From assembly GCF_014696435.1 (NCBI RefSeq), contig NZ_JACJQG010000004.1, forward strand, positions 124,001 to 188,000: 64,000 nucleotides of DNA. Reading direction: 5' to 3'. Under the pieces are notes generated by a model. The model saw only the letters and a list, made by a program, of their open reading frames with translations, searched no databases and was not told where the DNA came from. This DNA comes from Calothrix anomala FACHB-343. GTDB taxonomy: Bacteria > Cyanobacteriota > Cyanobacteriia > Cyanobacteriales > Nostocaceae. Made by a program: the position numbers and the translations under genes. Below are positions 1-64,000 of the stretch, piece after piece (the first letter of the stretch is position 1; each line of letters starts with the position of its first letter).

Positions 1-80
1 GCTTTTTGATAATTTTTTGGTTGAGAGGAAACTTGGTAGCTCATACAATTAACCCTTATTTTACTAGACTACATAGAAGT

Positions 81-1652
81 TTATAAATTGAGTCCGCCTT
101 TTTGTAGCTGCTTAATTGGTTCTAGCAGCATATCTGCAATGCGACGGCGACGGATAATAATCTCCGCACTAGCTGTCTGACCGGGTTTAAATTGGATAGT
201 TTGCTGGCGTGTTTTCACATAATTCCGGTCTAGGGCGATTCCCACCCGGTAGACAGCTCCTAGTTTTTCATCGGGCTGACTATCTGGGGAAATAGAGATC
301 ACTTTACCTGTAATCACACCATAATCTTGATAGGGATAAGCATCAAATTTTACTTTGGCGCTGTTTCCTACTTTAATAAAGCCGGCTTCTTGAGTAGGTA
401 ATACAGTCTCTAGAATTAATGGTGCATTTTCAGGAGCAACTTCCGCGATTATTTGTCCTGGTTGAACTACTTCTCCACTATTTTTAATATTCAAAGACAG
501 AATCATTCCATTCACCGGAGCAGCTAAAGACAGCTGTTTTAACAGCGCTTTGGACTGTTGCAGAAGTTTTTCTGTCTGCTGCATTTTGGCGTATAACTGA
601 GTTTTTTCTACTTGCAGTTTTTGAATTGTTTGTTGAGTCTGAATTTGGACTGTGTTACCTTCAGCTTGCTTTTGAGCTAGTTGTTCTTGTAGTTGTTGAG
701 CTTCTGCAAGAACTTGGCGTAAGTCTGCTTGTAGTCGCTTGGATTCTGTGAGCGTTTGTTGGCTTTCTCCTATTTGTTGGGTAATAGTTCGTTGGCGATC
801 GCCTAGATTTTGCTGTGCTTGAAATATTTGGTCTTTGGAGATTGCGCCTTGGTCTGCTAAAGATTTTAACCGTTCTAATCTTTCCTGTTCCGCACTAGCA
901 GCCACATTTAGCTGGGCTACAAGTGATTTGTTAATTTCGGCTCTTTGTTGTCCTTGGGCGATCGCTACTTTTTGACTCTCAATTTTCGCTTGAGCTTGAT
1001 TAATAACTGCTTCTTGCGCTTTGATTTCTGCATTATTAATCGCTAGACGGGTTTTCGCTTCTAATTGAGTTTTGTCTATTAAAACTTGGGTTTGAATTAA
1101 TTGTGTTTTATAAGAGGCAATTTCTTGGGCTAACCGCTCAACTTCATTGACAGCAATTTCGCGGTCAAGTTGTGCTATTACCTGTCCTCTGATTACCGTA
1201 TCCCCTTCTTTGACATCCAGACGCGCTACTTTCCCAGAGACAACTGTATTGATTTTATATGGCTTTCCTTGGGGGACTAATCTACCAGAAGCTTTACCCA
1301 CTTCGTCAATTTGTCCCACTGTCGCCCAAACCATAACAGATATCCCAAACAGAATTCCCGCCAGCAGTATGTGATAGGGAAGAGCAGAGGGTGGATCGTC
1401 TAAAACTGTTTGTAAAGAAGCAGACCAATCACCTGATTTAGGTGGAACAGCCTGGGGAGTTGCTGGGGAAAAATCATCTGGGAAATTATGGCGCTGCTCC
1501 GTCGCTACCTCCGCAGAAGCAGCTGTCCCTCCATAAAGGTAGGCTGTTTCTTCGGCTAAATCTAGTAGTTGGTCATCTGCATCAAGAGATTTTTTCTTGA
1601 TCGCTGATGATTCTACATGTCGAGCAACTAGGGATTTTAAAGGTTGTTTCAT
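81..1652 (-). CDS. HlyD-family membrane fusion protein (type I secretion adaptor)
   Basis: This is the periplasmic adaptor that bridges an inner-membrane ABC exporter and an outer-membrane channel. A cytoplasmic N-terminus of about 90 residues is followed by one membrane helix (about 94-112). A biotinyl-lipoyl half motif follows (VSGKVARLDVKEGDTV), then a very long Gln/Ala-rich coiled coil (about 165-375), and then the second lipoyl half (LAAPVNGMILSLNIKNSGEV) and a beta-barrel domain ending near residue 500. Length (523 aa) and order are normal for HlyD/PrtE adaptors. It lies 757 bp downstream of, and on the same strand as, the C39-peptidase ABC exporter, so the two probably act together. 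No TolC-like gene is visible in the window. Confidence 0.9.
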   Translation of the reverse strand: MKQPLKSLVARHVESSAIKKKSLDADDQLLDLAEETAYLYGGTAASAEVATEQRHNFPDDFSPATPQAVPPKSGDWSASLQTVLDDPPSALPYHILLAGILFGISVMVWATVGQIDEVGKASGRLVPQGKPYKINTVVSGKVARLDVKEGDTVIRGQVIAQLDREIAVNEVERLAQEIASYKTQLIQTQVLIDKTQLEAKTRLAINNAEIKAQEAVINQAQAKIESQKVAIAQGQQRAEINKSLVAQLNVAASAEQERLERLKSLADQGAISKDQIFQAQQNLGDRQRTITQQIGESQQTLTESKRLQADLRQVLAEAQQLQEQLAQKQAEGNTVQIQTQQTIQKLQVEKTQLYAKMQQTEKLLQQSKALLKQLSLAAPVNGMILSLNIKNSGEVVQPGQIIAEVAPENAPLILETVLPTQEAGFIKVGNSAKVKFDAYPYQDYGVITGKVISISPDSQPDEKLGAVYRVGIALDRNYVKTRQQTIQFKPGQTASAEIIIRRRRIADMLLEPIKQLQKGGLNL

Positions 1653-2409
1653 GGAAGCTCTCTACCATTGAAACTTCTCTCATTTAGCTACTTTTGCTCA
1701 GAAAATAGCTGTAATCAAGATGATTTTTTACCTGTAAGTAATTCAGGTTAAATGGAAATTATCTCAACATTATTGCTTGTTAAAGCTATCTTGCATGTCC
1801 AGCTATAAATCTACTACATCATCATAGGTTAGGGATAATAATTTATCTAAACACTTGGTTGTTCAAGTCTCCATATTCATCAACTTAGCTGGCTAAATTT
1901 TCAGTAATTACTACTTCTTATATCCATGCATAATGATTTATGGAGACTCTATGACTCATTATGTATGTACATAATTATATGATACTCTTTCTTACGAATG
2001 ATGTTAGCCAAATTGGCTAGTTTTTTGACAGAAAAATGTAATCATCGGCACAATAATGGATTAAATTGATGTAATCGCTTATTTTTTCATGAAATCTTCA
2101 CATTTATCAGGTTATATCCTTGATTTAGCCCAAATACTAGTATGTTTCCTTTCTGAGATAAACCTGAATTTTGCGTGATTTAATCACCTAAACTAAACAA
2201 TAACAATTATTTAATTAAATTATTTTGCAGAATTAATCATTCATAACTCCCCTCATTTTTTAAGTTTTTCTCAGAAAAGTTGATGTTAATCACAGCCGTT
2301 TGTCAATCCATAGTTCATAAAAATCATTGAAAATCTTGGGCGGTTAACAAGTCCTGATTTGCATAGAGAAAACTTTGGCTATGCATCAATTTACCTAAAT
2401 AAATTGATA
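1653..2409. other. intergenic, AT-rich, no gene seen
   Basis: This 757-bp gap separates the ABC exporter from the HlyD gene. I translated the ATG-started frames on the minus strand and found only peptides of about 10 residues or fewer, so there is no sign of a double-glycine leader peptide here. No strong hairpin was noticed. Confidence 0.6.
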
Positions 2410-5400
2410 TTAAACATCTATTTGCTGTTGAGCTAGATGATAGTAAAGACCTTTACTGGCAATTAGTTGATCGTGGGAACCTTGCTCAACAATTACACCG
2501 CGATCTAATACGAGAATATTATCGGCATTTCTGACGGTAGAAAGACGATGGGCGATGATAAAGGTAGTGCGATCGCGGCTGATGTATTGTAAATTTCTTT
2601 GAAAGCGGCGTTCGGATTCGGTATCGAGGGAACTAGTAGCTTCATCTAAAATCAGAATCCGGGGATTAGGTAATAAAGCGCGAGCGATCGCAATTCGCTG
2701 TCTTTGTCCCCCAGAAAGATTAGAACCCCGCTCCCCTACTTTGGTACTGTATCCCAAGGGCAAACTTTGGATGAAAGCGTGAGCTTCTGCGAGTTTACTC
2801 ACTTCTACCACCCCTTCTAAGTTATATTCTTCCCGATATAAAGAAATATTCTCGAAAATCGTGCCTGAAAATAAAAAGCACTCTTGGGGAACTACACCCA
2901 ATTGACGGCGTAAAGATTGGGGCGAAACATGGCGAATATCATGTCCATCAATCCAAATTTTTCCTGTAGTCGGATGGTATAAACCCTGTAATAAACTCAC
3001 CAAAGTACTCTTACCAGAACCACTACGACCGACAATGGCTATTGTTTGACCTGGATGAGCTTCAAAGGAAATATTTTGCAGAATATTGCGATCGTCGTCA
3101 GCATTGTAACGAAAGGTGACATTTTCAAACTGCACATCGCCTCGGAGTTTGGGCAATACCATCAAAGATTTTTCCGTAGTTTCTTCTGGTTCGGTATTAA
3201 AAATATCATCTAACCTTTCTACAGAAACCATGACTTCCTGCAATTCATCCCACAAACCCACCAAGGACATCACCGGGCCTACCACGTTACCAATCAACAT
3301 ATTAAAGGCGACTAATTGCCCAATCGTCAGTTGGTCTTGAATAACTAGTGTAGCAGAATACCAGAGCAATGCCGTACTACCGAGAGCATTAATTAATTCA
3401 CTAACCACACCTAAGCCAATGCCCAATTTATAACCGCGAAATTGAGCATTAATTGTACTGGTGAGATTGTCTTCCCATCGCCAGCGTAACTCGTGTTCGG
3501 CGGCTGCGGCTTTAACTGTAGCCACCCCTGTGAGCATTTCTACTAGGGTAGAACTTTGTTTGGCAGCTTCATTAAAAATTTCTCGCGACACTTGGCGCAG
3601 CATCGGACTAGCAAACACGGTCAAGAGGATTAAGGGTAATAGTATTGACAGCACCAATAAGGTTAAATGCCAGTTGTAATATGCCATCAAACCTACATAG
3701 ACTACTGCTGTTAACACATCTAACCAAGCACCAATCGCTTGACGAGTCAGGAAAGATTGAATTTTCTCGTTTTCTTGAACTCTGGTGAGGATATCGCCGA
3801 CATGACGGGAGGCGAAAAACTGCAAGGGTAAGTTTAAAGCATGGCGGATAAATCCACTCACGAGGGTTAAGTCTACGCGATTGGAAAAGTTGACTAGCAT
3901 GTATTGGCGCATACTTCCCAAAGCAATCCGCCAAACATTAAACACTAACAACCCCACCGCCATGACTTGCAAGGTGCTTAAACTTTTATGAACTACGACT
4001 TGATCGAGAATAATCTGTGTAAATAAAGGCGTTACCAGACCAAATACTTGCAAAAGTATAGAGGAAGCAATGATGGGGATGAGCATTTTGCTATAGGGCA
4101 AAAATGCACCCCAAAATCTGCCTAAAGAGGGTTTACTATTGGGTGTTTGTTTTAACGCAGGTGTGGGGGTTAATAAGAGTGCGTATCCCGTCCAGTTAGC
4201 TTGAAATTCCTTCAGACTCAGCTTGCGCCGTCCCACTCCCGGATCGGAGACTATGACATGATTTTTTTTGACTTTGTAAACAACTATATAGTGGTCTCCT
4301 TGCCAATGTGCAATCCAAGGATGTTGGCGATCGCTGAGGCGATTAAAACTGGCGCGTACTGGTCGAGCTTGATAGCCTAAGGTTTCAGCAGCTGCGGCTA
4401 GGCTTTTCAGGGAGGCTCCCCCGCGTCCCACATTGGCTAAATTCCGCAGGATGTTAATAGTAAATTTTTTCCCCCAATATTGGGAAATCATCGCCAAGCA
4501 AGCTGCACCACAATCAGATGTACTCTGCTGTTGAATGAAAGGATAGCGTTTACCAAACCAAGGACGGCGGTATTTATGGGGATGGGGAAAGGGTATAGAT
4601 TGAGAGTTGGGTTGGAGGGTGGGAGCTGGTTGTTCGGTTTGTACCTTGGGTGTTGGTTGCTCAAACAATAATGTCGGGGCGATCCGGCGAGGGCGATGGG
4701 GCGAGGCTCCATTGAGATCTGCATCAGCGATGGTGGGAACGATGGCGATCGCTGCTTCCCAATGCTCTATGGGTAGTTTATAAGCTACTAAATCGGTTTG
4801 TGCTATCCAATCATCGGGGATTTCTTGGGGATATCCCCAACTGTCGCCTATTCCGATTGCTGGTTGTGATGGGTTGTTTTGACTGTGAATCTCACCACTA
4901 CGTAAAAAGAAGCGTCCGCTATTGGCTGGGGTTGCTTGGGCTAGTACAGAACCTGCGGGGATGTTGATTTGTTGTAAGTAGGGTAAAAATTCTTTCAGGG
5001 TATGACTGGAAAGTGATGTCTGACGCCCAGTTCCTTTTTTGAGGCTAGATTGTTGTTGGCGCAGATCCTCCTTGATAACGGAACTTCCGCGCTGTTTTTG
5101 CAAATCGACTGTAGTTTTAAAGAACAGCAACATTTGCCGGGTAGCTGTGGTGCGTTGCAGGTAATCTGGGAGTTGGGGAAGTTGGGCGCACCATGTTTGC
5201 AACTTAGCTGTAGAGATAAACGCGATCGCACCTGTACTGGCAGCGATCGCTTTGTAACCTAAAGGGCGATCGCCAAATAACTCATCCGTACCAAAGCTAT
5301 CTCCTGCTTCTAGCAATGCAGATGCTACTTCTCGTTGTGCCGCAACATCAAACCCAACTAATCGCACTCGACCTGCACAGACTATGTAAAAACCCTGGTG

Positions 5401-5619
5401 ATTTTGTTCAGATTGAACAGATTGGTCTTCACTTGGGAATGTATTATATCTGACAATCTCCTGTCCCAAGGAAAAAGCGTTAATTTCAAATGCTTGACTA
5501 AAATTCGTGACTACGTTTTTATTTTCCGAGAGTATATTGAGTAATATCTCTTCTAGAAGTTGATGCGAGTTGCTTTGTGTGTCACCGATACCTGCTTCGA
5601 CTTCTAATATCTTCTTCAT
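2410..5619 (-). CDS. peptidase-containing ABC exporter with cyclic-nucleotide-binding N-terminus (HetC-like architecture)
   Basis: This is a bacteriocin-type exporter predicted to cleave a leader peptide and pump the cargo out. Residues about 45-150 form a cNMP-binding-like domain, with a second degenerate copy near 205-300. A C39 peptidase domain follows, with Cys370 (in STSDCGAAC), His443 (GDHYIVVY) and Asp459 (SDPGVG). Six-helix transmembrane region at about 505-795; nucleotide-binding domain with Walker A GRSGSGKST (about 864), signature LSGGQRQR (about 968) and Walker B ILILDEATSSLD (about 987). All catalytic residues look intact. The cNMP-C39-ABC order is that of HetC, the heterocyst differentiation exporter, but paralogues exist in Nostocales and I cannot tell which this is. 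HlyD lies downstream. Confidence 0.9.
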   Translation of the reverse strand: MKKILEVEAGIGDTQSNSHQLLEEILLNILSENKNVVTNFSQAFEINAFSLGQEIVRYNTFPSEDQSVQSEQNHQGFYIVCAGRVRLVGFDVAAQREVASALLEAGDSFGTDELFGDRPLGYKAIAASTGAIAFISTAKLQTWCAQLPQLPDYLQRTTATRQMLLFFKTTVDLQKQRGSSVIKEDLRQQQSSLKKGTGRQTSLSSHTLKEFLPYLQQINIPAGSVLAQATPANSGRFFLRSGEIHSQNNPSQPAIGIGDSWGYPQEIPDDWIAQTDLVAYKLPIEHWEAAIAIVPTIADADLNGASPHRPRRIAPTLLFEQPTPKVQTEQPAPTLQPNSQSIPFPHPHKYRRPWFGKRYPFIQQQSTSDCGAACLAMISQYWGKKFTINILRNLANVGRGGASLKSLAAAAETLGYQARPVRASFNRLSDRQHPWIAHWQGDHYIVVYKVKKNHVIVSDPGVGRRKLSLKEFQANWTGYALLLTPTPALKQTPNSKPSLGRFWGAFLPYSKMLIPIIASSILLQVFGLVTPLFTQIILDQVVVHKSLSTLQVMAVGLLVFNVWRIALGSMRQYMLVNFSNRVDLTLVSGFIRHALNLPLQFFASRHVGDILTRVQENEKIQSFLTRQAIGAWLDVLTAVVYVGLMAYYNWHLTLLVLSILLPLILLTVFASPMLRQVSREIFNEAAKQSSTLVEMLTGVATVKAAAAEHELRWRWEDNLTSTINAQFRGYKLGIGLGVVSELINALGSTALLWYSATLVIQDQLTIGQLVAFNMLIGNVVGPVMSLVGLWDELQEVMVSVERLDDIFNTEPEETTEKSLMVLPKLRGDVQFENVTFRYNADDDRNILQNISFEAHPGQTIAIVGRSGSGKSTLVSLLQGLYHPTTGKIWIDGHDIRHVSPQSLRRQLGVVPQECFLFSGTIFENISLYREEYNLEGVVEVSKLAEAHAFIQSLPLGYSTKVGERGSNLSGGQRQRIAIARALLPNPRILILDEATSSLDTESERRFQRNLQYISRDRTTFIIAHRLSTVRNADNILVLDRGVIVEQGSHDQLIASKGLYYHLAQQQIDV

Positions 5620-6917
5620 AAAATACCCATACCCAACAGAATTTTAAAAAAATTTTTCTTTTTATATACAATGCTTGTTAATTTGTCAGCAGACAAAATT
5701 GGGGAATTATTCACTAGCAGTGTCATCCATATATCAATTGATAGTTATTTAGATAATTGATTGATAACTGAACTGCTAACAAAAATCCCTAAATTATCAA
5801 TGAAAAAGCGCGATAAAAGTTACGTCAGCAAAAATTCTGCTTGAGACAAATTTACTCAATGCTTTGACAAAATTCACAACTTGGAAGTCATACATTGACG
5901 GAGACGAATTCATTAGGCGATCGCTCAACTGACGCAAAAAGAATATTATTTGCAGTTACTATTAACAACTTTTATCCTCAAAATCAGGACTAGAGCCGCT
6001 AACTACAAAGAAAAAACTGTAACTTTTTCTCACAATTGCGTCAGTCTTCTAGGAATTCACCTGTGAAAGACTAGTAACCTGTCTTAAAAAAGCAATTAAG
6101 ACAGCTTGCACCTCGTCGATATAGGTACTTTGCAGTTGTAAACAATGTATTTACAAGATAGTTTCGGATACATAAGATGCCACCTGGGAAAAATTAGCTA
6201 GCCGAGTCGAAGGGGTTTAAATATAATGCTGCTGTTTAGGCTTCTACGTACACATACACAAGAATACTACGCATTTCATAGTTGCTTTGTCAAGAAATGG
6301 CAACTTGAAAAAGCCCGCTTATACGTTATTTACGGAATTCTTCACCATATCCTTAAAAAGTAAGTGCTATTTATAAAATTTTGGTAAAAGTCAGACCAAG
6401 CTAAATTCAGTAAATTGGATTTAACTGTATTATTTGCAACGTTTATTTATTCAGTATAAAAACTATAAAATAAAGTTAAGTATTGATTAATCTCAAGTTA
6501 AGAACATTATAAATAATTATGTAACTGCAAGTATAAGTCATATTAGCAAAGGATTTGAGCCGAATTTATTATTCCTTACCTATTTGTCTGTGTTTGTACT
6601 TTTCTATTTATATGTCTGCAATATCTACCTTAAGGATGAGGGCTTAAAAGGATATATATGGTATGCAATCTAATTAAACAGAGTTTTACAGCCGTAATCC
6701 AGAATTAGCGATCGCCTGGTGCTGAACTTTGATGAGTTGCTAGATTCCCTCGTTGATATCTTGCACTTACACCCTTAGGACTTACGCACCGAACACAAAA
6801 ACCCTCACAAGGGTAGTCAAAAGTCAAAAGTCAATGGCCAAAATTCAGATTTTTGGACTATGGACTATTGACCATTGACAAAAAGCATAAAAAATATCTG
6901 ACACTGCTTAAGTCCTA
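5620..6917. other. long intergenic region without a convincing gene
   Basis: About 1.3 kb upstream of the ABC exporter, AT-rich. I saw no conserved protein or structured RNA. A run of short repeats built on GTCAAAA/GACTATG-like heptamers lies at about 6815-6880, just before the first MITE copy. The exporter promoter must lie in the proximal part. Confidence 0.5.
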
Positions 6918-7078
6918 GGGAGCATCCCAATTTTGACGCAATACCCTAGAAGGGTATTGCTATACCAACAAAGCCTGCCTTCGCAGGCTATCAAACTTTT
7001 AGCCTGCGAAGGCAGGCTTCGTATTTCTAGCCCCACCCTTATAGGGTGAGGGCGTTTTTGCACATTTGGGATGCTCCC
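6918..7078. mobile_element. 161-bp MITE, copy 1 of 3
   Basis: The ends are perfect terminal inverted repeats (GGGAGCATCCCAA ... TTGGGATGCTCCC). Inside are three further hairpins, the largest a 19-bp inverted repeat around AAGCCTGCCTTCGCAGGCT. The element is flanked by a perfect 8-bp direct repeat, AAGTCCTA (6910-6917 and 7079-7086), a target-site duplication. It codes for nothing plausible. Near-identical copies lie at 35706-35866 and 54897-55057. Confidence 0.88.
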
Positions 7079-7283
7079 AAGTCCTAACCCTAGAAAAGCG
7101 AGGCTATACAAACAAAGCTTGCTTACCCAGACTAATAAACTTAGTTTATTAAAAAAATATTAACTCAATATCAATACTTGAGTGCCAGATCTGAGCGCGA
7201 AATTTTCAAAACCTCATCCTCTAGCTAGACGAGAAGGGCTTGACTGGTTTTTTAAGATATGAGGGGAAATGCACCTCTACAAC

Positions 7284-7349
7284 CAATATGGCTCAGTTAA
7301 GCATAATTTAAGGATAATTTCAGGTTTTTGGCGCTAACTGAACCGTATT
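7284..7349. mobile_element. 66-bp miniature relative of the foldback element at 63283-63590
   Basis: The ends read CAATATGGCTCAGTTA and TAACTGAACCGTATT, nearly the termini of the 308-bp foldback at 63283. Subterminal bases are shared too (CAGTTAAG.ATAA and TCAG.TTTTT.G.GC). It looks like the same family without the large inner palindrome. No clear target duplication is visible. Confidence 0.55.
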
Positions 7350-7406
7350 ACCGCTGAGGAGACAACTAATGAGGTCGTGACCTACTGAGATTACTAGGGC
7401 TGAGTC

Positions 7407-9818
7407 ATGTATGAACTAGTTCAAGCTGCCTGCAACAGTGATGATAAAATTGCTCTGCAAGAGCTAATTTTGGCACTTAGAGCCACTGGGAAGCCTTACT
7501 TCCTCAGAAATGAGATTTTACAAATCTTTGCTGAATATTGCCAGCAATCCCATCGCCCTATATACTTTTATCATGCTTCTGCTGTCGGCAAAATCATTAA
7601 CTACTGTCATGAAATCATCTTAGAAGATGACAGTGCTTGGTTTGTAGTTCGTCCCCGAATTGCGAGTCAGGAAGTGTGGCGATTAACAGCCGAGTGTGAT
7701 GATTTCCAGCAGATGACACCCCAAGCCATACTAGATGTGAGAGATCGTTTAGTTAATCGCTACCAGCCTCACATTTTAGATATAGATCTGCATCCCTTTT
7801 ACGCTAATTCACCCACAATCAACGATCCGCGAAACATTGGTCAAGGGTTAAGTTTTCTCAACCGTTATCTATGCACTCAGGTATTGACAGACCCACAATA
7901 CTGTTTAGAGGTATTATTCCAGGTACTACATAGATTAAATTATGATGGCATTGGCTTGCTAATTAGCGATCGCATTACTTCCGGCGCAGAACTAGCCGCA
8001 AGTATGCAGCAAGTACGCAAATTTTTGACTCAGCTACATCCTGACACCCCATACGCAAAATTTCGCGCTGACTTAGCAGAATTCGGCTTTGAGCCAGGTT
8101 GGGGTAACACAGCTTCCCGCATCAGCGAAACTTTAGAACTTCTGCAACGCTTAATTGAAAATCCCCAACCAGGACTTTTAGAAGCATTTGTCGCGCGGAT
8201 TCCTGCTGTTTTTCGTGCCGTCTTAATTTCCGTACATGGTTGGTTAGGACAAGAGGGAGTGCTTGGTAGAGATGAAACCTTAGGCCAAGTTGCCTATGTT
8301 CTTGAACAAGCACGGAGTTTAGAGAACCAGCTGCGTCAAGAAATGGAATTAGCTGGTTTGGATCTTTTAGGAATTCAACCCCATGTAGTTGTTCTCACCC
8401 GATTAATTCCGAACTGCGAAGGTACATTCTGTAATTTAAGGCGAGAAAAAATAGCTGGGACAGAAAACGCTTGGATATTGCGGGTACCTTTTAGGGAATT
8501 TAATCGAGAGATTACCGATAATTGGATTTCTAAATATGAGATTTGGCCTTATTTAGAAACATTTGCTCATGATGCGGAAACAGAAATATTAACAGAATTT
8601 TCTGGTAAACCCCATCTATTAATTGGCAATTATACCGATGGTAATTTAGTCGCTTTTCTTTTGGCGAAAAGTCTGAAAGTTACCCATTGTCATATTGCGC
8701 ATATTTTAGAAAAACCCAAAAATTTATTTAGTAATCTTTACTGGCAAGATTTAGAGGAACAATATCACTTTTCTGCTCAATTCAGTGCCGATTTAATTAA
8801 TATGAATGCAGCCGACTTTATCGTAACTTCATCCTACCAAGAAATTGTTGGCACGCCAGAAACTGTTGGTCAGTATGAATCATACAAATTTTTTACCATG
8901 CCGGAGTTATATCACGTAATTGACGGCATAGATTTATTTAATCATAAATTTAACGTGGTACCGCCGGGAGTAAGTGAAGATATATTTTTCCCCTATAGCC
9001 AACCGCAAAACCGAGATTCTCAACTGCAAGCCCAAATTAATGATTTACTTTTTTACCGTCAAGATTCAGATATTTTAGGAGATTTACAGCAGCCAGAAAA
9101 ACGACCCATTTTAACGATAGCACCGATAATTTCCATTAAAAATTTGACTGGTTTAGCTGAATGTTTCGGTGAAAGTAAAGCCTTACAAGAGCATTGCAAT
9201 TTATTTATTTTAACTAGTAAGTTGCATACATCAGCAGCCGCCAACCCAGAAGAAGCAGCAGAAATTCAAAAACTGCATGACATTATCAATCGCTACCAGC
9301 TTCACGGTCATATTCGTTGGTTGGGAATGCGTCTGTCAAATCAGGAAATTGGCGAAGTCTACCGCCTAGTAGCAGATAAAAAGGGTATTTACGTTCATTT
9401 TGCCCGCTTTGAGGCTTTTGGCAGAAGTATTTTAGAAGCGATGATTTCTGGCTTACCAACATTTGCAACTCAATTTGGCGGCGCTTTAGAAATTATTGAA
9501 GAACAGGAGCATAAATTTGTATTAAATCCGACAGATTTAACAGGTTCTGCTACTAAAATAGATGATTTTTGTAGTCAGTGCGATACTCATCCCGAATATT
9601 GGCAAGAAATTTCCGATTGGGCGATTCAACGAATTCGCAACAAGTACAACTGGAAATTACATAGCAATCAGTTAGTATTGCTAGCGAAAATTTATAGCTT
9701 TTGGAATTTCGTCGCCCCAGAAAACACCGAAGCCAGATTGCGTTATATGGACACACTATTCCATTTAATTTATAAACCCAGAGCCGACAGGATTTTAGCA
9801 AAGCACATGCATCGTTAG
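7407..9818 (+). CDS. susA: sucrose synthase
   Basis: Reversibly converts sucrose and (U/A)DP to fructose and (U/A)DP-glucose, linking sucrose to glycogen and cell-wall precursors. Length (803 aa) is that of plant and cyanobacterial sucrose synthases (about 805). The N-terminal regulatory part is followed by the SuS-specific region and a GT-B glycosyltransferase family 4 domain from about residue 330. The C-terminal half carries the nucleotide-sugar-binding stretch ending FEAFGRSILEAMISGLPTFAT. In heterocystous cyanobacteria SusA supports sucrose breakdown and nitrogen fixation. It lies 82 bp upstream of a GH65 phosphorylase on the same strand, suggesting a disaccharide-use unit. Confidence 0.93.
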   Translation: MYELVQAACNSDDKIALQELILALRATGKPYFLRNEILQIFAEYCQQSHRPIYFYHASAVGKIINYCHEIILEDDSAWFVVRPRIASQEVWRLTAECDDFQQMTPQAILDVRDRLVNRYQPHILDIDLHPFYANSPTINDPRNIGQGLSFLNRYLCTQVLTDPQYCLEVLFQVLHRLNYDGIGLLISDRITSGAELAASMQQVRKFLTQLHPDTPYAKFRADLAEFGFEPGWGNTASRISETLELLQRLIENPQPGLLEAFVARIPAVFRAVLISVHGWLGQEGVLGRDETLGQVAYVLEQARSLENQLRQEMELAGLDLLGIQPHVVVLTRLIPNCEGTFCNLRREKIAGTENAWILRVPFREFNREITDNWISKYEIWPYLETFAHDAETEILTEFSGKPHLLIGNYTDGNLVAFLLAKSLKVTHCHIAHILEKPKNLFSNLYWQDLEEQYHFSAQFSADLINMNAADFIVTSSYQEIVGTPETVGQYESYKFFTMPELYHVIDGIDLFNHKFNVVPPGVSEDIFFPYSQPQNRDSQLQAQINDLLFYRQDSDILGDLQQPEKRPILTIAPIISIKNLTGLAECFGESKALQEHCNLFILTSKLHTSAAANPEEAAEIQKLHDIINRYQLHGHIRWLGMRLSNQEIGEVYRLVADKKGIYVHFARFEAFGRSILEAMISGLPTFATQFGGALEIIEEQEHKFVLNPTDLTGSATKIDDFCSQCDTHPEYWQEISDWAIQRIRNKYNWKLHSNQLVLLAKIYSFWNFVAPENTEARLRYMDTLFHLIYKPRADRILAKHMHR

Positions 9819-9825
9819 GGAAGGA

Positions 9826-9906
9826 GACTGTTGACTGTTGACTGTTGACTGTTGACTGTTGCCCAATGCCCCATGCCCAATGCCCAATGACAAATGACTA
9901 ATGACA
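9826..9906. repeat. heptanucleotide tandem repeats (STRR)
   Basis: At least five head-to-tail TGACTGT units are followed by GCCCAAT- and AATGACA-type units. The last units run into the ATG-ACA-ATG start of the GH65 gene, so the ribosome-binding region there is made of repeat DNA. Confidence 0.85.
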
Positions 9907-12867
9907 ATGGACAAACAAGGTAATTACCGCGATTTTATTTATCAAGACTGGATTTTAACGGAGACCCAGTTTCACCCCAACCAATTGCAGTCTCGAGAAA
10001 CCATTTTCACCATTGGCAATGGTTATTTAGGCACCAGAGGTAGCTTTGAGGAAGGGTACATGGGTGCATTACCGGCTACTTTTATCCACGGTGTTTATGA
10101 TGAGGTTCCTGTTGTCTATACAGAATTAGTCAATTGTCCTGATTGGTTACCATTGGTGGTGACGATTAATGGCGATCGCTTTCGTTTGGATCGAGGTGAG
10201 ATACTAAACTATAGTCGCCAGCTTGATGTCAGCCAAGGTCTTTTAACTCGTTCTGTACGTTGGCGTAGTCCGCAGGGTAGTACCATAGACTTGCATTTTG
10301 AACGCTTCGCCAGCATCGCCGATCGCCATGTCTTAGGGCAACGCTGTCAAGTTACGCCTTTAGATTTTGATGGGTTAATTGAAATTCAAGCCAGCATCAA
10401 CGGCTACCCCGAAAACCCCGGTTTTAATCACTGGGAATATCTGGAACAAGACAAAACCGACAGAGGTATTTGGTTACATCGCCGCACTCGCAACTCCCGA
10501 ATTGATATTGGTTTGGCGGCTAATTTGACTATCTCTGGGGCAGAAGCATCATTACAGGTTTACAGTGCGCCTGGTTATCCCACATTAAGCGCCACCTTCA
10601 TGGCGACAGCTAATCAAACAGTCACCGCCGAAAAGGTAGTGACGATTTTTACCTCCCGCGAAGTGTCAGCACCAGAACAAGCCGCAAGGGAAAAACTAGT
10701 AGTTTTACCGAACTATGAAACACTTCTTTTAGAGCAGCAACAAGCTTGGGCGAAAATTTGGCAAAAAAGTGATATTATAATCGAAGGGGATGTTACAGCT
10801 GCTTTTGCAGTTCGCTACAATTTATTTCAACTTTTAATTGCTGCTCCCCTAGATGACGATAAAGTGAGTATCCCTGCCAAAACCCTTTCTGGTTTCGGCT
10901 ATCACGGGCATATTTTTTGGGATACAGAAATATTTATTCTGCCATTTTTCATCTATACCCAACCTGAATTAGCGAGAAATCTCCTGAGTTATCGCTACCA
11001 CACCTTAAATGGAGCGCGACGCAAGGCGGCGCATGATGGCTATAAGGGAGCGATGTATGCTTGGGAAAGTGCTGATACTGGGGATGAGGTGACACCTAGA
11101 TGGGCGCTACCTAACGATCCCTATGGGGAAGATGTGCGGATTTGGTGTCGCGATCGCGAAATTCATATTAGTGCAGACATCGCTTATGCTATTTGGTTCT
11201 ACTGGCAAGCCACAGGCGATGATGAATGGATGCGCGATTGTGGCGCGGAGATTGTCTTAGATACAGCGATATTTTGGGGGAGTAGAGTGGAATTTAACCC
11301 CAAATACGAACGTTATGAGATTCGCGGCGTCATTGGAGCCGATGAATATCACGAATTTGTCCATAACAATACCTTCACCAACCGCCTGGTGCAATGGCAT
11401 TTGGAACGCGCAATTAAAATATATGATTGGCTGAAGGCGACATTTCCAGAAAAAGCTCAGGAATTAGAAGATAAATTACATCTGGGAACAAAACAGCGAT
11501 CGCGCTGGCAAGATATCATTGCAAATATTTGGCTGCTGCAAGATTCTGCCACAGGAACGATTGAGCAGTACGAGGGGTTTTTTAAATTAGAAGATATCGA
11601 TTTAAATGAATACGAACCGCGCACTCGTTCCATGCAAGCCATTTTGGGAATAGAAGGAGCAAATAAACGCCAAGTCCTCAAGCAACCAGATGTGTTAATG
11701 CTGCTTTATTTGATGCGCCAATCAGGGGAATCGCCCTACGACGCCAAAACCTTGCAGGTAAATTGGGATTACTACGCACCCCGTACAGATATCACCTACG
11801 GTTCCTCCCTCGGCCCGGCAATTCACGCTATTTTAGCCTCAGACTTGGGGAAATCCGCAGCAGCTTACGAACGCTTCATGCAAGCGGCGATGGTAGATTT
11901 AGAAGATGTCCGGGGTAATAATAACGATGGTATACATGGGGCGAGTGCTGGGGGAATTTGGCAAACCGTGATTTTTGGCTTTGGTGGTATCCAAATGACC
12001 GAAAATGGCCCTGTAGCCCATCCCCAGTTACCCCCTAATTGGACGCGCTTGAAATTTCAACTGCATTGGCGGGGGAAATGGCATGAATTTGATTTGCGAT
12101 CGCAAATGGAAGCAGAGGAGCAGGGAGCGGGGAGCAGGGGGGAAAGTTTCTCTTCCGTGGTTCCGGAATCACAATTACACAACAAGGTGACTACTGCTGC
12201 TGAGATTCGCGGCGTGATTTTCGATTTAGATGGTGTATTAACAGATACCGCAGAATACCACTATCGCGCTTGGCAAAGACTAGCCGATGAAGAAGGAATC
12301 CCATTTAATCGGGAAGATAACGAAGCATTGCGGGGAGTGTCGCGACGGGAATCACTGATGCTGATTGTTAAAAATAGACCGTATACAGAATCCCAACTGC
12401 AAGAGATGATGGAGCGGAAGAATAATTATTATGTAGAATCAATTCAAAATATTACACCCAAAGATTTATTACCAGGTGCGATCGCACTTTTAGAGGAATT
12501 ACGCCAAGCTGGGATTAAAATTGCGATCGGTTCAGCTAGCAAAAATGCGCATACAGTTGTCGAGAAATTAGGCATTGCCGATCAAGTAGATGCGATCGCC
12601 GATGGTTATAGCGTCCAAAAACCCAAACCTGCACCAGACTTATTTTTATTCGCCGCCCACGAGTTAGGATTACCAGCAAATCAATGTATAGTTGTAGAAG
12701 ATGCAGCAGCTGGCATTGAAGCTGGTTTAGCGGCGGGAATGTGGACAGTAGGACTCGGCCCTGTTGAACGTGTAGGTGCAGCGCATGTAGTTCTGCCTAG
12801 TTTAGCAGGGATTACATGGGCAGAGTTAAAAGCCAAATTGAATAATCTTGTGACTCCAAAACAATAA
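9901..12867 (+). CDS. GH65 disaccharide phosphorylase fused to beta-phosphoglucomutase
   Basis: The N-terminal part (about 1-740) is a glycoside hydrolase family 65 phosphorylase. Such enzymes split an alpha-glucosyl disaccharide (maltose, trehalose, kojibiose or nigerose) with phosphate to give beta-glucose-1-phosphate and glucose. The catalytic acid is Glu482 in GADEYHE; the phosphate-binding region near GASAGGIWQT is present. The C-terminal part (about 770-985) is a HAD-superfamily beta-phosphoglucomutase with Asp775 and Asp777 in FDLDGVL, which would turn the product into glucose-6-phosphate. Usually these are two neighbouring genes. The linker (about 738-765) is encoded by intergenic-type repeat DNA. 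Substrate cannot be read from sequence. ATG at 9907 is an alternative start. Confidence 0.9.
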   Translation: MTMDKQGNYRDFIYQDWILTETQFHPNQLQSRETIFTIGNGYLGTRGSFEEGYMGALPATFIHGVYDEVPVVYTELVNCPDWLPLVVTINGDRFRLDRGEILNYSRQLDVSQGLLTRSVRWRSPQGSTIDLHFERFASIADRHVLGQRCQVTPLDFDGLIEIQASINGYPENPGFNHWEYLEQDKTDRGIWLHRRTRNSRIDIGLAANLTISGAEASLQVYSAPGYPTLSATFMATANQTVTAEKVVTIFTSREVSAPEQAAREKLVVLPNYETLLLEQQQAWAKIWQKSDIIIEGDVTAAFAVRYNLFQLLIAAPLDDDKVSIPAKTLSGFGYHGHIFWDTEIFILPFFIYTQPELARNLLSYRYHTLNGARRKAAHDGYKGAMYAWESADTGDEVTPRWALPNDPYGEDVRIWCRDREIHISADIAYAIWFYWQATGDDEWMRDCGAEIVLDTAIFWGSRVEFNPKYERYEIRGVIGADEYHEFVHNNTFTNRLVQWHLERAIKIYDWLKATFPEKAQELEDKLHLGTKQRSRWQDIIANIWLLQDSATGTIEQYEGFFKLEDIDLNEYEPRTRSMQAILGIEGANKRQVLKQPDVLMLLYLMRQSGESPYDAKTLQVNWDYYAPRTDITYGSSLGPAIHAILASDLGKSAAAYERFMQAAMVDLEDVRGNNNDGIHGASAGGIWQTVIFGFGGIQMTENGPVAHPQLPPNWTRLKFQLHWRGKWHEFDLRSQMEAEEQGAGSRGESFSSVVPESQLHNKVTTAAEIRGVIFDLDGVLTDTAEYHYRAWQRLADEEGIPFNREDNEALRGVSRRESLMLIVKNRPYTESQLQEMMERKNNYYVESIQNITPKDLLPGAIALLEELRQAGIKIAIGSASKNAHTVVEKLGIADQVDAIADGYSVQKPKPAPDLFLFAAHELGLPANQCIVVEDAAAGIEAGLAAGMWTVGLGPVERVGAAHVVLPSLAGITWAELKAKLNNLVTPKQ

Positions 12868-13211
12868 GAATTTTTGGCGTTGTTAAATAATTGGATAATT
12901 GGTAGCAGTTCACAGGATTTAAAACGTTACCAAGAAAAATCAGTACAGATAGATGGCATGGTTGCCAGTTGGCAACCATGCCATCTATCTGTGGTCAATT
13001 ACAAATGATCGGCGATTACCTTTGTCCCTGACTGAGGTGAAGTTTATAAAGTTTTGATGAATTTATGCCTATTTTTGTTGCTATGTGTCATCAGGGCTGG
13101 CAGTATATCTAAATCATCTACCATCATTTAACTTAATATTAACTTGCCTTCTCTGGCAAGAATAAGAGCATACTCTGTAGCTTCACTTTTTACAAATACT
13201 TTCTAAATATA
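12868..13211. other. intergenic region holding the 48-bp palindrome
   Basis: The gap between the GH65 fusion and the acyltransferase gene. Apart from the palindrome at 12945-12992 nothing recognisable is seen; the promoter of the acyltransferase gene is probably in the AT-rich last 150 bp. Confidence 0.5.
12945..12992. terminator. perfect 23-bp inverted repeat with 2-nt centre
   Basis: The arms are 12945-12967 and 12970-12992, perfectly complementary (ACAGATAGATGGC... on the left). It lies 78 bp after the GH65 fusion stop and could end its transcript, but no T-run follows. It may instead be a foldback insertion. Confidence 0.5.
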
Positions 13212-14375
13212 ATGAATAAACTGCTATTCATAGATGCCTTGCGTGGCATGGCGATTTTAGGCGTATTAATCAACCATGCAGCACGAAACATCGAAGTCTG
13301 GGGAATTTTAGGTAAGAATGTACATTTAACCCCGTGGGTTTACCAGATAATGGCGCAGGGGTCGCGAGGTGTGCAACTCTTTTTTGTGGCCAGTGCTTTT
13401 ACCCTGTGCCTGTCTTATGAACGACGAAAAAATGAGAAAAATCCCCTCCTAAACTTTTTTATTCGGCGCTTTTTTCGTATTGCCCCTTTGTTTTATTGCG
13501 GCTTCTTATTCTATACAATCCGCCCTGTTTTGCTTGAAAATAAAGAACTACCATCCTTCGGACACATATTCTCAACACTTACATTTACCAATGGTTGGAA
13601 TCCATATTGGTTCAATGCAGCAAATGCAATCGTGCCAGGTGGGTGGTCAATTGCAGTTGAAATGACTTTTTATCTTTTGTTCCCTTTTTTGTTTAGCAGA
13701 ATCAGATCCCTCAATCAAGCAATTTATGTGACAGCAGGTTCACTTTTAATCAGTAGAGTAATATTTTTTGTCTTAGATTCTTACTTCCAGATTAATGACA
13801 AAAATCTTTGGAACATTTTTATATCTGGTTGGTTTCCTAATCAACTACCAATATTTTTTATCGGTTTTATATTCTATTTCATTTTTAGCAATTTTCGCTC
13901 AACCTCTATCGACTTGGATAGAAAATATTTGAGTGAATTTATTACAAAAAAGTCTTTCATCAAACTACTGTTAGCAGTATCTATTGTATTACTAGTAATC
14001 CTTCCTTTTTTTCACCACAAGCTAATACCTATCTCCTTTGTATTTGGATTGGATTTCCTTTTATTGGCAACCTGTCTAGCTATATATCCTTCCCGCTTAC
14101 TAGTGAATCGATTCTTTTGCTTTTTAGGCACAATCAGCTTCAGTGGTTACATAACGCATTTTTATGTACTGAATCTAGCTCATCGTGCTTTGCATAGGTT
14201 GCACTTAAACTATCTTCCACCTGAACTTTATTTAATAGTGCTAATAGGCATAGCATTAGCTGGAACAATAGTTATTTCTTACTTTTGTTACAAATTTATA
14301 GAGATACCAGGGCAAACACTAGGACGTAAGTTAATTGTTGCTCTGGAAGCCAGAAAATTATGGTTTTTAAAGTAG
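13212..14375 (+). CDS. acyltransferase family 3 membrane protein (OafA/YrhL type)
   Basis: Integral membrane O-acyltransferase that transfers acyl groups to a sugar or lipid on the cell surface. The N-terminus LLFIDALRGMAILGVLINHA has the family's R-G-x-A core and the catalytic-type His. About ten hydrophobic helices follow, including FFVASAFTLCLSYERR and a membrane-embedded GGWSIAVEMTFYLLFPF. Length 387 aa is usual when no SGNH domain is attached. The gene is AT-rich compared with its neighbours. The acceptor is unknown. Confidence 0.85.
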   Translation: MNKLLFIDALRGMAILGVLINHAARNIEVWGILGKNVHLTPWVYQIMAQGSRGVQLFFVASAFTLCLSYERRKNEKNPLLNFFIRRFFRIAPLFYCGFLFYTIRPVLLENKELPSFGHIFSTLTFTNGWNPYWFNAANAIVPGGWSIAVEMTFYLLFPFLFSRIRSLNQAIYVTAGSLLISRVIFFVLDSYFQINDKNLWNIFISGWFPNQLPIFFIGFIFYFIFSNFRSTSIDLDRKYLSEFITKKSFIKLLLAVSIVLLVILPFFHHKLIPISFVFGLDFLLLATCLAIYPSRLLVNRFFCFLGTISFSGYITHFYVLNLAHRALHRLHLNYLPPELYLIVLIGIALAGTIVISYFCYKFIEIPGQTLGRKLIVALEARKLWFLK

Positions 14376-14446
14376 ACTTGGTTTAAACATTAAGTCATCT
14401 CATCTGGAGTTTTTCTCAATCAGTCAAGATTTTTATGAATATGAGT

Positions 14447-14623
14447 TTATTTAAACACTAATTTCACTATCAAGTCGTAAAAATATCCGCCTAATAATAC
14501 ACCTGCTGCCCCGATTAATCCTAGTAATGGAGGAACTGGAGCAGGTAATTTAATCCAACCAAATACCACACCGATAATAAACCCTCCCAGCAGCGACATC
14601 CCAGCCTGTCTTAAGAAGTCCAT
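14447..14623 (-). CDS. XapX-domain small membrane protein
   Basis: A 58-aa protein found by reading the minus strand from ATG at 14623. It starts MDFLRQAGMSLLGGFIIGVV, has two hydrophobic stretches around the loop KLPAPVPPLLGLIGAAGVLLGGY, and ends at TAA. The P-x-P-P-L-x-G-x-x-G pattern after a short G-rich helix is that of the XapX family, whose function is unknown. It lies 45 bp after the end of the adenosine-specific kinase gene, on the same strand, and may be cotranscribed with it. Confidence 0.75.
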   Translation of the reverse strand: MDFLRQAGMSLLGGFIIGVVFGWIKLPAPVPPLLGLIGAAGVLLGGYFYDLIVKLVFK

Positions 14624-14667
14624 TAGTTAGTCCTTGTTAGTTTTATGATGACTTCGGGCAGTAAAAA

Positions 14668-15150
14668 TTAAAGCTTATAACCAATTTGGCGCAAAAAGCT
14701 TTGACGCGCTTTTACATCTTCCGGCGTTTCTAATCCTTTGGGCGAAAATCCATCAATTACCCCCAGAATCCCTCTACCTTGTTCGGTTTGAGCGACAATT
14801 ACCTCTACAGGATTGGCGGTAGCGCAGTAAATCGTACAGACTTCTGGACATTGCTTAATCGCATTGAGAAAATTGATGGGATAGGCGTCTTTGAGTAAAA
14901 TGATAAAACTGTGACCGGCACCAAGGGCGATCGCATTATTAATTGCTGCATCTTCCAAAGCGCGATCGCTTCCTGTACTTCTGACTAAACAAGGGCCTGA
15001 AGCTTCGCAAAAAGCAATGCCAAATTTCACCTGTGAAGATATACTTACCATAATTTCGTGCAGGTCTTCCACAGTTTTGATAAAGTGAGTTTGCCCTAAA
15101 ATCACGTTACAGCCTTCGGGAATTTGCATTGCCACTGCTTTGAGTTCCAT
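14668..15150 (-). CDS. adenosine-specific kinase family protein
   Basis: A 160-aa protein matching the compact adenosine-specific kinase family (PF04008) first known from archaea. Features are MELKAVAMQIPEGCNVILGQ at the start, the FGIAFCEASGPCLVRSTG segment and HSFIILLKDAYPINFLNAI, then the VEVIVAQTEQGRGILGVIDG end. The family structure binds AMP/adenosine but its cellular role is unclear. The XapX gene follows on the same strand. Confidence 0.85.
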   Translation of the reverse strand: MELKAVAMQIPEGCNVILGQTHFIKTVEDLHEIMVSISSQVKFGIAFCEASGPCLVRSTGSDRALEDAAINNAIALGAGHSFIILLKDAYPINFLNAIKQCPEVCTIYCATANPVEVIVAQTEQGRGILGVIDGFSPKGLETPEDVKARQSFLRQIGYKL

Positions 15151-15442
15151 GTTGCTTGCCTCTAGATGCAGGACTGTTGGACAACAAAATTGTCATGAAA
15201 CTATTTTTGTATCGCTGGGAATCATCCACCCAAGAAATACACAATTCCTTACAGGAAAGCAATTCTGACTAATTAATAAGCTTTCTTTATCCAAATAAAA
15301 AACAAAAATATTTGCTTCTATGGTTCAGAATCTCTAAAGTTAAATCAGCTAGTCAAGCTAAAATGGACTAGCACACTTTTACTCATATTATGAGAAAAAA
15401 GTCAACAGTAAAACTTAATTTATTAATTAATATATTACACCT

Positions 15443-15880
15443 GTGGAAATCTCTAACAAATCTGAATACGCACTTCTAGCTCTGTTAGAGTTGGCGAGTC
15501 GTTACTCTAGTGGCGAATCTCTCCAAATTCGGCAGATGGCTGTACTACAGGATATCCCCAACCGCTACCTAGAGCAATTGCTCGCTACTTTGAGGCGTGG
15601 CGGTTTAATTAAGAGCATCCGGGGAGCCAAGGGAGGTTACGTTTTAGCAAGGGAACCGCGCAAAATTACTTTACTGGAAGCTTGGAGCTGTATTGAAGGG
15701 GTAGATGCAATAACCCCGAAAATTGAGCAACATGGCAAAACCTTAGAAACCCAAATTATCCAGGAAGTGTGGCAAGAAGCGCGTCAAGCGGCTAACGCAG
15801 TTTTAGAAAGTTACACTCTCCAAGATTTATGCGATCGCCGCAGCAAGCACCGCGAAAAAGAACTGATGTATTACATTTAA
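15443..15880 (+). CDS. Rrf2-family transcriptional regulator
   Basis: A 145-aa winged-helix regulator beginning MEISNKSEYALLALLELASR from a GTG start. The DNA-binding region carries the family signature (QDIPNRYLEQLLATLRRGGLIKSIRGAKGGY in part). The three closely spaced cysteines that hold an Fe-S cluster in IscR/NsrR are absent; only a single Cys near residue 92 and one near 130 remain, so this resembles the cysteine-poor CymR-like members. Targets are unknown. Confidence 0.88.
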   Translation: MEISNKSEYALLALLELASRYSSGESLQIRQMAVLQDIPNRYLEQLLATLRRGGLIKSIRGAKGGYVLAREPRKITLLEAWSCIEGVDAITPKIEQHGKTLETQIIQEVWQEARQAANAVLESYTLQDLCDRRSKHREKELMYYI

Positions 15881-15959
15881 TTAACCTAAGACAGGGGAAA
15901 ACTTATAAAACGTTTCTCCCCTGCTTCCTCTGCTTCCTCTGCTTCCTCTGCTTATCCAA

Positions 15960-16394
15960 CTACTTCTTCTCTGGCTGTTGGGAAATAGAGAGAGTGTAGT
16001 TAACCTGACGTTGAGATACATCCCCTACGTAAAAAGAGTATTGTCCAGATTGCCAGTAACCAGCCAGTTCCGCCTTACCTTCAGAACTATCTGCGAGGAC
16101 ACAAAATTTACCTCCAGGCCCGTCAATTAGCAAAGTCGGCTGTCCTTTACTCTCTACAGTGACGCGCAAGTAAGGCAGGGATTTTGGTACTTGAATAACT
16201 TGACTAGGTTTAGTAGGAATATTACCACAATTACTTTTGACAGCAGCATCAGATTTGCCATTTAATACTACTGGGTCGGAGCTTAAGTTAGCACTAATGA
16301 TGTTGGCAGGGGTTTGCGCCAAATTAGCATCACTCAGTACCAAACTCATAGCCAAAGCTGCGGGAACAACCGTAAATAGTTGATGTGTTTTCAT
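15960..16394 (-). CDS. secreted protein of unknown function
   Basis: A 144-aa protein with an N-terminal signal peptide (MKTHQLFTVVPAALAMSLVL, likely cleaved after about residue 26). The mature part has two Cys (around NCGNIP and KFCVLADS) that could form a disulfide, plus alternating beta-type segments such as YSFYVGDVSQRQVNYTLSIS. I do not recognise a named family. Convergent with the Rrf2 gene. Confidence 0.7.
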   Translation of the reverse strand: MKTHQLFTVVPAALAMSLVLSDANLAQTPANIISANLSSDPVVLNGKSDAAVKSNCGNIPTKPSQVIQVPKSLPYLRVTVESKGQPTLLIDGPGGKFCVLADSSEGKAELAGYWQSGQYSFYVGDVSQRQVNYTLSISQQPEKK

Positions 16395-16857
16395 ATTATT
16401 AAGTAAATGCTCCCGACTGATAAGTAAGCGATATTTTTAAACATAATCTAAGCTTTGAGACGATGATAATTAGATTATGTTCCAAAATACAAGGTATAAA
16501 TTCTCATCTTTACATATCAGAAATATAGGACATAAAATGAATTAAAAAACTGTAAAGTAACTATTTGCCAAGAAAGCATAAATAATCAACATATACGGAG
16601 ATTTGTGCAATTTAAATACTCAGTATATAAGTAGTCAGTAAATATTTTTGTTCGCGATCGCACCTGTACTATTTTGGAATGTCCGGATTAGTGACAAATA
16701 ATCATGAAATCATTGCCATAAAGGTGTTTGAGGAAGCTATTAAATTGAAATTTTGACGCAAAATATAAGTGTTAAGTTATTTAAAACCATCAGGCAAACA
16801 TATACATCAGCTAAAATCACAGACAAAACCGCCTACAAGCTGAGGTAGAAAAGATTC
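16395..16857. other. divergent intergenic region, no gene seen
   Basis: AT-rich 463-bp region between the divergent genes at 15960 and 16858; it must carry both promoters. One TGTGCAA heptamer occurs near 16606, but without a spaced partner it is not an L box. Confidence 0.5.
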
Positions 16858-17202
16858 ATGAATCCTCAACCAGAAGAAGACTTGCAACGTCGCCTGCAAA
16901 ACCTAGAAGCACAGATTAATTCTTCGTCGCCACAAGTTTCCCCACCAGAAACACCAAAACCAAGCTTTGAGTTTAGTTTTGCCAGCTTAAATTCTCAGTT
17001 AGTGAGATTGCAAAACTGGTTTAATAGCTTGACGGACATGAAAAAGCTAGTAGTTTTAGGCGTGACGGCGCTTTTAGGGATAGCAGTGGTGCAAGCATTG
17101 CTCAAACTTGTAGCCTCCGTCATTAGTCTGGCAGTGTTGGCAGTGTTGGTGTATGTTGGATACAAATTTTTTGTGTCTAGTAATTTTCAACAGAAAAAAT
17201 AG
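16858..17202 (+). CDS. small membrane protein of unknown function
   Basis: A 114-aa protein with an acidic, Pro/Ser-rich N-terminal half (about 1-55) and a C-terminal hydrophobic hairpin (about 64-104: LVVLGVTALLGIAVVQALL, then VISLAVLAVLVYVGYKFF), ending in a short Lys tail. No family recognised. Only 56 bp separate it from the RDD/pentapeptide gene on the same strand, so the two are probably cotranscribed and may share a membrane location. Confidence 0.7.
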   Translation: MNPQPEEDLQRRLQNLEAQINSSSPQVSPPETPKPSFEFSFASLNSQLVRLQNWFNSLTDMKKLVVLGVTALLGIAVVQALLKLVASVISLAVLAVLVYVGYKFFVSSNFQQKK

Positions 17203-17258
17203 CTGAGTTAAACCGTATCCAAAGCGGTGTAAAAATAAATTCAAAGGTAATTCAGACG

Positions 17259-19382
17259 ATGACGACACCAGTTGTTAGGAGTAGTAACGATCGCTCTAAC
17301 CGCTCAAAAAATCCCGAAAAATCCCATTCACTGTCATTAGTAACGAGACGTTTTGCTGCTTGGGCTGCGGAAATCACCTTAGTAGCTGCTAGTGGGTTGA
17401 TTCCCTTTGGTTTAGGCGCTTATGCCAACTCCAAGAGTGATTTAAATCGCGTACCCCTGAATCCATTATTAGTAGTCACAGAAAGAGCGATCGCTCGTCC
17501 TTTAGCGTTACCCGTGAGCTATGGTATTCGTAATGTAGCTTGGCCGACGAATATTTTGTGGAGTTTAGCGATATTTGCCCCTGTAACTCTCTCTACTTGG
17601 CAGTTATATTTACTCGCAAAAACAGGTAGCACAATCCCCAAACGGCGCTTTGGCGTTCGCGTCGTCAACGAACAAGGAAAAGCACCCGGTTTCGGTGCAG
17701 TTATACTGCGTGAAGGTGTGGGACGTTGGACTGTACCTTTATCCGTCGCTTATTTGCTGTGGCGCTATAGCTTAGGCTTTCCCAATTTAACTTTATTTGC
17801 CGCCTTAGCATTATTAGCGATCGCAGCTGAAAGCATGGGCTTATCATCAAAGCAAGGTCGGCGCTCATTTCATGATATTGTCGCAGGTACTTATACAGTA
17901 GATGCCAATCGTCCCTTACCCAGTTCCCTCTCAACTGAGAATGCAGGAGTGGAAGATGCATCGGCAGAGGATGAAGGCGATTATTCCCAAATCCATCCGT
18001 TATTGGCAAAAATCCGCCAGAATCCCAATCTTACCATGATTGCGGTCGCCCTGGTAAGCATGACAGCCGTATTAGCAACTCTAGTCGGCACGCAAATTTA
18101 CATCCAAACCCAAGAAACCCTGCGGAAATCGCAGCAAATCAACAGTCAACAATTCCTAGAACTAATTAAACAGCTAAATCCCAACTCAACAGCTAGTGTT
18201 GAAGAACGCCGCACTGCAATTTTGGCGATGGGAACTCTCAACGATCCCCAAGCGATTCAATTTCTCACCGATTTACTAGTGAAGGAACCCAACCCAACCC
18301 TAGTAGATACAGTTCAACAAGCTTTAGTCCATGTCGGCTTAAATGCTATCCCCGAATTAAAAAATCAAAATCAGTTTTTAGCTGGCGAATTAGCATCAGC
18401 CGACAAAAATGCGATCGCCGATTTAGAATTAAGACAAAAGCGCTTACAACTCAATCAAAAAGCCATCAACAAAATTCTTGCTGTTTATAGTGGTAAAAAC
18501 CACGGACTTGATTTGAGCAGTACTCAACTAGGTTCCACTGGCGCAGAAGCTAATCCCCTGTTCAACTTGGTATTAGATAACATCGATTTGTCGGGAATTA
18601 AATTCAAATCTGCAAATCTCAATCAAGGTAGTTTTCGCGGTAGTCGCTTTCGCAACGTTGGTGAAGATGGGCGCTGGGATACCTACGACGATGTAGTTGC
18701 CGATTTGAGCCAAGTGCAGATGAAGCAAGCCAATTTCACCGACGCCATTCTTAGCCGCGTCACCTTGAACCGTAGCGATTTGAGCCGTGCTACCCTCAAC
18801 AGAGCCAACTTATCCGATGCCCGTCTCATTGGTGCCAACCTCAGCAGCACCCAACTAGTAGGAGCCGATTTACGCGGCGCTGTGCTGGAAAATGCTAGCT
18901 TAACCGGAGCTGATTTAGGTGATGCCAAATTGAACGAAGCTGATTTATATGGAGCGCGTTTAGGGCGAGTTACTGCCATAGGTACACAATTAGCCTACGC
19001 CAACTTAACCAAAACCGATTGGCAAAGCTCAGATTTATCAGGAGCCGATTTAGAACATGCGAATCTCAGCAATGCTAATTTAACCGCTACCCGTTTAACT
19101 GGTGCAGTGTTGCGTTCAGCGCAAATGCAAAACGCCAATTTCCAAAATGCCGATCTCAGCTTAGTTGATTTACGGGGAGCCAATGTAGCCGGCGCTGATT
19201 TTCGCGGCACCATTCTCTCACCCAGTAAGCAAGATCCAGCAGATGAATTCGTTCAAACACCATCCAAAGGTTCCGTTTCCGCCGTAGTTCAAGGAGTTGA
19301 TTTTTCTCAAGCCAAAAACCTAGATAGTAAACAGCTAGCTTACATTTGCACTCAAGGCGGTATTCATCCTCGCTGCCCTTAG
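17259..19382 (+). CDS. RDD-domain and pentapeptide-repeat membrane protein
   Basis: A 707-aa multidomain protein. Residues about 25-215 form an RDD membrane domain (RRFAAWAAEITLVAASGLIP; GSTIPKRRFGVRVVNEQG). A further helix lies near 260-282. A short HEAT-like stretch follows at about 310-370 (AILAMGTLNDPQAIQFLTDLL). From about 430 to 660 come pentapeptide repeats of the A(D/N)Lxx type (SDLSRATLNRANLSDARLIG and so on), which fold as a right-handed quadrilateral helix. The end has two Cys (YICTQGGIHPRCP). Function unknown; probably a membrane-anchored scaffold. Confidence 0.85.
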   Translation: MTTPVVRSSNDRSNRSKNPEKSHSLSLVTRRFAAWAAEITLVAASGLIPFGLGAYANSKSDLNRVPLNPLLVVTERAIARPLALPVSYGIRNVAWPTNILWSLAIFAPVTLSTWQLYLLAKTGSTIPKRRFGVRVVNEQGKAPGFGAVILREGVGRWTVPLSVAYLLWRYSLGFPNLTLFAALALLAIAAESMGLSSKQGRRSFHDIVAGTYTVDANRPLPSSLSTENAGVEDASAEDEGDYSQIHPLLAKIRQNPNLTMIAVALVSMTAVLATLVGTQIYIQTQETLRKSQQINSQQFLELIKQLNPNSTASVEERRTAILAMGTLNDPQAIQFLTDLLVKEPNPTLVDTVQQALVHVGLNAIPELKNQNQFLAGELASADKNAIADLELRQKRLQLNQKAINKILAVYSGKNHGLDLSSTQLGSTGAEANPLFNLVLDNIDLSGIKFKSANLNQGSFRGSRFRNVGEDGRWDTYDDVVADLSQVQMKQANFTDAILSRVTLNRSDLSRATLNRANLSDARLIGANLSSTQLVGADLRGAVLENASLTGADLGDAKLNEADLYGARLGRVTAIGTQLAYANLTKTDWQSSDLSGADLEHANLSNANLTATRLTGAVLRSAQMQNANFQNADLSLVDLRGANVAGADFRGTILSPSKQDPADEFVQTPSKGSVSAVVQGVDFSQAKNLDSKQLAYICTQGGIHPRCP

Positions 19383-19410
19383 GATTGGCGCAGGGAGCAG
19401 GGAGCATTGT

Positions 19411-19433
19411 AGAGACGCGATTCATCGCGTCTC
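19411..19433. repeat. short palindromic repeat, copy 1
   Basis: The core GACGCGATTCATCGCGTC is a hairpin repeated at 31623-31644 and, with TTAA at the centre, at 43109-43130. It is a dispersed intergenic repeat. Confidence 0.7.
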
Positions 19434-19533
19434 CACCCAATGCCCAATGCCCCATGCCCGATGCTTATTCTTCATAACGGCGATAACATAGGTATTAAAA
19501 GGAACTTGATAATTTCAGAGGGTGTGAGGAGCA

Positions 19534-20028
19534 ATGAAAAATCTCTGGTGTTTGATGACAGTTCTGGGGGTTGGTTCGCTGTTGAATCTGGCTACCAGTA
19601 TTCAGCCAGCACAAGCTCAAGTAGCCTATGGCAGTTATATTGGTGTCGGCCCCTCTGTGGGATTGAGTGATGGTGCGCAAATCGGTGGGGTGATTGCTTT
19701 TCGTTATAAGCTTTTAGAATCGCCAATTTCTTTCCGCGCTCAAGCTTTAGTCGGTCAGGGTACAGCAGTTGTACCCACGGTTTCTTATGATGTTCCCCTA
19801 AATTGGCAAACTGATGCCTATTTAGGTGCTGGTTTGACTTTAGCTAGTGGAGACGATCCTTCTCCTGTGGGTAATAAAATTAGTTTTGCTTTACAACCAG
19901 GAATTGATTATGTTGTCCCTAATAGCAACACGGTAATTTTTGGTAACGCCATTATCGCTTTTGATGCTTACCGCGATGGTAGCGGTACTGCTTTTTCTTT
20001 ACAAGGTGGCGTAGGTTTAAGATTTTAA
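19534..20028 (+). CDS. exported beta-barrel-like protein of unknown function
   Basis: A 164-aa protein with a signal peptide ending near AQA|Q (about residue 29). The mature part is Gly-rich with alternating amphipathic strands and ends in GGVGLRF, the terminal aromatic residue typical of outer-membrane barrels. This suggests a small outer-membrane or periplasmic barrel, but no named family is recognised. A terminator-like hairpin follows at 20058. Confidence 0.65.
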   Translation: MKNLWCLMTVLGVGSLLNLATSIQPAQAQVAYGSYIGVGPSVGLSDGAQIGGVIAFRYKLLESPISFRAQALVGQGTAVVPTVSYDVPLNWQTDAYLGAGLTLASGDDPSPVGNKISFALQPGIDYVVPNSNTVIFGNAIIAFDAYRDGSGTAFSLQGGVGLRF

Positions 20029-20057
20029 TTTAGTTAAATCAAAATTTGGCAACTCAA

Positions 20058-20090
20058 ATTCCCAAGTCATTAAGGCGTGGGATTTTTTGT
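20058..20090 (+). terminator. rho-independent terminator-like hairpin
   Basis: A stem of TCCCA(AG) with (GC)GTGGGA is followed directly by TTTTTTGTTTTT. It lies 30 bp after the barrel-like gene and is well placed to end its transcript. Confidence 0.7.
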
Positions 20091-20210
20091 TTTTGGGTAT
20101 GGGGCATTGGATAATAATCATACCAATTCACGAAATTCGCTTTTCTGAGTTTATCCTCAAGCAAAAATTTTAATTATTCGAGTACTGCAATACAGTGTTA
20201 ATAAAATCCC

Positions 20211-20771
20211 ATGAAATCAGATATTATTCTCATTGGCCCAATTGGTGCTGGCAAAACTACTATTGGAGCGCTTTTAGCTTCTAGGCTTGGCCTGACTCAA
20301 TATTCAATGGATGATTTACGCTGGGAATACTACTTTGAGATTGGCTATGACGAGGAATTAGCAAAACATAAGCGAGAAACTGAGGGTTTCTGGGGAGTTT
20401 ATCAGTATTGGAAGCCATTTGAAGCCTATGCTGTTGAAAGGCTGCTATCGTCACACAATCAATGCGTTATTGATTTTGGCGGTGGTCATTCCGTGTATGA
20501 GGATACTGCTTTATTCCAACGAATTCAACAAGCTCTAGCACCATATCCTAATGTTATTCTTTTACTGCCATCACCAAATTTAGATGAGTCAATCCAGATT
20601 CTCAATCAGCGCAATCACTACTTGCCAGATGATAAACTCAATATCAACGAACACTTTGTTAGACATGCTTCAAACTATGAACTTGCGAAGTTCATAGTAT
20701 ATACAAAAGGCAAGACACCAGAAGAAACTTGCAGCGAAATTTTGAACTTGCTATCGGCAAGTAAGAATTAA
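20211..20771 (+). CDS. P-loop small-molecule kinase, shikimate-kinase-like
   Basis: A 186-aa NMP-kinase-fold protein. Walker A GPIGAGKTT lies at residues 9-17, followed by ASRLGLTQYSMDDLRWEYYF. In shikimate kinases the same place has the D-x-D substrate motif, so the acceptor is probably different here. A second glycine-rich motif, VIDFGGGHSVYED, corresponds to the GGG shikimate-binding segment. The lid region is divergent. Best described as an AroK-like kinase of unknown substrate rather than AroK itself. Confidence 0.7.
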   Translation: MKSDIILIGPIGAGKTTIGALLASRLGLTQYSMDDLRWEYYFEIGYDEELAKHKRETEGFWGVYQYWKPFEAYAVERLLSSHNQCVIDFGGGHSVYEDTALFQRIQQALAPYPNVILLLPSPNLDESIQILNQRNHYLPDDKLNINEHFVRHASNYELAKFIVYTKGKTPEETCSEILNLLSASKN

Positions 20772-20940
20772 GTAAATAATTACAACATTTCCACTGTGCG
20801 TAGTTACTGCATAAGTTCTAATTTATTCCCCCCAGCCCCCAGCCCCTCCTCATTTTTTTGTCTATTTTCGTAATCTTGGGAGCAATTTTTGTGGTTTTCT
20901 AAGTCTTATGTTAGGAAACCAATTTTTTGGGGAGTGAATC

Positions 20941-23202
20941 ATGTCACAAATCACACGCCGTCACTTTTTGCAGTTTGCCGGCTCTACCTTAGCTACACTG
21001 GGTTTAAGTCAGTTAGATATTATTCAACAAGGCGATCGCTACAGCCAAGTTTTAGCCCAAGGTACAAAGCGAAAACTGGCGCTATTAGTGGGAATTAACG
21101 AGTATCAAGATATACCAAAATTATATGGCTGCGTGAATGATGTGCAGTTGCAACAGGAATTATTAATTCACCGCTTTGGCTTTAATCCTCAAGATATTGT
21201 GACTTTAACCGATCGCCAAGCTACCCGTAAGGGTATTCTCACAGCATTTGAAGATCATCTAATTAAGCAAGCCAAACCAGGGGATGTGGTGGTGTTTCAT
21301 TTTTCTGGACATGGTTCGCGGGTACGCGATCGCGATCGCGATGCCGCAGATGGACTCAACAGCACTATAGTACCCATTGATGCTACTTTACCTCCGGGAT
21401 ATCCCCAGCAAGCTGGCCCGGTGCAGCATATTATGGGACATACTCTATTTTTACTCATGTCTGCATTAAATACAGAAAACGTCACCGTAGTCCTAGATAG
21501 TTGTCATTCCGGTGGCGGTAAGCGGGGGAATTTCCGGGTGCGGGCGGTGGAAGGCGGCGAAAAATTTCTCCCCAGCCCTGAGGAATTAGAATATCAAAGT
21601 CAATGGCTGAAAAAATTGGGTATGTCCCCCCAACAATTTATCGAATTGCGCCGCAAAAACGTCGCTAAAGGCGTTGTGATTGCTAGCGCTAAACGCGATC
21701 AATATGCTGCGGATACTTCCTTTGATGACTTTTATGCAGGGGCATTTACTTATATCTTTACTCAGTATCTTTGGCAACAACCGGGCGATGAATCGATTAA
21801 TAGTGCGATCGCCAATGTCAGCCGCAGCACAACTATCTTCGCTCGACAAACAGGCAATTTTCAAGAACCAGAATTAGAAGCCAATATCAAGCAACAACCT
21901 AACGCCCCGATTTACTTTACACCTACACCTACAGTTGCGGCTGAGGGCGTAGTGACTAAAGTTACAGGTGATGACGTTAAATTGTGGCTGGGTGGACTGG
22001 ATTCGGAAAGTTTAGAAGCATTTAGCAAAAATGCCGTGTTTACAATTTTGGATGATAAAGGTGGCGAACGCGGACTAGTAAAATTAGAATCTCGTCAAGG
22101 ATTAAATGGGCAAGGTAAACTGATCAAAACTCCGCAACAAGTCCAACCAGGAACTTTATTACAAGAACGAATTCGCAGCATTCCCAATGATTTAACTTTA
22201 AAAATTGGGCTGGATGAATCTTTAGGAAATAACACCCAAGCAGCGCAACAAGCTTTACAAAAAATCCCTCGCATTGAACCTAAACCATTAGGAAAACAAG
22301 AGGTACAATATATTTTTGGAAAAATGACTGAGGCAATAATTCAGGAATTACGGAAACGAAAATTACCTAATTTGCCGACAGTTGGTAGTTTTGGTTTATT
22401 TTTACCAGGACTTACTTATATAATTCCGAGTTCTTTTGGCGCAAATACTGAAACCGTAACTGATGCAGTTAAACGTTTGCAACCAAAGCTCAAATCTTTA
22501 TTAGCAACGCGGATTGTCAAGCAATTACTTGGAAATATTAATTCATCGCGAATTAATGTAACTGCTTCTATGACTATTGCTGGTAGTCAAGGAATACTTG
22601 GTCAAACCTTCCCCATTCGCGGAGTCCAAAAAGTAGATCCAGGGACAAATCAACCAGGAGCGTCAAATCCTGTACCATTTGCCAAATCTGGATTGCAAAA
22701 GTTACCTATCGGCACACAAATTGCATTTCAAATTCAAAATAATGAATCACAACCATTATATATCAGTATTTTAGTGATTGATTCTCAAGGAGAAATGGCG
22801 ATTATCTTTCCAAATAATTGGTCATCCGCAGAAGATGCAGCTTTAGTAGAAGGTAAGCAAAAATTAATTATTCCTCAATCTAGCGATAGTTTTAAATTAG
22901 TCATTGGCGAACCTTTAGGAATTTCTGAAGCTTTAATTATTGCTAGTACTACACCTTTAAGAACGGCATTAAAAGCGTTAAAAGAAATTGCCAGAGTCAG
23001 GGGAGTGCAAAATCGAAGCGTTCCCATTGATGTGACTAATGAACTATTAGACGTAACCAACAGCTTACTCAATGACTTAGACGCAGGTACTCGTGGCGCA
23101 ATTAATGTGGAAGGAATACAACTCCCATCAGGTGTGCGGGGAATTGATACCAAGAAGTTAGCTGGAATGGCGATCGCTTTTGAGGTAGTACCAGCTAAGT
23201 AG
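20941..23202 (+). CDS. Tat-exported caspase-family protein (orthocaspase-like, peptidase C14)
   Basis: The N-terminus (ITRRHFLQFAGSTLATLGL) is a twin-arginine signal. A caspase p20 domain follows with the catalytic dyad intact: His124 in HFSGHGS and Cys188 in LDSCHSGGG. The Asp-rich loop RDRDRDAADG follows the histidine, as in Ca-dependent metacaspases, which cut after Arg/Lys. After about residue 330 the protein continues with two regions of unknown role; the segment near 590-700 (GTQIAFQIQNNESQPLYISI) resembles DUF4384-type beta domains. Tat export places the protease outside the cytoplasm, unlike canonical metacaspases. Confidence 0.85.
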   Translation: MSQITRRHFLQFAGSTLATLGLSQLDIIQQGDRYSQVLAQGTKRKLALLVGINEYQDIPKLYGCVNDVQLQQELLIHRFGFNPQDIVTLTDRQATRKGILTAFEDHLIKQAKPGDVVVFHFSGHGSRVRDRDRDAADGLNSTIVPIDATLPPGYPQQAGPVQHIMGHTLFLLMSALNTENVTVVLDSCHSGGGKRGNFRVRAVEGGEKFLPSPEELEYQSQWLKKLGMSPQQFIELRRKNVAKGVVIASAKRDQYAADTSFDDFYAGAFTYIFTQYLWQQPGDESINSAIANVSRSTTIFARQTGNFQEPELEANIKQQPNAPIYFTPTPTVAAEGVVTKVTGDDVKLWLGGLDSESLEAFSKNAVFTILDDKGGERGLVKLESRQGLNGQGKLIKTPQQVQPGTLLQERIRSIPNDLTLKIGLDESLGNNTQAAQQALQKIPRIEPKPLGKQEVQYIFGKMTEAIIQELRKRKLPNLPTVGSFGLFLPGLTYIIPSSFGANTETVTDAVKRLQPKLKSLLATRIVKQLLGNINSSRINVTASMTIAGSQGILGQTFPIRGVQKVDPGTNQPGASNPVPFAKSGLQKLPIGTQIAFQIQNNESQPLYISILVIDSQGEMAIIFPNNWSSAEDAALVEGKQKLIIPQSSDSFKLVIGEPLGISEALIIASTTPLRTALKALKEIARVRGVQNRSVPIDVTNELLDVTNSLLNDLDAGTRGAINVEGIQLPSGVRGIDTKKLAGMAIAFEVVPAK

Positions 23203-23433
23203 ACAGGGGAAAGAGGGACAAGGAAGACAAGGAAGACAAGGAGGACAAGGGGGATAAATGACTTTTTAAGTCAGCTAATCATGAAAATTTCTCTCCCCTA
23301 GTCCCTAGCCCCTAGCCCCTAGCCCCTAACTTTTTGAATATTCACTTTGTCAGTTTCTCAATTTACGTTATTTTTGGTATTACAAGAATAACCTACTTGG
23401 TTAACTTTAATTCCCAACTAAACATCCAGCATT

Positions 23434-23697
23434 GTGAGTGCTAAACGTCTGCCAGAAACCACCGCCTACGTCAAAGTTACCCGCCAATCTTGGCAACACG
23501 GCTTCCTTGAGGGTGAAGTGAGTGCAGGTGGGTATGAATGGCAGTTCCAATGGCATTTTCGCCGGGGAGAACTGTCTGTCAAGCCTTCTCAAGGTCGCGC
23601 CTTGATTAAAGAACCTCTCGGTCGTTTTTTAGAAAAGCAAGATTACCAATTAGAACCTGGAGGAGACTATGCTTTTACTATTCGCGCCGAACTTTAG
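23434..23697 (+). CDS. small conserved cyanobacterial protein (DUF3146-like)
   Basis: An 87-aa soluble protein from a GTG start, rich in Trp/Phe and charged residues (WQHGFLEGEVSAGGYEWQFQ; PSQGRALIKEPLGRFLEKQD). From memory it matches DUF3146, a cyanobacterium-only family of unknown function. No membrane segment or signal is present. The family assignment needs a profile search. Confidence 0.65.
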   Translation: MSAKRLPETTAYVKVTRQSWQHGFLEGEVSAGGYEWQFQWHFRRGELSVKPSQGRALIKEPLGRFLEKQDYQLEPGGDYAFTIRAEL

Positions 23698-23945
23698 GTA
23701 TTTATCACTAATGTTAATTCTGTTTTGCAGTCAGTCCGTGACGTACTCCACACACTCCTATCGACGGTGAGTGTGAGCTTCTCAATGACTCCTCTTTGAG
23801 GACATTAATTGAGCTTTGAGGGCGTGCGTCCCACGCGCCTTTATGTTTATGAACTTATCCCACTAATAATATTCTTTGTTTTTTAAGTCATAAGGTTAGG
23901 AAGTCCGATAGTAACAAATATAGTGACAAATAGATATCACACTGA
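23698..23945. other. intergenic, possible degraded intron or IS DNA
   Basis: No gene. Several small direct and inverted repeats (for example the GGGCGTGCGTCCCACGCGCC hairpin at about 23820) suggest decayed mobile DNA leading into the group II intron relic. Confidence 0.4.
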
Positions 23946-24020
23946 GTAGCCTTGTGCGGTGAAAGTCGCAAGCACGGTTTCGGATGGTAGGGGTGGAACA
24001 GCAATGTTCCCATCTACCCT
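23946..24020 (+). mobile_element. group II intron 3' relic (domains V and VI)
   Basis: Bases 23947-23981 fold as the 34-nt domain V hairpin: an AGCC start, a GAAA loop (GTGAAAGT), a two-base AA bulge and GCACGGTTT on the return strand. Bases 23984-24020 form a following hairpin with a GCAA loop, matching domain VI, and an A near 24012 sits 7-8 nt before the likely intron end as the branch point would. A T:C mismatch in domain V and the lack of any reverse transcriptase upstream show it is a dead fragment. Confidence 0.65.
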
Positions 24021-24163
24021 AGCTAAATTGTTCATAGTTTGCCTGTTGAGTTTGCTAACAAATTAGCGCTAAATTGTTACTCATAAGTTACTAACAGCTT
24101 TGCTGGAAATTTGAAACAGAGCAGAAGTTCTACTTTCCCAACAGTCGATTAATAATTTTGACC

Positions 24164-24745
24164 ATGACTCAGCCACAATTGAGTGAAAAAGTCCGAGAAT
24201 TGATTACAAAAGCCAGAATTGTCAGTTTTGCTACTTGGCAAAATACTCATACACCAGAGGCTATTCAGCTATTCCAGGCGGCTGATGATGAGGGACGGTA
24301 TCTCACCGATGAGGATTTGCAGCAGATTCAGCAGCTTGTACCTACACATACAGCGCTCATTCCTGTAAGTCAAGAACTACGCGATCGCGTCCAGGAAATC
24401 GTAGATGAAGCCAGAAGCCAAGTATTAACACAATTTCCCAACATCACTCAACCCGGTGGCGGACTCTATCCTTCAATTAGGGCAGAAGCTTGCTGGCGTG
24501 ATTTTTGGCACTTCCTGCGCTGTATTACTTACGGTATTGCTGGTCAACATACTGATTATACAAGCGCTGATGGATTACATTACATGCAACTGTTGTATCA
24601 AGAATTGCAAGTACCGTTAGATGCAATGGTGGTGGGGTTAGAAGGTATTAAAGCTGCTAGTTTAAAGCCAGTAAAACCAGAGCAGCAAGAAATTGTTGCA
24701 CCCTATTTTGATGGTTTGATTGAGCAATTAAAGTTATTTCGATAA
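24164..24745 (+). CDS. phycobiliprotein-like (phycobilisome globin-fold) protein
   Basis: A 193-aa protein with the phycobilisome globin fold. The bilin-binding region aligns with the conserved A-C-L-R-D helix of phycobiliproteins: SIRAEACWRDFWHFLRCITYG gives Cys110 and Asp113 in the right context, followed by the Y-G-I-A-G turn. It is longer than ApcA/CpcA and too divergent to be a core or rod subunit, so it is a stand-alone paralogue. I chose ATG 24164 over TTG 24158. It is convergent with pcyA, the gene that makes its likely chromophore. Confidence 0.75.
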   Translation: MTQPQLSEKVRELITKARIVSFATWQNTHTPEAIQLFQAADDEGRYLTDEDLQQIQQLVPTHTALIPVSQELRDRVQEIVDEARSQVLTQFPNITQPGGGLYPSIRAEACWRDFWHFLRCITYGIAGQHTDYTSADGLHYMQLLYQELQVPLDAMVVGLEGIKAASLKPVKPEQQEIVAPYFDGLIEQLKLFR

Positions 24746-24798
24746 ACTAGCTGGAAAATAGTGTTGACTGTTGACTGTTGACTGTTGACTGTTGAAAG

Positions 24799-24828
24799 AT
24801 CCCCGAATTCTTGGAGGAAGTCGGGGAT
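24799..24828. terminator. bidirectional terminator-like hairpin
   Basis: ATCCCCGA and TCGGGGAT form a stem between the convergent phycobiliprotein-like gene and pcyA. A heptamer repeat (TGACTGT) precedes it at 24763-24794. Confidence 0.55.
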
Positions 24829-24880
24829 ATGTAAATTGGCAAGGTAAATTTTTATTATGAAAAAGCTATAAATGACATTT

Positions 24881-25621
24881 TTAAGCTACATAGTCAAACA
24901 GCATTGTTGTCATGTAGCGATCTGCCCATTCTGTACCAAAGGATTTTTCGAGAACGCGCCGGGTTTTATCATTTTGTTGCTGTTTGGTACAGTAATTTCG
25001 TTGCCCTGCAAGTACTTTGGAAATATCTAGATTTGATGTGAGCGGTGTTTGTTGACTAGCAATTTGACAATGAATGGTTAAAAATTCCCGAACTCGGTTA
25101 AGAAATTTATCTTCTTCTTCAGGGTTTCCGGGACGAATAAATAAACAAAATTCTGAAAAGATATCACCCCACTCTGGTAAGGCGCGTGGTTGAGAAAACT
25201 CCAGCGCGGATAATACAGATAATTTTTGATAATAGCTAGATGGGAGAGTGCGATCGCTACTAATAGGAGACAAATCCGCGATCGCTGCACTAATTCCGCC
25301 TTTCCCGCCAACTAAATCTGTACCAAAGATGGGAATGGCATATTCAGGATTGGGGAACATGACACAATGGAGAATATCTAATCCATTGCCAACCTGAGCC
25401 AATTCTAAATGCAGTTTGCGAAATTGCGGCGTTTGGTAGCAATGATTTTCAATGATGAGCCGTTCGCCTTCTAAATGTCCCTCAACGTATCCTAAACCTT
25501 CAGGTACAGAGTAAGGTGACAAATCTAGATTTTTTTGCCAAATTTCTTCAATAGAATCGGCTAATCTGCGAATTAATTGATTTTGACGGTTTCTGATGGA
25601 GGCTGACATAGATTTCAACAT
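24881..25621 (-). CDS. pcyA: phycocyanobilin:ferredoxin oxidoreductase
   Basis: Reduces biliverdin IXalpha by four electrons from ferredoxin to phycocyanobilin, the chromophore of phycocyanin, allophycocyanin and phytochromes. Length 246 aa is typical. The catalytic residues known from Synechocystis (Glu76, His88, Asp105) are present as Glu73, His85 (DILHCVMFP) and Asp102 (FGTDLVGGKGG). ATG 25621 or 25609 could be the start. An L-box-like element lies 47-64 bp upstream of ATG 25621, in the gene's sense orientation, predicting red-light activation. A kinase and a response regulator lie upstream on the same strand. Confidence 0.95.
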   Translation of the reverse strand: MLKSMSASIRNRQNQLIRRLADSIEEIWQKNLDLSPYSVPEGLGYVEGHLEGERLIIENHCYQTPQFRKLHLELAQVGNGLDILHCVMFPNPEYAIPIFGTDLVGGKGGISAAIADLSPISSDRTLPSSYYQKLSVLSALEFSQPRALPEWGDIFSEFCLFIRPGNPEEEDKFLNRVREFLTIHCQIASQQTPLTSNLDISKVLAGQRNYCTKQQQNDKTRRVLEKSFGTEWADRYMTTMLFDYVA

Positions 25622-25667
25622 AGACTTCTCTGGAAAAAAGAATTAATATTTACCTTGGCGCATAGTT

Positions 25668-25685
25668 TGTGCAAAATTTGTGCAG
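25668..25685 (-). promoter_or_regulatory. L-box-like element upstream of pcyA
   Basis: On the minus strand this reads CTGCACA-AATT-TTGCACA, thirteen of fourteen consensus bases of the RcaC-bound L box (TTGCACA-N4-TTGCACA) known from Fremyella diplosiphon. It is in the sense orientation relative to pcyA, the arrangement associated with red-light activation. Confidence 0.7.
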
Positions 25686-25839
25686 AAGAATTAGCGAATG
25701 GGAAAATGGGCAAGTCAGCCCCTCATGAAAATCTCTCTTACCTAGTACATCACGGCGTAAATAAACATACCATTCCAAATCAGTGAAACGCTTACTCTGT
25801 CTTAATTTTGAATTTTGAATTTTGAATTTTGAATTGGTA

Positions 25840-26211
25840 TTACCAATGGAGAATTCTACTAATTTGCTCTGGGAGATCCAGGGAGTTAAAGGGTTTGGTA
25901 ATCACGCCACTCACGCCTAAATCATTAAACTGACGCTTTTCTGCTGTTTGTGCTTTAGCAGTTAACAGAATTACCGGAATTTGTTCGGTTTCTGAATGAG
26001 ATTGCAGTTCTTTAAAGGTAGCTATACCATCCATATCTGGCATCATCACATCCAACAGAATTACATCAGGTTTTTGAGTTTGTGCAGTCTGGATACCTTC
26101 AAAGCCGGAACTAGCCGTGAATACTTCCCATCCCGCCGCCATTTTGATGCCGAATTGCACAACGGTTTGAATTGTTTCTTCGTCATCAATAATTAAAATT
26201 CGCTTTTCCAT
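25840..26211 (-). CDS. single-domain response regulator (CheY-like)
   Basis: A 123-aa receiver domain without output domain. Acidic pocket Asp9-Asp10-Glu11, phospho-acceptor Asp54 (ILLDVMMPD), conserved Thr (LLTAKA) and Lys (TKPFN) are all present. It starts 10 bp after the histidine kinase stop, so the pair is one operon and a likely cognate pair. pcyA lies 218 bp further along on the same strand. Size and lack of output domain recall RcaF, but similarity alone cannot make that assignment. Confidence 0.9.
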   Translation of the reverse strand: MEKRILIIDDEETIQTVVQFGIKMAAGWEVFTASSGFEGIQTAQTQKPDVILLDVMMPDMDGIATFKELQSHSETEQIPVILLTAKAQTAEKRQFNDLGVSGVITKPFNSLDLPEQISRILHW

Positions 26212-26221
26212 AAATTACCCC

Positions 26222-28345
26222 TCATGAAATCTGGGTGCTGTCAAGGGTAGGTAATGTGAAGGCAAAGGTACTGCCACAACCTGGAGTACTCTCAGCCCAA
26301 ATTCTGCCGTTGTGCTGTTCAATAATTTTGCGGCAGATTGTTAACCCTAAACCAGTACCACCTTTTTTCCGGGAATCTGACGAATCGACTTGTTGAAATC
26401 GTTCAAAGATTCGTTCAAGTTGATCGGCGGGAATACCTTGCCCTTCGTCTCGTACCCGAAATACCACTTCTTTGGGGAAGTTTGGGGAAGTTTGTTCGGC
26501 TTCTACAGTCAGCCAAACAGTTCCCCCTGGTGATGAAAACTTGATAGCATTGCTAATTAAATTTGTTAAAGCTTGTAAGATATAATCGGCATCTGCCCAA
26601 ACTGAGATATCTTGGGGTTGTTTAACTAAAGTGATTTCTTGCTGTTGTGCCATTGCTTGCATTGCCTCTGCTGCTTGGATCGTCAAATTAGCTGCATTAC
26701 AGGCTTGACACTCCATGATCACTTTACCAGACTCAATGCGCTGTAAATCAAGGACATTGTTGACTAAGCGTACTAAGCGTTCAGTGCTATCATCGGCAAT
26801 GCCTAGCATTTGTTGCCCTTCTGCGGAAAGATTGCCCAATCGCCCTGTAGCTAAGATTTTCAGGGCACTGTGCAAGGAAGTCAGGGGTGTGCGCAATTCA
26901 TGACTGATGATCGAAATAAATTCATCTTTCATCCGTTCAATGGCTTTGCGATCGCTAATATCGCTACTTAAAGCGAAAAATCCCTTCACAGCATTCTGCT
27001 CATCAACATCAGGGATGTAAGTCACATCAACGGCTCGCGAACTGCCATCTTTTAAAACGATATCATTTTCATAGTTAACGGCTTGCCCAGATAAAGCTCT
27101 TTGTACATAAACTTGCATTCTGTGGTAGCAATCTTCGCCCCAAACCTGTTGCAGGTGAGAACCATAAATTTCTTTGGGGGATTGTCCCAGCCAATCTTGA
27201 TATGCTTGATTGTTAAAGCGATATTGTTGGCGATCGTCTACATAAGCAATTAGTACAGGCAAGGCATTAGTTATTAAGCGCAGTTGCTCCTCACTCTGTC
27301 GTAACGCTGCTTCCGCCTGCATCCGCACGTTAATTTCCTCTTGTAACTCTGAAGTTCTGGCGGCGACTACTTCTTCTAAGCGTTCTAAAAGTTGAGCTTG
27401 AGATAAGGCAATACTAATTTGATCGGCTAACTGTTGCATCAATTCCAATTCAAAATCTACCCAATGGCGGTAGTTATTGCATTGATGGGCGATTAATAAG
27501 CCCCAAAGCTGATTTTGAGCGCTAGCATTGAGATTTTGGACGATGGGGACAATTAATTTCGCTTTAATCGCAAATTGATCGACAAATTCCACCAAACAAT
27601 CTGCCAAACCAGCTGCCGGATCGTGAACATTCGCGATCGCTCTTACCCGTCCTTGAGCATACAATTGTTGATATTCCTGGGGAAAAACTTCTTGGGGAAA
27701 TTCCAGATCCATGAGTGTGGGGTAATCTGGTAACACCGATTCGCTGATGGTTTTGCCTGTACCATCCGGCAATACATGATAAATTAGCACGCGATCGGCT
27801 TGGAGAATCCGTTGCACTTCCGTCACGGTGGTATGCAGAATTTCCTTGAGTTGTAACGACTGACGAATTTTCAGCGTCACTTCCGAAAACAATTCCACCC
27901 GTTGCTGTTGCTGGCGTAATTCCGCTTGCATCGATTCCCGACGCTGACTAATGTCTCGCAACAGCAGTAAATGACAACGGGGAAGAACATTTGGCGTTAA
28001 AGTATATTCCACCTCTCGCCGACGTTGGCTAGCAGATGCAACTAACAGTTCCCCAATCAATGATTCTTTTGGTAGACAACTCACAGACTTGAGTTGACGA
28101 GTAAATTCTGCAGTAATGAAATTAGATAAAGCTTGTCCTTGGAGTTGCTTGCGGGTTCGTCCGAGTAATTCACAAGCAGCAATATTTAGATCTAGGAAAA
28201 ATCCGCGATCGTCAATTAGGGCGATCGCGTCACGGGCGTTTTTATATAAACTGTTGAGCAGACGCTTGTGAATGCGTCGTTTCTGTTTCGACTTTTTCCC
28301 GCCAAATAGCGATCGCTGCTTATAAGAACGTTTTGACACCTGCAT
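26222..28345 (-). CDS. PAS-GAF-PAS histidine kinase with cyanobacteriochrome-like GAF
   Basis: A 707-aa soluble sensor kinase. PAS at about 32-135; GAF at about 150-318; second PAS at about 350-465; HisKA with His482 (IISHELRTPL); HATPase with N, G1 (DEGQGIP) and G2 (GGTGLGL) boxes to about 700. The GAF domain has the phytochrome/cyanobacteriochrome pattern (DRVLIYHVLPDGTG, GRVRAIA, LWGLLIAHQC) and keeps Cys250 at the bilin-attachment position, but the usual following His is Leu (ADCLVEF). It may therefore bind a bilin in an atypical way. The partner regulator follows by 10 bp. Confidence 0.88.
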   Translation of the reverse strand: MQVSKRSYKQRSLFGGKKSKQKRRIHKRLLNSLYKNARDAIALIDDRGFFLDLNIAACELLGRTRKQLQGQALSNFITAEFTRQLKSVSCLPKESLIGELLVASASQRRREVEYTLTPNVLPRCHLLLLRDISQRRESMQAELRQQQQRVELFSEVTLKIRQSLQLKEILHTTVTEVQRILQADRVLIYHVLPDGTGKTISESVLPDYPTLMDLEFPQEVFPQEYQQLYAQGRVRAIANVHDPAAGLADCLVEFVDQFAIKAKLIVPIVQNLNASAQNQLWGLLIAHQCNNYRHWVDFELELMQQLADQISIALSQAQLLERLEEVVAARTSELQEEINVRMQAEAALRQSEEQLRLITNALPVLIAYVDDRQQYRFNNQAYQDWLGQSPKEIYGSHLQQVWGEDCYHRMQVYVQRALSGQAVNYENDIVLKDGSSRAVDVTYIPDVDEQNAVKGFFALSSDISDRKAIERMKDEFISIISHELRTPLTSLHSALKILATGRLGNLSAEGQQMLGIADDSTERLVRLVNNVLDLQRIESGKVIMECQACNAANLTIQAAEAMQAMAQQQEITLVKQPQDISVWADADYILQALTNLISNAIKFSSPGGTVWLTVEAEQTSPNFPKEVVFRVRDEGQGIPADQLERIFERFQQVDSSDSRKKGGTGLGLTICRKIIEQHNGRIWAESTPGCGSTFAFTLPTLDSTQIS

Positions 28346-28624
28346 CTATCTGCAAAAGGACTATTTTCATTCTTTACTGAACTTATCTAAAGTTCAAATG
28401 TGATTAAGTTAATGTTGGAAAATTTAACATTTTGGAATAGTCTTCAAATATCAAGCTAATAACATTACAAGTGTTAGCAAGCGATCGCAAAAGCGCAAAA
28501 CTATAACTTTATTTACAACTAAATTAATTATGTTGATTTTTTGATTTTTTCGCGCCAAATTGTGATATCAAAACCGTAGATTCAATTTGATAGACTGAAA
28601 GCATTGATTAGGCTAAGTTGATCT

Positions 28625-29257
28625 ATGACTGTTGCTATCAACCAAGCAATACAACAGAAGCCTCTCAGCTTTGAAGACTTTATCGCCAATTATGGTGACG
28701 AAAACCGCTATGAATTGATTGATGGAGAGGTATTTGACTTGGAACCAACAGGCTTGCATGAAGAAGTTGCAGCCTTGATTACTACCAAAATCTGCGTGCA
28801 AATCGACAGCGCAGACTTACCTTGGTTTGTCCTTCAGCGAGGACTCTTGCGCCCTGCTAACATTGGGATGACAGCATTTCGTCCAGATGTTGCATTTATC
28901 GATAGAAATGAACTTACCAAAGAACCGCTTTGGTACGATCAATCAATCCTAACGCTGGGAAGTTCGATTAAATTTGTTGCGGAAGTTGTGAGTAGCAACT
29001 GGCAAAATGATTATGCCCGTAAAGTTGAAGACTATGCAGTTTTAGGTATTCCCGAATATTGGATTGCTGACTACGCAGGTAATGGTGGTATTCGATATAT
29101 CGGTAAACCCAAACAACCTACCCTCTCTATCTGTACTCTCGTGAATGGGGAGTATGAAATTCAACAGTTTAGAGATAATCAAACTATCGTCTTGCTGACT
29201 TTCCCAGAATTAAAATTGACGGCTGAACAGGTTTTACAGGCTGGTAAAATTATTTAA
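28625..29257 (+). CDS. Uma2-family (DUF820) restriction-endonuclease-like protein
   Basis: A 210-aa PD-(D/E)XK-fold protein of the family greatly expanded in filamentous cyanobacteria. The pattern NRYELIDGEVFDLEPTG, then FRPDVAFID and FVAEVVSSNWQNDYARKVEDY supplies the D...E-x-V core; IPEYWIADY follows. The biological role of the family is not established, and copies are often carried as cargo near mobile DNA. It is a complete, stand-alone gene. Confidence 0.88.
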   Translation: MTVAINQAIQQKPLSFEDFIANYGDENRYELIDGEVFDLEPTGLHEEVAALITTKICVQIDSADLPWFVLQRGLLRPANIGMTAFRPDVAFIDRNELTKEPLWYDQSILTLGSSIKFVAEVVSSNWQNDYARKVEDYAVLGIPEYWIADYAGNGGIRYIGKPKQPTLSICTLVNGEYEIQQFRDNQTIVLLTFPELKLTAEQVLQAGKII

Positions 29258-29261
29258 GCTC

Positions 29262-29341
29262 ATACCAATTTGAACAAAGAAGACGACAGATTTTAGGGGC
29301 ATAGCATTATTGCCCACCTGTGTCAACTTAACGCGAAACCC
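29262..29341. repeat. partial copy of the ATACCAATT foldback family
   Basis: About 80 bp align with the left arm of the element at 43797-44096, sharing ATACCAATT, TAGGGGCA and GTGTCAACTTAACG.GAAACC. The right arm is missing, so this is a decayed half-element. Confidence 0.6.
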
Positions 29342-29520
29342 CCATTTCATCTAGCTCCCATGCTCTGCCTCAATTTATCAGCTTTCGAGGCAGCAGCCCA
29401 CGAATATGCATTCCCAGCCTCCGGCTGGAAACGAGATAATCAAATTTGAATCCTATATGACAAATTACTAAAGTATAAGATAGAACTTTTAGAGGTGAGA
29501 TTTTACTAGATGATATAGCA

Positions 29521-30054
29521 ATGCAAGAAAGAACCGATGTGATTGAGTGTACAGATACAAAAATTATTATTAATAATTCTTATTCTCTAATATTAACTAC
29601 TGTGCATACTATCTTATTTTGCTTTTTAATACTTTTTGGCATTTTTTTGGTTGCAACACCCCCTGCCAACCCTGACTCTTTTCAAGCATACTTAAGTTTA
29701 TCAGGCTTCTTGTTAACTACACTTAAAGGTAATCCAGCTATTTTATGTGTGAAGCTTGCTGGTTTGTTTTGTATTTTGCTGAGTACTTTTGCATTATCTG
29801 TAAAAAAGCCCAACCTGGTAACCTTTGTCCGTGAACAAGCCAAGATTATAATTAGCGGACGTAGTTGGTTTGGCGTTATCCCCTATCAACAAGTTATTCC
29901 ATTTAATCAAGTCGTTAGCAAGAATATTTCCAAAAATCACTCTGTTGTGATTTTACCATTAAAGTCTGGGAAAATGGTCTTTATTGGTAATATTGTTGAA
30001 TTAAAAGTGATTGATGCAATTATTGCTATAGTTCAATACAAATCCTCTGAATAG
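29521..30054 (+). CDS. two-helix membrane protein of unknown function
   Basis: A 177-aa protein with two membrane helices (about 26-45 and about 75-93) and a C-terminal cytosolic domain of beta strands (ITISGRS-like, YQQVIPFNQVVSKNISKNHS). The layout recalls small PH-like membrane proteins, but no family is recognised. Low GC compared with its neighbours. Confidence 0.6.
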   Translation: MQERTDVIECTDTKIIINNSYSLILTTVHTILFCFLILFGIFLVATPPANPDSFQAYLSLSGFLLTTLKGNPAILCVKLAGLFCILLSTFALSVKKPNLVTFVREQAKIIISGRSWFGVIPYQQVIPFNQVVSKNISKNHSVVILPLKSGKMVFIGNIVELKVIDAIIAIVQYKSSE

Positions 30055-30154
30055 TGCAGATCAGTATTGAGATATTATGAGGATAAAATCTTTAACTACA
30101 ACTTTTGCTTGATTGCTAACATATTTGCGATCGCTGTAATTATCCTGAACCTAA

Positions 30155-30631
30155 ATGCTTAATCAATTTCCAGGGCGAATGCTGCTCTCTCACAACTTTA
30201 ATGTTTCTCCTGATACCATACCCGCCCTCAGTCGCGAAGAATTTGTGGAGGTTTTTCAATCAGGTTTGAGTGCCCATGAAAACCTAAAATGTAGACTGGT
30301 GAATCATCCCCATTGGACTGTAGAAATTTTATTCCCCACCAATGAATTTTCGCCGCAGCAAGTAGGCGAACTCTGTGCCCAAGCCCTAGCCGAGAAGCGG
30401 AGATTACAGCAATTAAGTACAGGAAATAAACCAGAAATTTTAGTTTTAGGTGGTATCAAAACAACTCCACCTACTAGTGATTCTCCTGATGCGTTGCAAC
30501 CGGGCAACTGGGGTGTGGATGTAGTCGAAACTGCATCTGGCGAGGCATTTTTGCAGGCGATCGCCTGGGATGCTACCATTGCTCAAAAACCCGCAGATAG
30601 TATCTTCAAAGTTGAACTTAAGAAAGCTTAA
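30155..30631 (+). CDS. conserved hypothetical soluble protein
   Basis: A 158-aa protein with no signal or membrane segment. It alternates charged helix (VGELCAQALAEKRRLQQLS) with beta-rich segments (PEILVLGGIKTTPP; NWGVDVVETASGEAFLQAI). I do not recognise a family. Codon use and composition match surrounding genes. A stand-alone unit upstream of the ankyrin gene. Confidence 0.6.
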   Translation: MLNQFPGRMLLSHNFNVSPDTIPALSREEFVEVFQSGLSAHENLKCRLVNHPHWTVEILFPTNEFSPQQVGELCAQALAEKRRLQQLSTGNKPEILVLGGIKTTPPTSDSPDALQPGNWGVDVVETASGEAFLQAIAWDATIAQKPADSIFKVELKKA

Positions 30632-30908
30632 GCAAATAATTACTAGTACTTTTGCAAGTCATCTTTGCTGGGTGAATCATTTTTTTACTTCTCTTCTTTA
30701 CCTCTTTCTTAGCGCTCTTCGTGTCTTCGTGGTTCGTTTCTTTAGCCCTTAAAGTTGAGTTGTCAGAGTACTAGTTCGTAGTTCGTAATTAAAATCAAGA
30801 CTAGCAAGCATACCAATCCAAGACTAATGATGGTTCAAGAAGCTCACAATAAGTTGTAACGTTGTAACTACGAACTACGAATTACGAATTACGAATTATT
30901 AATTACCA

Positions 30909-31613
30909 ATGCCTTCTCTCAACGAAGATTTGATTCGCGCGATCGTTAAAGGTGATATTGCGACTGTAGAAAGCTTATTAGCCCAAGGTGCAGATGCTAA
31001 TACCACCGGAGGCGTGACAGCCTTGGGAGCCAGTAATACAGCATTAATGTGGGCAGCTAGTGAAGGTTATTTCGAGATTGTGGAATTACTGCTAGCTCAT
31101 AATATTGATATCAATGTCAAAAATCCCACAGGTTACACAGCCTTAATGTTTGCCGCAGAAGGCGATCGCCGCAATATTGTATCGTTGTTGCTAGATAGTG
31201 GTGCGACTATTGGCGATCGCAATTCCTATGGCGAGACTGTGCTGATGACAATGGCAAGACGCGGACAAACAGATATTGTGCAACGTCTAGTTAAAATGGG
31301 TGCTGAAATCAATGCCACCAATAACATCGGTGACACAGCCTTATACTTAGCAGCCGATAATGGGCATACATACACCGTCAAGGCATTAATTGAACTAGTA
31401 GCACAAGTAAATACAGAAAACCTCGGTGGTTGGACTCCCCTCATGATGGCAGCCGCCAGGGGCGATTTAGAAACTATGAAAATTTTGCTAGCACATGGCG
31501 CAGACTTTCGCCCCAAAAATCGCTGGGGTGCCACAGCCTTGAGTGAAGCCCGCAATTCCTTTCGTGCAGCGCAAGCAGCAGATTTATTAATCCAAGCAGG
31601 AGCGACAGAGTAG
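30909..31613 (+). CDS. ankyrin-repeat protein
   Basis: A 234-aa protein made almost wholly of about six 33-residue ankyrin repeats, each with the TALM-x-AA(x)G...IV-x-LLL...GA pattern (for example NTALMWAASEGYFEIVELLL and TPLMMAAARGDLETMKILLA). It has no enzymatic domain and presumably binds a protein partner. The bases just before the start are ACGAATT-type tandem repeats. Confidence 0.9.
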   Translation: MPSLNEDLIRAIVKGDIATVESLLAQGADANTTGGVTALGASNTALMWAASEGYFEIVELLLAHNIDINVKNPTGYTALMFAAEGDRRNIVSLLLDSGATIGDRNSYGETVLMTMARRGQTDIVQRLVKMGAEINATNNIGDTALYLAADNGHTYTVKALIELVAQVNTENLGGWTPLMMAAARGDLETMKILLAHGADFRPKNRWGATALSEARNSFRAAQAADLLIQAGATE

Positions 31614-31622
31614 GACAATTGT

Positions 31623-31644
31623 AGAGACGCGATTCATCGCGTCT
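31623..31644. repeat. short palindromic repeat, copy 2
   Basis: Same GACGCGATTCATCGCGTC core as at 19411-19433; followed by GCCCAAT heptamers to about 31695. Confidence 0.7.
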
Positions 31645-31706
31645 TTGATCAATGCCCAATGCCCAATGCCCAATGCCCCATGCCCCATGCCCAATAAATA
31701 ATCATT

Positions 31707-31724
31707 TGTGCAAACCGAGTGCAA
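31707..31724 (-). promoter_or_regulatory. reversed L-box-like element upstream of cpeC
   Basis: The plus strand reads TGTGCAA-ACCG-AGTGCAA; the minus strand is TTGCACT-CGGT-TTGCACA, thirteen of fourteen consensus bases of the Fremyella L box. It is opposite in orientation to cpeC, as reported for the cpeC promoter where RcaC binding represses in red light. It lies 258 bp before the cpeC start. Confidence 0.7.
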
Positions 31725-31737
31725 AAGTCTCTCATTT

Positions 31738-31761
31738 CATCAAGATTTACAAATCTTGATG
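31738..31761 (+). promoter_or_regulatory. perfect 11-bp inverted repeat in the cpeC leader region
   Basis: CATCAAGATTT and its exact complement are separated by two bases (AC). It lies 13 bp after the L-box-like element and could be an operator or, if transcribed, a leader stem-loop. In Fremyella a leader inverted repeat in cpeC is needed for the second (Cgi) green-light pathway. Confidence 0.6.
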
Positions 31762-31981
31762 CACATCTTTACTCGGTCGTAAGAAAATGATCATAACAAA
31801 GCGTATAAAACGCTAAGAAGCTTAATCGCCCAGGACATTACAACTTTCATGTTTATGGAAGCTGGAAATTTTGCTTGCAACAAATCAATCCCACGATTTG
31901 ATTTACCTAGACGATTAATCTGAATTTAATTTACAAATTGAAACATTTTTCTTAAACTTTCGTTAACAGGAGAAACAGTTA

Positions 31982-32842
31982 ATGCCATTTGGACCAGCTT
32001 CACGCTTGGGAGTTAGCCTCTTCGATGAAACCCCTCCCGTTGAGTGGGTACCAGGCCGCTCCCAAGAAGAAGCCGAAACATTCATTAAGGCAGTCTATCG
32101 GCAAGTATTGGGCAATGCCTATGTAATGGAAAGCGAGCGTCTCGTTGTGCCCGAATCGCAATTTAAGTTGGGTGAATTGAGCGTCCGCGAGTTTGTCAGA
32201 GCCGTGGCTAAATCCGAACTTTATCGTTCTCGCTTTTTCACCAGTTGTGCGCGCTACCGGGCGATTGAACTCAATTTTCGCCATTTATTAGGTCGGCCAC
32301 CACTGGATTTAGAAGAAATGCGCGCCCACAGCACAATTCTAGATACTCAAGGGTTTGAAGCGGAGATTGATTCTTACCTCGACAGCGATGAGTATCAGTC
32401 CACCTTTGGGGAAAACATTGTTCCCTATATCCGAGGCTATAAGACAGAAGCTTGTACCAGCATGGTGCAATTTACCCATACCTTCCAACTGGTGCGGGGT
32501 GCTTCTAGCAGCAGCTTGAAGGGTGACTTGTCTGGTAAGGCTCCCAAGTTGAATGCCCTAGTGATTCAAGGTATTCCCACACCAGTAGTCTCACCTGCTA
32601 GTAAGGGTGCAGTGTTCTCTAGTCGTCCCACTGGTTCCGTTACTCGTCTGGGAGTCGATGGCAGTGCAGGTGGTAAAGTTTATCGCGTTGAAGTCACAGG
32701 TTATCGCGCCAAAACCTTCAACAGTATTTCCAAGTTCCGCCGTTCCAACCAAGTCTTTTTGGTGCCCTACGATAAGCTCTCCCAAGAATATCAACGGATT
32801 CACCAACAAGGCGGCGTAATTGCCAGCATCACTCCTGTCTAA
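31982..32842 (+). CDS. cpeC: phycoerythrin-associated rod linker CpeC
   Basis: Rod linker that joins phycoerythrin hexamers in the phycobilisome. A PBS-linker domain occupies about 25-175 (the core is VREFVRAVAKSELYRSRFF and IELNFRHLLGRPP), and a CpcD-like domain about 225-285 (VYRVEVTGYRAKTF...QVFLVPYDKLSQEYQ). Length 286 aa and the opening MPFGPASRLGVSLFDETPP match CpeC of Fremyella as I recall it, distinguishing it from CpcC. An AGGAGA site precedes the ATG. First gene of a cpeC-cpeD-cpeS-cpeT-cpeR series, with L-box-like control upstream. Confidence 0.88.
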   Translation: MPFGPASRLGVSLFDETPPVEWVPGRSQEEAETFIKAVYRQVLGNAYVMESERLVVPESQFKLGELSVREFVRAVAKSELYRSRFFTSCARYRAIELNFRHLLGRPPLDLEEMRAHSTILDTQGFEAEIDSYLDSDEYQSTFGENIVPYIRGYKTEACTSMVQFTHTFQLVRGASSSSLKGDLSGKAPKLNALVIQGIPTPVVSPASKGAVFSSRPTGSVTRLGVDGSAGGKVYRVEVTGYRAKTFNSISKFRRSNQVFLVPYDKLSQEYQRIHQQGGVIASITPV

Positions 32843-32882
32843 ACCAGCTGACAACTTAGCAAAATAGAGGAGATAGATTTCA

Positions 32883-33632
32883 ATGACATCCCAGACAATT
32901 CTTGAACTTTGGCCGAATAGCAGCTTAGAGGAAGTTCAAACTATCATCCGTGCAGTTTACAAACAAGTTTTAGGCAACCCTCATGTCATGGAGAGTGAGC
33001 GGTTGGTGACAGCAGAATCACAATTGTGCGATCGCTCTATCTCTGTACGGGAATTTGTTCGCGCCGTTGCGAAGTCTGATTTTTATCGCAATCGCTACTT
33101 CTCGTCCTGCGCTCCCTATCGGTTTGTGGAACTGAACTTCTTACATTTGTTAGGACGCGCACCCCAAGATCAACGGGAAGTTTCCGAGCATATTGTTCGG
33201 ACTGTAGCCGAAGGCTACGATGGGGAAATTGATTCCTACATCGATAGTAATGAATACGAAACAGCCTTTGGCGAAAACATCGTACCCTACTATCGCGGTA
33301 AGAATAGCGCTGCTAACTCCAAGCAAGTAGGCTACAACCGGATATTTGCCCTCGATCGCGGCCCTGCTCAAATTGACAGCGCGGTTAAATCTGCTCAATT
33401 GGTGTATGCTGTAGCCACCAACAGCGCCAATGCGATTCAACCCTCTTCATCAACTGTGATTGGTTCTGGCACAGAAAAACGGTTCAAAATTTTGGTCAAG
33501 GGTAGCAAATTTGATAGCCCCCGCCGCATTAGTACTACAGAGTACATTGTTCCAGCTAGTAAGATGACTCCACAAATTCAACGGATTAATCGGACTTCTG
33601 GCAAAATCATCAGCATTACTGAAATTGTTTAA
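32883..33632 (+). CDS. cpeD: phycoerythrin-associated rod linker CpeD
   Basis: A second PBS linker, 249 aa (about 28 kDa), matching the 27.9-kDa phycoerythrin linker of Fremyella in size and in its start (MTSQTILELWPNSSLEEVQT). PBS-linker domain at about 15-165 (VREFVRAVAKSDFYRNRYF; VELNFLHLLGRAPQD) and CpcD domain at about 195-245. It follows cpeC by 40 bp with a GAGGAG ribosome site, so the two are cotranslated from one mRNA. CpeE is the alternative name to exclude; no third linker is present. Confidence 0.82.
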   Translation: MTSQTILELWPNSSLEEVQTIIRAVYKQVLGNPHVMESERLVTAESQLCDRSISVREFVRAVAKSDFYRNRYFSSCAPYRFVELNFLHLLGRAPQDQREVSEHIVRTVAEGYDGEIDSYIDSNEYETAFGENIVPYYRGKNSAANSKQVGYNRIFALDRGPAQIDSAVKSAQLVYAVATNSANAIQPSSSTVIGSGTEKRFKILVKGSKFDSPRRISTTEYIVPASKMTPQIQRINRTSGKIISITEIV

Positions 33633-33667
33633 GCTCATCCTGCCCCTTCTAGGGGCAGGATGAGCTT
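33631..33667 (+). terminator. strong hairpin at the end of cpeD
   Basis: A perfect 17-bp stem with a TCT loop begins inside the cpeD stop codon (arm AAGCTCATCCTGCCCCT). No T-run follows, so it could be an mRNA-stabilising or attenuating structure that separates cpeCD from cpeSTR rather than a full terminator. A second hairpin (GGGTGGGC-AAT-GCCCACCC) lies at 33796-33814. Confidence 0.65.
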
Positions 33668-33891
33668 CAGTAGTCAGTAGTCAGTTGTTTTCTTTACCAC
33701 TGACCACTGACCAATGACCAATGACGCGGCGGGGAGAGCAACCTCGCTACCCCTTGAAGGGGCAGGCTTCCCGCTGCCTTTGGTAATGTTTAACCGGGTG
33801 GGCAATGCCCACCCTCAATAATTAAGCTTTTTAATCAAAAATTGTGCCAAAAATCACTGAAAAATCTCCCATTGCAAACACCAAAGAGTTG

Positions 33892-34422
33892 ATGAATATT
33901 ACAGAGTTTGTGGCAAATTCTCTAGGGCGTTGGCGATCGCAACGCAGCGCCCATCATTTAGCATTCAGCCACTTTGAAGCCGTACAGTCCGAGATAGATA
34001 TTATCGCTCTCCCAGAAGACGATCCAGCAGTGATTGACTTATGTAAAAGCTATAACATCGATCCGCAGACGGCAGTTTCCCCATTTCGCATGAGTTGGGA
34101 AGGGCAATCAGACTGGGATGACAATGAAATCAAAGGTAGCTGTATTCTCGTTCCCATTCCCGATCCTACCGATCCCCAACGCGGTAAACTCCTGCGCGAT
34201 CAAGGCTATGCAGAAACCATCGCGGCTGCTGGCGACTATTACTTAACAGAAGACGGCACATTTGTCCTGACTACCGCCTACGATCGCGCCGCCGCCGAAG
34301 AAAAAATTTGGTTTGTTAACCCCAATGTACGTTGTCGGGTTTCCCTAATTAAAACCAGCGCTGGTTCGGGAGTTGTCACAGCTTCCTTTTCTTCAGAAAT
34401 CCGCCAGGGTGTTCAAAGTTAA
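33892..34422 (+). CDS. cpeS: phycobiliprotein lyase, CpcS/CpeS family
   Basis: Lipocalin-fold lyase that attaches a bilin to a phycoerythrin cysteine. The start MNITEFVANSLGRWRSQRSA is the usual CpeS opening (E/F...G-x-W-x-S-Q-R), followed by the family's beta-barrel with WFVNPNVRCRVSLI near the end. I prefer ATG 33892, preceded by AAAGAG, to the in-frame GTG at 33844, which would add 16 residues unlike the family. Between cpeD and cpeT, where it sits in Fremyella's cpeCDESTR operon. Confidence 0.88.
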   Translation: MNITEFVANSLGRWRSQRSAHHLAFSHFEAVQSEIDIIALPEDDPAVIDLCKSYNIDPQTAVSPFRMSWEGQSDWDDNEIKGSCILVPIPDPTDPQRGKLLRDQGYAETIAAAGDYYLTEDGTFVLTTAYDRAAAEEKIWFVNPNVRCRVSLIKTSAGSGVVTASFSSEIRQGVQS

Positions 34423-34672
34423 GTTAGCCATCCACCATAAAATCTCACACCAAAGCATGAAAATCTCTCTTAAGAGTCAACAGTCAACAGTCAACAATCA
34501 ACGATAGATCCAAAAATACAGCACTAGTCATTTCTAGTCATATAGATACAACATCAAAACGTGCAGTTTCAATACATACTGATCGCGTTAGCTTTGCTAT
34601 GTCATTTTTCACAAATTAAGGTCATCATTTGAAATTTTCATTCTCCTATTGTTTATTTATCCTCATTTAGTT

Positions 34673-35296
34673 ATGACCTCTTCAATACCACATATTTGCG
34701 AAACTGTATCTAATGATTTAATTACCTTAGCTCGTTGGATGGCAGGTGATTTCAGCAATTATAAACAAGCATACGAAAACCCTAAAGATTACGCCCATAT
34801 TCATGTTTTCTTTCGCCCTTTAGCCTTTGAATTCTTCTCAGGAATTGGGCTTTATTCCGAACAAGTTTATGACTATGATTTGTGGCGACCTTATCGACAG
34901 GGGGTACATCGTTTAGTCGATCAAGGCGACCAAATTTATATCGAAAATTACAGTTTAAAAAACCCTCTTTTATATGCTGGTGCAGCCCGCGAATTAAGCA
35001 TTCTCAAAACTATCACCCCAGATTGTATAGAACGCCGATATCACTGCTCAATGATTTTCCAACGCGAGGGAGATAGATTTATTGGCGGTGTGGAACCGGG
35101 AAACTTATGCTTAATCGAAAAAAATGGCTGTCAGACTTATCTCCACAGTTACGTTGAAATCACGCAAACCACTTGGGTAAGCCTTGATAGAGGGCTGGAT
35201 GTAAATACACACGAGCAGGTTTGGGGGTCTACCTTTGGGCCTTTGCGGTTTGAAAAAAAGGAGAGTTTCGCTGATGAAATTCCAAACATCCTATGA
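34673..35296 (+). CDS. cpeT: chromophore lyase, CpcT/CpeT family
   Basis: A 207-aa CpcT/CpeT protein. In this family the lyase attaches a bilin to Cys-beta155/165 or acts as a chaperone during phycoerythrin assembly. Family segments are visible: LARWMAGDFSNYKQA at the start, HIHVFFRPL, SEQVYDYDLWRPYRQGVHRL, and the Cys/Gly region FIGGVEPGNLCLIEKNGCQTYL. An upstream in-frame TTG at 34649 is possible, but ATG 34673 fits the family. The 3' end overlaps cpeR by 23 bp. Confidence 0.9.
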   Translation: MTSSIPHICETVSNDLITLARWMAGDFSNYKQAYENPKDYAHIHVFFRPLAFEFFSGIGLYSEQVYDYDLWRPYRQGVHRLVDQGDQIYIENYSLKNPLLYAGAARELSILKTITPDCIERRYHCSMIFQREGDRFIGGVEPGNLCLIEKNGCQTYLHSYVEITQTTWVSLDRGLDVNTHEQVWGSTFGPLRFEKKESFADEIPNIL

Positions 35297-35636
35297 AACT
35301 TCTCTAGCCAATCTGGGCATTAAGCCGAATATGCTACCCCCAGAAGCACAGAAAAAAATGCAATGCTGGATTCGCAGCAGACATTTAATTTGTTCTGGCA
35401 ACTTCTTTGTTTTTGAAACTGTAGATTACAGTGCGATTGAGCGTTTTTCTCAATGTGTGGGTGCCTTAGGAGGTACTGTGATTTCTGTCGATCCAATTGA
35501 CAAAATTTGGATGGGCGCTCATCGTCAAGTAATTCTTTATCGGGCAAGAGCTAGTTTGCATACACCTTGCCACAATTTGAAACAATATTGGCTGAAATAT
35601 GGAGGTTTTCGCACCCGATTTGATGAGCAAGTTTAA
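35274..35636 (+). CDS. cpeR: phycoerythrin operon activator CpeR
   Basis: A 120-aa protein starting MKFQTSYETSLANLGIKPNM, in the position of cpeR in Fremyella (last gene of cpeCDESTR). There CpeR is required for green-light expression of cpeBA and pebAB. It has no recognisable DNA-binding motif. The ATG at 35274 has a strong AAGGAG site 10 bp upstream, inside cpeT, whose end it overlaps by 23 bp, which implies translational coupling. Upstream in-frame start 35235 is rejected. Confidence 0.82.
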   Translation: MKFQTSYETSLANLGIKPNMLPPEAQKKMQCWIRSRHLICSGNFFVFETVDYSAIERFSQCVGALGGTVISVDPIDKIWMGAHRQVILYRARASLHTPCHNLKQYWLKYGGFRTRFDEQV

Positions 35637-35686
35637 TTGATTTGCTAGATATCAAATCAGATGAAGTCTACTAAGGTGTTGCATAA

Positions 35687-35923
35687 TTGACACTCCCCCG
35701 CTAATGGGAGCATCCCAATTTTGACGCAATACCCTTCTAGGGTATTGCTATACCAACAAAGCCTGCCTTCGCAGGCTATCAAACTTTGAGCCTGCGAAGG
35801 CAGGCTTCGTATTTCTAGCCCCACCCTTATAGGGTGAGGGCGTTTTTGCACATTTGGGATGCTCCCCCTGCTAATTGCTTTCCTTTGGAACGCTCCGCAA
35901 ACGCAATTTAGGGGGAGATTCTT
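35687..35923 (-). mobile_element. IS200/IS605-type right-end relic split by a MITE
   Basis: Read on the minus strand, the two parts join to give AAGAATCTCCCCCTAAATTG ... AGCGGGGGAGTGTCAA, the hairpin-plus-TCAA end seen after the tnpB gene at 39300-39332. The 161-bp MITE interrupts it. No transposase remains. Confidence 0.6.
35706..35866. mobile_element. 161-bp MITE, copy 2 of 3
   Basis: Same terminal repeats and internal hairpins as at 6918-7078. The flanks CCCGCTAAT (35697-35705) and CCTGCTAAT (35867-35875) form a 9-bp target duplication with one mismatch. Inserted within an IS605-type right end. Confidence 0.88.
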
Positions 35924-36208
35924 GCTTCTCAGAAACACGCACTGCCTCTTTTTGGCACAGTTTTCGCGAAATGTGGGTAGTAATAATTAGCTTTGTGAGA
36001 GAGGTGAGGATGCAAAGTATGAGACCCATACGCCGAAAATTTCATCGCAGATATGGGTTCATTTTATGGAAAAGATGGGTAATTGCAAATGTAGTTGCAG
36101 AGATTTTCAATTGATTAATCATACAGTTAGGGGCACAATATTTTGTGCCCCTGGGATATCTGTGTATAATTTTATCGCGCTTCCCTAAATAGGTGAAAAA
36201 CCGAGTAA
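35924..36208. other. intergenic, no gene seen
   Basis: Follows the mobile-element debris. A small hairpin around GGGGCAC...GTGCCCC (about 36130-36152) lies downstream of the FKBP gene and may end its transcript. Confidence 0.4.
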
Positions 36209-36730
36209 TTATTGAATACCTAGCAATTCCACTTCAAATACTAGGGTAGCATTAGGCGGAATTACACCACCAGCACCACGAGCGCCATAACCTAAATCTG
36301 GGGGGATAATTAACTTACGGCTACCACCAACTTTCATGGTGCTAAGTCCTTCATCCCAACCTTTGATGACTCGTCCAAGACCGAGCGGAAAGCTGAAAGG
36401 TTGACCGCGATCGCGCGAACTGTCAAACTTTGTACCATCAGTTAAAGTTCCGGTATAGTGAACTACAACCGTTTGTCCCTTTTTTGGAGTCTCCCCGGTT
36501 CCTTCTTTTAGTTCAACATATTGCAGCCCAGAATCGGTAGTCACGGTATTGGCGTCAGACATAATATTGCTCGCAATCAAATTATTGTTTTCAGTAATAG
36601 TAGTGGGTGCTGGTGCAGTGTCAGTGAGATTAGCCGCAATAGCAGAGTCCTGTTTACTACCAATTTGCGCTAATACTAACACCACAACACATACCAGCAT
36701 TAACCCAACGCTGAGTAAAATCGCTTTCAA
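36209..36730 (-). CDS. FKBP-type peptidyl-prolyl cis-trans isomerase
   Basis: A 173-aa exported foldase. An N-terminal hydrophobic anchor or signal ([20 protein letters not shown]) and a Thr/Asn-rich linker precede an FKBP domain at about 68-173. Active-site residues are clear: [36 protein letters not shown], then [20 protein letters not shown]. It starts at TTG, preceded by a strong GGGAGG site. It probably acts in the periplasm or thylakoid lumen. Confidence 0.92.
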
Positions 36731-36805
36731 AATTAAGCCTCCCTATATGGCTAATGTGTCTCAGTTTGACTAACAGGACACAATTAGTAAATCACAAAGG
36801 ATGTC

Positions 36806-37129
36806 TTAACGCCAAAGCTTATTTTCTAAATCCCGTACTTGCCGTTCTAAACGATCGATTCTACCGCGTAATTCATCTACTTCTGATTGTCGCGCTACGC
36901 CTAAATCTTGCATCATGTTCCGCATTTGTCGTTGCATTTGCGCTTCCCAAGTTCCCTGTTCCGATCGCAACTGCTGTGCAATATCATCCATTACAGCTTT
37001 GGCTTGTTCAGGATTGAGCTTACCATCTTTAACCAGTTCGTCGCCCACTTGTCGCAGTTTATCTGCTACTAAAGATGTTGTACCAATACCAAGCATTAAT
37101 AACTGCTGCATCCAATTGTTATTATCCAT
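36806..37129 (-). CDS. phasin-like coiled-coil protein
   Basis: A 107-aa protein, helical throughout, ending in a leucine-zipper-like coiled coil (SEVDELRGRIDRLERQVRDL). The layout (short hydrophobic start QQLLMLGIGTTSLVADKL, then a K/E-rich helix and a C-terminal coiled coil) resembles PhaF/phasin-like or UbiK-like small proteins found in most cyanobacteria. Function not known. Confidence 0.65.
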   Translation of the reverse strand: MDNNNWMQQLLMLGIGTTSLVADKLRQVGDELVKDGKLNPEQAKAVMDDIAQQLRSEQGTWEAQMQRQMRNMMQDLGVARQSEVDELRGRIDRLERQVRDLENKLWR

Positions 37130-37660
37130 ACTCCCTTCCTGTGAAATTATTTCAACCCAGCCTACCCTTGCGCTTGTGTATATGCAATTGAGCTATGCTA
37201 AAAAAAGCGTAGCTATTCTAGCCTACAACTCTATTTTGGCAAATTGGCAAGAGTAAAGAATAGAAGTAGGTGTGGTTATTACGAAACGGGTATGAGGGGC
37301 TAGGGGTTAGGGAAGGGAAGGAGGACAAGGGGGACAAGGGGGACAAATGACTGAAGTCAAGAGTCTATTTCAGTAGACTTGAGCTTTGTCCTTGGGAATT
37401 CATTCCCAGGCGGGTGAAAAAGCTTACACCGACAATTACAGCATATTTCAGGTAAATTAGGTACGTGCTTCGGGGCATGGCAGTGCCAGTGCCCCTACAA
37501 TCAACGATAACAGGACTTAAGCAACTGGCAATCTGCTGTATGATGTTAAGGTAAGCTGCGCAACACTTACAAAAAAGGCTAGCTGAAAGCCCTTGAGGAA
37601 CAGGCGCACAGCGCCGTCCAAGCGTACTTTAGGCAAGGGATGAAAGCTGCCGGAAGCCCT
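37130..37660. other. intergenic, probably containing the left end of the tnpB element
   Basis: Contains a GGGGGACAA-type tandem run (about 37315-37345), a GGGGCATGGCAGTGCC hairpin near 37474, and from about 37505 several small hairpins (GGCGCACAGCGCC; AGCCCTTTAGGGCT). The last set is plausibly the left end of the IS605-type element; its exact border is not determined. Confidence 0.4.
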
Positions 37661-37814
37661 TTAGGGCTGAGTGATGTTTTCTCTTTTTGGTTCTGGCAGG
37701 GTATCAATCAATTCTTCTACTATTTGAGTAATTGTTTTCTCTTTTTCCACTGCTAATAAACGCAACTTATTAAGTCTGCGCTCGGTAATCCGAATATGTA
37801 AATCTTTTTTCATT
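37661..37814 (-). pseudogene. frameshifted ribbon-helix-helix-like small gene next to tnpB
   Basis: The minus strand encodes LHIRITERRLNKLRLLAVEK followed by EKTITQIVEELIDTLPEPKR and a stop, which looks like a CopG/Arc-type protein. The only ATG (37814-37812) is one base out of frame because of the run around AAAAAAGATTTTAC, so the intact form (expected MKKDLHIRI) is not encoded. It is divergent from tnpB and probably part of the same element. Confidence 0.5.
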
Positions 37815-37885
37815 ATTTGTGCACATAATGCGAACATATTTATGTGAGTATATATTTAGTAAAAAAAACAAGGAGGTGATTAAAC

Positions 37886-39253
37886 TTGCTAACAAACTAT
37901 GTATACAAACTCAGACCAAATGCAACACAATCAACAAAAATGAGTAATTGGGTAGATATGCTCAGAAGTCACTATAACTGGTGTCTTAATGACCGATTAA
38001 CCCAATATGCTCAACAATTTATTATGGGTGAATATTGTGATATAAGGACTAAAGCTGAAGCTTGTCCGCTTACTTGTTTTGTTAGCAAGAATGGTGCAAC
38101 GGGTGAACCTTGGAAAGAAAGTAAAATCGATAAAAAAGGTAATCCTGTAAATCCACGCCGTAATGCTGGAATGATTCAAGATGCTGCACTACCAGAGCTT
38201 AAAAAAGCTAGACCTTGGTTTGCTGGCATTGACTCAACAGCGTTGCAACAAAATATTAAAAGACTAGATAAAGCCTATGAGAACTTTTTTGACGGTCGTG
38301 GATTCCCAAAATTCAAAAATCGTTCTAATTTCACATCTTTCACGATGACGATGGGTATTAAAATCCAGAAAAATAAAATCTATCTACCCAAATTAGGCTG
38401 GATGAGATTTTATCATTCTCGTCAAATACCCGATGGATTCACAATAAAAGCAGCAACAATTCGCAAGCGTCAAGATGGTTGGTACATATCATTAAGAATT
38501 GAAGATAAAACCATACCTGACTATGTTTCTAGTCCATTGACTAATGTTAAATCAATCCTTGGTTGTGATTTAGGCTTAACAAAATTGGTACATCTTTCTG
38601 ATAATTCTCAAATTGATAATCCAAGGTTTGCAACCAACAAAAAGACAAGACGCACTTTAAAACTACGTCAGCGTCGTATTAGTCGCAAAGTCAAAGGTAG
38701 TGTTAACCGCAAGAAAGAAACCAAAAAAATAGGCAGACTTCATAAGAAAATCGCTGATAAGCGTCAAGCTAGAGAGTGGAAAGTTGCGAATAAAATAATT
38801 TCTAGAAATGTTGATGCAATTGCTATTGAAGATTTAAATGTATCAGGGATGATGAGACGCTGCAAAGTTAAAGTAGACTCAACTACTGGCAGGTTTTTAA
38901 GCAATGGTCAATCTAGAAAGAAAGCATTAAATCGGTCTATTTCTGATGCAAGTTGGAGTGATTTGACTTTAAAAATTGAGTATCTGGCTGCAAAGCAAGG
39001 AAAGGTCGTAATTAAGGTTAATCCTAAGCACTCTAGCCAAGAATGCCGTAATTGTGGTCATGTGGACAAATCTAATAGAGACGGTGAAAAATTCATCTGT
39101 GTTAAATGTGGACACATGACACATGCTGATATTGGAGCGGCTAAAACCATCAGAGATAGAGCATTTGATATGGTACGTGGGGACTCCGCGAAACCTAAAC
39201 GCCCGAAACAACGTAAGGAGAAATCAACACGCACTCCCGTGCAAACGTGTTGA
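37886..39253 (+). CDS. tnpB: RNA-guided endonuclease TnpB (IS200/IS605 OrfB)
   Basis: A 455-aa TnpB, ancestor-type of Cas12. The RuvC triad is intact: Asp228 (GCDLGLTK), Glu315 (AIEDLNVSGM) and Asp415 (HADIGAAK). The zinc ribbon Cys387/390/405/408 (CRNCG ... CVKCG) is complete. It starts at TTG 37886 behind a very strong AGGAGGTGAT site; TTG starts are common in this family. TnpB uses a guide RNA from the element's right end to cut vacated donor sites. Nothing suggests decay of this protein. Confidence 0.93.
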   Translation: MLTNYVYKLRPNATQSTKMSNWVDMLRSHYNWCLNDRLTQYAQQFIMGEYCDIRTKAEACPLTCFVSKNGATGEPWKESKIDKKGNPVNPRRNAGMIQDAALPELKKARPWFAGIDSTALQQNIKRLDKAYENFFDGRGFPKFKNRSNFTSFTMTMGIKIQKNKIYLPKLGWMRFYHSRQIPDGFTIKAATIRKRQDGWYISLRIEDKTIPDYVSSPLTNVKSILGCDLGLTKLVHLSDNSQIDNPRFATNKKTRRTLKLRQRRISRKVKGSVNRKKETKKIGRLHKKIADKRQAREWKVANKIISRNVDAIAIEDLNVSGMMRRCKVKVDSTTGRFLSNGQSRKKALNRSISDASWSDLTLKIEYLAAKQGKVVIKVNPKHSSQECRNCGHVDKSNRDGEKFICVKCGHMTHADIGAAKTIRDRAFDMVRGDSAKPKRPKQRKEKSTRTPVQTC

Positions 39254-39332
39254 GCCTGGGAACCTGAGCAATCAGGATATTAAGACAGCGATGTTTTAAG
39301 AATCTCCGTGGCGTAGCAAGGGAGAGTGTCAA
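39254..39332 (+). ncRNA. probable omega-RNA / right end of the tnpB element
   Basis: The segment after tnpB (GAGCCTGGGAACCTGAGCAA ... GAATCTCC ... GGGAGAGTGTCAA) matches the conserved tail that in TnpB systems forms the guide-RNA scaffold. The guide would be read from about 39333 onward. The 5' end of the RNA probably lies inside tnpB. Confidence 0.45.
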
Positions 39333-39721
39333 TTAGGCGCTGTAAAACCTGCTTTTTCTGCCGTAGCGGTATCTTTAAAACAGATATCTGGTTTCACTTT
39401 GGCATAATCAGGAAACTTCGTAGTGTGATAGATATTTCCTCGCTTTGCCGTAGCTTTCCCCTTAATAGGTGCGTTGCTAGGACAAGTAGTTTCATCTTGA
39501 GGTTTTACGCCTAACTTTTGTGCATCTGCGGAAATCGCTGTATTAGTTCCCGTGGCGGAAGTTTCTCCTTTTTTATCAGGCTTAACTTGAGAAACCGCCG
39601 TTGGTTTTTCGGCATTATTATTAGCAGATTCTTCTGATTTACCACCACAACTAGCTAACATTAAAACGCTTAACAATGTTAGCCCAATTCCAAATTTACG
39701 TAGTGTAATTTTTGCGCTCAT
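39329..39721 (-). CDS. putative lipoprotein of unknown function
   Basis: From ATG 39721, a 130-aa protein with a lipoprotein signal (TLLSVLMLASC, lipobox LASC), then a low-complexity Asn/Glu/Lys/Thr linker and a small C-terminal domain with two Cys (TTCPSNAPIKGKATAKRGNI; VKPDICFKDTATAEKAGFTA). The end resembles the cyanobacterial sunset/SH3-like processed-protein tail but I cannot name it. The stop codon is formed by the TCAA end of the tnpB element, so the C-terminus may have been altered by that insertion. Confidence 0.75.
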   Translation of the reverse strand: MSAKITLRKFGIGLTLLSVLMLASCGGKSEESANNNAEKPTAVSQVKPDKKGETSATGTNTAISADAQKLGVKPQDETTCPSNAPIKGKATAKRGNIYHTTKFPDYAKVKPDICFKDTATAEKAGFTAPN

Positions 39722-39938
39722 GAAATATTTAATCCAACAATTCAAGTGTTATTTTCAGCAGATAGAGGTTGTTTAAAAAGTATTTTGTGACGCTTTTGAT
39801 AAATTCTTGCTTGCCTATTTAATCTGAAAATATTTCTTTATAAATCTCGTTAAATGGCTTGCTGTCAACAAGATGACTTTTAAAACATCCTCTGCTACCT
39901 CTGCTTAAACCGGGGGATATTTTTGATTTACAAATCCC

Positions 39939-40289
39939 TTATCCAACTGTCACTTCGTTGGTAGCTACTTCGGTTGCACCACTGACGCCAGCAGCAACTT
40001 CAGCCAATTGACTCAAAGTATCTGCATCGGGTACTTTCCCTCTTAAAACTACTTTAGTTCCTAATTGAGCAACGTAAATTGTATTAATACTATCGAAACG
40101 ACGATCTTCATCAAAAGCCAAGGCAACTCTTTTGGCTAAACCACTTTGGTCATATTCTCCATTTAATCCCATTCTTTCAATAGGAATTGTTTCACCTTCA
40201 GCAGAATTCTCAGCTACTAAAGTAGGCTCAGGATTTACTTGAGCATTTTCTGGTTTTTCCATACCAAAAAGTCTTTGTAACCAGCCCAT
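39939..40289 (-). CDS. BON-domain protein
   Basis: A 116-aa protein with a short N-terminal stretch (MGWLQRLFGM) and a BON-like domain at about 50-115 (GLAKRVALAFDEDRRFDSIN; TKVVLRGKVPDADTLSQLAE; VSGATEVATNEVTV). BON domains bind membranes or phospholipid and are common in osmotic-stress proteins. No signal peptide is clear. Confidence 0.78.
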   Translation of the reverse strand: MGWLQRLFGMEKPENAQVNPEPTLVAENSAEGETIPIERMGLNGEYDQSGLAKRVALAFDEDRRFDSINTIYVAQLGTKVVLRGKVPDADTLSQLAEVAAGVSGATEVATNEVTVG

Positions 40290-40716
40290 AATGTATTTTC
40301 TCCAATGCTAAATCTTGAATTTACGCAAGTTTTTGAATTTACGCAAGTATTTTAACTTATTTTGAATTTAGATTGATTGTAGCCAATATTATCCAAATGA
40401 ATGTTGAAAAAATTATTTATCTCAAGGATGCACATATCAACGAGATATTTAAATTATGACAAATCCAAGATTAAGTCAATGATTGTTATTTTTTGTTAAA
40501 AATTAGAGCCAATTTATTGACGTTTCCAGGCAAATCTTGGTTAATTTTATATTCTGTAATATTCAGTTTATAGAAAATATCTATGAACAAATAAAAATAA
40601 TTAAATAAAACTTATAAAAAATTATTGTCTAGTCAATAGTCAAGAGTCAATAGTCAACAGTCCATAATTTTAATGACCAATGACCAATGACCAATGACCA
40701 ATGACTAATGACCAAA
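40290..40716. other. intergenic with heptamer repeats
   Basis: AT-rich, then heptanucleotide repeats at 40631-40714 (AGTCAAT and AATGACC units) ending just before the aroA stop. No gene seen. Confidence 0.6.
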
Positions 40717-42066
40717 TTAATTAACGATCGCAGTTAGGGTGTTAAAGAAGTCAGGGTAAGAAATCGCTGCTGCTTCGGCGCGGTGAATGGTGGTGATTCC
40801 GCTAGTGACTAAAGCGGCGATCGCTAAACTCATGGCTATGCGATGATCTGTATGGCTATCAACATCAGTCCCGACTAAAGCAGTACCGCCTGTAATTTCC
40901 ATCCCATCGGGGAGTTCGGTAACCTTAGCACCCATTTTATTGAGTTGCTGCGCCATCACGGTAATGCGATCGCTTTCTTTAACTCTTAACTCCTCTGCAT
41001 CGCGAATAATTGTTGTTCCTTCGGCAAAGACGGCTGCTACTGCCAAAATCGGAATTTCATCAATCATTCTCGGTATAATATCGCCAGCAATCGTGCAGCT
41101 TTTTAAACTACTGGAACGCACTCTGATATCCGCTACTGGTTCCCCTGCGACTTCTCGCTGATTTTCCAGTTGAATATCTGCGCCCATCATTGCTAAAGCT
41201 TCTAAAATCCCGGTGCGAGTAGGATTCACGCCAACGTTTTCTACCACTAATTCCGAACCAGGAACAATTGCACCTGCAACTAACCAAAAAGCGGCGGAAC
41301 TAATATCGCCAGGAACTATAACTTTTTGTCCGTAAAGTTGGGCTGGCCCGGTAATCGTCACGCTGTTGGTGTCTGGATCTATACTCAGTTCCGCACCAAA
41401 CGCCCGTAACATCCTTTCGCTATGATCGCGGGAAAGGGCTGGTTCTGTTACCGTAGTTTTACCGTCAGTTGCTAGCCCTGCGAGTAAAATACAAGACTTC
41501 ACTTGTGCCGATGCAATGGGAGAATGATAGTGAATTGGTTTAAGCGCTTGTCCTTGAATCGCTAGGGGTGCGAGAGAATTTCCTTTGCGTCCCCAAATTT
41601 GCGCGCCCATTTCTTGTAAAGGTTTCACTACACGGGACATAGGACGCGATCGCAAAGAAGCATCACCTGTTACAGTAAAAAAGCGCCCTGGATGGGAAGC
41701 CAAAAGTCCCAACATCAGACGCAGTGTAGTGCCAGAATTACCAGCATTCAATACGTCAACTGGTTCTTGTAAATTTCCCAGCCCAATACCTTTAACCTTG
41801 ACTAAATCCGTATTTAGTTCCGAAATTTCCGCGCCCATAGCTTGAAAACAACTAGCAGTGCTGCGCGGATCTTCTCCTAAAAGCAGACCTTGAATTTCCG
41901 TTTCACCTTGGGCTATAGCGCCCAACATTAAAGCACGATGAGAGATAGACTTATCACCGGGAATCCGAATCCGACCTTGCAAGGATAAACCAAAGGGAGG
42001 TCGCTGGATAATTAATTTTTGCGAAAGATCTGTTTGCGTTTCTTGGGTTATTACAGCAGCCGACAT
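40717..42066 (-). CDS. aroA: 3-phosphoshikimate 1-carboxyvinyltransferase (EPSP synthase)
   Basis: Sixth step of the shikimate pathway: shikimate-3-phosphate plus phosphoenolpyruvate to EPSP. A 449-aa protein from ATG 42066 (an upstream in-frame GTG at 42090 is less likely). Motifs are intact: [16 protein letters not shown], the PEP-binding [35 protein letters not shown], and near the end RVKESDRI and [13 protein letters not shown]. In the LNAGNSGTT loop the alanine after L-N marks a class II-like (glyphosate-tolerant) sequence type, although this is inference from motif memory. Confidence 0.95.
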
Positions 42067-42520
42067 TAGGATACACTGGCTTTTGAACACAATGGAAGTA
42101 AATCAGCGACTGCTTGTATTGCAGTAGTTGACTTCCTTCCTAGTATCCTATCGCCTTTTGTTCTATGAAACTTAATCAAATCTTCAAAAAGTGGTCAATG
42201 GTCAATGGTCATTTGTCATTAGACCGTTGACTGTTGACCGTTGACTGTTGACTATCCGCTATACTAAATTCGGTTATCTTAAGATTATTTACAATATATT
42301 CAATAAATTTACTTTTAAATTAGCTTTCCTGATAAAAATAACAGTTTTTGCTCGATCAATTCGTGCCCTAACTATTTTGATATTTATTTATCTCCCTTAC
42401 CAAATAAGCAGATTCAGTTAATATCTAAGCATGTTTTATTGTTTAGTTTCTGACCCGGACTGCTAGATACCCTGGTGTTGATTTTTTGTTGTTCAATAGC
42501 TTTTAGCCCTTATCGCTCCC
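42067..42520. other. divergent intergenic region with heptamer repeats
   Basis: GGTCAAT/TTGACTG heptamer repeats at 42191-42253; the rest is AT-rich with no gene. Contains the promoters of aroA and the gene at 42521. Confidence 0.55.
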
Positions 42521-43033
42521 ATGCTGACCCATCACCGCAAGCCTGTGTGCTTATCACTAATTTCCACCGACCTACCAGTTTGGTCTGTTGTGGAAACCGC
42601 CGGAACATTGTATCAAAAAGATACTGACCGTTTTCATTTACTCTTGACTGCACCGCCTTTAATTAGTTGCGAAATCATAAATTCTCAAAATACCGAGGAC
42701 ACACCTCCGCAAAAACGGAGTAGTGCTTATGCACCCAGCAGTCCCAGGATTTTGTGGTTAGAGATTTCCCCATATCGGGTAATAATGACCATGCAAGGTA
42801 ACGCTCAAGTAAGTTATCGTCACTTCTGGGAACAGGGTGTTTATGGTGTTAGTCGTTACTGGTTACCAACAGAGTCATTGCAACCTAATGAGCCTATCCG
42901 TCTGCGGAATTTCACAACTGCTATGGTTCTCACTGGCAAATCTTTACCAGAGCATTTGCGGATAGAATACGAATTATGGGCAGACAAAGTGCAATTAGGA
43001 CGGTACATCCTTAATTTAGAAATCAAGCACTAA
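42521..43033 (+). CDS. conserved hypothetical protein
   Basis: A 170-aa soluble protein with no signal. Segments such as CLSLISTDLPVWSVVETAGT, RILWLEISPYRVIMTMQGNA and LRIEYELWADKVQLGRYILN suggest a beta-rich single domain. I think it is a cyanobacterial family of unknown function. A terminator-like hairpin follows. Confidence 0.65.
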   Translation: MLTHHRKPVCLSLISTDLPVWSVVETAGTLYQKDTDRFHLLLTAPPLISCEIINSQNTEDTPPQKRSSAYAPSSPRILWLEISPYRVIMTMQGNAQVSYRHFWEQGVYGVSRYWLPTESLQPNEPIRLRNFTTAMVLTGKSLPEHLRIEYELWADKVQLGRYILNLEIKH

Positions 43034-43046
43034 TCGTAAATTTATC

Positions 43047-43089
43047 TTCACCCTCACCCAGTTAAAAATCATTGTGAGGGTGAATTTTT
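43047..43089 (+). terminator. rho-independent terminator-like hairpin
   Basis: TTCACCCTCAC and GTGAGGGTGAA form an 11-bp stem followed by TTTTTC. It ends the gene at 42521 and faces the convergent thioredoxin-like gene. Confidence 0.72.
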
Positions 43090-43108
43090 CAGTAAGTAGT
43101 CAATGGTC

Positions 43109-43130
43109 AGAGACGCGATTAATCGCGTCT
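43109..43130. repeat. short palindromic repeat, copy 3
   Basis: Core GACGCGATTAATCGCGTC, one base different at the centre from the copies at 19411 and 31623. Confidence 0.65.
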
Positions 43131-43177
43131 GTACAATTGTCATTAGTCCTGCTTCCCTAGCCCCTAGCCCCTAGCCC

Positions 43178-43765
43178 CTAGCCCCTACCAAAATAACTAG
43201 GCGCATTCCCGGCTTTCCATTTAATATTGCAGCCAATGCTAGGTTTTTGCTCATCTGACACAGATTTACCCGCTAGTACCGCTTCAATAGCTGCACGTAA
43301 ATCCGCGCCTGTGACAGGTTTACCATTACTCGGTCGGCTATCATCTAATTGTCCGCGATATACAAGTTTCTGTTCCCGATCAAATACAAAAAAATCAGGG
43401 GTACAAGCGGCTGTATAAGCCTTGGCTGTTTCTTGGCTTTCGTCATAGCACACAGGAAATTTTAAACCCAGTTCTATCGCCATTGCTTTTAACGATTCTG
43501 GCGCATCATCTGGATAATTTTCCGCATCATTCGCACTAATAGCAATTATACCTAAATCACTATTTTCATAGTCAGTTCCTAACAGCGCCAATTGCTGTTG
43601 AATATGCTTTACAAAAGGACAATGGCGACAAATAAACATGACCAATAAGGCTTTTTTATCAGCAAAATTAGCCAAAGAAATTACTTTACCAGATACTACT
43701 TCTGGTAGATGAAAATCTGGGGCAATAGTGCCTATTGGCAACATTGTTGAAGCAGTTAAAGCCAT
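43178..43765 (-). CDS. thioredoxin-family (AhpC/TSA-type) protein
   Basis: A 195-aa redoxin-fold protein. MLPIGTIAPDFHLPEVVSGK opens the AhpC/TSA-like domain and the active site is the C-x-x-C CRHCPFVKHI at about residues 46-49. Downstream are ISANDAENYPDDAPES and the cis-Pro region ACTPDFFVFD. The TlpA/ResA-like layout without signal peptide suggests a cytoplasmic thiol reductase or peroxiredoxin-like role; its partner is unknown. Confidence 0.88.
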   Translation of the reverse strand: MALTASTMLPIGTIAPDFHLPEVVSGKVISLANFADKKALLVMFICRHCPFVKHIQQQLALLGTDYENSDLGIIAISANDAENYPDDAPESLKAMAIELGLKFPVCYDESQETAKAYTAACTPDFFVFDREQKLVYRGQLDDSRPSNGKPVTGADLRAAIEAVLAGKSVSDEQKPSIGCNIKWKAGNAPSYFGRG

Positions 43766-43796
43766 AATTTACCGGATGAGATTTCCCTAATAGATA

Positions 43797-44096
43797 ATAC
43801 CAATTGAAAAACAATGCAACAAATTGTAGGGGCAAGGCAATGCCCATTTGTGTCAACTTAACGTGAAACCCTTGCCAAGACTCGATGAGCAAATTCCATC
43901 CCCTACCATAAAGCTTCGGGTTACCCCACCCCAGTTTTGTCTAAAGCCAAAACTTCCCCTCCCCGTTTACGGGGAGGGGTTAGGGGAGGGGTAAAACGCT
44001 TGTGGGGTAAGTGTTTGAACTTAAGTTGACACGTATGGGCAATGCCTTGCCCTCTAGAATAGATTGATGTGTCGCAAAAATTATTTGAATGGGTAT
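43797..44096. mobile_element. 300-bp foldback (MITE-like) element
   Basis: Imperfect terminal inverted repeats of about 65-80 bp. The left arm has ATACCAATT, AGGGGCAAGGCAATGCCCAT and TGTGTCAACTTAA; the right arm carries the complements, ending GGGTAT. The centre holds a second hairpin (CTCCCCGTTTACGGGGAG). Related copies lie at 46126-46225 and, in part, 29262-29341. Confidence 0.7.
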
Positions 44097-44165
44097 AACA
44101 AAATAAAAGCACAACAATGTTGTGCCATATCTGTTTACTTAATTTACTGGAAAGAGGCTAGATTT

Positions 44166-45650
44166 TCAAATATTCTTCACTACCACAACTTGGTTAAAGC
44201 CATGTGGGTTAAAGTCTCCAAAAGAATAGGTAGAAAAGAAAAAGTCACCTGTCAATGGGTCAATTGCTGCGCCAATAGGGCCGTCAATTCCAGTTAAAAA
44301 GTCTTGGCGGCTGCTGCTAATGGGATCGCCATTTTCATCTATGCTGTAAACGGCAACTTTATCAGCATCTTGCTCTGTCATTAAGATGCGCTGACTCTTA
44401 AATTCTGGCATGGAACCAGACACATAAACAAAAGCATCTGTACCTCCACTGAGCGTGACTGATTTAGTTGCGGGTGCTATGTTCCAAGTCCCTGCGCCAT
44501 CAGCAGACACAGTGGTGTCATAAAAAGTACTGGTATCGTAGGAGGTAATTTTTAACCGCCCAGCACCAGGAAAACCTTGAGGTACAAAAGTTAACCCACC
44601 TGTAGAGGCGTCAAAACCCAAATCGTTTAAATCGATTTGCTTGTCAGCGCTAGAACTACCAGTTTTGATTTGCCCTACTGTATTGTCATTCCATGTGGTA
44701 TAGAATAAGACATTATTAGGGCCAAAGCCTAAACCTGCATCAATTAAACCACCATTTAACCCAGGTGCAGTAGCTAATAAGTTAGCTGTGCCTGTAAATC
44801 CAATAATATGATTATTAGCATCTCGTTGGAGTGCGATCGCATAAATTTGGCTATTTTCTCCCTGAGGTGTAGAACCAATAAACAAAGTATTGGGATCGTC
44901 TGCTTTAAAAGCCAATCCCACATAAGGAGTTGGTAATCCTGGTACTTCCCCAAGACTCTTGACAGTGTAAGCACTATTAAAGGGAGCAGCCAAAGTCATA
45001 AATTGGCTAAATTGTTGAGCGTAATCGATTAATTTTTTACCAGATTCTGTCTTACGCCATTCTTTTTGGGAATTAATCAGTGCATCTAAGGGAGATGTTT
45101 TCCCTGTCGCTCCCTTAATTTGAAAAATCAGATCGTTATAATCCCAGTCAGAACCTTGAGATGCAAGGATATCTTCAACACCAAAAGTTGCACCTTTATC
45201 TGTTCCCTGTCCAAGTTGGGCAAAGTGAACAGATTTGTCTGTATTCGCATTAGCAATCGAAAATATAGCAATTTTATCTTTAGGAGAATCAACCAGTTCG
45301 CTAATTTTTCCATTAGGTAATAGTAGAAAAGCAAACTGCTCCCCAGGATTCATAGCAAAGCTTTTTTCGCCTAAAAAGCTACCATCATTTTTCTCACTTT
45401 CTCCGAAGTCGCCACTAAATTTAGCACCTTCTGTAGAATCGGTAATAGCAAGATAACCAGCTACAGAATTGCTCAGAATCCGACGGGCAGATTCTTGAAT
45501 AAATTCCATCGAACCAAGTTGTAAACTTTCCATCCCCTTCAAACTGAAGAGGCCAAGTTCTCCATGATAACTGCCACTATCAGCTAAAAATTCAATTTTG
45601 GCTTGCCCATCAAGCCCGACATTAAACACACCAGGATCTAAAAAAGACAT
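44166..45650 (-). CDS. DUF4114-domain exoprotein with beta-propeller-like C-terminus
   Basis: A 494-aa protein. The N-terminal 210 residues match DUF4114, recognisable by the Ca-binding-like end GSDWDYNDLIFQIKG. The remainder is built of repeated beta blades (GLAFKADDPNTLFIGSTPQG; GGLIDAGLGFGPNNVLFYTT; GAAIDPLTGDFFFSTYSFGD), like PEP-CTERM-associated or gluconolactonase-like propellers. There is no signal peptide, as for type I secretion substrates, yet no RTX nonapeptides were seen. Extracellular location is inference. The exporter pair at 81-5619 is one possible route. Confidence 0.7.
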   Translation of the reverse strand: MSFLDPGVFNVGLDGQAKIEFLADSGSYHGELGLFSLKGMESLQLGSMEFIQESARRILSNSVAGYLAITDSTEGAKFSGDFGESEKNDGSFLGEKSFAMNPGEQFAFLLLPNGKISELVDSPKDKIAIFSIANANTDKSVHFAQLGQGTDKGATFGVEDILASQGSDWDYNDLIFQIKGATGKTSPLDALINSQKEWRKTESGKKLIDYAQQFSQFMTLAAPFNSAYTVKSLGEVPGLPTPYVGLAFKADDPNTLFIGSTPQGENSQIYAIALQRDANNHIIGFTGTANLLATAPGLNGGLIDAGLGFGPNNVLFYTTWNDNTVGQIKTGSSSADKQIDLNDLGFDASTGGLTFVPQGFPGAGRLKITSYDTSTFYDTTVSADGAGTWNIAPATKSVTLSGGTDAFVYVSGSMPEFKSQRILMTEQDADKVAVYSIDENGDPISSSRQDFLTGIDGPIGAAIDPLTGDFFFSTYSFGDFNPHGFNQVVVVKNI

Positions 45651-46125
45651 TGTTTAAAAATGTTGAGCCTTACTCGCAAAAACATCTCAATTTTTATCAT
45701 GCAAAATTCGACTAAAATTTTAGGTAGCAATTTACAGTACAGTGTAATCTTGCAACTAAAATTCAAGTCAAGCATGAATACAGACAGGATTTAATTGATA
45801 AATCTGCTGTTACTTAAAGATTGATATTTAAATCTAGCAAAAAAAAGTCTAGATAATATTTAGGAGATCTACGCAATTATTTGTGAATATATTATTGTTT
45901 TACGAAATAATTTCGGTATTCACAGAGATAGGTTATATAGATAAAACTCAGGTACTAAAAATACAACACTTTCTGTAATAAACAACGCTTCCTGGAAAAC
46001 AAGCAGTATTTTATTTATTTTATAGAATATTATTTTTGTTTGATTCTATTCAGAAATAACGATTATTGCGCGGCATCACTTAACAAAATATTCTATCCTT
46101 CTTAAGAAAATTTCCTAGTTAAATT
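45651..46125. other. AT-rich intergenic, no gene seen
   Basis: Upstream of the DUF4114 gene; must carry its promoter. Nothing else recognisable. Confidence 0.5.
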
Positions 46126-46225
46126 ATATCAATTCAAATAATGTTTACGACACATCAATATATTCTAGAGGGCATGGCACTGCCATGCCCCTACCGTCTG
46201 TCGCATTCTTTTTTCAAATTGGTAT
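46126..46225. mobile_element. 100-bp palindromic member of the ATACCAATT foldback family
   Basis: The left arm ATATCAATTC...GAGGGCATGGCA pairs with the right arm ...TGCCATGCCCCT...CAAATTGGTAT across nearly the whole length. It shares AGAGGGCA and GACACATCAAT with the right arm of the element at 43797-44096. Confidence 0.65.
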
Positions 46226-46338
46226 TAGAACTATATTTAGAGCTTTATTAATATTAGAACCCTGACTTCTCACCAAAGTTAGGGTTCTTGTTTATCACAA
46301 ATTCTTGGGAATCACTCGATAAAAATTAAAATTACTAT

Positions 46339-46581
46339 TTACAAATTTGCTAAAAGACCAACAATACCGTGTCCTGTAACAACTTCTAAGACTATTAGAG
46401 ACACAAAACCAATCATTGCTAAACGACCATTGAGGAGTTCTGCATAGGGTGTAAAGCCAGTGCGTAGACGCGAAGCGGCTTGTCGCCAGACATCGCCTTG
46501 CTCATCCACATATACCTTTGGTTCAAGGGCAAAGTTGTTCATTAAACCTTGGTCATCAACGATGGAAGTATTTGTACGCAT
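46339..46581 (-). CDS. high-light-inducible protein (single-helix chlorophyll-binding)
   Basis: An 80-aa protein from ATG 46581. The C-terminal membrane helix has the chlorophyll-binding signature [20 protein letters not shown] (E-x-x-N-x-R-x-A-M), as in Hlips/SCPs that bind chlorophyll and carotenoid and protect photosystem assembly. The N-terminal 45 residues are soluble. An in-frame upstream extension to 46695 is not credible. Confidence 0.9.
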
Positions 46582-46847
46582 AAGATTTTCCCGCTTTGAT
46601 TTACTATGTAACGAAGTGTAACGCATATGGTTAACTTTTGTAAATAAAAATTTCAGAGATCGCCGTTTAGAATACGCCAAACTCCTGCTACACAAAGGTT
46701 TTAGTAATATTTATATTTATGAGAGATGTAACGAGCAAACAAATTCTTTACGTCTCAGGTAAAATTTGGTAGCAAAACTTTTCTGTAAAACTAGCCCTAA
46801 TTGTGATTGAATAGTGTGCTGGGAATTTTTCGGAATTTGAGCCAACA

Positions 46848-48344
46848 ATGATAGGAACGGGCCAGGCAACCCAATTTGAATACAAACCACTGCACAAGCC
46901 TAACCAGCTAATTTATGGTCAAGGTCAAACAGCAGTGATTACAGGGTGGACTGTAAAGGCGAGTGTTGCCAAACATTTACAACCACAAGATTATGCAGTG
47001 ATAGGGCAACTATACTCACCCACAAGAGGGTTAAATTTACTACTTCGGAATTTGTTATTTAATCCTCATGTCCGCTATTTAGTGGTGCTGAACGCTACAA
47101 AAGAAGACAAAAATGCAGGGGCGTGTGAGTGCTTATTAGATTTTTTCCGTAATGGCTTTGAAGAAGGTTTAAGTGATACTGGGCGTAAATGCTGGGTAAT
47201 TAACTCTAAGATTCCAGGTTACGTTGATATAGAAATTGATGTGAATGCTTTAAAACATCTGCGGCATTCTATAGAGTTTAAAGAAGCAAATTCGATTACA
47301 GAAGTAGTTGATATAGTTAAATCTTTTGCCCAAAGAGAAGCATTAGAACCTTGGGGTTCGCCGTGGGAATTTCCCATGTCTACCATTGAACCGACAGTTT
47401 TACCAGGGACACGCTATGGGCATCGGATTGAAGGTAAAACTATAGCTGAAACTTGGGTAAAAATTATTCATCGCATTAAAACAACTGGAACAATTCGACC
47501 CACTGGCTATGATGGTAAATGGCAAGAATTAATTGATTTGATGGCAGTTGTTACTGATGAGCCAGAGAATTTTTATTTCCCTGAACCTAATTATTTACCG
47601 ATTGATCGTAATTTTTTAGAAGAATACATTTGCCAAATTTTAGATGATGCACCTTACCGAGAAGGGTTGAAATATACCTATGGTCAACGTTTACGTTCTT
47701 GGTTTGGAAAAGACCAAATTGAGCAAGTGATTCACAAATTAATAGGAGAAATTGACGCTGCAAGTGCAGTCATGAATTTATGGGATGTAAAAGACCATGA
47801 TAAAGGTGGTAGTCCTTGCTTGAATCACATTTGGCTGCGAGTTGTAGATAATGAATTATCACTAACTGCGACTCTCAGAAGTAATGATATGTTTGCGGCT
47901 TGGCCTGCAAATGCAATGGGATTGAGAGCTTTACAAAAACATATTAGAGATGAGATTGCCAAACGTTCTGAATATAACTTGAAAATGGGGCCATTGATGA
48001 CCCTCAGTCAGTCGGCTCATATATATGATGATACTTGGAGCAATGCTGAACAGTTGATTCAACAACAATATGCTGCAATTTGTAGAAAAATAGATTACTA
48101 CGATCCAGCAGGAAACTTCTTAATTGAAATTGTGGAAGATAAGCTTGTTGTTACACACACAACTCCCGGTAGTGGAGAAGTTGTAGGTTGCTATTCCGGT
48201 AAAGATGCATTGAAATTAGTGAGAGAAATTTGTGCAGCTTCACCTTCTATACGTCCAGATCATGCTGGATATTTAGGTATGGAATTACAAAGGGCTGCTG
48301 ATTGCTTAAAAACTGGCAATAAATATATTCAGGATAGTAAATAA
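46848..48344 (+). CDS. thyA: thymidylate synthase (ThyA) with extra N- and C-terminal domains
   Basis: Makes dTMP from dUMP using methylene-tetrahydrofolate. The catalytic core lies at about 195-410: Arg-rich TRYGHRIEGKTIAETW, YTYGQRLRSWFG, catalytic Cys324 in GGSPCLNHIW, and LRSNDMFAAWPANAMGL, the dUMP-binding region. An N-terminal region of about 180 residues (YVVLNATKEDKNAGACECLL-like) and a C-terminal 85-residue domain (GNFLIEIVEDKLVVTHTTPG), I think DUF4346, flank it. This long form is typical of cyanobacteria and archaea. The stop overlaps the dCMP deaminase start by one base. Confidence 0.85.
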   Translation: MIGTGQATQFEYKPLHKPNQLIYGQGQTAVITGWTVKASVAKHLQPQDYAVIGQLYSPTRGLNLLLRNLLFNPHVRYLVVLNATKEDKNAGACECLLDFFRNGFEEGLSDTGRKCWVINSKIPGYVDIEIDVNALKHLRHSIEFKEANSITEVVDIVKSFAQREALEPWGSPWEFPMSTIEPTVLPGTRYGHRIEGKTIAETWVKIIHRIKTTGTIRPTGYDGKWQELIDLMAVVTDEPENFYFPEPNYLPIDRNFLEEYICQILDDAPYREGLKYTYGQRLRSWFGKDQIEQVIHKLIGEIDAASAVMNLWDVKDHDKGGSPCLNHIWLRVVDNELSLTATLRSNDMFAAWPANAMGLRALQKHIRDEIAKRSEYNLKMGPLMTLSQSAHIYDDTWSNAEQLIQQQYAAICRKIDYYDPAGNFLIEIVEDKLVVTHTTPGSGEVVGCYSGKDALKLVREICAASPSIRPDHAGYLGMELQRAADCLKTGNKYIQDSK

Positions 48345-48895
48345 TGGCTTTAGATGAGCAAAGACCAACATGGGATGAGTACTTTTTGATGTTGGCTAAG
48401 TTAGCAGCTACTCGCTCAACTTGTCTAGCTTTTCCTGTAGGCGCTGTAATTGTGAAAAATAAGCAAGTAGTAGCCACAGGTTATAATGGCTCACCATCAG
48501 GTTCAGCTCACTGTACTACTCAAGGATATTGTTATCCAGGTCTAAGTAGTTGTGATGCTAGTAAGACTTTACCATCGAGGGCTGTACACGCGGAAGCCAA
48601 CGCGATCGCCCAAGCTGCAAAATATGGAATCTCGACAGAAGGTGCAAGTATTTATGTAACTTTAGAACCTTGTTTGTCTTGTTTAAAGTTAATTATCTCC
48701 GCAGGAATTAAAGAAGTATTTTATGAAACTTCTTTTAACAGTGGAGAAAAAGCTTTAGTCAGAGATTCCTTTGTGAATGAAGGTTTAGTTATACTGAAAC
48801 CAGTTCAACTTTCTGAAGCCACAGCAAAAAGAGCAGCTTCATTTATACTCTTATCCACCTCTGTTGCTAGTTATGACATAGTGAATAATTCCTAA
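48344..48895 (+). CDS. dCMP deaminase
   Basis: A 183-aa zinc deaminase converting dCMP to dUMP, the substrate of the thymidylate synthase encoded just upstream (TAATG overlap, so translationally coupled). Zinc-binding and catalytic motifs are complete: HAEANAIAQA (His and catalytic Glu) and LEPCLSCLKLI (two Cys). The substrate-binding GYNGSPSGSAHCT is that of dCMP rather than free cytosine deaminases. Confidence 0.92.
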   Translation: MALDEQRPTWDEYFLMLAKLAATRSTCLAFPVGAVIVKNKQVVATGYNGSPSGSAHCTTQGYCYPGLSSCDASKTLPSRAVHAEANAIAQAAKYGISTEGASIYVTLEPCLSCLKLIISAGIKEVFYETSFNSGEKALVRDSFVNEGLVILKPVQLSEATAKRAASFILLSTSVASYDIVNNS

Positions 48896-48927
48896 CACCG
48901 AAAAAACAATAACTATTTTCATTGATT

Positions 48928-49649
48928 ATGTTTAGTGATATAGATATTAAGAAGCAAATAGAAGAGAGAAAAACAATTCTCTAAAAGGGATATCTATCGC
49001 TCCGTTTGAAGAAAAGTATTTAACTCCAGTTGGTTATGACTTGAGAGTAGGCGTTAAAGGATTTTCTTGGAGAAATAAGCGAGAAATTGATATAGAACAA
49101 GAAAAAATTATTGAGATTAAACCCAACGATACCGTCATAATTGAAACTTTAGAATCTATCAGTCTTTCTAAAGAAATAGGAGCTACAATACATGCAATGG
49201 TTTCAAAGTCAGTAATTTATGGTTTATCTCACATTTCAACTACTATCGATCCTGGATGGACAGGTAAACTTTTAATATCAATTCATAACTTCCGAGATAA
49301 TTCTGTAGAGCTTCGATTTCGAGATTCTTTCTGTACAGTCTGTTTTTATAGAGTTGAATCTGAGTCAACAGCAATATTAGGAAGACCTATTGATAGGGAT
49401 GATATTTGGGAGAGACTCCTAGAAATTGCTAAGGAAGAAAAAGATAGACAGGCTAGAGAAACACAAATCAAAAAAGAAAAAGAAAAAACAGAAGATAGAA
49501 TTCGGATTACCTTAATGGTAGTGTTCATCTTGTTAACTTCGTTTATCGGTCTTCAAGTTTCTTTCAAAGATGCTGCCTTAGGTGCTTCGTTGGCTGCCTT
49601 TCTAGCTGTAGTCAGCCCTAGTATAATCGAGTTGTTAAAGCCTAAATAA
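48928..49649 (+). pseudogene. dCTP-deaminase-like membrane protein, frameshifted near its start
   Basis: ATG 48928 opens MFSDIDIKKQIEERKTIL and then meets TAA at 48982. One base out of frame the sequence continues KGISIAPFEEKYLTPVGYDL and runs to 49649. The core (SKSVIYGLSHISTTIDPGWT) is the dCTP deaminase/dUTPase trimer fold. Then come a charged coiled coil (about KEEKDRQARETQIKKEKEKT) and two membrane helices, which is unusual for this family. Either a single-base deletion or error at CTCTAAAA has split it, or translation begins at TTG 49041. Confidence 0.65.
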
Positions 49650-49661
49650 TTAATTATTGCT

Positions 49662-50141
49662 ATGAATATAACAAAGACGCGCGTATACATATCTGGCGCG
49701 TTAACTGGAATTGATAACTTAGCTGAAATTAGAGCTTTCTATGAAAATATTGGCTTAATTTGTAAAGATATAGGACTTCAAACTTATGTACCGCATTTGA
49801 ATACCGATCCTGTTCTTCATGCAAATATTACTCCGCAACAAGTGTTTGAAACAGACAAGCATCATGTTAGTGAAGGTGATTTAGTAATTGCTTATATTGG
49901 CTATCCCTCACTGGGAGTGGGTATGGAACTAGCCTATGCAGAAATAAACAGCATTCCGATTATTCTCTTATACGAAATCGGTAAGGAAATATCAAGATTC
50001 CCTCGTGGTATACCAACTATTTTTGCCGAGATTAAGTTTAGTAACTATGATGATGCATTTACTCAAATCAAGACAGTTGTAGAGCAGTGGAGATGCCAAC
50101 ATCTAACAAAATCGGCATCACCTCCTTCATACTCCACCTAA
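49662..50141 (+). CDS. nucleoside 2-deoxyribosyltransferase-like protein
   Basis: A 159-aa protein with the Rossmann-like fold of nucleoside deoxyribosyltransferase/YtoQ-type proteins: RVYISGALTGIDNLAEIRAF at the start, HVSEGDLVIAYIGYPSLGVG with the G-x-G-x-E strand-turn (GMELAYAEINSIPIILL). The catalytic-type Asp and Glu are at usual places. It begins 12 bp after the previous gene in a pyrimidine deoxynucleotide cluster, which supports a nucleotide or nucleoside role. Confidence 0.75.
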   Translation: MNITKTRVYISGALTGIDNLAEIRAFYENIGLICKDIGLQTYVPHLNTDPVLHANITPQQVFETDKHHVSEGDLVIAYIGYPSLGVGMELAYAEINSIPIILLYEIGKEISRFPRGIPTIFAEIKFSNYDDAFTQIKTVVEQWRCQHLTKSASPPSYST

Positions 50142-50194
50142 AAATTGCCATAGCAATTCATAGTTTGTTAAAGTGACATTTATTACTTCACGAG

Positions 50195-50731
50195 CTAAGG
50201 GCTATGACTGCGCCGGATTTCGGTAATTTGATCAGCTACATCCAACAGGGATTTTGGCATATCTGGCCCGGTGAGGATGATATCAACATGGGAAGGACGT
50301 TTGGCTAAGAATGCTAAAACTTCGCTTTCTGGAATTAAATTAAAGTTAATCGCTAAACTTAATTCATCTAAAACAACGAGAGAATACTGATTCTCACATA
50401 CTACCTTTTGTGTATGTTGCCACAATTTTTGTAAAGCTTCGTTTTCTGCATCATCTAACTGTGGTGTATCGATACAACGAGGTAAATCGCAACGAATCCA
50501 ATCTAAATTTTGCCCCAATTGAATTGGTCTTTCATGCCCTTGACGAATGCCACCTTTGAGAAATTGTACAACTAACACTGGCGTGCCTTGTCCGGCAATT
50601 CTCAGTGCTTGCGCCATAACAGTTGTGAAAAAGTTACGGTGTGAGCTAGTGAAAACTTGTACTAGCCCTTCAATGGGGGATGGTAAATTAAGGGTTGAAT
50701 TTACACTTGAGGTATCTAACTGAGCTACCAT
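50195..50731 (-). CDS. cob(I)alamin adenosyltransferase (BtuR/CobO)-like protein with altered P-loop
   Basis: A 178-aa RecA-like protein with the layout of BtuR/CobO: VLVVQFLKGG, then the Walker B LVVLDELSLAINFNL and HVDIILTGPDMPKSLLDVAD. The N-terminal P-loop, G-x-G-K-G-K-T in BtuR, is replaced by TSSHRNFFTTVMA, without the key Gly and Lys. It is therefore unlikely to bind ATP in the standard way and may have a different role. Confidence 0.75.
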   Translation of the reverse strand: MVAQLDTSSVNSTLNLPSPIEGLVQVFTSSHRNFFTTVMAQALRIAGQGTPVLVVQFLKGGIRQGHERPIQLGQNLDWIRCDLPRCIDTPQLDDAENEALQKLWQHTQKVVCENQYSLVVLDELSLAINFNLIPESEVLAFLAKRPSHVDIILTGPDMPKSLLDVADQITEIRRSHSP

Positions 50732-51075
50732 AAAACGAAGTTTAAAATATTACAAATTCACAAAGAGTTTTTGCTGAAACAAGCGATCGCTAATTAACCT
50801 GTATAATCAATTAGATTTTCACACATGTATTTTATTGAGCCAGTTGCATTTTTAGTCAAGCACTACCTTTGTGTGGAAGTCAAGAGTTAATGATATTGGC
50901 ATTAATCTGATATAAATGCAAGTCGTCATAAAACTCAAAACACAGAACTAGCAGTGCCAATTCATCAAGAACCAGGGTGCAAGCTCTGCAAATCAGCAGA
51001 TGTTAGATTTACTATTTGTTTGGGCACAACAGAGTAGGTAAGTAATAAATTTAACAGGATGAGGAGTAAAGTGTT
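50732..51075. other. divergent intergenic region, no gene seen
   Basis: The promoters of the BtuR-like and NMP-kinase genes lie here. No repeat or strong hairpin was noticed. Confidence 0.5.
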
Positions 51076-51690
51076 GTGAGATTGGTGATTCTGGGTGGTT
51101 CAGGATCGGGGAAAAGCACTCAAGCAGAAAAACTTTGTAGATACTTTGAGATTCCGAAGATTTCTACAGGGGAAATTTTACGAGAGGCCATATCTGTTGA
51201 TTCGCCATCCTTACGAGAAGATGCTTTGCAGTCAAGTGTCAACAATCACATGCATAATTTGGGAGAGTTGGGACGCTATGCACAACCCTACGTGGAAACT
51301 GGGGAACTAGTCCCGGACGAAATGATGATTGAATTGATTCGGATGCAGCTGACAAAGCTAAATTCGCAATCTGGTTGGATATTGGAAGGCTATCCGCGTA
51401 CAGCTTTCCAAGCCGAAGAATTAGATTTTTTATTGGAATATCTAGGTCAAAAGTTAAATTGGGCAATTTATTTACAAGTACCAGAAGCTATTATGGTTAA
51501 TCGTTGTTTAGGGCGATCGCTCAAAGATGAGCAATCCGAAATCGTCCAGAGGCGGATAGAGTTATTTTACGATCGCACTATCCCCATACTCGAATATTAC
51601 GACCGTCGCCGCCGCCTATTAACGATTAATGGCGACCAATCACGAGAACTAGTACACCAGCAAATTGTTAACCTTTTAGCAGTTCATTAA
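51076..51690 (+). CDS. adenylate-kinase-like nucleoside monophosphate kinase
   Basis: A 204-aa P-loop kinase from GTG 51076, behind GAGGAG. Walker A GGSGSGKST at residues 7-15, the NMP-binding ISTGEILREAI, and ILEGYPRTAFQAEEL (the adenylate kinase G-(Y/F)-P-R-T signature) are present. The LID is the short form (RCLGRSLKDEQSEIVQRRIELF) with no zinc cysteines. It differs enough from the main Adk to be a second paralogue. Confidence 0.85.
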   Translation: MRLVILGGSGSGKSTQAEKLCRYFEIPKISTGEILREAISVDSPSLREDALQSSVNNHMHNLGELGRYAQPYVETGELVPDEMMIELIRMQLTKLNSQSGWILEGYPRTAFQAEELDFLLEYLGQKLNWAIYLQVPEAIMVNRCLGRSLKDEQSEIVQRRIELFYDRTIPILEYYDRRRRLLTINGDQSRELVHQQIVNLLAVH

Positions 51691-51824
51691 GAAAATCTGC
51701 AATTTTTATTAGTAGTTGCAGGACTTAAGTTGGGCGCTGACTATACCAACAAGCTTCTAGAGAGGCTGTGACATTAAGGTAACCTTAAGGCAGTATTCTC
51801 TATGAAAATTCTGAGGCAACTCCA

Positions 51825-52565
51825 ATGGTTTGGCAGCGTCCAGACGGCCGGAACTCCGACGAACTCCGTCCCATCAGCTTTGACAGTGGCTTTACTCGCT
51901 TTGCCCCTGGTTCTGTGCTGACAAAATGTGGTGATACAAAAGTACTTTGTACAGTCAGCGTTACCGAAGGAGTACCCAAATTTCTTGCAGGTAGCGGTAA
52001 AGGTTGGTTAACTGCTGAATATCGAATGCTTCCCAGTGCCACGCAACAACGGCAAGAACGGGAATTGATGAAATTATCGGGACGTACCCAAGAAATTCAG
52101 CGATTAATTGGACGTAGCTTAAGGGCTGCCTTAGATTTTGAAGTTTTAGGAGAACGCACGTTAACCGTAGATGCGGATGTCTTGCAAGCCGATGCGGGAA
52201 CGAGAACCACAGCTATTACAGGTTCCTTCGTCGCCTTAGCTAACGCCATTTCCCAATTATTACAGCAAGGGAAAATTGAGCGATCGCCTTTATCCGGACA
52301 AATAGCCGCCGTCTCCGTGGGTTTATTGGAAGGAGAACCATTTTTAGATCTCAACTATATCGAAGATGTAGCCGCCACAGTAGATTTCAACGTCGTCATG
52401 AATCAAAATCTGGATTTCATTGAAATCCAAGGAACAGGAGAAGAAGGTAGCTTTAGCCGCAAACAGTTGAATCAACTATTAGATGTTGCCGAACAAGGCA
52501 TTCAGGAATTACTCATCGCCCAACGGGAAGCCATTACCGACTGGAAGGAGATTTTTTTGAATTAG
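51825..52565 (+). CDS. rph: ribonuclease PH
   Basis: Phosphate-dependent 3'-5' exoribonuclease that trims tRNA and rRNA 3' ends. At 246 aa it is of normal length. Family motifs: [15 protein letters not shown] at the start, [18 protein letters not shown]-like region ([20 protein letters not shown]), phosphate-binding [20 protein letters not shown], and [19 protein letters not shown]. The C-terminus ends in the usual RK-x-L-N-Q helix. Confidence 0.95.
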
Positions 52566-52800
52566 GGCATGGGAGCAGGGAGCAGGGGGCAGGGAGCAGG
52601 GGGCAGGGGGCAGGGAGTAGGGAGCAGGGGGCAGGGGGCAAGGGAGACAAGGGGGACAAGGGGGACAAGGGGGACAAGGGGGACAAGGAGGATATGGAGG
52701 ATATGCAGGACATGGGAAGGGGGATGACCACTGACCATTGACCAATGCCCAATGCCCAATGCCCAATGCCCAATGCCCAATGCCCAATGCCCCATGCCCA
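52566..52800. repeat. dense short tandem repeats between rph and pgl
   Basis: Three kinds of unit follow each other: GGGAGCAGGGGGCA-type (52568-52640), GGGGGACAA-type (52640-52690) and GCCCAAT heptamers (52740-52800). The minus-strand open frames here (Pro/Cys-rich) are an effect of the repeats. Confidence 0.9.
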
Positions 52801-52896
52801 TCGACAACTGATCTTAAAAGTTTCAAAAGTTCAAACGGGGGATTGTAATAAATTCGGTATTGTATTGCTGGAAGCAGGCAAAGTGATGATAAAGCC

Positions 52897-53619
52897 ATGA
52901 ACAAAACGGTCGAAGTTCTACCGGATCAGTCCGCTCTAGTTAAACGGGCGCTAGACTTGATTCTGTCTAAGATAGATACTGCTATTCAAGAGCGGGGGCG
53001 GTTTACTATCGCCTTATCTGGCGGCAGTACACCTAAGCCGTTATATGAGGCGATCGCTAATCAAAAACTGCCTTGGGATAAAATTCATGTATTCTGGGGC
53101 GATGAACGCTATGTTCCCCCAGATCATCCTGACAGCAATGAACTGATGGCGCGTCGTGCTTGGCTAGACCGGGTTGATCTGCCGGAAACCAATATTCACC
53201 CCATACCAACCTTAGAAGCCGATCCCGCAGTGGCGGCGGTGAAGTACGAACGGCATCTGCATAATTTTTTCAATTCTGCATCCGGAGAGTTTCCCGCTTT
53301 GGATGTAGTTTTGCTAGGAATGGGTGATGATGCGCACACGGCTTCCTTATTTCCACATACAGAAGCGTTAAAAGTCAGCGATCGCTTAATTACTGTGGGT
53401 AATAAAGATAGCAGCATCCGCATCACTTTTACTTACCCATTTATCAACTCGGCTCGCAGCGTCATTTTTGTAGTTGCAGGTGCTAATAAACGCCCAGCTT
53501 TAGCTCAAGTATTTGCGCCCGTAGCTGATGACTTTACCTACCCATCGCGCTTAATTAAACCCCAAGGAGAACTTTGGTGGCTGCTAGATGCGGCGGCGGG
53601 TGCAGAACTCCCTAGTTAA
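52897..53619 (+). CDS. pgl: 6-phosphogluconolactonase
   Basis: Hydrolyses 6-phosphogluconolactone in the oxidative pentose phosphate pathway, the main night-time and heterocyst source of NADPH. At 240 aa it is of normal length for the SOL/DevB type. Motifs: FTIALSGGSTPKPLYEAIA, IHVFWGDERYVPPDHPDSNE, and DVVLLGMGDDAHTASLFPHT with the catalytic-type His. Confidence 0.94.
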   Translation: MNKTVEVLPDQSALVKRALDLILSKIDTAIQERGRFTIALSGGSTPKPLYEAIANQKLPWDKIHVFWGDERYVPPDHPDSNELMARRAWLDRVDLPETNIHPIPTLEADPAVAAVKYERHLHNFFNSASGEFPALDVVLLGMGDDAHTASLFPHTEALKVSDRLITVGNKDSSIRITFTYPFINSARSVIFVVAGANKRPALAQVFAPVADDFTYPSRLIKPQGELWWLLDAAAGAELPS

Positions 53620-53931
53620 TTTTCCCAGAGCTGTCTTGCCTGGAAACTGGATCGGGAATCTTTTGGGTCGTCTACCATCATTAGTCATGTGGTATAAATG
53701 TTGACAAATGGTAAATTGCCAAGTCTCTTTAACTTTGTCAACATCAAACAAGCGATCGCCAGCAGATTTATCTGATGCAGGTAATAACACCATCTGCAAG
53801 CTCTCCAGGAACAATGTCCAATAGAGACGCATGTTAACTTATCAGGAGTAATTGTTTAAAATTGAAAGCTAGAGCCGCTTCTCTGCTTGCCAGTCCCATT
53901 TTACGATGAGCTTGAACAAAGGCCGAAATCC

Positions 53932-54888
53932 ATGATCGTCTGCCCTAATTGCAATCACCCCAACCCAGACGGCGCTGTCCAGTGTGAAGCATGTTATACG
54001 CCGTTACCAGCGACTAATAACTGTCCCAACTGTGGGGCAACTGTGCAGGCAGATGCCGCTTTCTGTGGTCAGTGTGGCTATAACTTGCGCGCAAATGCAG
54101 CAGCACCGCCAACAGCAGTAGCCGCAACTGTCGCCCCTGACATTCCTTTAGAAGTGCCACCATTGGTTACTCCCGATCCACTTGTCGAACTGGTACAACC
54201 AGATCCCTTGGCAGTTCCTAACCCGGTTGCTGCTTCACCTTTACCACCCACAGCCGTGGCTGTTCCTCCAGAGGTACCAGTAGCACCAGTAGCACCGCCA
54301 CCAGTAGCACCGCCACCAGTAGCACCGCCACCAGTTGTACCAGTTGCAGTAGAAATTACTCCGGCATCAGAACCAGTAGCCGCAGTACCCGAACCAGTAG
54401 CGGTGATTCCCGAACCCGAACCAGTAGCGGTGATTCCCGAACCCGAACCAGTGGCGGCGATTCCCGAACCCGAACCAGTAGCTGAGATTCCCGAACCGGA
54501 ACCAGTGGCCGCAGTACCGCCAGCACCTGCTGTTAGCCCTGCCAGAACCCAATTACAGCAGATTACTGCACAACTATTCCACGTTCAAAGTGATACCAAT
54601 ATTGAATTACCCCAAACACTGTCTGTAATTCATATCGGCAAACCTAACGATCGCATTCCCCCAGATGTGGATGTATCCGGATTTCCCAATTCGGAAATTG
54701 TCTCGCGGATTCACTCAGATATTCGCGTTGAAGGAGATGCTTTTTATATTGAGGATGTTGGCAGTTCCAATGGTACCTACATCAACAATTTACCCCTATT
54801 ACCAGGAAACAGACACCGCCTCAGACCAGGCGATCGCATCAGTTTGGGTAAGGGCGATTTGGTAACATTCCTCTTCCAACTCAGTTAA
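53932..54888 (+). CDS. FHA-domain protein with double zinc ribbon and Pro-rich repeats
   Basis: A 318-aa protein from ATG 53932 (an upstream in-frame TTG at 53887 is less likely). Two zinc ribbons open it (CPNCNHPNPDGAVQCEACY; CPNCGATVQADAAFCGQCGY). A Pro/Ala/Val/Glu-rich linker at about 65-205 includes four 9-residue repeats EPVAVIPEP. A C-terminal FHA domain (about 225-315) has the phosphothreonine-binding residues in IVSRIHSDIRVEG and DVGSSNGTYINN. It probably binds phosphoproteins in Ser/Thr kinase signalling. Confidence 0.9.
   Translation: MIVCPNCNHPNPDGAVQCEACYTPLPATNNCPNCGATVQADAAFCGQCGYNLRANAAAPPTAVAATVAPDIPLEVPPLVTPDPLVELVQPDPLAVPNPVAASPLPPTAVAVPPEVPVAPVAPPPVAPPPVAPPPVVPVAVEITPASEPVAAVPEPVAVIPEPEPVAVIPEPEPVAAIPEPEPVAEIPEPEPVAAVPPAPAVSPARTQLQQITAQLFHVQSDTNIELPQTLSVIHIGKPNDRIPPDVDVSGFPNSEIVSRIHSDIRVEGDAFYIEDVGSSNGTYINNLPLLPGNRHRLRPGDRISLGKGDLVTFLFQLS
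54391..54510 (+). repeat. 27-bp coding tandem repeat in the FHA gene
   Basis: Four copies plus a part of a 27-bp unit starting GAACCAGTAGCGGTGATTCC, each encoding nine residues. A 15-bp repeat (GCACCGCCACCAGTA) lies just before, at about 54292-54336. Confidence 0.85.
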
Positions 54889-54896
54889 GTTAATTT

Positions 54897-55057
54897 GGGA
54901 GCATCCCAATTTTGACGCAATACCCTAGAAGGGTATTGCTATACCAACAAAGCCTGCCTTCGCAGGCTATCAAACTTTTAGCCTGCGAAGGCAGGCTTCG
55001 TATTTCTAGCCCCACCCTTATAGGGTGAGGGCGTTTTTGCACATTTGGGATGCTCCC
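54897..55057. mobile_element. 161-bp MITE, copy 3 of 3
   Basis: Same element as at 6918-7078. A perfect 9-bp target duplication, AGTTAATTT, flanks it (54888-54896 and 55058-55066); the first base is the last base of the FHA gene stop codon. Confidence 0.9.
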
Positions 55058-55165
55058 AGTTAATTTTGCAGTCAAGGCTTTAGTCTTAAAAAAGATGACT
55101 AAAGCCTTGACTATCAACATTGGTAATAAAGAAATTAATTTCCCAAATAATCAAACTGAAATTTC

Positions 55166-56431
55166 TTAATCCTGGCGTTTTAGTAAAAACACAGCCAAGA
55201 TAATCCCCAAAACTGATAAACCAATGGTGACATTAAAAAAGGGTAAATAGTTACCAAAAATATCGCGGATATTACCAGCAATTAAAGTTCCTAGCAACGC
55301 ACCCATCCCAAAGGCAGTAAAGACTATACCGTAGTTTTTGGCATAATCCTGAGTCCGAAATAAAATCAAAGTAGATGTAGGCCCAATTGCCAACCAACCG
55401 CCAAAAGCGAGATAAATTAAACTAAAAGCGATGAGATAAGTAGCGATCGCTCCTTTAGTCGCACTCAGCATCATAATCGAGGCAATCATAATCAATACAT
55501 AGGAAACAATGGCTGCATTTTTCGGCTGAAAGCGATCGGCAATCCAACCAAATAAAGGTCTACCTAAACCATTAAATATCGCAAATAAAGACACAGCATT
55601 GGCGGCGGTATTTTTGTCTAAACCAATAATTTCTGTACCAACTGGACTGGCAATCCCAATTGCCGCTAACCCACCAAAAGTACCGACGGTAAAGCATAAC
55701 CACAACCCATAAAAGCTGAGGGACTTTAATAAAGCATTACTGCCATCGCTTTCAGTTTCGCTGAGTTTAATCGGCGGTTGCCAGCCCGCAGGTTGCCAGC
55801 CACTAGGCGGGTATTTCATCACCGGCGCGATCGCTAATATAATCAGGGTAAAGGCAATACCAAAAGCTATTAACGTTGGTTGCCAACCGCGATCGCCATT
55901 AGCAGCAATTAAATTCTTCGCTAAAGGTGCAGTTACTAGGGGCGATAAACCAAAGCCAATTACCGTCGCCCCAACAGCTAAACCCTTTTTATCGGGAAAC
56001 CATCTAGCATTAACAGCCAGTGGTATACCATAAACAATCCCTACACCCGCTCCAGCAATAATACCGTAGGTAATAGTTAGTAAAGGGATACTATTTACTA
56101 AACCTGAAGCGGTGTAACCAATCCCCATAATTATTGCCCCTACCGCAGTCACCAAGCGTGAGCCAAACCTTTCAATATATGACCCAGTAATCGGCATTAA
56201 AATTGAAAATACTACCAATAAAATTGTGAACGGTAGTAAACTTTCTGTAGCTCCTACCTGTAGGGATTTTTCAATCGTACTGCGGAAAATACTCCAAGAA
56301 TAAGCAGTTCCTAAACAGAGTAGAATCGTTATTCCTAAAGGAATTAGTAACCATCGCCCTTGTTCGGCAGGTAACCCAAATAGTCTGACATCACCAGACA
56401 AAGAACTATCAAAATTTTTATTGATACTCAT
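55166..56431 (-). CDS. MFS transporter, OFA (oxalate/formate antiporter-like) family
   Basis: A 421-aa carrier with twelve predicted helices. The N-terminal half has the OFA-type SWSIFRSTIEKSL helix and the loop motif ITGSYIERFGSRLV; the middle loop is short (about 200-235), and the second half has NGLGRPLFGWIADRF, the repeat of the MFS loop motif. OFA members carry oxalate, formate or other monocarboxylates; the substrate here is unknown. The gene stands alone. Confidence 0.85.
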   Translation of the reverse strand: MSINKNFDSSLSGDVRLFGLPAEQGRWLLIPLGITILLCLGTAYSWSIFRSTIEKSLQVGATESLLPFTILLVVFSILMPITGSYIERFGSRLVTAVGAIIMGIGYTASGLVNSIPLLTITYGIIAGAGVGIVYGIPLAVNARWFPDKKGLAVGATVIGFGLSPLVTAPLAKNLIAANGDRGWQPTLIAFGIAFTLIILAIAPVMKYPPSGWQPAGWQPPIKLSETESDGSNALLKSLSFYGLWLCFTVGTFGGLAAIGIASPVGTEIIGLDKNTAANAVSLFAIFNGLGRPLFGWIADRFQPKNAAIVSYVLIMIASIMMLSATKGAIATYLIAFSLIYLAFGGWLAIGPTSTLILFRTQDYAKNYGIVFTAFGMGALLGTLIAGNIRDIFGNYLPFFNVTIGLSVLGIILAVFLLKRQD

Positions 56432-56594
56432 TTTTTACAATGATGAGAACTAACCTAAAATCTACCATTAGTGAAGTTGCAGGTTATCTCAAAGCTCCAG
56501 CTAAAAATCTTTCCCTGCCCCATGCCCGATAAGTAGATTAGCATGGAAGAAAATACACTCAAGCCTTTGAGGTAATTACGCCAAGGAAATAACC

Positions 56595-57335
56595 ATGAAG
56601 GAACCAGGAAAGAATTGGGAAAACATGCTTCCCCAAGAAGCACCAAAAGAAGTTGAACAGATGGGGCTGACTTGGTTAATTGCGGCGGCGATCGCTACTG
56701 TTGTTCTCTGGCAATTCCCCGCCGGAGATTACATTTTATACCCGTTTACGATCCTCGCTACTTGGTTTCATGAAATGGGACACGGCTTAATGGCACTGAT
56801 GTTAGGGGGACAGTTTCTCAAATTAGAAATTTTTGGTAATGGTTCCGGTGTCGCCACTTATCGCATCGCTTCCTCATTAGGCCCCATCGGCCCCGCGTTG
56901 GTTGCGGCGGCTGGGCCGATGGGGCCGCCAATTGCCGGTGCAGCCTTAATTCTCGCTTCCCGCAGTTTTAAAGCCGCTTCCTTGAGTTTAAAAATCTTGG
57001 GTGGCTTTTTGCTACTTTCCACCTTAGTTTGGGTACGTTCCTTATTTGGATTTATCGCCATTCCTTTCTTAGGCTTAATTATCCTGGGTATTGCCTTAAA
57101 AGCACCCCGTTGGGTACAAGGCTTTAGTATTCAATTTCTCGGCGTCCAAGCTTGTATCAGTACATACCATCAACTGAATTACTTATTTAGCTATCGCGCT
57201 GGTTACTTGGGTTTGTCCGATACAGGGCAAATGCAGCAGTATTTATTATTACCTTATTGGTTTTGGGGCGGATTAATGGCGATCGCTTCTTTAGTGATTT
57301 TAGTCCGTAGTCTGCAAGTCGCTTATCGTCATTAA
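56595..57335 (+). CDS. M50-family membrane metallopeptidase
   Basis: A 246-aa integral membrane protein with the zinc-binding HEMGHGL (in TWFHEMGHGLMALMLGG, about residue 60) inside the first helices. The rest is four or five hydrophobic helices. The second zinc ligand motif (N-x-x-P-x-x-D-G) of site-2 proteases is not seen; this matches the compact peptidase M50B-like family in bacteria. Substrate unknown. Confidence 0.8.
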   Translation: MKEPGKNWENMLPQEAPKEVEQMGLTWLIAAAIATVVLWQFPAGDYILYPFTILATWFHEMGHGLMALMLGGQFLKLEIFGNGSGVATYRIASSLGPIGPALVAAAGPMGPPIAGAALILASRSFKAASLSLKILGGFLLLSTLVWVRSLFGFIAIPFLGLIILGIALKAPRWVQGFSIQFLGVQACISTYHQLNYLFSYRAGYLGLSDTGQMQQYLLLPYWFWGGLMAIASLVILVRSLQVAYRH

Positions 57336-57373
57336 CAATTCAAAATTCAAAATTCAAAATTCAAAATTAAAGA

Positions 57374-57410
57374 CATTTTCAGTCGGGGATTTAAACCCCG
57401 ACTGAAAATG
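57374..57410. terminator. 15-bp stem hairpin downstream of the M50 gene
   Basis: CATTTTCAGTCGGGG pairs with CCCCGACTGAAAATG across a 7-nt loop. It lies 39 bp after the stop, following repeats of AATTCAAA. A terminator or processing hairpin. Confidence 0.6.
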
Positions 57411-57514
57411 ATACTACGTATAGACATAGGGGTCTTAAACCCTTTTATTTACGATAAAGCATAGCTCTACAGCCGCTTATTGTCAGACATGGCAATTTTT
57501 GCGCCAGCAATCTA

Positions 57515-57825
57515 CCTTTTTATCTGCGGAAAACACCAAAATGAGTGCGTGATTTACCGAAATGGGTAAGCAATATACCTTTTTACCTGCGGAAAACACT
57601 AAAATGAGTGCGCGATTTACCGAAACGAGTAAGCGATATGGCTTTTTGAGTAGGTGAAATGGTATTTTACTTGCGGAAAACACAATAATGAGAAGGCGAA
57701 ATGGCTTAATGAGCAGGTGAAATGGCTTTTTGCTTACTTAAAACATAAAAATGAGTACTTAATTTCGATAAATGAGAAAGCGATCGCCTTTTTTGTTTAC
57801 TAAAAATATAAAAATGACTACTCAA
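57515..57825. repeat. degenerate tandem array with 21-bp period
   Basis: About fourteen units of 21 bp can be laid end to end (for example AAAACACCAAAATGAGTGCG and GATTTACCGAAATGGGTAAG). In the first part three units make a 63-bp higher-order repeat (CCTTTTT at 57515 and 57578, GCTTTTT at 57641). The rough consensus is GAAATgnnnaAATGAGtanGc. Not protein-coding in any frame over its length. Confidence 0.75.
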
Positions 57826-58088
57826 TATGTGTACATCATAAAGCTCGCGCTTTTAGAGCAAATTAAATTGCTGTAAGTAAGTCAAGCTCAAACTCTTTCT
57901 CCCCCTGCCCCCTGCCCAACAAAATAAAATAGGCTTTAGCCTGTAACGAGTCTTAGGCTAAAGCCATGTTCGTTTATTTATAGCTGTAGCCAGATAGATT
58001 AGGACATCAACCTAAGATAAAACCCTGACAATAAAAGGCTTTTAAGTCTGTCAACTGTCAACAGTCAACTGTCAACAGCTATACTTTC
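57826..58088. other. intergenic with STRR remnants
   Basis: Contains a hairpin based on TAGGCTTTAGCCTGTA / CTTAGGCTAAAGCCAT (about 57928-57968) and CAACTGT heptamers at about 58048-58078. No gene seen. Confidence 0.45.
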
Positions 58089-58766
58089 CTAAAACGATTG
58101 AGTGCTGAGTGCTGGCTTTTGCTCCCGGTTAATCAAAATCCCTCGCAAACCAGCCGCTTTAGCACCGTTATAGTCTTCTTCCACACTATCGCCAATGTGC
58201 CATGCGGCATCAGGCGAGCAATTATGCTTTTCTAAAGCGATCGCAAAAATTTGCGGATCGGGTTTAGCGGCACGGGCTTGGGTAGAAATAGTAATAGAGG
58301 AGAAAAAATCTCGCAAACCTAAACTTTGGAGTACCGAATAAATACGGGAATCAAAGTTAGATAATACACCTAATTCAATTCCCATCCTGCGCCAATTTAC
58401 CAAAGATGGCAGAACATCAGGATAGACAAACCACGGTTCCGCAGTGCCAAAATGAATATATAACTCGCTAAAAAAAGCCGAAAAGTCAGCAAATTCCTTG
58501 AGAACTCCTGCGCTTTCAAAGGTATTGAGGGCAACAATCCGCCACCAATCAAATTCCCTTTGGAGTATATCTTGTGAGTCTGCATCGGGAAAAATTGGCG
58601 GTGGTGCGGCTTTAAAGCTTTCGTAAAATGCCCGATTTAATGTATCAGCGGGAACATCAACATCAAATTCCTGGGCGATTTGGCGATAAACTTCGCCCAC
58701 ACTACCTTTTACCCCGATGATTGTGCCTACAGCATCTAAAAAAATTACTTTCGGTCGTTCCATCAA
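58089..58766 (-). CDS. HAD-superfamily hydrolase
   Basis: A 225-aa HAD-like phosphatase of the HDHD3 type. Motif I is FLDAVGTIIG, with the nucleophile Asp11, but the usual second Asp is Val (D-x-V), seen in some subfamilies with poor phosphatase activity. Motif II LGVLSNFDS, motif III with Lys in RAAKPDPQIF, and motif IV WHIGDSVEEDYNGAKAAG complete the fold. Substrate unknown. Confidence 0.88.
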   Translation of the reverse strand: MMERPKVIFLDAVGTIIGVKGSVGEVYRQIAQEFDVDVPADTLNRAFYESFKAAPPPIFPDADSQDILQREFDWWRIVALNTFESAGVLKEFADFSAFFSELYIHFGTAEPWFVYPDVLPSLVNWRRMGIELGVLSNFDSRIYSVLQSLGLRDFFSSITISTQARAAKPDPQIFAIALEKHNCSPDAAWHIGDSVEEDYNGAKAAGLRGILINREQKPALSTQSF

Positions 58767-58846
58767 AATGTTACGCTTTTGAGTCCTGGATTTGAGATTT
58801 TGCCTGATTAGAGTTTCAGTGCATAGTTATATTTACGCACTATTTG

Positions 58847-60040
58847 CTACTGAGAAAGCGTTTCTATAATAGGACGGACTAGCCAATTAAAACCAACTCT
58901 GAGCTGATGATCTAAAGTAGGCAAGCGATAGAGATAAGCTAGGCGACGGGCTACGTAAGCCAATGAACCATCTAACTTGATTCCTAAGCCTGTGAGAGTA
59001 GCATTATCTACACCCAATGACAACATTTCCCCTAATTTTTGATATTGGAAAGGTAATAAAGGGCGATTGGTGAGCGAAGCCCAAATATTCCAAGCTGTAT
59101 AATCTGCTTGTTGAAAAGCAGCTTGGGCTGTAGCTGGGATTTGTTGACCTTGAGCATCAATACAATCGGCTAAATCCCCTAAAGCAAAGATTTCTGGATG
59201 TTCCGGGACTTGTAGAGTTGCTGTAGTTGCGATTTGACCGCGCTGATTTTGCTTTAAAGGTAAGGAGTGGACTACCGGACTCACCCTAGTACCTACAGTC
59301 CAAATTACCAAATCAACTGGAATTGTATCTACTTGATTTTTATACTCTAGGGAAATAGTATCTTGACCAATAGATTCTACTTTGGTTTCTAAATCAATAA
59401 AAATGCCTCGTGCATCTAAAGCTTTTTTGGCAGCTTCTCGGTTAAATTCTGGCGAGGTGCGTAAAATTTGGTCAGTTAGTTCTACCAGGCGAAAGCGTCC
59501 TCTTTCTCCTAACCTGTCAGCTAACTTACAAGCTAACTCCACACCGCTATAACCAGCGCCAACAATGGCTACGCGAATTTTATCCGCATCAGATTCTGCC
59601 AACACCCGCAAGCGTTCTTCTAAGCGATAAGCATCAGTAATTGTGCGGAAAGGGTAAGCATAGGAAGTAGCACCAGGAACCAAATCTAGGGGAGTTTCGC
59701 CACCTAAAGCCAATACTAAACGATCGTAGGGGATTTCCGGGCCGTTTTGTAACTGTACCCGTTGCTGGTCAACATTAATACCCGCAACCACAGCTTGATA
59801 AAAACGTACGCCTGTACCTTGCAACAATTCAGCAAAAGGTGGGGCAATTTCCCAAGTTTGCAGTTCGCCAGTGAGTAATTCGTACAGTAGAGGCGAAAAT
59901 AAAAAGCGATCGCTCTGATCTACCAGCACAATTTCCGGTTTGGTAGTAGATTCCCAAGGTAACTGGCTTAAGCGCAAAGCAGTATACAAACCACCAAAGC
60001 CTCCACCAAGGATCACAATTCTCTGAGTTTGTTGAGTCAT
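58847..60040 (-). CDS. type II NADH dehydrogenase (NDH-2)-like FAD oxidoreductase
   Basis: A 397-aa flavoprotein. The FAD-binding Rossmann motif VILGGGFGGLYTALRL starts at residue 9, and the NAD(P)H-binding motif VAIVGAGYSGVELACKLADR lies near 155-175. DLADCIDAQGQQIPATAQAA is the second FAD motif with the quinone-site Q-A. NDH-2 transfers electrons from NAD(P)H to quinone without pumping protons; several paralogues exist in cyanobacteria. The C-terminal helix that would anchor it to the membrane is weak. Confidence 0.9.
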   Translation of the reverse strand: MTQQTQRIVILGGGFGGLYTALRLSQLPWESTTKPEIVLVDQSDRFLFSPLLYELLTGELQTWEIAPPFAELLQGTGVRFYQAVVAGINVDQQRVQLQNGPEIPYDRLVLALGGETPLDLVPGATSYAYPFRTITDAYRLEERLRVLAESDADKIRVAIVGAGYSGVELACKLADRLGERGRFRLVELTDQILRTSPEFNREAAKKALDARGIFIDLETKVESIGQDTISLEYKNQVDTIPVDLVIWTVGTRVSPVVHSLPLKQNQRGQIATTATLQVPEHPEIFALGDLADCIDAQGQQIPATAQAAFQQADYTAWNIWASLTNRPLLPFQYQKLGEMLSLGVDNATLTGLGIKLDGSLAYVARRLAYLYRLPTLDHQLRVGFNWLVRPIIETLSQ

Positions 60041-60232
60041 TTTTTCTTCAGGACAGTCAATCCCTTCTAGGCAACTAACTTTCAGTGTAATGATTTATTT
60101 CAAGTTATAGTTATCTGCCTTTTGATAAGCTTTTCAGCTATTGCCCTGCCTTATACTAATCAAATGCTACTCAAAATTGGCGATTTTAGCCGTTTTTATG
60201 AGTATTGAAAGTGCGATCGCTTTCTTTAACTT

Positions 60233-60499
60233 TTAACTGTCAGTACTGCCATTCCCGCCGCGTTGCTGCAACAGATATTCCCAGAGGCGGTCAATTTGCG
60301 ATCGCCATTCTTGGCGGTCGGCGTTTAGTTCAGACGTAAGACGTTCAAAATTTTGCTGGTGAATGGTTGCAACTTGCAGCAATGCTTCTGCCGTTGCACG
60401 GAGTTCTGTAACCGATGTTCTCAAATCGGCGTTAACGGCAACTTGTCTGTCTAGCGCCGCTTCGATGCGGTCTAGTCTGTCTGGTGTTGCTTCGCTCAT
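60233..60499 (-). CDS. small coiled-coil protein
   Basis: An 88-aa highly charged protein that looks fully helical (RLDRIEAALDRQVAVNADLR; ERLTSELNADRQEWRSQIDR) and ends Gly/Ser-rich. ATGA overlap with the stop of the upstream ribbon-helix-helix gene means translational coupling. The function is unknown; the pair resembles plasmid partition or toxin-antitoxin-like two-gene units. Confidence 0.7.
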   Translation of the reverse strand: MSEATPDRLDRIEAALDRQVAVNADLRTSVTELRATAEALLQVATIHQQNFERLTSELNADRQEWRSQIDRLWEYLLQQRGGNGSTDS

Positions 60500-60684
60500 C
60501 TGGTATCTCCTGGTATTGTTGCGTTTTTTTGATTTATTTGCCTAGCTTCTGCTGCATTTAACAGAATTGTTGCCGTAAGATTGCTTAGAGTCCGGTTTTC
60601 AGACTTTGCCCATTCTTTTAACACTTGTGCAACTTCCGGTGATACAAAAGCTGTAACTCTTGTGCTGGTTGGTTTACCGCCCAC
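60496..60684 (-). CDS. ribbon-helix-helix (CopG-like) small protein
   Basis: A 62-aa protein from GTG 60684. STRVTAFVSPEVAQVLKEWA is a ribbon strand and first helix, and SNLTATILLNAAEARQINQ a second helix, the pattern of RHH DNA-binding proteins. Overlaps the coiled-coil gene by 4 bp. Likely an autoregulator or antitoxin-type protein. Confidence 0.7.
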   Translation of the reverse strand: MGGKPTSTRVTAFVSPEVAQVLKEWAKSENRTLSNLTATILLNAAEARQINQKNATIPGDTR

Positions 60685-60906
60685 AGTTTTTACTAAATAG
60701 CTACTGTTCTATTATCACCTAGCTGTTACAGCTTGTGTCATGCTTTCACTAAACTGATTGAAAAATTGCTTTGGCAATGGAACATGAGACATGGGGGATT
60801 CACAGATAAATTTGTTACCCCATGTCTCTGAATTGGGAATAATAAAGCCAAGCTCATCCCATCTGCTCAATTAATTTACTATTAGGAATTGGTGTGCCAA
60901 ATTTAG

Positions 60907-62592
60907 ATGATTTCAATTAATTTCCCCAAGTTAGTCAGCCAAAAAGAATTTCAAACCCTACTCACCCAACTGGAAACAGATATGGGTACTAATATCTACA
61001 TTGAAGATGTCGCAGGTAAACCATTAATCGGTGTTAATCATGGACTAAATTCCCAGAAATACCCGATAAAAGTGGAAGAAGAAATAATTGGTTGGGCGAT
61101 AGCTGACCAAAAAACAGCTAGTATTGCGGCGCTAGTTTCTTACCTAGCACAACAGCAATATGCAAAAAAGGCAGTTACTAAGGAATTATTAGAGAAGTAC
61201 GAGGAAATTGATTTATTTCAAGACTTATCCACACAAGTTACAGCTAGTCTAGATGTTCAAGAAATTGCCCAACTAGTGATTGAGGAAGCTAAAAATCTCA
61301 TTCAGTCTACCAGTGGGGCAATTTTGTTGTTAAATGAAAACACAAACTGGCTGAGAATTATTTGGGAATATGGACAAATTGAAACTTGGGCACAACCTCT
61401 AATATTAGGTCAAGGAATTGTTGGTACAATTCTCCAAGCAGGTCAAGGTGAAATACTAAACAATATTTCCGTCGATCCTCGGTTTAATCATCTTTCACCG
61501 CAAGTCAGTTCCCTAATTTGTGTCCCTTTAACTTCCAAGTCAAAAATGATTGGAGCTATTGTCATGTGTCATGAAACTCCAATTACCTACTCGACTAAAG
61601 ATTGGAAACTGCTCAGTATTTTAGCGCTACAAGCAGCAGGCGCAATTGAAAGAGCGATACTCTACGAACAAAGCTGCATTGCAGCAAAAGTAGCCCAAGA
61701 ACAAGCTCAACAACTCCAGCGTACCCTATTTGAATTGCAACAGACACAAACTAAGCTGATTCAAAGCGAAAAAATGTCTTCTTTAGGGAATCTAGTTGCA
61801 GAAGTAGCTCATGACATTAACAATCCCATTAACTATGTCAGTGGGAATCTTAGCCATATTCAAGAATATACTCACGAAATTATCAATTTATTGCAACTTT
61901 ATCAACAACATTATTCCCCACCCGTTGATGAGATTCAAGGAATACTAGAAAGTCTAGATTGGGAATTTGTCATCGAAGACTTAAACAAAATCCTCTCTTC
62001 CATGCATTTAGGCGTGGGGCGAATGCGCCAGCTAGCTTTATCTTTACGCAACTTTTCTCGCTTAGATCAGCTAGAGATGAAGCCAGTAGATATTCACGAA
62101 GGAATTGATAGCACATTACTGATTTTGCAAGGACGACTCAAGCCAAGAGAAAAGAATTTAGGCATCCAGATAATTAAAGAATACGGCAATATTCCCTTAA
62201 TTGCAGGCTATGCTAATCAGCTTAATCAGGTATTTATGAACTTAATTGTGAATGCGATCGATGCTTTAGAAGAAGCAATGATTAGTTGTCAATGGCCTGC
62301 TGTGACAGATAAAACTAAGAGAGATTTTTATATTCGTATTTCTACTGAGCTAGTTAGCACCAATTTGCTAAAAATCCAAATTAATGACAATGGCCCGGGT
62401 ATCCCCGAAAGTCTCAAAGAAAGGTTATTTGAACCATTTTTTACCACCAAGCCTACTGGTAAGGGTACAGGATTAGGTCTTTCAATTAGTCATCAGATTA
62501 TTGAAAAACATGGCGGAATACTGCGTTGTTTATCGCAACCTGGGGAAGGAACCACTTTTTCTATTGAAATTCCCGTGAAGCAAAATAAATGA
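60907..62592 (+). CDS. GAF-domain sensor histidine kinase
   Basis: A 561-aa soluble kinase. An N-terminal region of about 85 residues precedes a GAF domain (about 105-250, [20 protein letters not shown] ... GAIERAILY). A coiled-coil linker is followed by the HisKA His302 ([13 protein letters not shown], a short-phospho-acceptor variant H-D-I-N-N-P) and HATPase boxes N ([10 protein letters not shown]), G1 (DNGPGIPES) and G2 (TGKGTGLGL). The H-D-I-N-N-P form is that of cyanobacterial AtoS-like kinases. A response regulator lies 288 bp downstream. Confidence 0.9.
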
Positions 62593-62880
62593 AAAATTCA
62601 TTTTGCTTCATTAGCTTTTTGTAAAATTTACAAAAATTCCTGTTTGCGTTCATAGTTCTCACCAGTCATCTAATGATATATCAAAATTCCTCAACCTTAA
62701 AAATACTGACAGACATATTATAGACACAAGGATAGAATATTATTGCCACATCTGATAATTAATAATTTCTCAAAGATTCACTAAATAAATAATCGAGTTT
62801 TTATGCATGGATAACTTACCTTATTTAACGCCAACCATTTTCACGATCCCGCGATCCCTGTAGGAGAATTATGGATTCAT

Positions 62881-63273
62881 ATGAAAAATAAAATATTAAT
62901 TGTCGATGATGAAATCAGCGTGCGTTTACTACTCGAAGAAGCATTGGAGATTTTAGAAAATGAAGCAGTAGAAATATTAACAGCGAAAAATGGTACTGAA
63001 GCCTTAGAAATTATTACATCTGAAAATCCTAAGCTGGTTTTTCTCGATGTTATTATGCCCAAAATGAGCGGACTGGAAGTTTGTAATACAGTAAAAAATG
63101 AACTAAAAATCCCAGATATCTATATAATTATGTTGACAGCTAATGGTCAGGAAATGGATAAACGCCAAGGTACCGATGTTGGTGCCGATTTATATTTAAC
63201 TAAGCCATTCCGCGCCAAAAATGTTCTCAATATTTGTCGCGACGTATTGGGTTTATCTGTTACCCATGAGTGA
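62881..63273 (+). CDS. single-domain response regulator
   Basis: A 130-aa receiver domain: Asp9-Asp10-Glu11, phospho-acceptor Asp56 (VFLDVIMPK), Thr of MLTANG and Lys of TKPFRAK. No output domain, probable partner of the kinase upstream. Its stop codon is immediately followed by the insertion of a foldback element: the TGA shares its last base with the target duplication. Confidence 0.9.
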   Translation: MKNKILIVDDEISVRLLLEEALEILENEAVEILTAKNGTEALEIITSENPKLVFLDVIMPKMSGLEVCNTVKNELKIPDIYIIMLTANGQEMDKRQGTDVGADLYLTKPFRAKNVLNICRDVLGLSVTHE

Positions 63274-63282
63274 GTTATAGAT

Positions 63283-63590
63283 CAATACGGTTCAGTTAAG
63301 GATAAATGTAGGTTGGGGAGCCACTGCGTTGCGGTGAGACCAGCGCTGCGGGAGGGTTTCCCTCCGCAGGCGACTGGCGAACCCGAAGGGGGGTTCCCCC
63401 CGTTGTAGCAACTGGCGTTTGAACGAAGTGAAACCCAACAAAGCGCCGAAAATGTTGGGTTTCGTCCCTCAAACGCCACTTGCTACCCTGCGGGAAGCCG
63501 CTCCGCGTCTACAAGCCGGGAAACCCGTCCAACGCAGTGGCTCCCCAACCTACACCAAATCAGTTTTTTGAGGCTAACTGAACCGTATTG
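63283..63590. mobile_element. 308-bp nested foldback element
   Basis: The 16-bp ends CAATACGGTTCAGTTA and TAACTGAACCGTATTG are perfect inverted repeats, flanked by a 10-bp direct repeat AGTTATAGAT (63273-63282 and 63591-63600). Inside, 63308-63331 and 63530-63553 form a 24-bp perfect inverted repeat, with more hairpins within. A 10-bp duplication fits the ISAs1-like range but no transposase is present. Confidence 0.85.
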
Positions 63591-63600
63591 AGTTATAGAT

Positions 63601-63820
63601 ACTTGTAGGGGGACAAAGATTTTTCTCCCCCTAACCTTGTACTTTATTTAGAGACTTCCAAATAAAAAAACATCCCAATCATTAACTTACCAAGCCCGCA
63701 ACTCGTAGGGGCGGGGTAACCCCGCCCCTACAATTTGGGATAATTTATGTTCTGGAGTTCCCTTAGCGAAAATTGGCTCTATATAAATCAGGTTATTGCT
63801 GAAAATAGAGCTAAAAGTAA
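63601..63820. other. intergenic, no gene seen
   Basis: A GC-rich hairpin (TAGGGGCGGGG / CCCCGCCCCTA) lies at about 63706-63731 between the response regulator and the ChaB-like gene. Confidence 0.5.
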
Positions 63821-64000
63821 TTAATTACCCCCGGTAGTAATCGCTTTATTATGTATTGGTGGATCTTCGGGTTTTCTGTGCCATTTTCCTCCATTACCCG
63901 GCTCATACTCATTGCTCACGCTATTCCAAGCTACATCACGCGCACCTTGTTCACTCATACCATTGTCTTGAGCTGCATTGAATGCAGCAAAGAAAATTTG
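63821..64000 (-). CDS. ChaB-like protein, cut by the window edge
   Basis: Reading the minus strand from the edge gives QIFFAAFNAAQDNGMSEQGA, then RDVAWNSVSNEYEPG and an end HNKAITTGGN. The (Q)-I-x-x-x-A-F-N-x-A ... A-W-x-x-V-x-x-x-Y core is that of the small ChaB family (cation transport regulator-like). Only the last 59 codons are inside the window; the N-terminus lies beyond 64000. Confidence 0.7.
   Translation of the reverse strand, partial: QIFFAAFNAAQDNGMSEQGARDVAWNSVSNEYEPGNGGKWHRKPEDPPIHNKAITTGGN

Follow-up and report, generated by a model that had tools for sequence, protein, structure and literature searches.

A reversed L box beside a conserved promoter-like core upstream of cpeC points to type III chromatic acclimation in Calothrix anomala FACHB-343

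The cpeC operon and its neighbourhood

The window (the whole stretch of DNA that was analysed, 64,000 nucleotides of Calothrix anomala FACHB-343) carries a phycoerythrin linker operon headed by cpeC and, on the opposite strand to its left, the genes rcaE, rcaF and pcyA. The features that matter here are listed below, together with rcaC, which lies on another contig.

24881–25621, reverse strand: pcyA, phycocyanobilin:ferredoxin oxidoreductase (NCBIfam NF002760, 357.9 bits, cut-off 206)
25668–25685, reverse strand: pcyA L box CTGCACA-AATT-TTGCACA, in the orientation of pcyA, 46 bp upstream of its start codon
25840–26211, reverse strand: rcaF, response regulator with a single receiver domain (Pfam Response_reg)
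26222–28345, reverse strand: rcaE, red/green photoreceptor histidine kinase, 707 aa (Pfam PAS, GAF, PAS, HisKA, HATPase)
31707–31724, reverse strand: L box TTGCACT-CGGT-TTGCACA, predicted RcaC site, orientation opposite to cpeC
31738–31761, no strand: perfect 11+2+11 palindrome CATCAAGATTT-AC-AAATCTTGATG, left arm variable, right arm conserved
31746–31784, forward strand: core element TTTACAAATCTTGATG-N14-GTCGTAAGA, proposed promoter core
31756–31761, forward strand: -35-like TTGATG, within the core
31778–31783, forward strand: -10-like CGTAAG, within the core
31788–31792, forward strand: predicted transcription start region, about 7 bp after the -10-like hexamer
31982–32842, forward strand: cpeC, phycoerythrin rod linker, 286 aa (Pfam PBS_linker_poly and CpcD)
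32883–33632, forward strand: second phycoerythrin rod linker, cpeD- or cpeE-like, 249 aa
33844–34422, forward strand: cpeS-like gene (Pfam CpeS, 211.7 bits)
34649–35296, forward strand: cpeT-like gene (Pfam CpeT, 236 bits)
35235–35636, forward strand: gene in the cpeR position, 133 aa, found in the same place in L031, L037, L084, L212 and L282–L285
Contig C58, 95235–97163: rcaC, full-length, with receiver, OmpR-type DNA-binding, Hpt and receiver domains

The first linker gene, 98% identical to its counterpart in Calothrix brevissima NIES-22, is taken to be cpeC from its operon context. The gene in the cpeR position gave no Pfam match, and its name is presumed from the gene order cpeCDESTR. The genome also encodes the phycoerythrin beta subunit CpeB (match above the curated cut-off) and two cpcBA pairs, one of which has two linker genes after it; cpcBA was named from its translation and from family matches under the CpeB cut-off. 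Phycoerythrin genes and a second phycocyanin operon, the gene content expected for type III chromatic acclimation (CA3), are both present.

Several smaller features accompany the operon. A perfect 17+17 inverted repeat (33631–33667) directly follows the second linker gene, at the place where L282–L285 and L037 have a third linker gene; the window and L031 are without it. One 23-bp inverted repeat, a small dispersed repeat, occurs three times in the window (6938–6960, 35726–35748 and 54917–54939), once reverse-complemented, and an ORF about 2 kb past the operon (37886–39253) looks by eye like a TnpB-type transposon protein.

The arrangement of the rca genes is unusual. The group rcaE-rcaF-pcyA adjoins the cpeC operon, and a second pcyA, besides the window copy with its L box, follows rcaC on contig C58 (L123:10233–13179). 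In four loci of other genomes (L210–L213), rcaE, rcaF, rcaC and pcyA are contiguous, and the usual rcaEFC-pcyA cluster seems to have been split here, with pcyA retained at both ends. The split is not merely an assembly gap, since the rcaE and rcaC loci of Calothrix brevissima NIES-22 lie 1.6 Mb apart on one contig.

L boxes and Rca regulators

An earlier note, made from the letters alone, had suggested from the DNA upstream of cpeC that the organism performs CA3; it had advised looking for rcaE, rcaF and rcaC, and had stated that lack of an RcaC homologue would speak against its reading. All three genes are there, RcaE and RcaF being encoded in the window and a full-length RcaC orthologue on contig C58. 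RcaE scored 318 bits against PDB 7ckv (named RcaE) and 371 bits against PDB 8k9o, with 177 of 188 residues identical to the RcaE-type domain of the latter (counted from the alignment), and it is 89% identical to the RcaE kinase directly before rcaC in L217. The product of 25840–26211 is 98% identical (121 aa) to the receiver located between rcaE and rcaC in that same locus, and is therefore identified as RcaF. As for RcaC, orthologues in the 48 genomes surveyed show 53–98% identity over their full length, or 59–83% in pieces and short forms, and are separated by a clear gap from paralogues, which do not exceed 46%.

A GAF family search of the genome returned 120 matches. A 476-aa bilin-type GAF kinase on contig C70 (L141) was considered as an RcaE candidate and rejected as not being RcaE; it lies between a response regulator and a gene that by eye looks CpeS-like, a neighbourhood in which light control of a lyase is possible.

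The L-box consensus TTGCACA-N4-TTGCACA (14 specified bases) is matched at 13 of 14 bases by the site at 31707–31724, where the forward strand reads TGTGCAA-ACCG-AGTGCAA; the reversed L box described in the earlier note is thus confirmed in both sequence and position. The exact pattern TTGCAC-N5-TTGCAC occurs at only two sites in the 9.24-Mb genome, one upstream of cpeC and the other upstream of a cpcBA operon, and 37 further sites, one of which precedes pcyA, carry one mismatch. The backwards pattern, used as a control, gave 7 sites in total. The genome-wide number of one-mismatch sites is about that expected by chance from a base-composition estimate, and a search of the 64-kb window allowing three mismatches found 9 sites for 8.87 expected; it is therefore the positions of the good L boxes that carry the weight.

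Thirty of the 39 genomic sites were retrieved as loci and compared with the 14-base consensus. Seven of these thirty show at most one mismatch: the sites upstream of cpeC (13/14), cpcBA (contig C115, 14/14) and pcyA (13/14), three sites within ORFs, and one (C37:608) outside ORFs of at least 90 aa. The last (G000:C37:608–625, L011) has one mismatch and is a possible extra RcaC site. The genes cpeC, cpc2 and pcyA are known targets of RcaC, and each of them is preceded by an L box in this genome, in the orientation of the gene at cpcBA and pcyA (direct L boxes) and reversed at cpeC. PMC8256508, with reference to Li and others 2008, assigns repression to L boxes that face the other way and sit at a greater distance from the start; the reversed orientation and far-upstream place of the cpeC L box fit the repressed class as described there.

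We then compared the distribution of the site with that of the regulators. The best 80 of 170 cpeC relatives were kept (79 loci), and RcaE and RcaC were surveyed in 48 genomes, namely this one and 47 out of 79 named genomes. Allowing up to two mismatches, 25 of these 48 genomes carry an L box at cpeC. Of these 25, 22 have an RcaE orthologue; of the 23 lacking the site, 9 do (10 when a fragmented one is counted). Fisher's test on this co-occurrence, uncorrected for relatedness, gives p values of 0.0007 to 0.002. RcaC orthologues were found in 21 of the 25 genomes. The correspondence is imperfect, since RcaE is kept by 10 of the 23 genomes in which no L box was recognised at cpeC. Conversely, the assemblies of three Nostoc genomes (L038, L039 and L064) have a cpeC L box and gave no RcaE or RcaC match, possibly as a result of recent loss of the system or of assembly gaps, and a 2.8-Mb metagenome-assembled genome (L044) has RcaE and gave no RcaC match.

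These data bear on two other explanations of the L box. The first, that the match before cpeC is due to chance, would account for the chance-like number of one-mismatch sites in the genome and for the lack of excess at three mismatches in the window. It is close to refuted, and we give it almost no credit: both exact genomic sites precede genes known to be targeted by RcaC, and 25 of the 48 genomes searched keep the reversed site at cpeC, mostly at three spacings. The second supposes that cpeC is controlled by CcaS/CcaR (type II acclimation, CA2) and that its L box is a relic. This is very improbable given that RcaE, RcaF and RcaC are all full-length and that CTTTNCNATTT, the CcaR G box, has no match on either strand at 31601–31982. 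In its favour are the relic-like L boxes of L038, L039 and L064, and the fact that the near relative Calothrix brevissima NIES-22 is predicted in PMC9415938 to have both CcaS and RcaE. Given that prediction, another light control may exist beside CA3.

With the three regulators and the L boxes at cpeC, cpc2 and pcyA in place, the CA3 inference of the earlier note holds at the level of sequence, where it is strongly supported; the system would be of a known kind, with an unusual gene layout. Control of the cpeC operon by CA3 through the L box at 31707–31724 is, on these grounds, very probable.

The palindrome and the conserved core

The palindrome begins 13 bp past the L box, again as the earlier note had it (a perfect 11+11 bp inverted repeat), and its last base lies 220 bp short of the start codon of cpeC (31982). 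When the 368-bp gap was randomised 1000 times with a first-order Markov model, a single version had an arm of 11. Because the genome holds no second exact copy of the palindrome, a palindrome-based regulon was rejected.

To see which part of this DNA is conserved, TTTACAAATCTTGATG-N14-CTTATAAGA was scanned against 79 aligned cpeC upstream regions (78 loci from the best 80 of 170 relatives, and the window), L098 being left out because it has only 27 bp upstream. A score of at least 20 of 25 was reached by 42 of the 79 regions, and no score exceeded 18 in a control set of 790 shuffled regions. L071, L078 and L091 were dropped by hand, their CTTRTAAGA half being unfitting or their match chance-like, which left 39 regions (36 distinct). 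In these 39 of 79 regions the right arm of the palindrome and CTTRTAAGA, both near invariant, follow each other at a constant spacing, and the left arm varies. A reversed L box with at most three mismatches stands at a fitting distance in 28 of the 39; no L box is recognisable in the other 11. In Pseudanabaena SR411 (L084:2000–2217), the reversed L box and the core are also found before pebA and pebB. Three other Pseudanabaena genomes likewise have two copies of the module, the following gene having been read in L084 of the four. SR411 is reported as a CA3 strain in PMC11377992. Since the spacing is kept across two different operons, the core is most simply promoter DNA.

The right arm of the palindrome, together with CTTRTAAGA 14 bp on, would form a core promoter. 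Many relatives have TTGACA or TTGATG followed at 16 bp by TATAAG, CATAAG or TGTAAG, an arrangement that resembles a sigma-70 promoter. The window's own hexamers are weak, the -10-like CGTAAG being poor, and all 36 distinct rows end the -10-like hexamer with G, a position at which T is preferred in sigma-70 sites; a generic sigma-70 scan called no promoter at the core. If the promoter reading is right, transcription would start near 31790, giving a leader of about 190 nt and an L box centred near -74. Our literature search found no paper with a mapped cpeC start.

The earlier note had interpreted the palindrome differently, as an inverted repeat in the leader with a part in Cgi, the second green-light pathway; in that role it would be an RNA stem-loop in the cpeC leader acting by attenuation. 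This interpretation draws on the perfection of the palindrome, rarer than chance, on paired changes in some relatives (TAAAG/CTTTA in L045, outer TGT/ACA in L055) and on the two infC genes of the genome: two IF3_C matches were found, so that an IF3 paralogue is present, and F. diplosiphon also has two infC genes, one of which acts in Cgi. The comparison of the arms argues against it. Over the 36 distinct rows, arm pairing averages 7.06 of 10 pairs versus 6.96 when the left arms are re-dealt, and 457 of 2000 re-dealt sets reach the observed value, so that the pairing shows no net covariation; the palindrome as a conserved RNA hairpin was rejected on these counts. Moreover, the right arm is near invariant and at fixed spacing to CTTRTAAGA and the left arm is not, and the element also stands before pebAB and in the 11 regions without a recognised L box. 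Finally, the Cgi stem-loop that matters reportedly lies about 31 nt before the cpeC start codon, far from the 220 bp measured here. We therefore consider the earlier assignment to Cgi improbable and unsupported by the comparison, while noting that some lineages (L045, L055) may, judging from their paired changes, value the symmetry.

Nor did the leader itself reveal a candidate. For the 106 bp immediately preceding cpeC, compared across 15 genomes, RNAalifold returned only 4 pairs, with no compensatory change and no conserved structure; most shuffled versions of the predicted cpeC leader fold about as well as the real one (z -1.15); and folding the sequences of 21 genomes one by one gave no common structure. 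As these three analyses gave no shared structure, the Cgi element was not located by comparison.

A further possibility is that another dimeric DNA-binding protein regulates cpeC from the palindrome as its operator, competing or cooperating with RcaC. Its position is suggestive, as it straddles the proposed -35 region beside the L box, and the sequence TTTACAAA-TC-TTGACATT of relatives resembles by eye HLR1, the RpaB site. Against this stand the poor second HLR1 half in the window, the decay of the left half in many genomes whose right half is intact, and the genomic picture: beside the single exact copy, sites with one or two mismatches form no evident phycobilisome set. We regard such an operator as doubtful. 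Our preferred reading, which we hold to be likely, is that the palindrome is promoter-proximal DNA near the -35 region and not an attenuator.

Spacing of the L box and a model for cpeC control

If the core is promoter DNA, its distance from the L box becomes of interest. The offset given here runs from where the L box starts (its first base) to AAATCTT of the core. Among the 28 regions having both elements it is 44 in 15 (including the window), 45 in 2, 46 in 1, 34 in 1, 35 in 4, 24 in 4 and 58 in 1. Further genomes, many of which overlap the first set, gave 44, 45, 46, 34, 35 and 24 again, and the backwards control pattern gave no match; matches without a preceding TTNAY were counted as chance (5 of 19 genomes in one search, 1 of 19 in another). 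Successive spacing classes (24, 34–35 and 44–46) are roughly one helical turn apart. When the period was set to 10.5 in advance, a fraction of 0.038 of random well-separated triples is as well phased as 24/35/44. This is suggestive of helical phasing between the L box and the core, with few independent events and about three spacing classes behind it. The out-of-phase offset, 58, belongs to L039, one of the genomes without an RcaE or RcaC match; L038 and L064, which gave no such match either, keep the usual 44 and so add no support to phasing. In L037 (Nostoc sp. CHAB 5824), the core is 119 bp from the cpeC start codon, instead of about 231 bp, and the L box offset is still 44.

We tentatively propose a geometry that covers these data, with rather less than even confidence: the green-light promoters of RcaC (cpeC, and pebAB in one Pseudanabaena) would share the core TTYAYAAATCTTGAYG-N14-CTTRTAAGA with a reversed L box at whole helical turns from it, and repression would depend on the face of the helix, an upstream RcaC contacting RNA polymerase or a palindrome-bound activator rather than simply blocking. 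The palindrome would then be a lineage-specific strengthening on the -35 side.

In the control circuit that we envisage, RcaE encoded in the window would, in red light, pass phosphate via RcaF to RcaC. Phosphorylated RcaC would bind the reversed L box at 31707–31724 and repress the cpeC operon, acting on the core promoter across a distance of whole helical turns, while from the direct L boxes the same protein would activate the second cpcBA operon as well as pcyA. Under green light RcaC would be off and the cpeC operon transcribed, and the last gene of the operon, in the cpeR position, would then turn on cpeBA. The components of this circuit that can be read directly in the DNA are the L boxes, the orthologues of RcaE, RcaF and RcaC, and the conservation of the core.

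The circuit closely resembles the Rca system of Fremyella diplosiphon / Tolypothrix PCC 7601, with which it shares an RcaE GAF domain (94% identical), RcaF, a full-length RcaC and L boxes at cpeC (reversed), pcyA and the second cpcBA operon; it differs in layout, rcaE-rcaF-pcyA being beside the cpeC operon here and rcaC with the second pcyA on another contig. With Cgi attenuation of cpeC, reported by Bezy 2011 and Gutu 2013, the locus would have in common a leader of about 190 nt, provided that transcription begins where predicted, and two infC genes, whereas the palindrome is promoter-like and about 220 bp before the start codon. The pebAB operon of Synechococcus PCC 7335, as described in PMC8256508, is a green-light operon that similarly has a reversed L box upstream, the target here being cpeC instead.

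In this genome RcaE, RcaF and two RcaC target sites lie within about 7 kb, with RcaC moved elsewhere in the genome. The comparison would reassign the palindrome from the RNA leader to the promoter. The interesting part of CA3 is how a single response regulator can switch some promoters on and others off via the same DNA site: for the repressed class of RcaC promoters the comparison supplies a specific geometry that can be tested and, if the shared core and the whole-turn position of the L box are real, repression would depend on the face of the helix to which RcaC binds.

Follow-up and report, generated by a model that had tools for sequence, protein, structure and literature searches.

Regulatory elements upstream of cpeC

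The DNA directly upstream of cpeC in Calothrix anomala FACHB-343 raises the question of whether the phycoerythrin linker operon cpeCDSTR is under light-colour control and, if so, through which of the elements that precede it. The initial annotation of this locus singled out two, a reversed L box and a nearby palindrome, and read them together as a signature of type III chromatic acclimation, with RcaC repressing cpeC from the L box in red light and the palindrome serving in the leader of the second (Cgi) green-light pathway. We examined the window, i.e., the whole 64,000-nucleotide stretch (G000:C79:124001-188000), together with the remainder of the genome and the cpeC loci of relatives. The features discussed are collected in Table 1.

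Table 1. Genes and sites of the cpeC and rcaE regions (window positions unless another contig is given)
Feature	Position	Strand	Basis or remark
pcyA, bilin reductase	24881..25621	-	Fe_bilin_red
Forward L box of pcyA	25668..25685	-	1 mismatch; 46 nt before ORF
rcaF-like single-receiver protein	25840..26211	-	123 aa, Response_reg only; named by position (directly behind rcaE) and size
rcaE, green/red photoreceptor kinase	26222..28345	-	PDB 7ckv (RcaE), E 9.5e-94, residues 164-325
L box (candidate RcaC site)	31707..31724	-	TTGCACT-CGGT-TTGCACA on minus strand
Palindrome	31738..31761	.	arms 31738-31748 and 31751-31761; right arm overlaps predicted -35
Predicted -35, TTGATG	31756..31761	+	inside right arm; alignment of relatives
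Predicted -10, CGTAAG (weak here)	31778..31783	+	16 bp behind -35; alignment of relatives
Most conserved upstream block, GATCATAACAAAGCGTATAAA	31789..31809	+	near predicted transcription start
Conserved stretch before and through cpeC ribosome-binding site	31938..31974	+	alignment of 27 regions
cpeC, phycoerythrin-associated rod linker	31982..32842	+	PBS_linker_poly and CpcD domains; ATG 31982
cpeD, second rod linker	32883..33632	+	PBS_linker_poly and CpcD domains
cpeS-like gene	33844..34422	+	CpeS
cpeT-like gene	34649..35296	+	CpeT
Probable cpeR	35235..35636	+	position and sequence reading; no Pfam match
rcaC	G000:C58, L116:7233-9179		domains REC, DNA-binding, Hpt, REC

A reversed L box precedes cpeC

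Both elements are present as the initial annotation had described them: an L box on the minus strand, reversed relative to cpeC (TGTGCAA-ACCG-AGTGCAA as read on the forward strand), and, 13 bp past it, a perfect 11+2+11 inverted repeat. The L-box consensus is TTGCACA-N4-TTGCACA, from which the cpeC site departs by 1 mismatch. When up to one mismatch was allowed, the window held two matches, one before cpeC and one before pcyA, compared with 0.08 expected, and none of 100 shuffles reached two. At up to 3 mismatches, 16 matches were found vs 8.78 expected, and these looser matches are therefore mostly due to chance. Across the 9.24-Mb genome, we counted 8 matches with at most one mismatch and none with a backward control; three of the eight precede pigment genes (cpc2, pcyA and cpeC), while the remaining five do not visibly do so.

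The cpeC L box stops 31 bp short of the predicted -35 hexamer, placing the site at about -83 to -66 from the predicted transcription start near 31790. A reversed L box located farther from the transcription start has been described as the repressing layout (PMC8256508), though that paper's main text does not name cpeC, and our literature search on the L box found no paper with both cpeC and RcaC. Altogether, the reading of 31707-31724 as an L box is well supported, and this half of the annotation holds up and is now stronger.

To place the site in a wider context, we compared the upstream region of cpeC in the window with those of 79 further loci (80 in all, up to 600 bp each, L093 and L098 being shorter), in a set from which F. 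diplosiphon's own cpeC region is absent. An L box with at most 2 mismatches was found in 26 of the 80, and in all 26 it was reversed. Exact L boxes numbered 42, in 24 of 49 genomes, with a backward control yielding 0. Within 30 fetched loci there were 35 distinct exact sites, 25 of them with pcyA or cpcB within 700 bp and 10 with neither; every one of the 25 that could be assigned to pcyA or cpcB was forward. This clean orientation rule, forward at pcyA and cpc and reversed at cpeC, can help in calling red-activated vs red-repressed genes.

RcaC and RcaE were sought in the 49 genomes, which derive from 50 loci chosen out of the 79, including every locus with a cpeC L box (L027 is missing), and RcaE was scored as present at an identity of at least 68%, plus a partial match in G018. 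The cpeC L box and RcaE were found together in 21 genomes, RcaE only in 9, the L box only in 3 and neither in 16 (Fisher p = 3e-4); for an exact L box anywhere in the genome, the respective counts were 23, 7, 1 and 18 (p = 8e-7), both p-values being too small because the genomes are related. The three loci with a cpeC L box but without a found RcaE belong to Nostoc CHAB 5784, 5715 and 5714 (L033, L034 and L059). In none of them was RcaE matched at E 1e-100 or an exact L box found at any other place; two gave no RcaC match at 1e-50, and the third matched in the DNA-binding region only. The L box may be a relic there, the assemblies may have a gap, or another protein may bind the site. Conversely, RcaE was present without a cpeC L box (at most 2 mismatches, 600 bp) for L040, L044, L045, L051, L053, L055, L056, L058 and L076, the RcaE of L044's genome being partial; these genomes may have either another route to cpeC light control or a diverged site. 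Both groups count against the reading proposed below.

The genome encodes RcaE, RcaC and an RcaF-like protein

The annotation had proposed a search for rcaE, rcaF and rcaC, with a missing RcaC counting against its reading; our genome search found rcaE, an rcaF-like gene and rcaC all present. The annotation had not pointed out that the sensor gene itself lies in the window. RcaE is identical to the solved RcaE domain of PDB 7ckv at 148 of 159 positions (about 93%, counted from the printed alignment with three tag residues excluded), which marks the strain as closely related to F. diplosiphon but distinct from it. rcaC was picked from 25 Trans_reg_C matches, 6 multi-domain candidates being domain-scanned, of which the chosen protein alone has two receivers and not three. 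In three relatives (G005, G006 and G011), orthologues with 81-83% identity adjoin rcaE. Here, rcaC lies on contig C58, apart from rcaE in the window on C79.

Directly upstream of rcaC (L116:9176-9469 on G000:C58; L232:13132-13425 in Calothrix brevissima NIES-22) the 3' termini of rcaE (residues 649-706, 55-59% identity) and of rcaF (residues 90-123, 65-71%) persist as remnants, and behind rcaC stands a second pcyA (pcyA2), 85% identical to the window's pcyA. An rcaE-rcaF-rcaC-pcyA cluster thus seems to have been duplicated and then split by reciprocal loss, the copy beside cpeC having seemingly kept rcaE, rcaF and pcyA and the other rcaC and pcyA2.

As for the phycobiliproteins, translation reading of the genome revealed two cpcBA sets and one cpeBA set. 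One of the cpcBA sets, the second phycocyanin operon (cpc2), has a perfect forward L box upstream, and TTTAATCA stands 10 nt behind the forward cpc2 L box in 13/13 printed rows. Judged by sequence, the window and the genome together carry the genes and sites of type III chromatic acclimation, which is a known kind of system. Beside pcyA, at 24158-24745 (+), there is also a lone Phycobilisome-domain protein (PF00502), encoded outside the cpc and cpe operons, that looks like an orphan allophycocyanin-type subunit.

The palindrome overlaps the predicted cpeC promoter

The palindrome reads CATCAAGATTT-AC-AAATCTTGATG, and its end lies 220 nt from the cpeC ATG. Perfect inverted repeats of this kind (arms of at least 11, loop of up to 6) occur in the window in 11 registers at 6 sites, compared with a mean of 0.15 and a maximum of 2 in 60 first-order Markov sequences; the palindrome thus exceeds simple chance, yet so do five other sites in the window. 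Relatives have it, like the L box, at the corresponding position upstream of cpeC, and arms of at least 9 of the same sequence were found in 10 of the 80 cpeC upstream regions.

The predicted promoter was derived from an alignment of 30 rows (L048, L090 and L094 were dropped from 33). In the aligned order, AAATCTTGAY comes first; after a gap of 16 bp stands a -10-like hexamer (18/30 rows have TATAAG or CATAAG), and GATCATAACAAAGCGTATAAA comes next, which puts the predicted transcription start downstream of the palindrome. Since the predicted -35 falls on the right arm, the palindrome is probably upstream of the transcript. A simple promoter scan of 31614-31990 did not list the predicted cpeC promoter and returned one other site, vs 1.4 expected; this and the weak -10 of the window speak against the prediction.

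Conservation across the alignment was uneven: the mean per column was highest, at 1.90 bits, for the last 15 positions of the block, followed by 1.65 for the right arm and 1.23 for the left, with 0.88 for the spacer and 0.64 for the flank preceding the palindrome. Of the 30 rows, 25 retain the TTGA of the -35 and five (L038, L040, L045, L053 and L056) break it, while AAATCTT mostly stays, and for this reason the right arm may be conserved on some other account. The block, as AACAAAGCGTATAAA, was present in 33/80 regions at up to 3 mismatches. Both the right half-site and this near-invariant block persist in phycoerythrin producers, whether or not an RcaE or an L box was found there (e.g., L033, L034, L038 and L059). 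Within the genome it is single-copy, with no further match at up to 3 mismatches (control 0), and neither the block nor the palindrome was found in the cpeBA stretch L230 at up to 4 mismatches. We know of no factor assigned to these two conserved cpeC promoter elements besides the L box. It is conceivable, albeit unlikely, that the right half-site and the block GATCATAACAAAGCGTATAAA form an Rca-independent cpeC control element for a regulator still to be named, one through which the second green-light pathway might act at the DNA level or in the 5' leader.

We also asked whether the two arms vary in concert, using 26 distinct rows and dealing out the right arms at random. No arm covariation was detected: 212/286 cells paired vs 210.7 (sd 3.2) in the shuffled sets, and 791 of 2000 shuffles did as well. 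This result bears on the possibility that the palindrome is a dimeric operator that covers the -35 and serves an additional regulator beside RcaC. Such an operator would fit the conservation of the left arm above that of the upstream flank, the palindrome of the more distant Lyngbya HA4199-MV5 (L047), which is perfect or nearly so, and L040, whose 10-bp arms are changed in sequence in both while keeping their symmetry. However, besides the overall lack of covariation, the palindrome has no close second copy elsewhere in the genome, where only two places matched, at 3 mismatches (control 1), and we know of no regulator for it. We consider the operator rather unlikely, and favour the palindrome as promoter DNA whose right arm carries the -35. 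An HLR1-like reading of the right arm (the RpaB motif) was dropped, as the second half does not fit, and the palindrome core was not matched exactly in viral contigs.

The palindrome is not at the position expected of a Cgi leader element

In F. diplosiphon, the Cgi pathway reportedly works as an attenuation mechanism that requires a stem-loop ~31 nt ahead of the start codon, and it involves one of the two IF3s. The annotation had assigned the palindrome to this pathway, which would place it in the cpeC leader as an RNA hairpin. The 24 nt alone do fold as RNA (-9.7 kcal/mol), and the genome has two IF3_N (infC) genes, though this is a genome-level trait and uninformative on the palindrome. Against the hairpin, the palindrome precedes the predicted promoter, its right arm holding the -35; it lies 220 nt rather than ~31 nt before the ATG; arms of its sequence are confined to the 10 regions mentioned above; and its arms pair no better than shuffled ones. 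The symmetry as such is not maintained, and therefore a leader hairpin is quite improbable. By its position and the missing covariation, we rejected the palindrome as a conserved RNA hairpin, and this half of the annotation was probably misassigned, the palindrome looking like part of the promoter rather than an RNA switch.

The leader closer to cpeC has a conserved part of its own. The last 40 nt before the gene are sequence-conserved over 27 regions; RNAalifold returned neither pairs nor a consensus fold around the ribosome-binding site, and single-sequence folds differ between relatives. If the reported position of the Cgi stem-loop holds, the Cgi part would be near 31938-31974, not at 31738-31761. 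No known RNA family was found in 24000-37000 at gathering score.

Further downstream, between cpeD and cpeS, a G+C-containing inverted repeat with perfect arms of 17+17 bp encloses a 3-nt loop (33631-33667); it may act as an attenuator or terminator and so determine how strongly cpeSTR is expressed. Three near-identical elements (6943-7047, 35731-35835 and 54922-55026), with inverted repeats of 47-48 nt, resemble a small dispersed mobile element, and a 455-aa ORF at 37886-39253 (+) appears to encode a TnpB-type transposon protein, having a zinc-finger motif towards its end.

A model of cpeC control

The G-box half-site CTTTNCNATTT occurs once in the window, at 6599 and not near cpeC (exact matches only). 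This, together with the presence of rcaE, rcaC and the rcaF-like gene as well as of forward L boxes at pcyA and cpc2, makes it highly improbable that cpeC is mainly under CcaS/CcaR (type II) with the L box as a leftover, even though L033, L034 and L059 have L boxes without a found RcaE and PMC9415938 lists C. brevissima NIES-22, the nearest named relative, with CcaS as well as RcaE.

Taken together, these findings suggest that the cpeCDSTR promoter is under type III chromatic acclimation and that the palindrome is promoter DNA rather than a Cgi leader hairpin, a reading to which we assign a probability of about 0.8. In red light, RcaE would pass phosphate via RcaF to RcaC, and phosphorylated RcaC would bind the reversed L box and repress cpeCDSTR; in green light, RcaC would leave and cpeCDSTR would be transcribed. 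RcaC would also activate pcyA and cpc2 from forward L boxes close to their promoters, and the right arm of the palindrome would contribute the -35 and a conserved half-site. Binding, phosphorelay, repression and the transcription start are all inferred here. Of the type III signature originally proposed, the L box with its Rca gene and site set is thus retained, and the palindrome as Cgi leader element is not. The sequence predicts that this relative of C. brevissima changes its pigment with light colour, and the L box is now separated from two other conserved cpeC promoter elements.

Comparison with known systems

The Rca system and the cpeCDESTR promoter are those of Fremyella diplosiphon (Tolypothrix PCC 7601). 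C. anomala resembles it in the GAF domain of RcaE (about 93% identical), in having an rcaF-like gene and rcaC, and in its L boxes at cpc2, pcyA and, reversed, cpeC. It differs in having no cpeE, with no ORF of at least 90 aa between cpeD and cpeS, and in that rcaC is on another contig than rcaE.

Among the 79 cpeC loci, the closest is that of C. brevissima NIES-22 (L026, G001), with CpeC 98%, RcaE 99% and RcaC 97% identical and the same reversed L box and palindrome. By genome prediction, this strain is listed as CA1/CA2/CA3 in PMC9415938. In NIES-22, cpc2 directly follows rcaC-pcyA2 (L232), whereas here it is on another contig with other neighbours (C58 and C115; L116 and L122), which we read as a sign that these two closely related strains differ by a rearrangement.

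A reversed cpeC L box is likewise found in Pseudanabaena sp. SR411 (L079), with 1 mismatch, though nearer the start codon (-198) and with an RcaE match of 74%; for this strain, RcaE, RcaF and RcaC have been reported and CA3 was shown by pigment measurement (PMC11377992). Lastly, the layout before cpeC resembles that of pebAB in Synechococcus PCC 7335, where, according to PMC8256508, a reversed L box farther from the transcription start goes with RcaC repression in red light; the gene behind the reversed L box is pebAB there and cpeC here.
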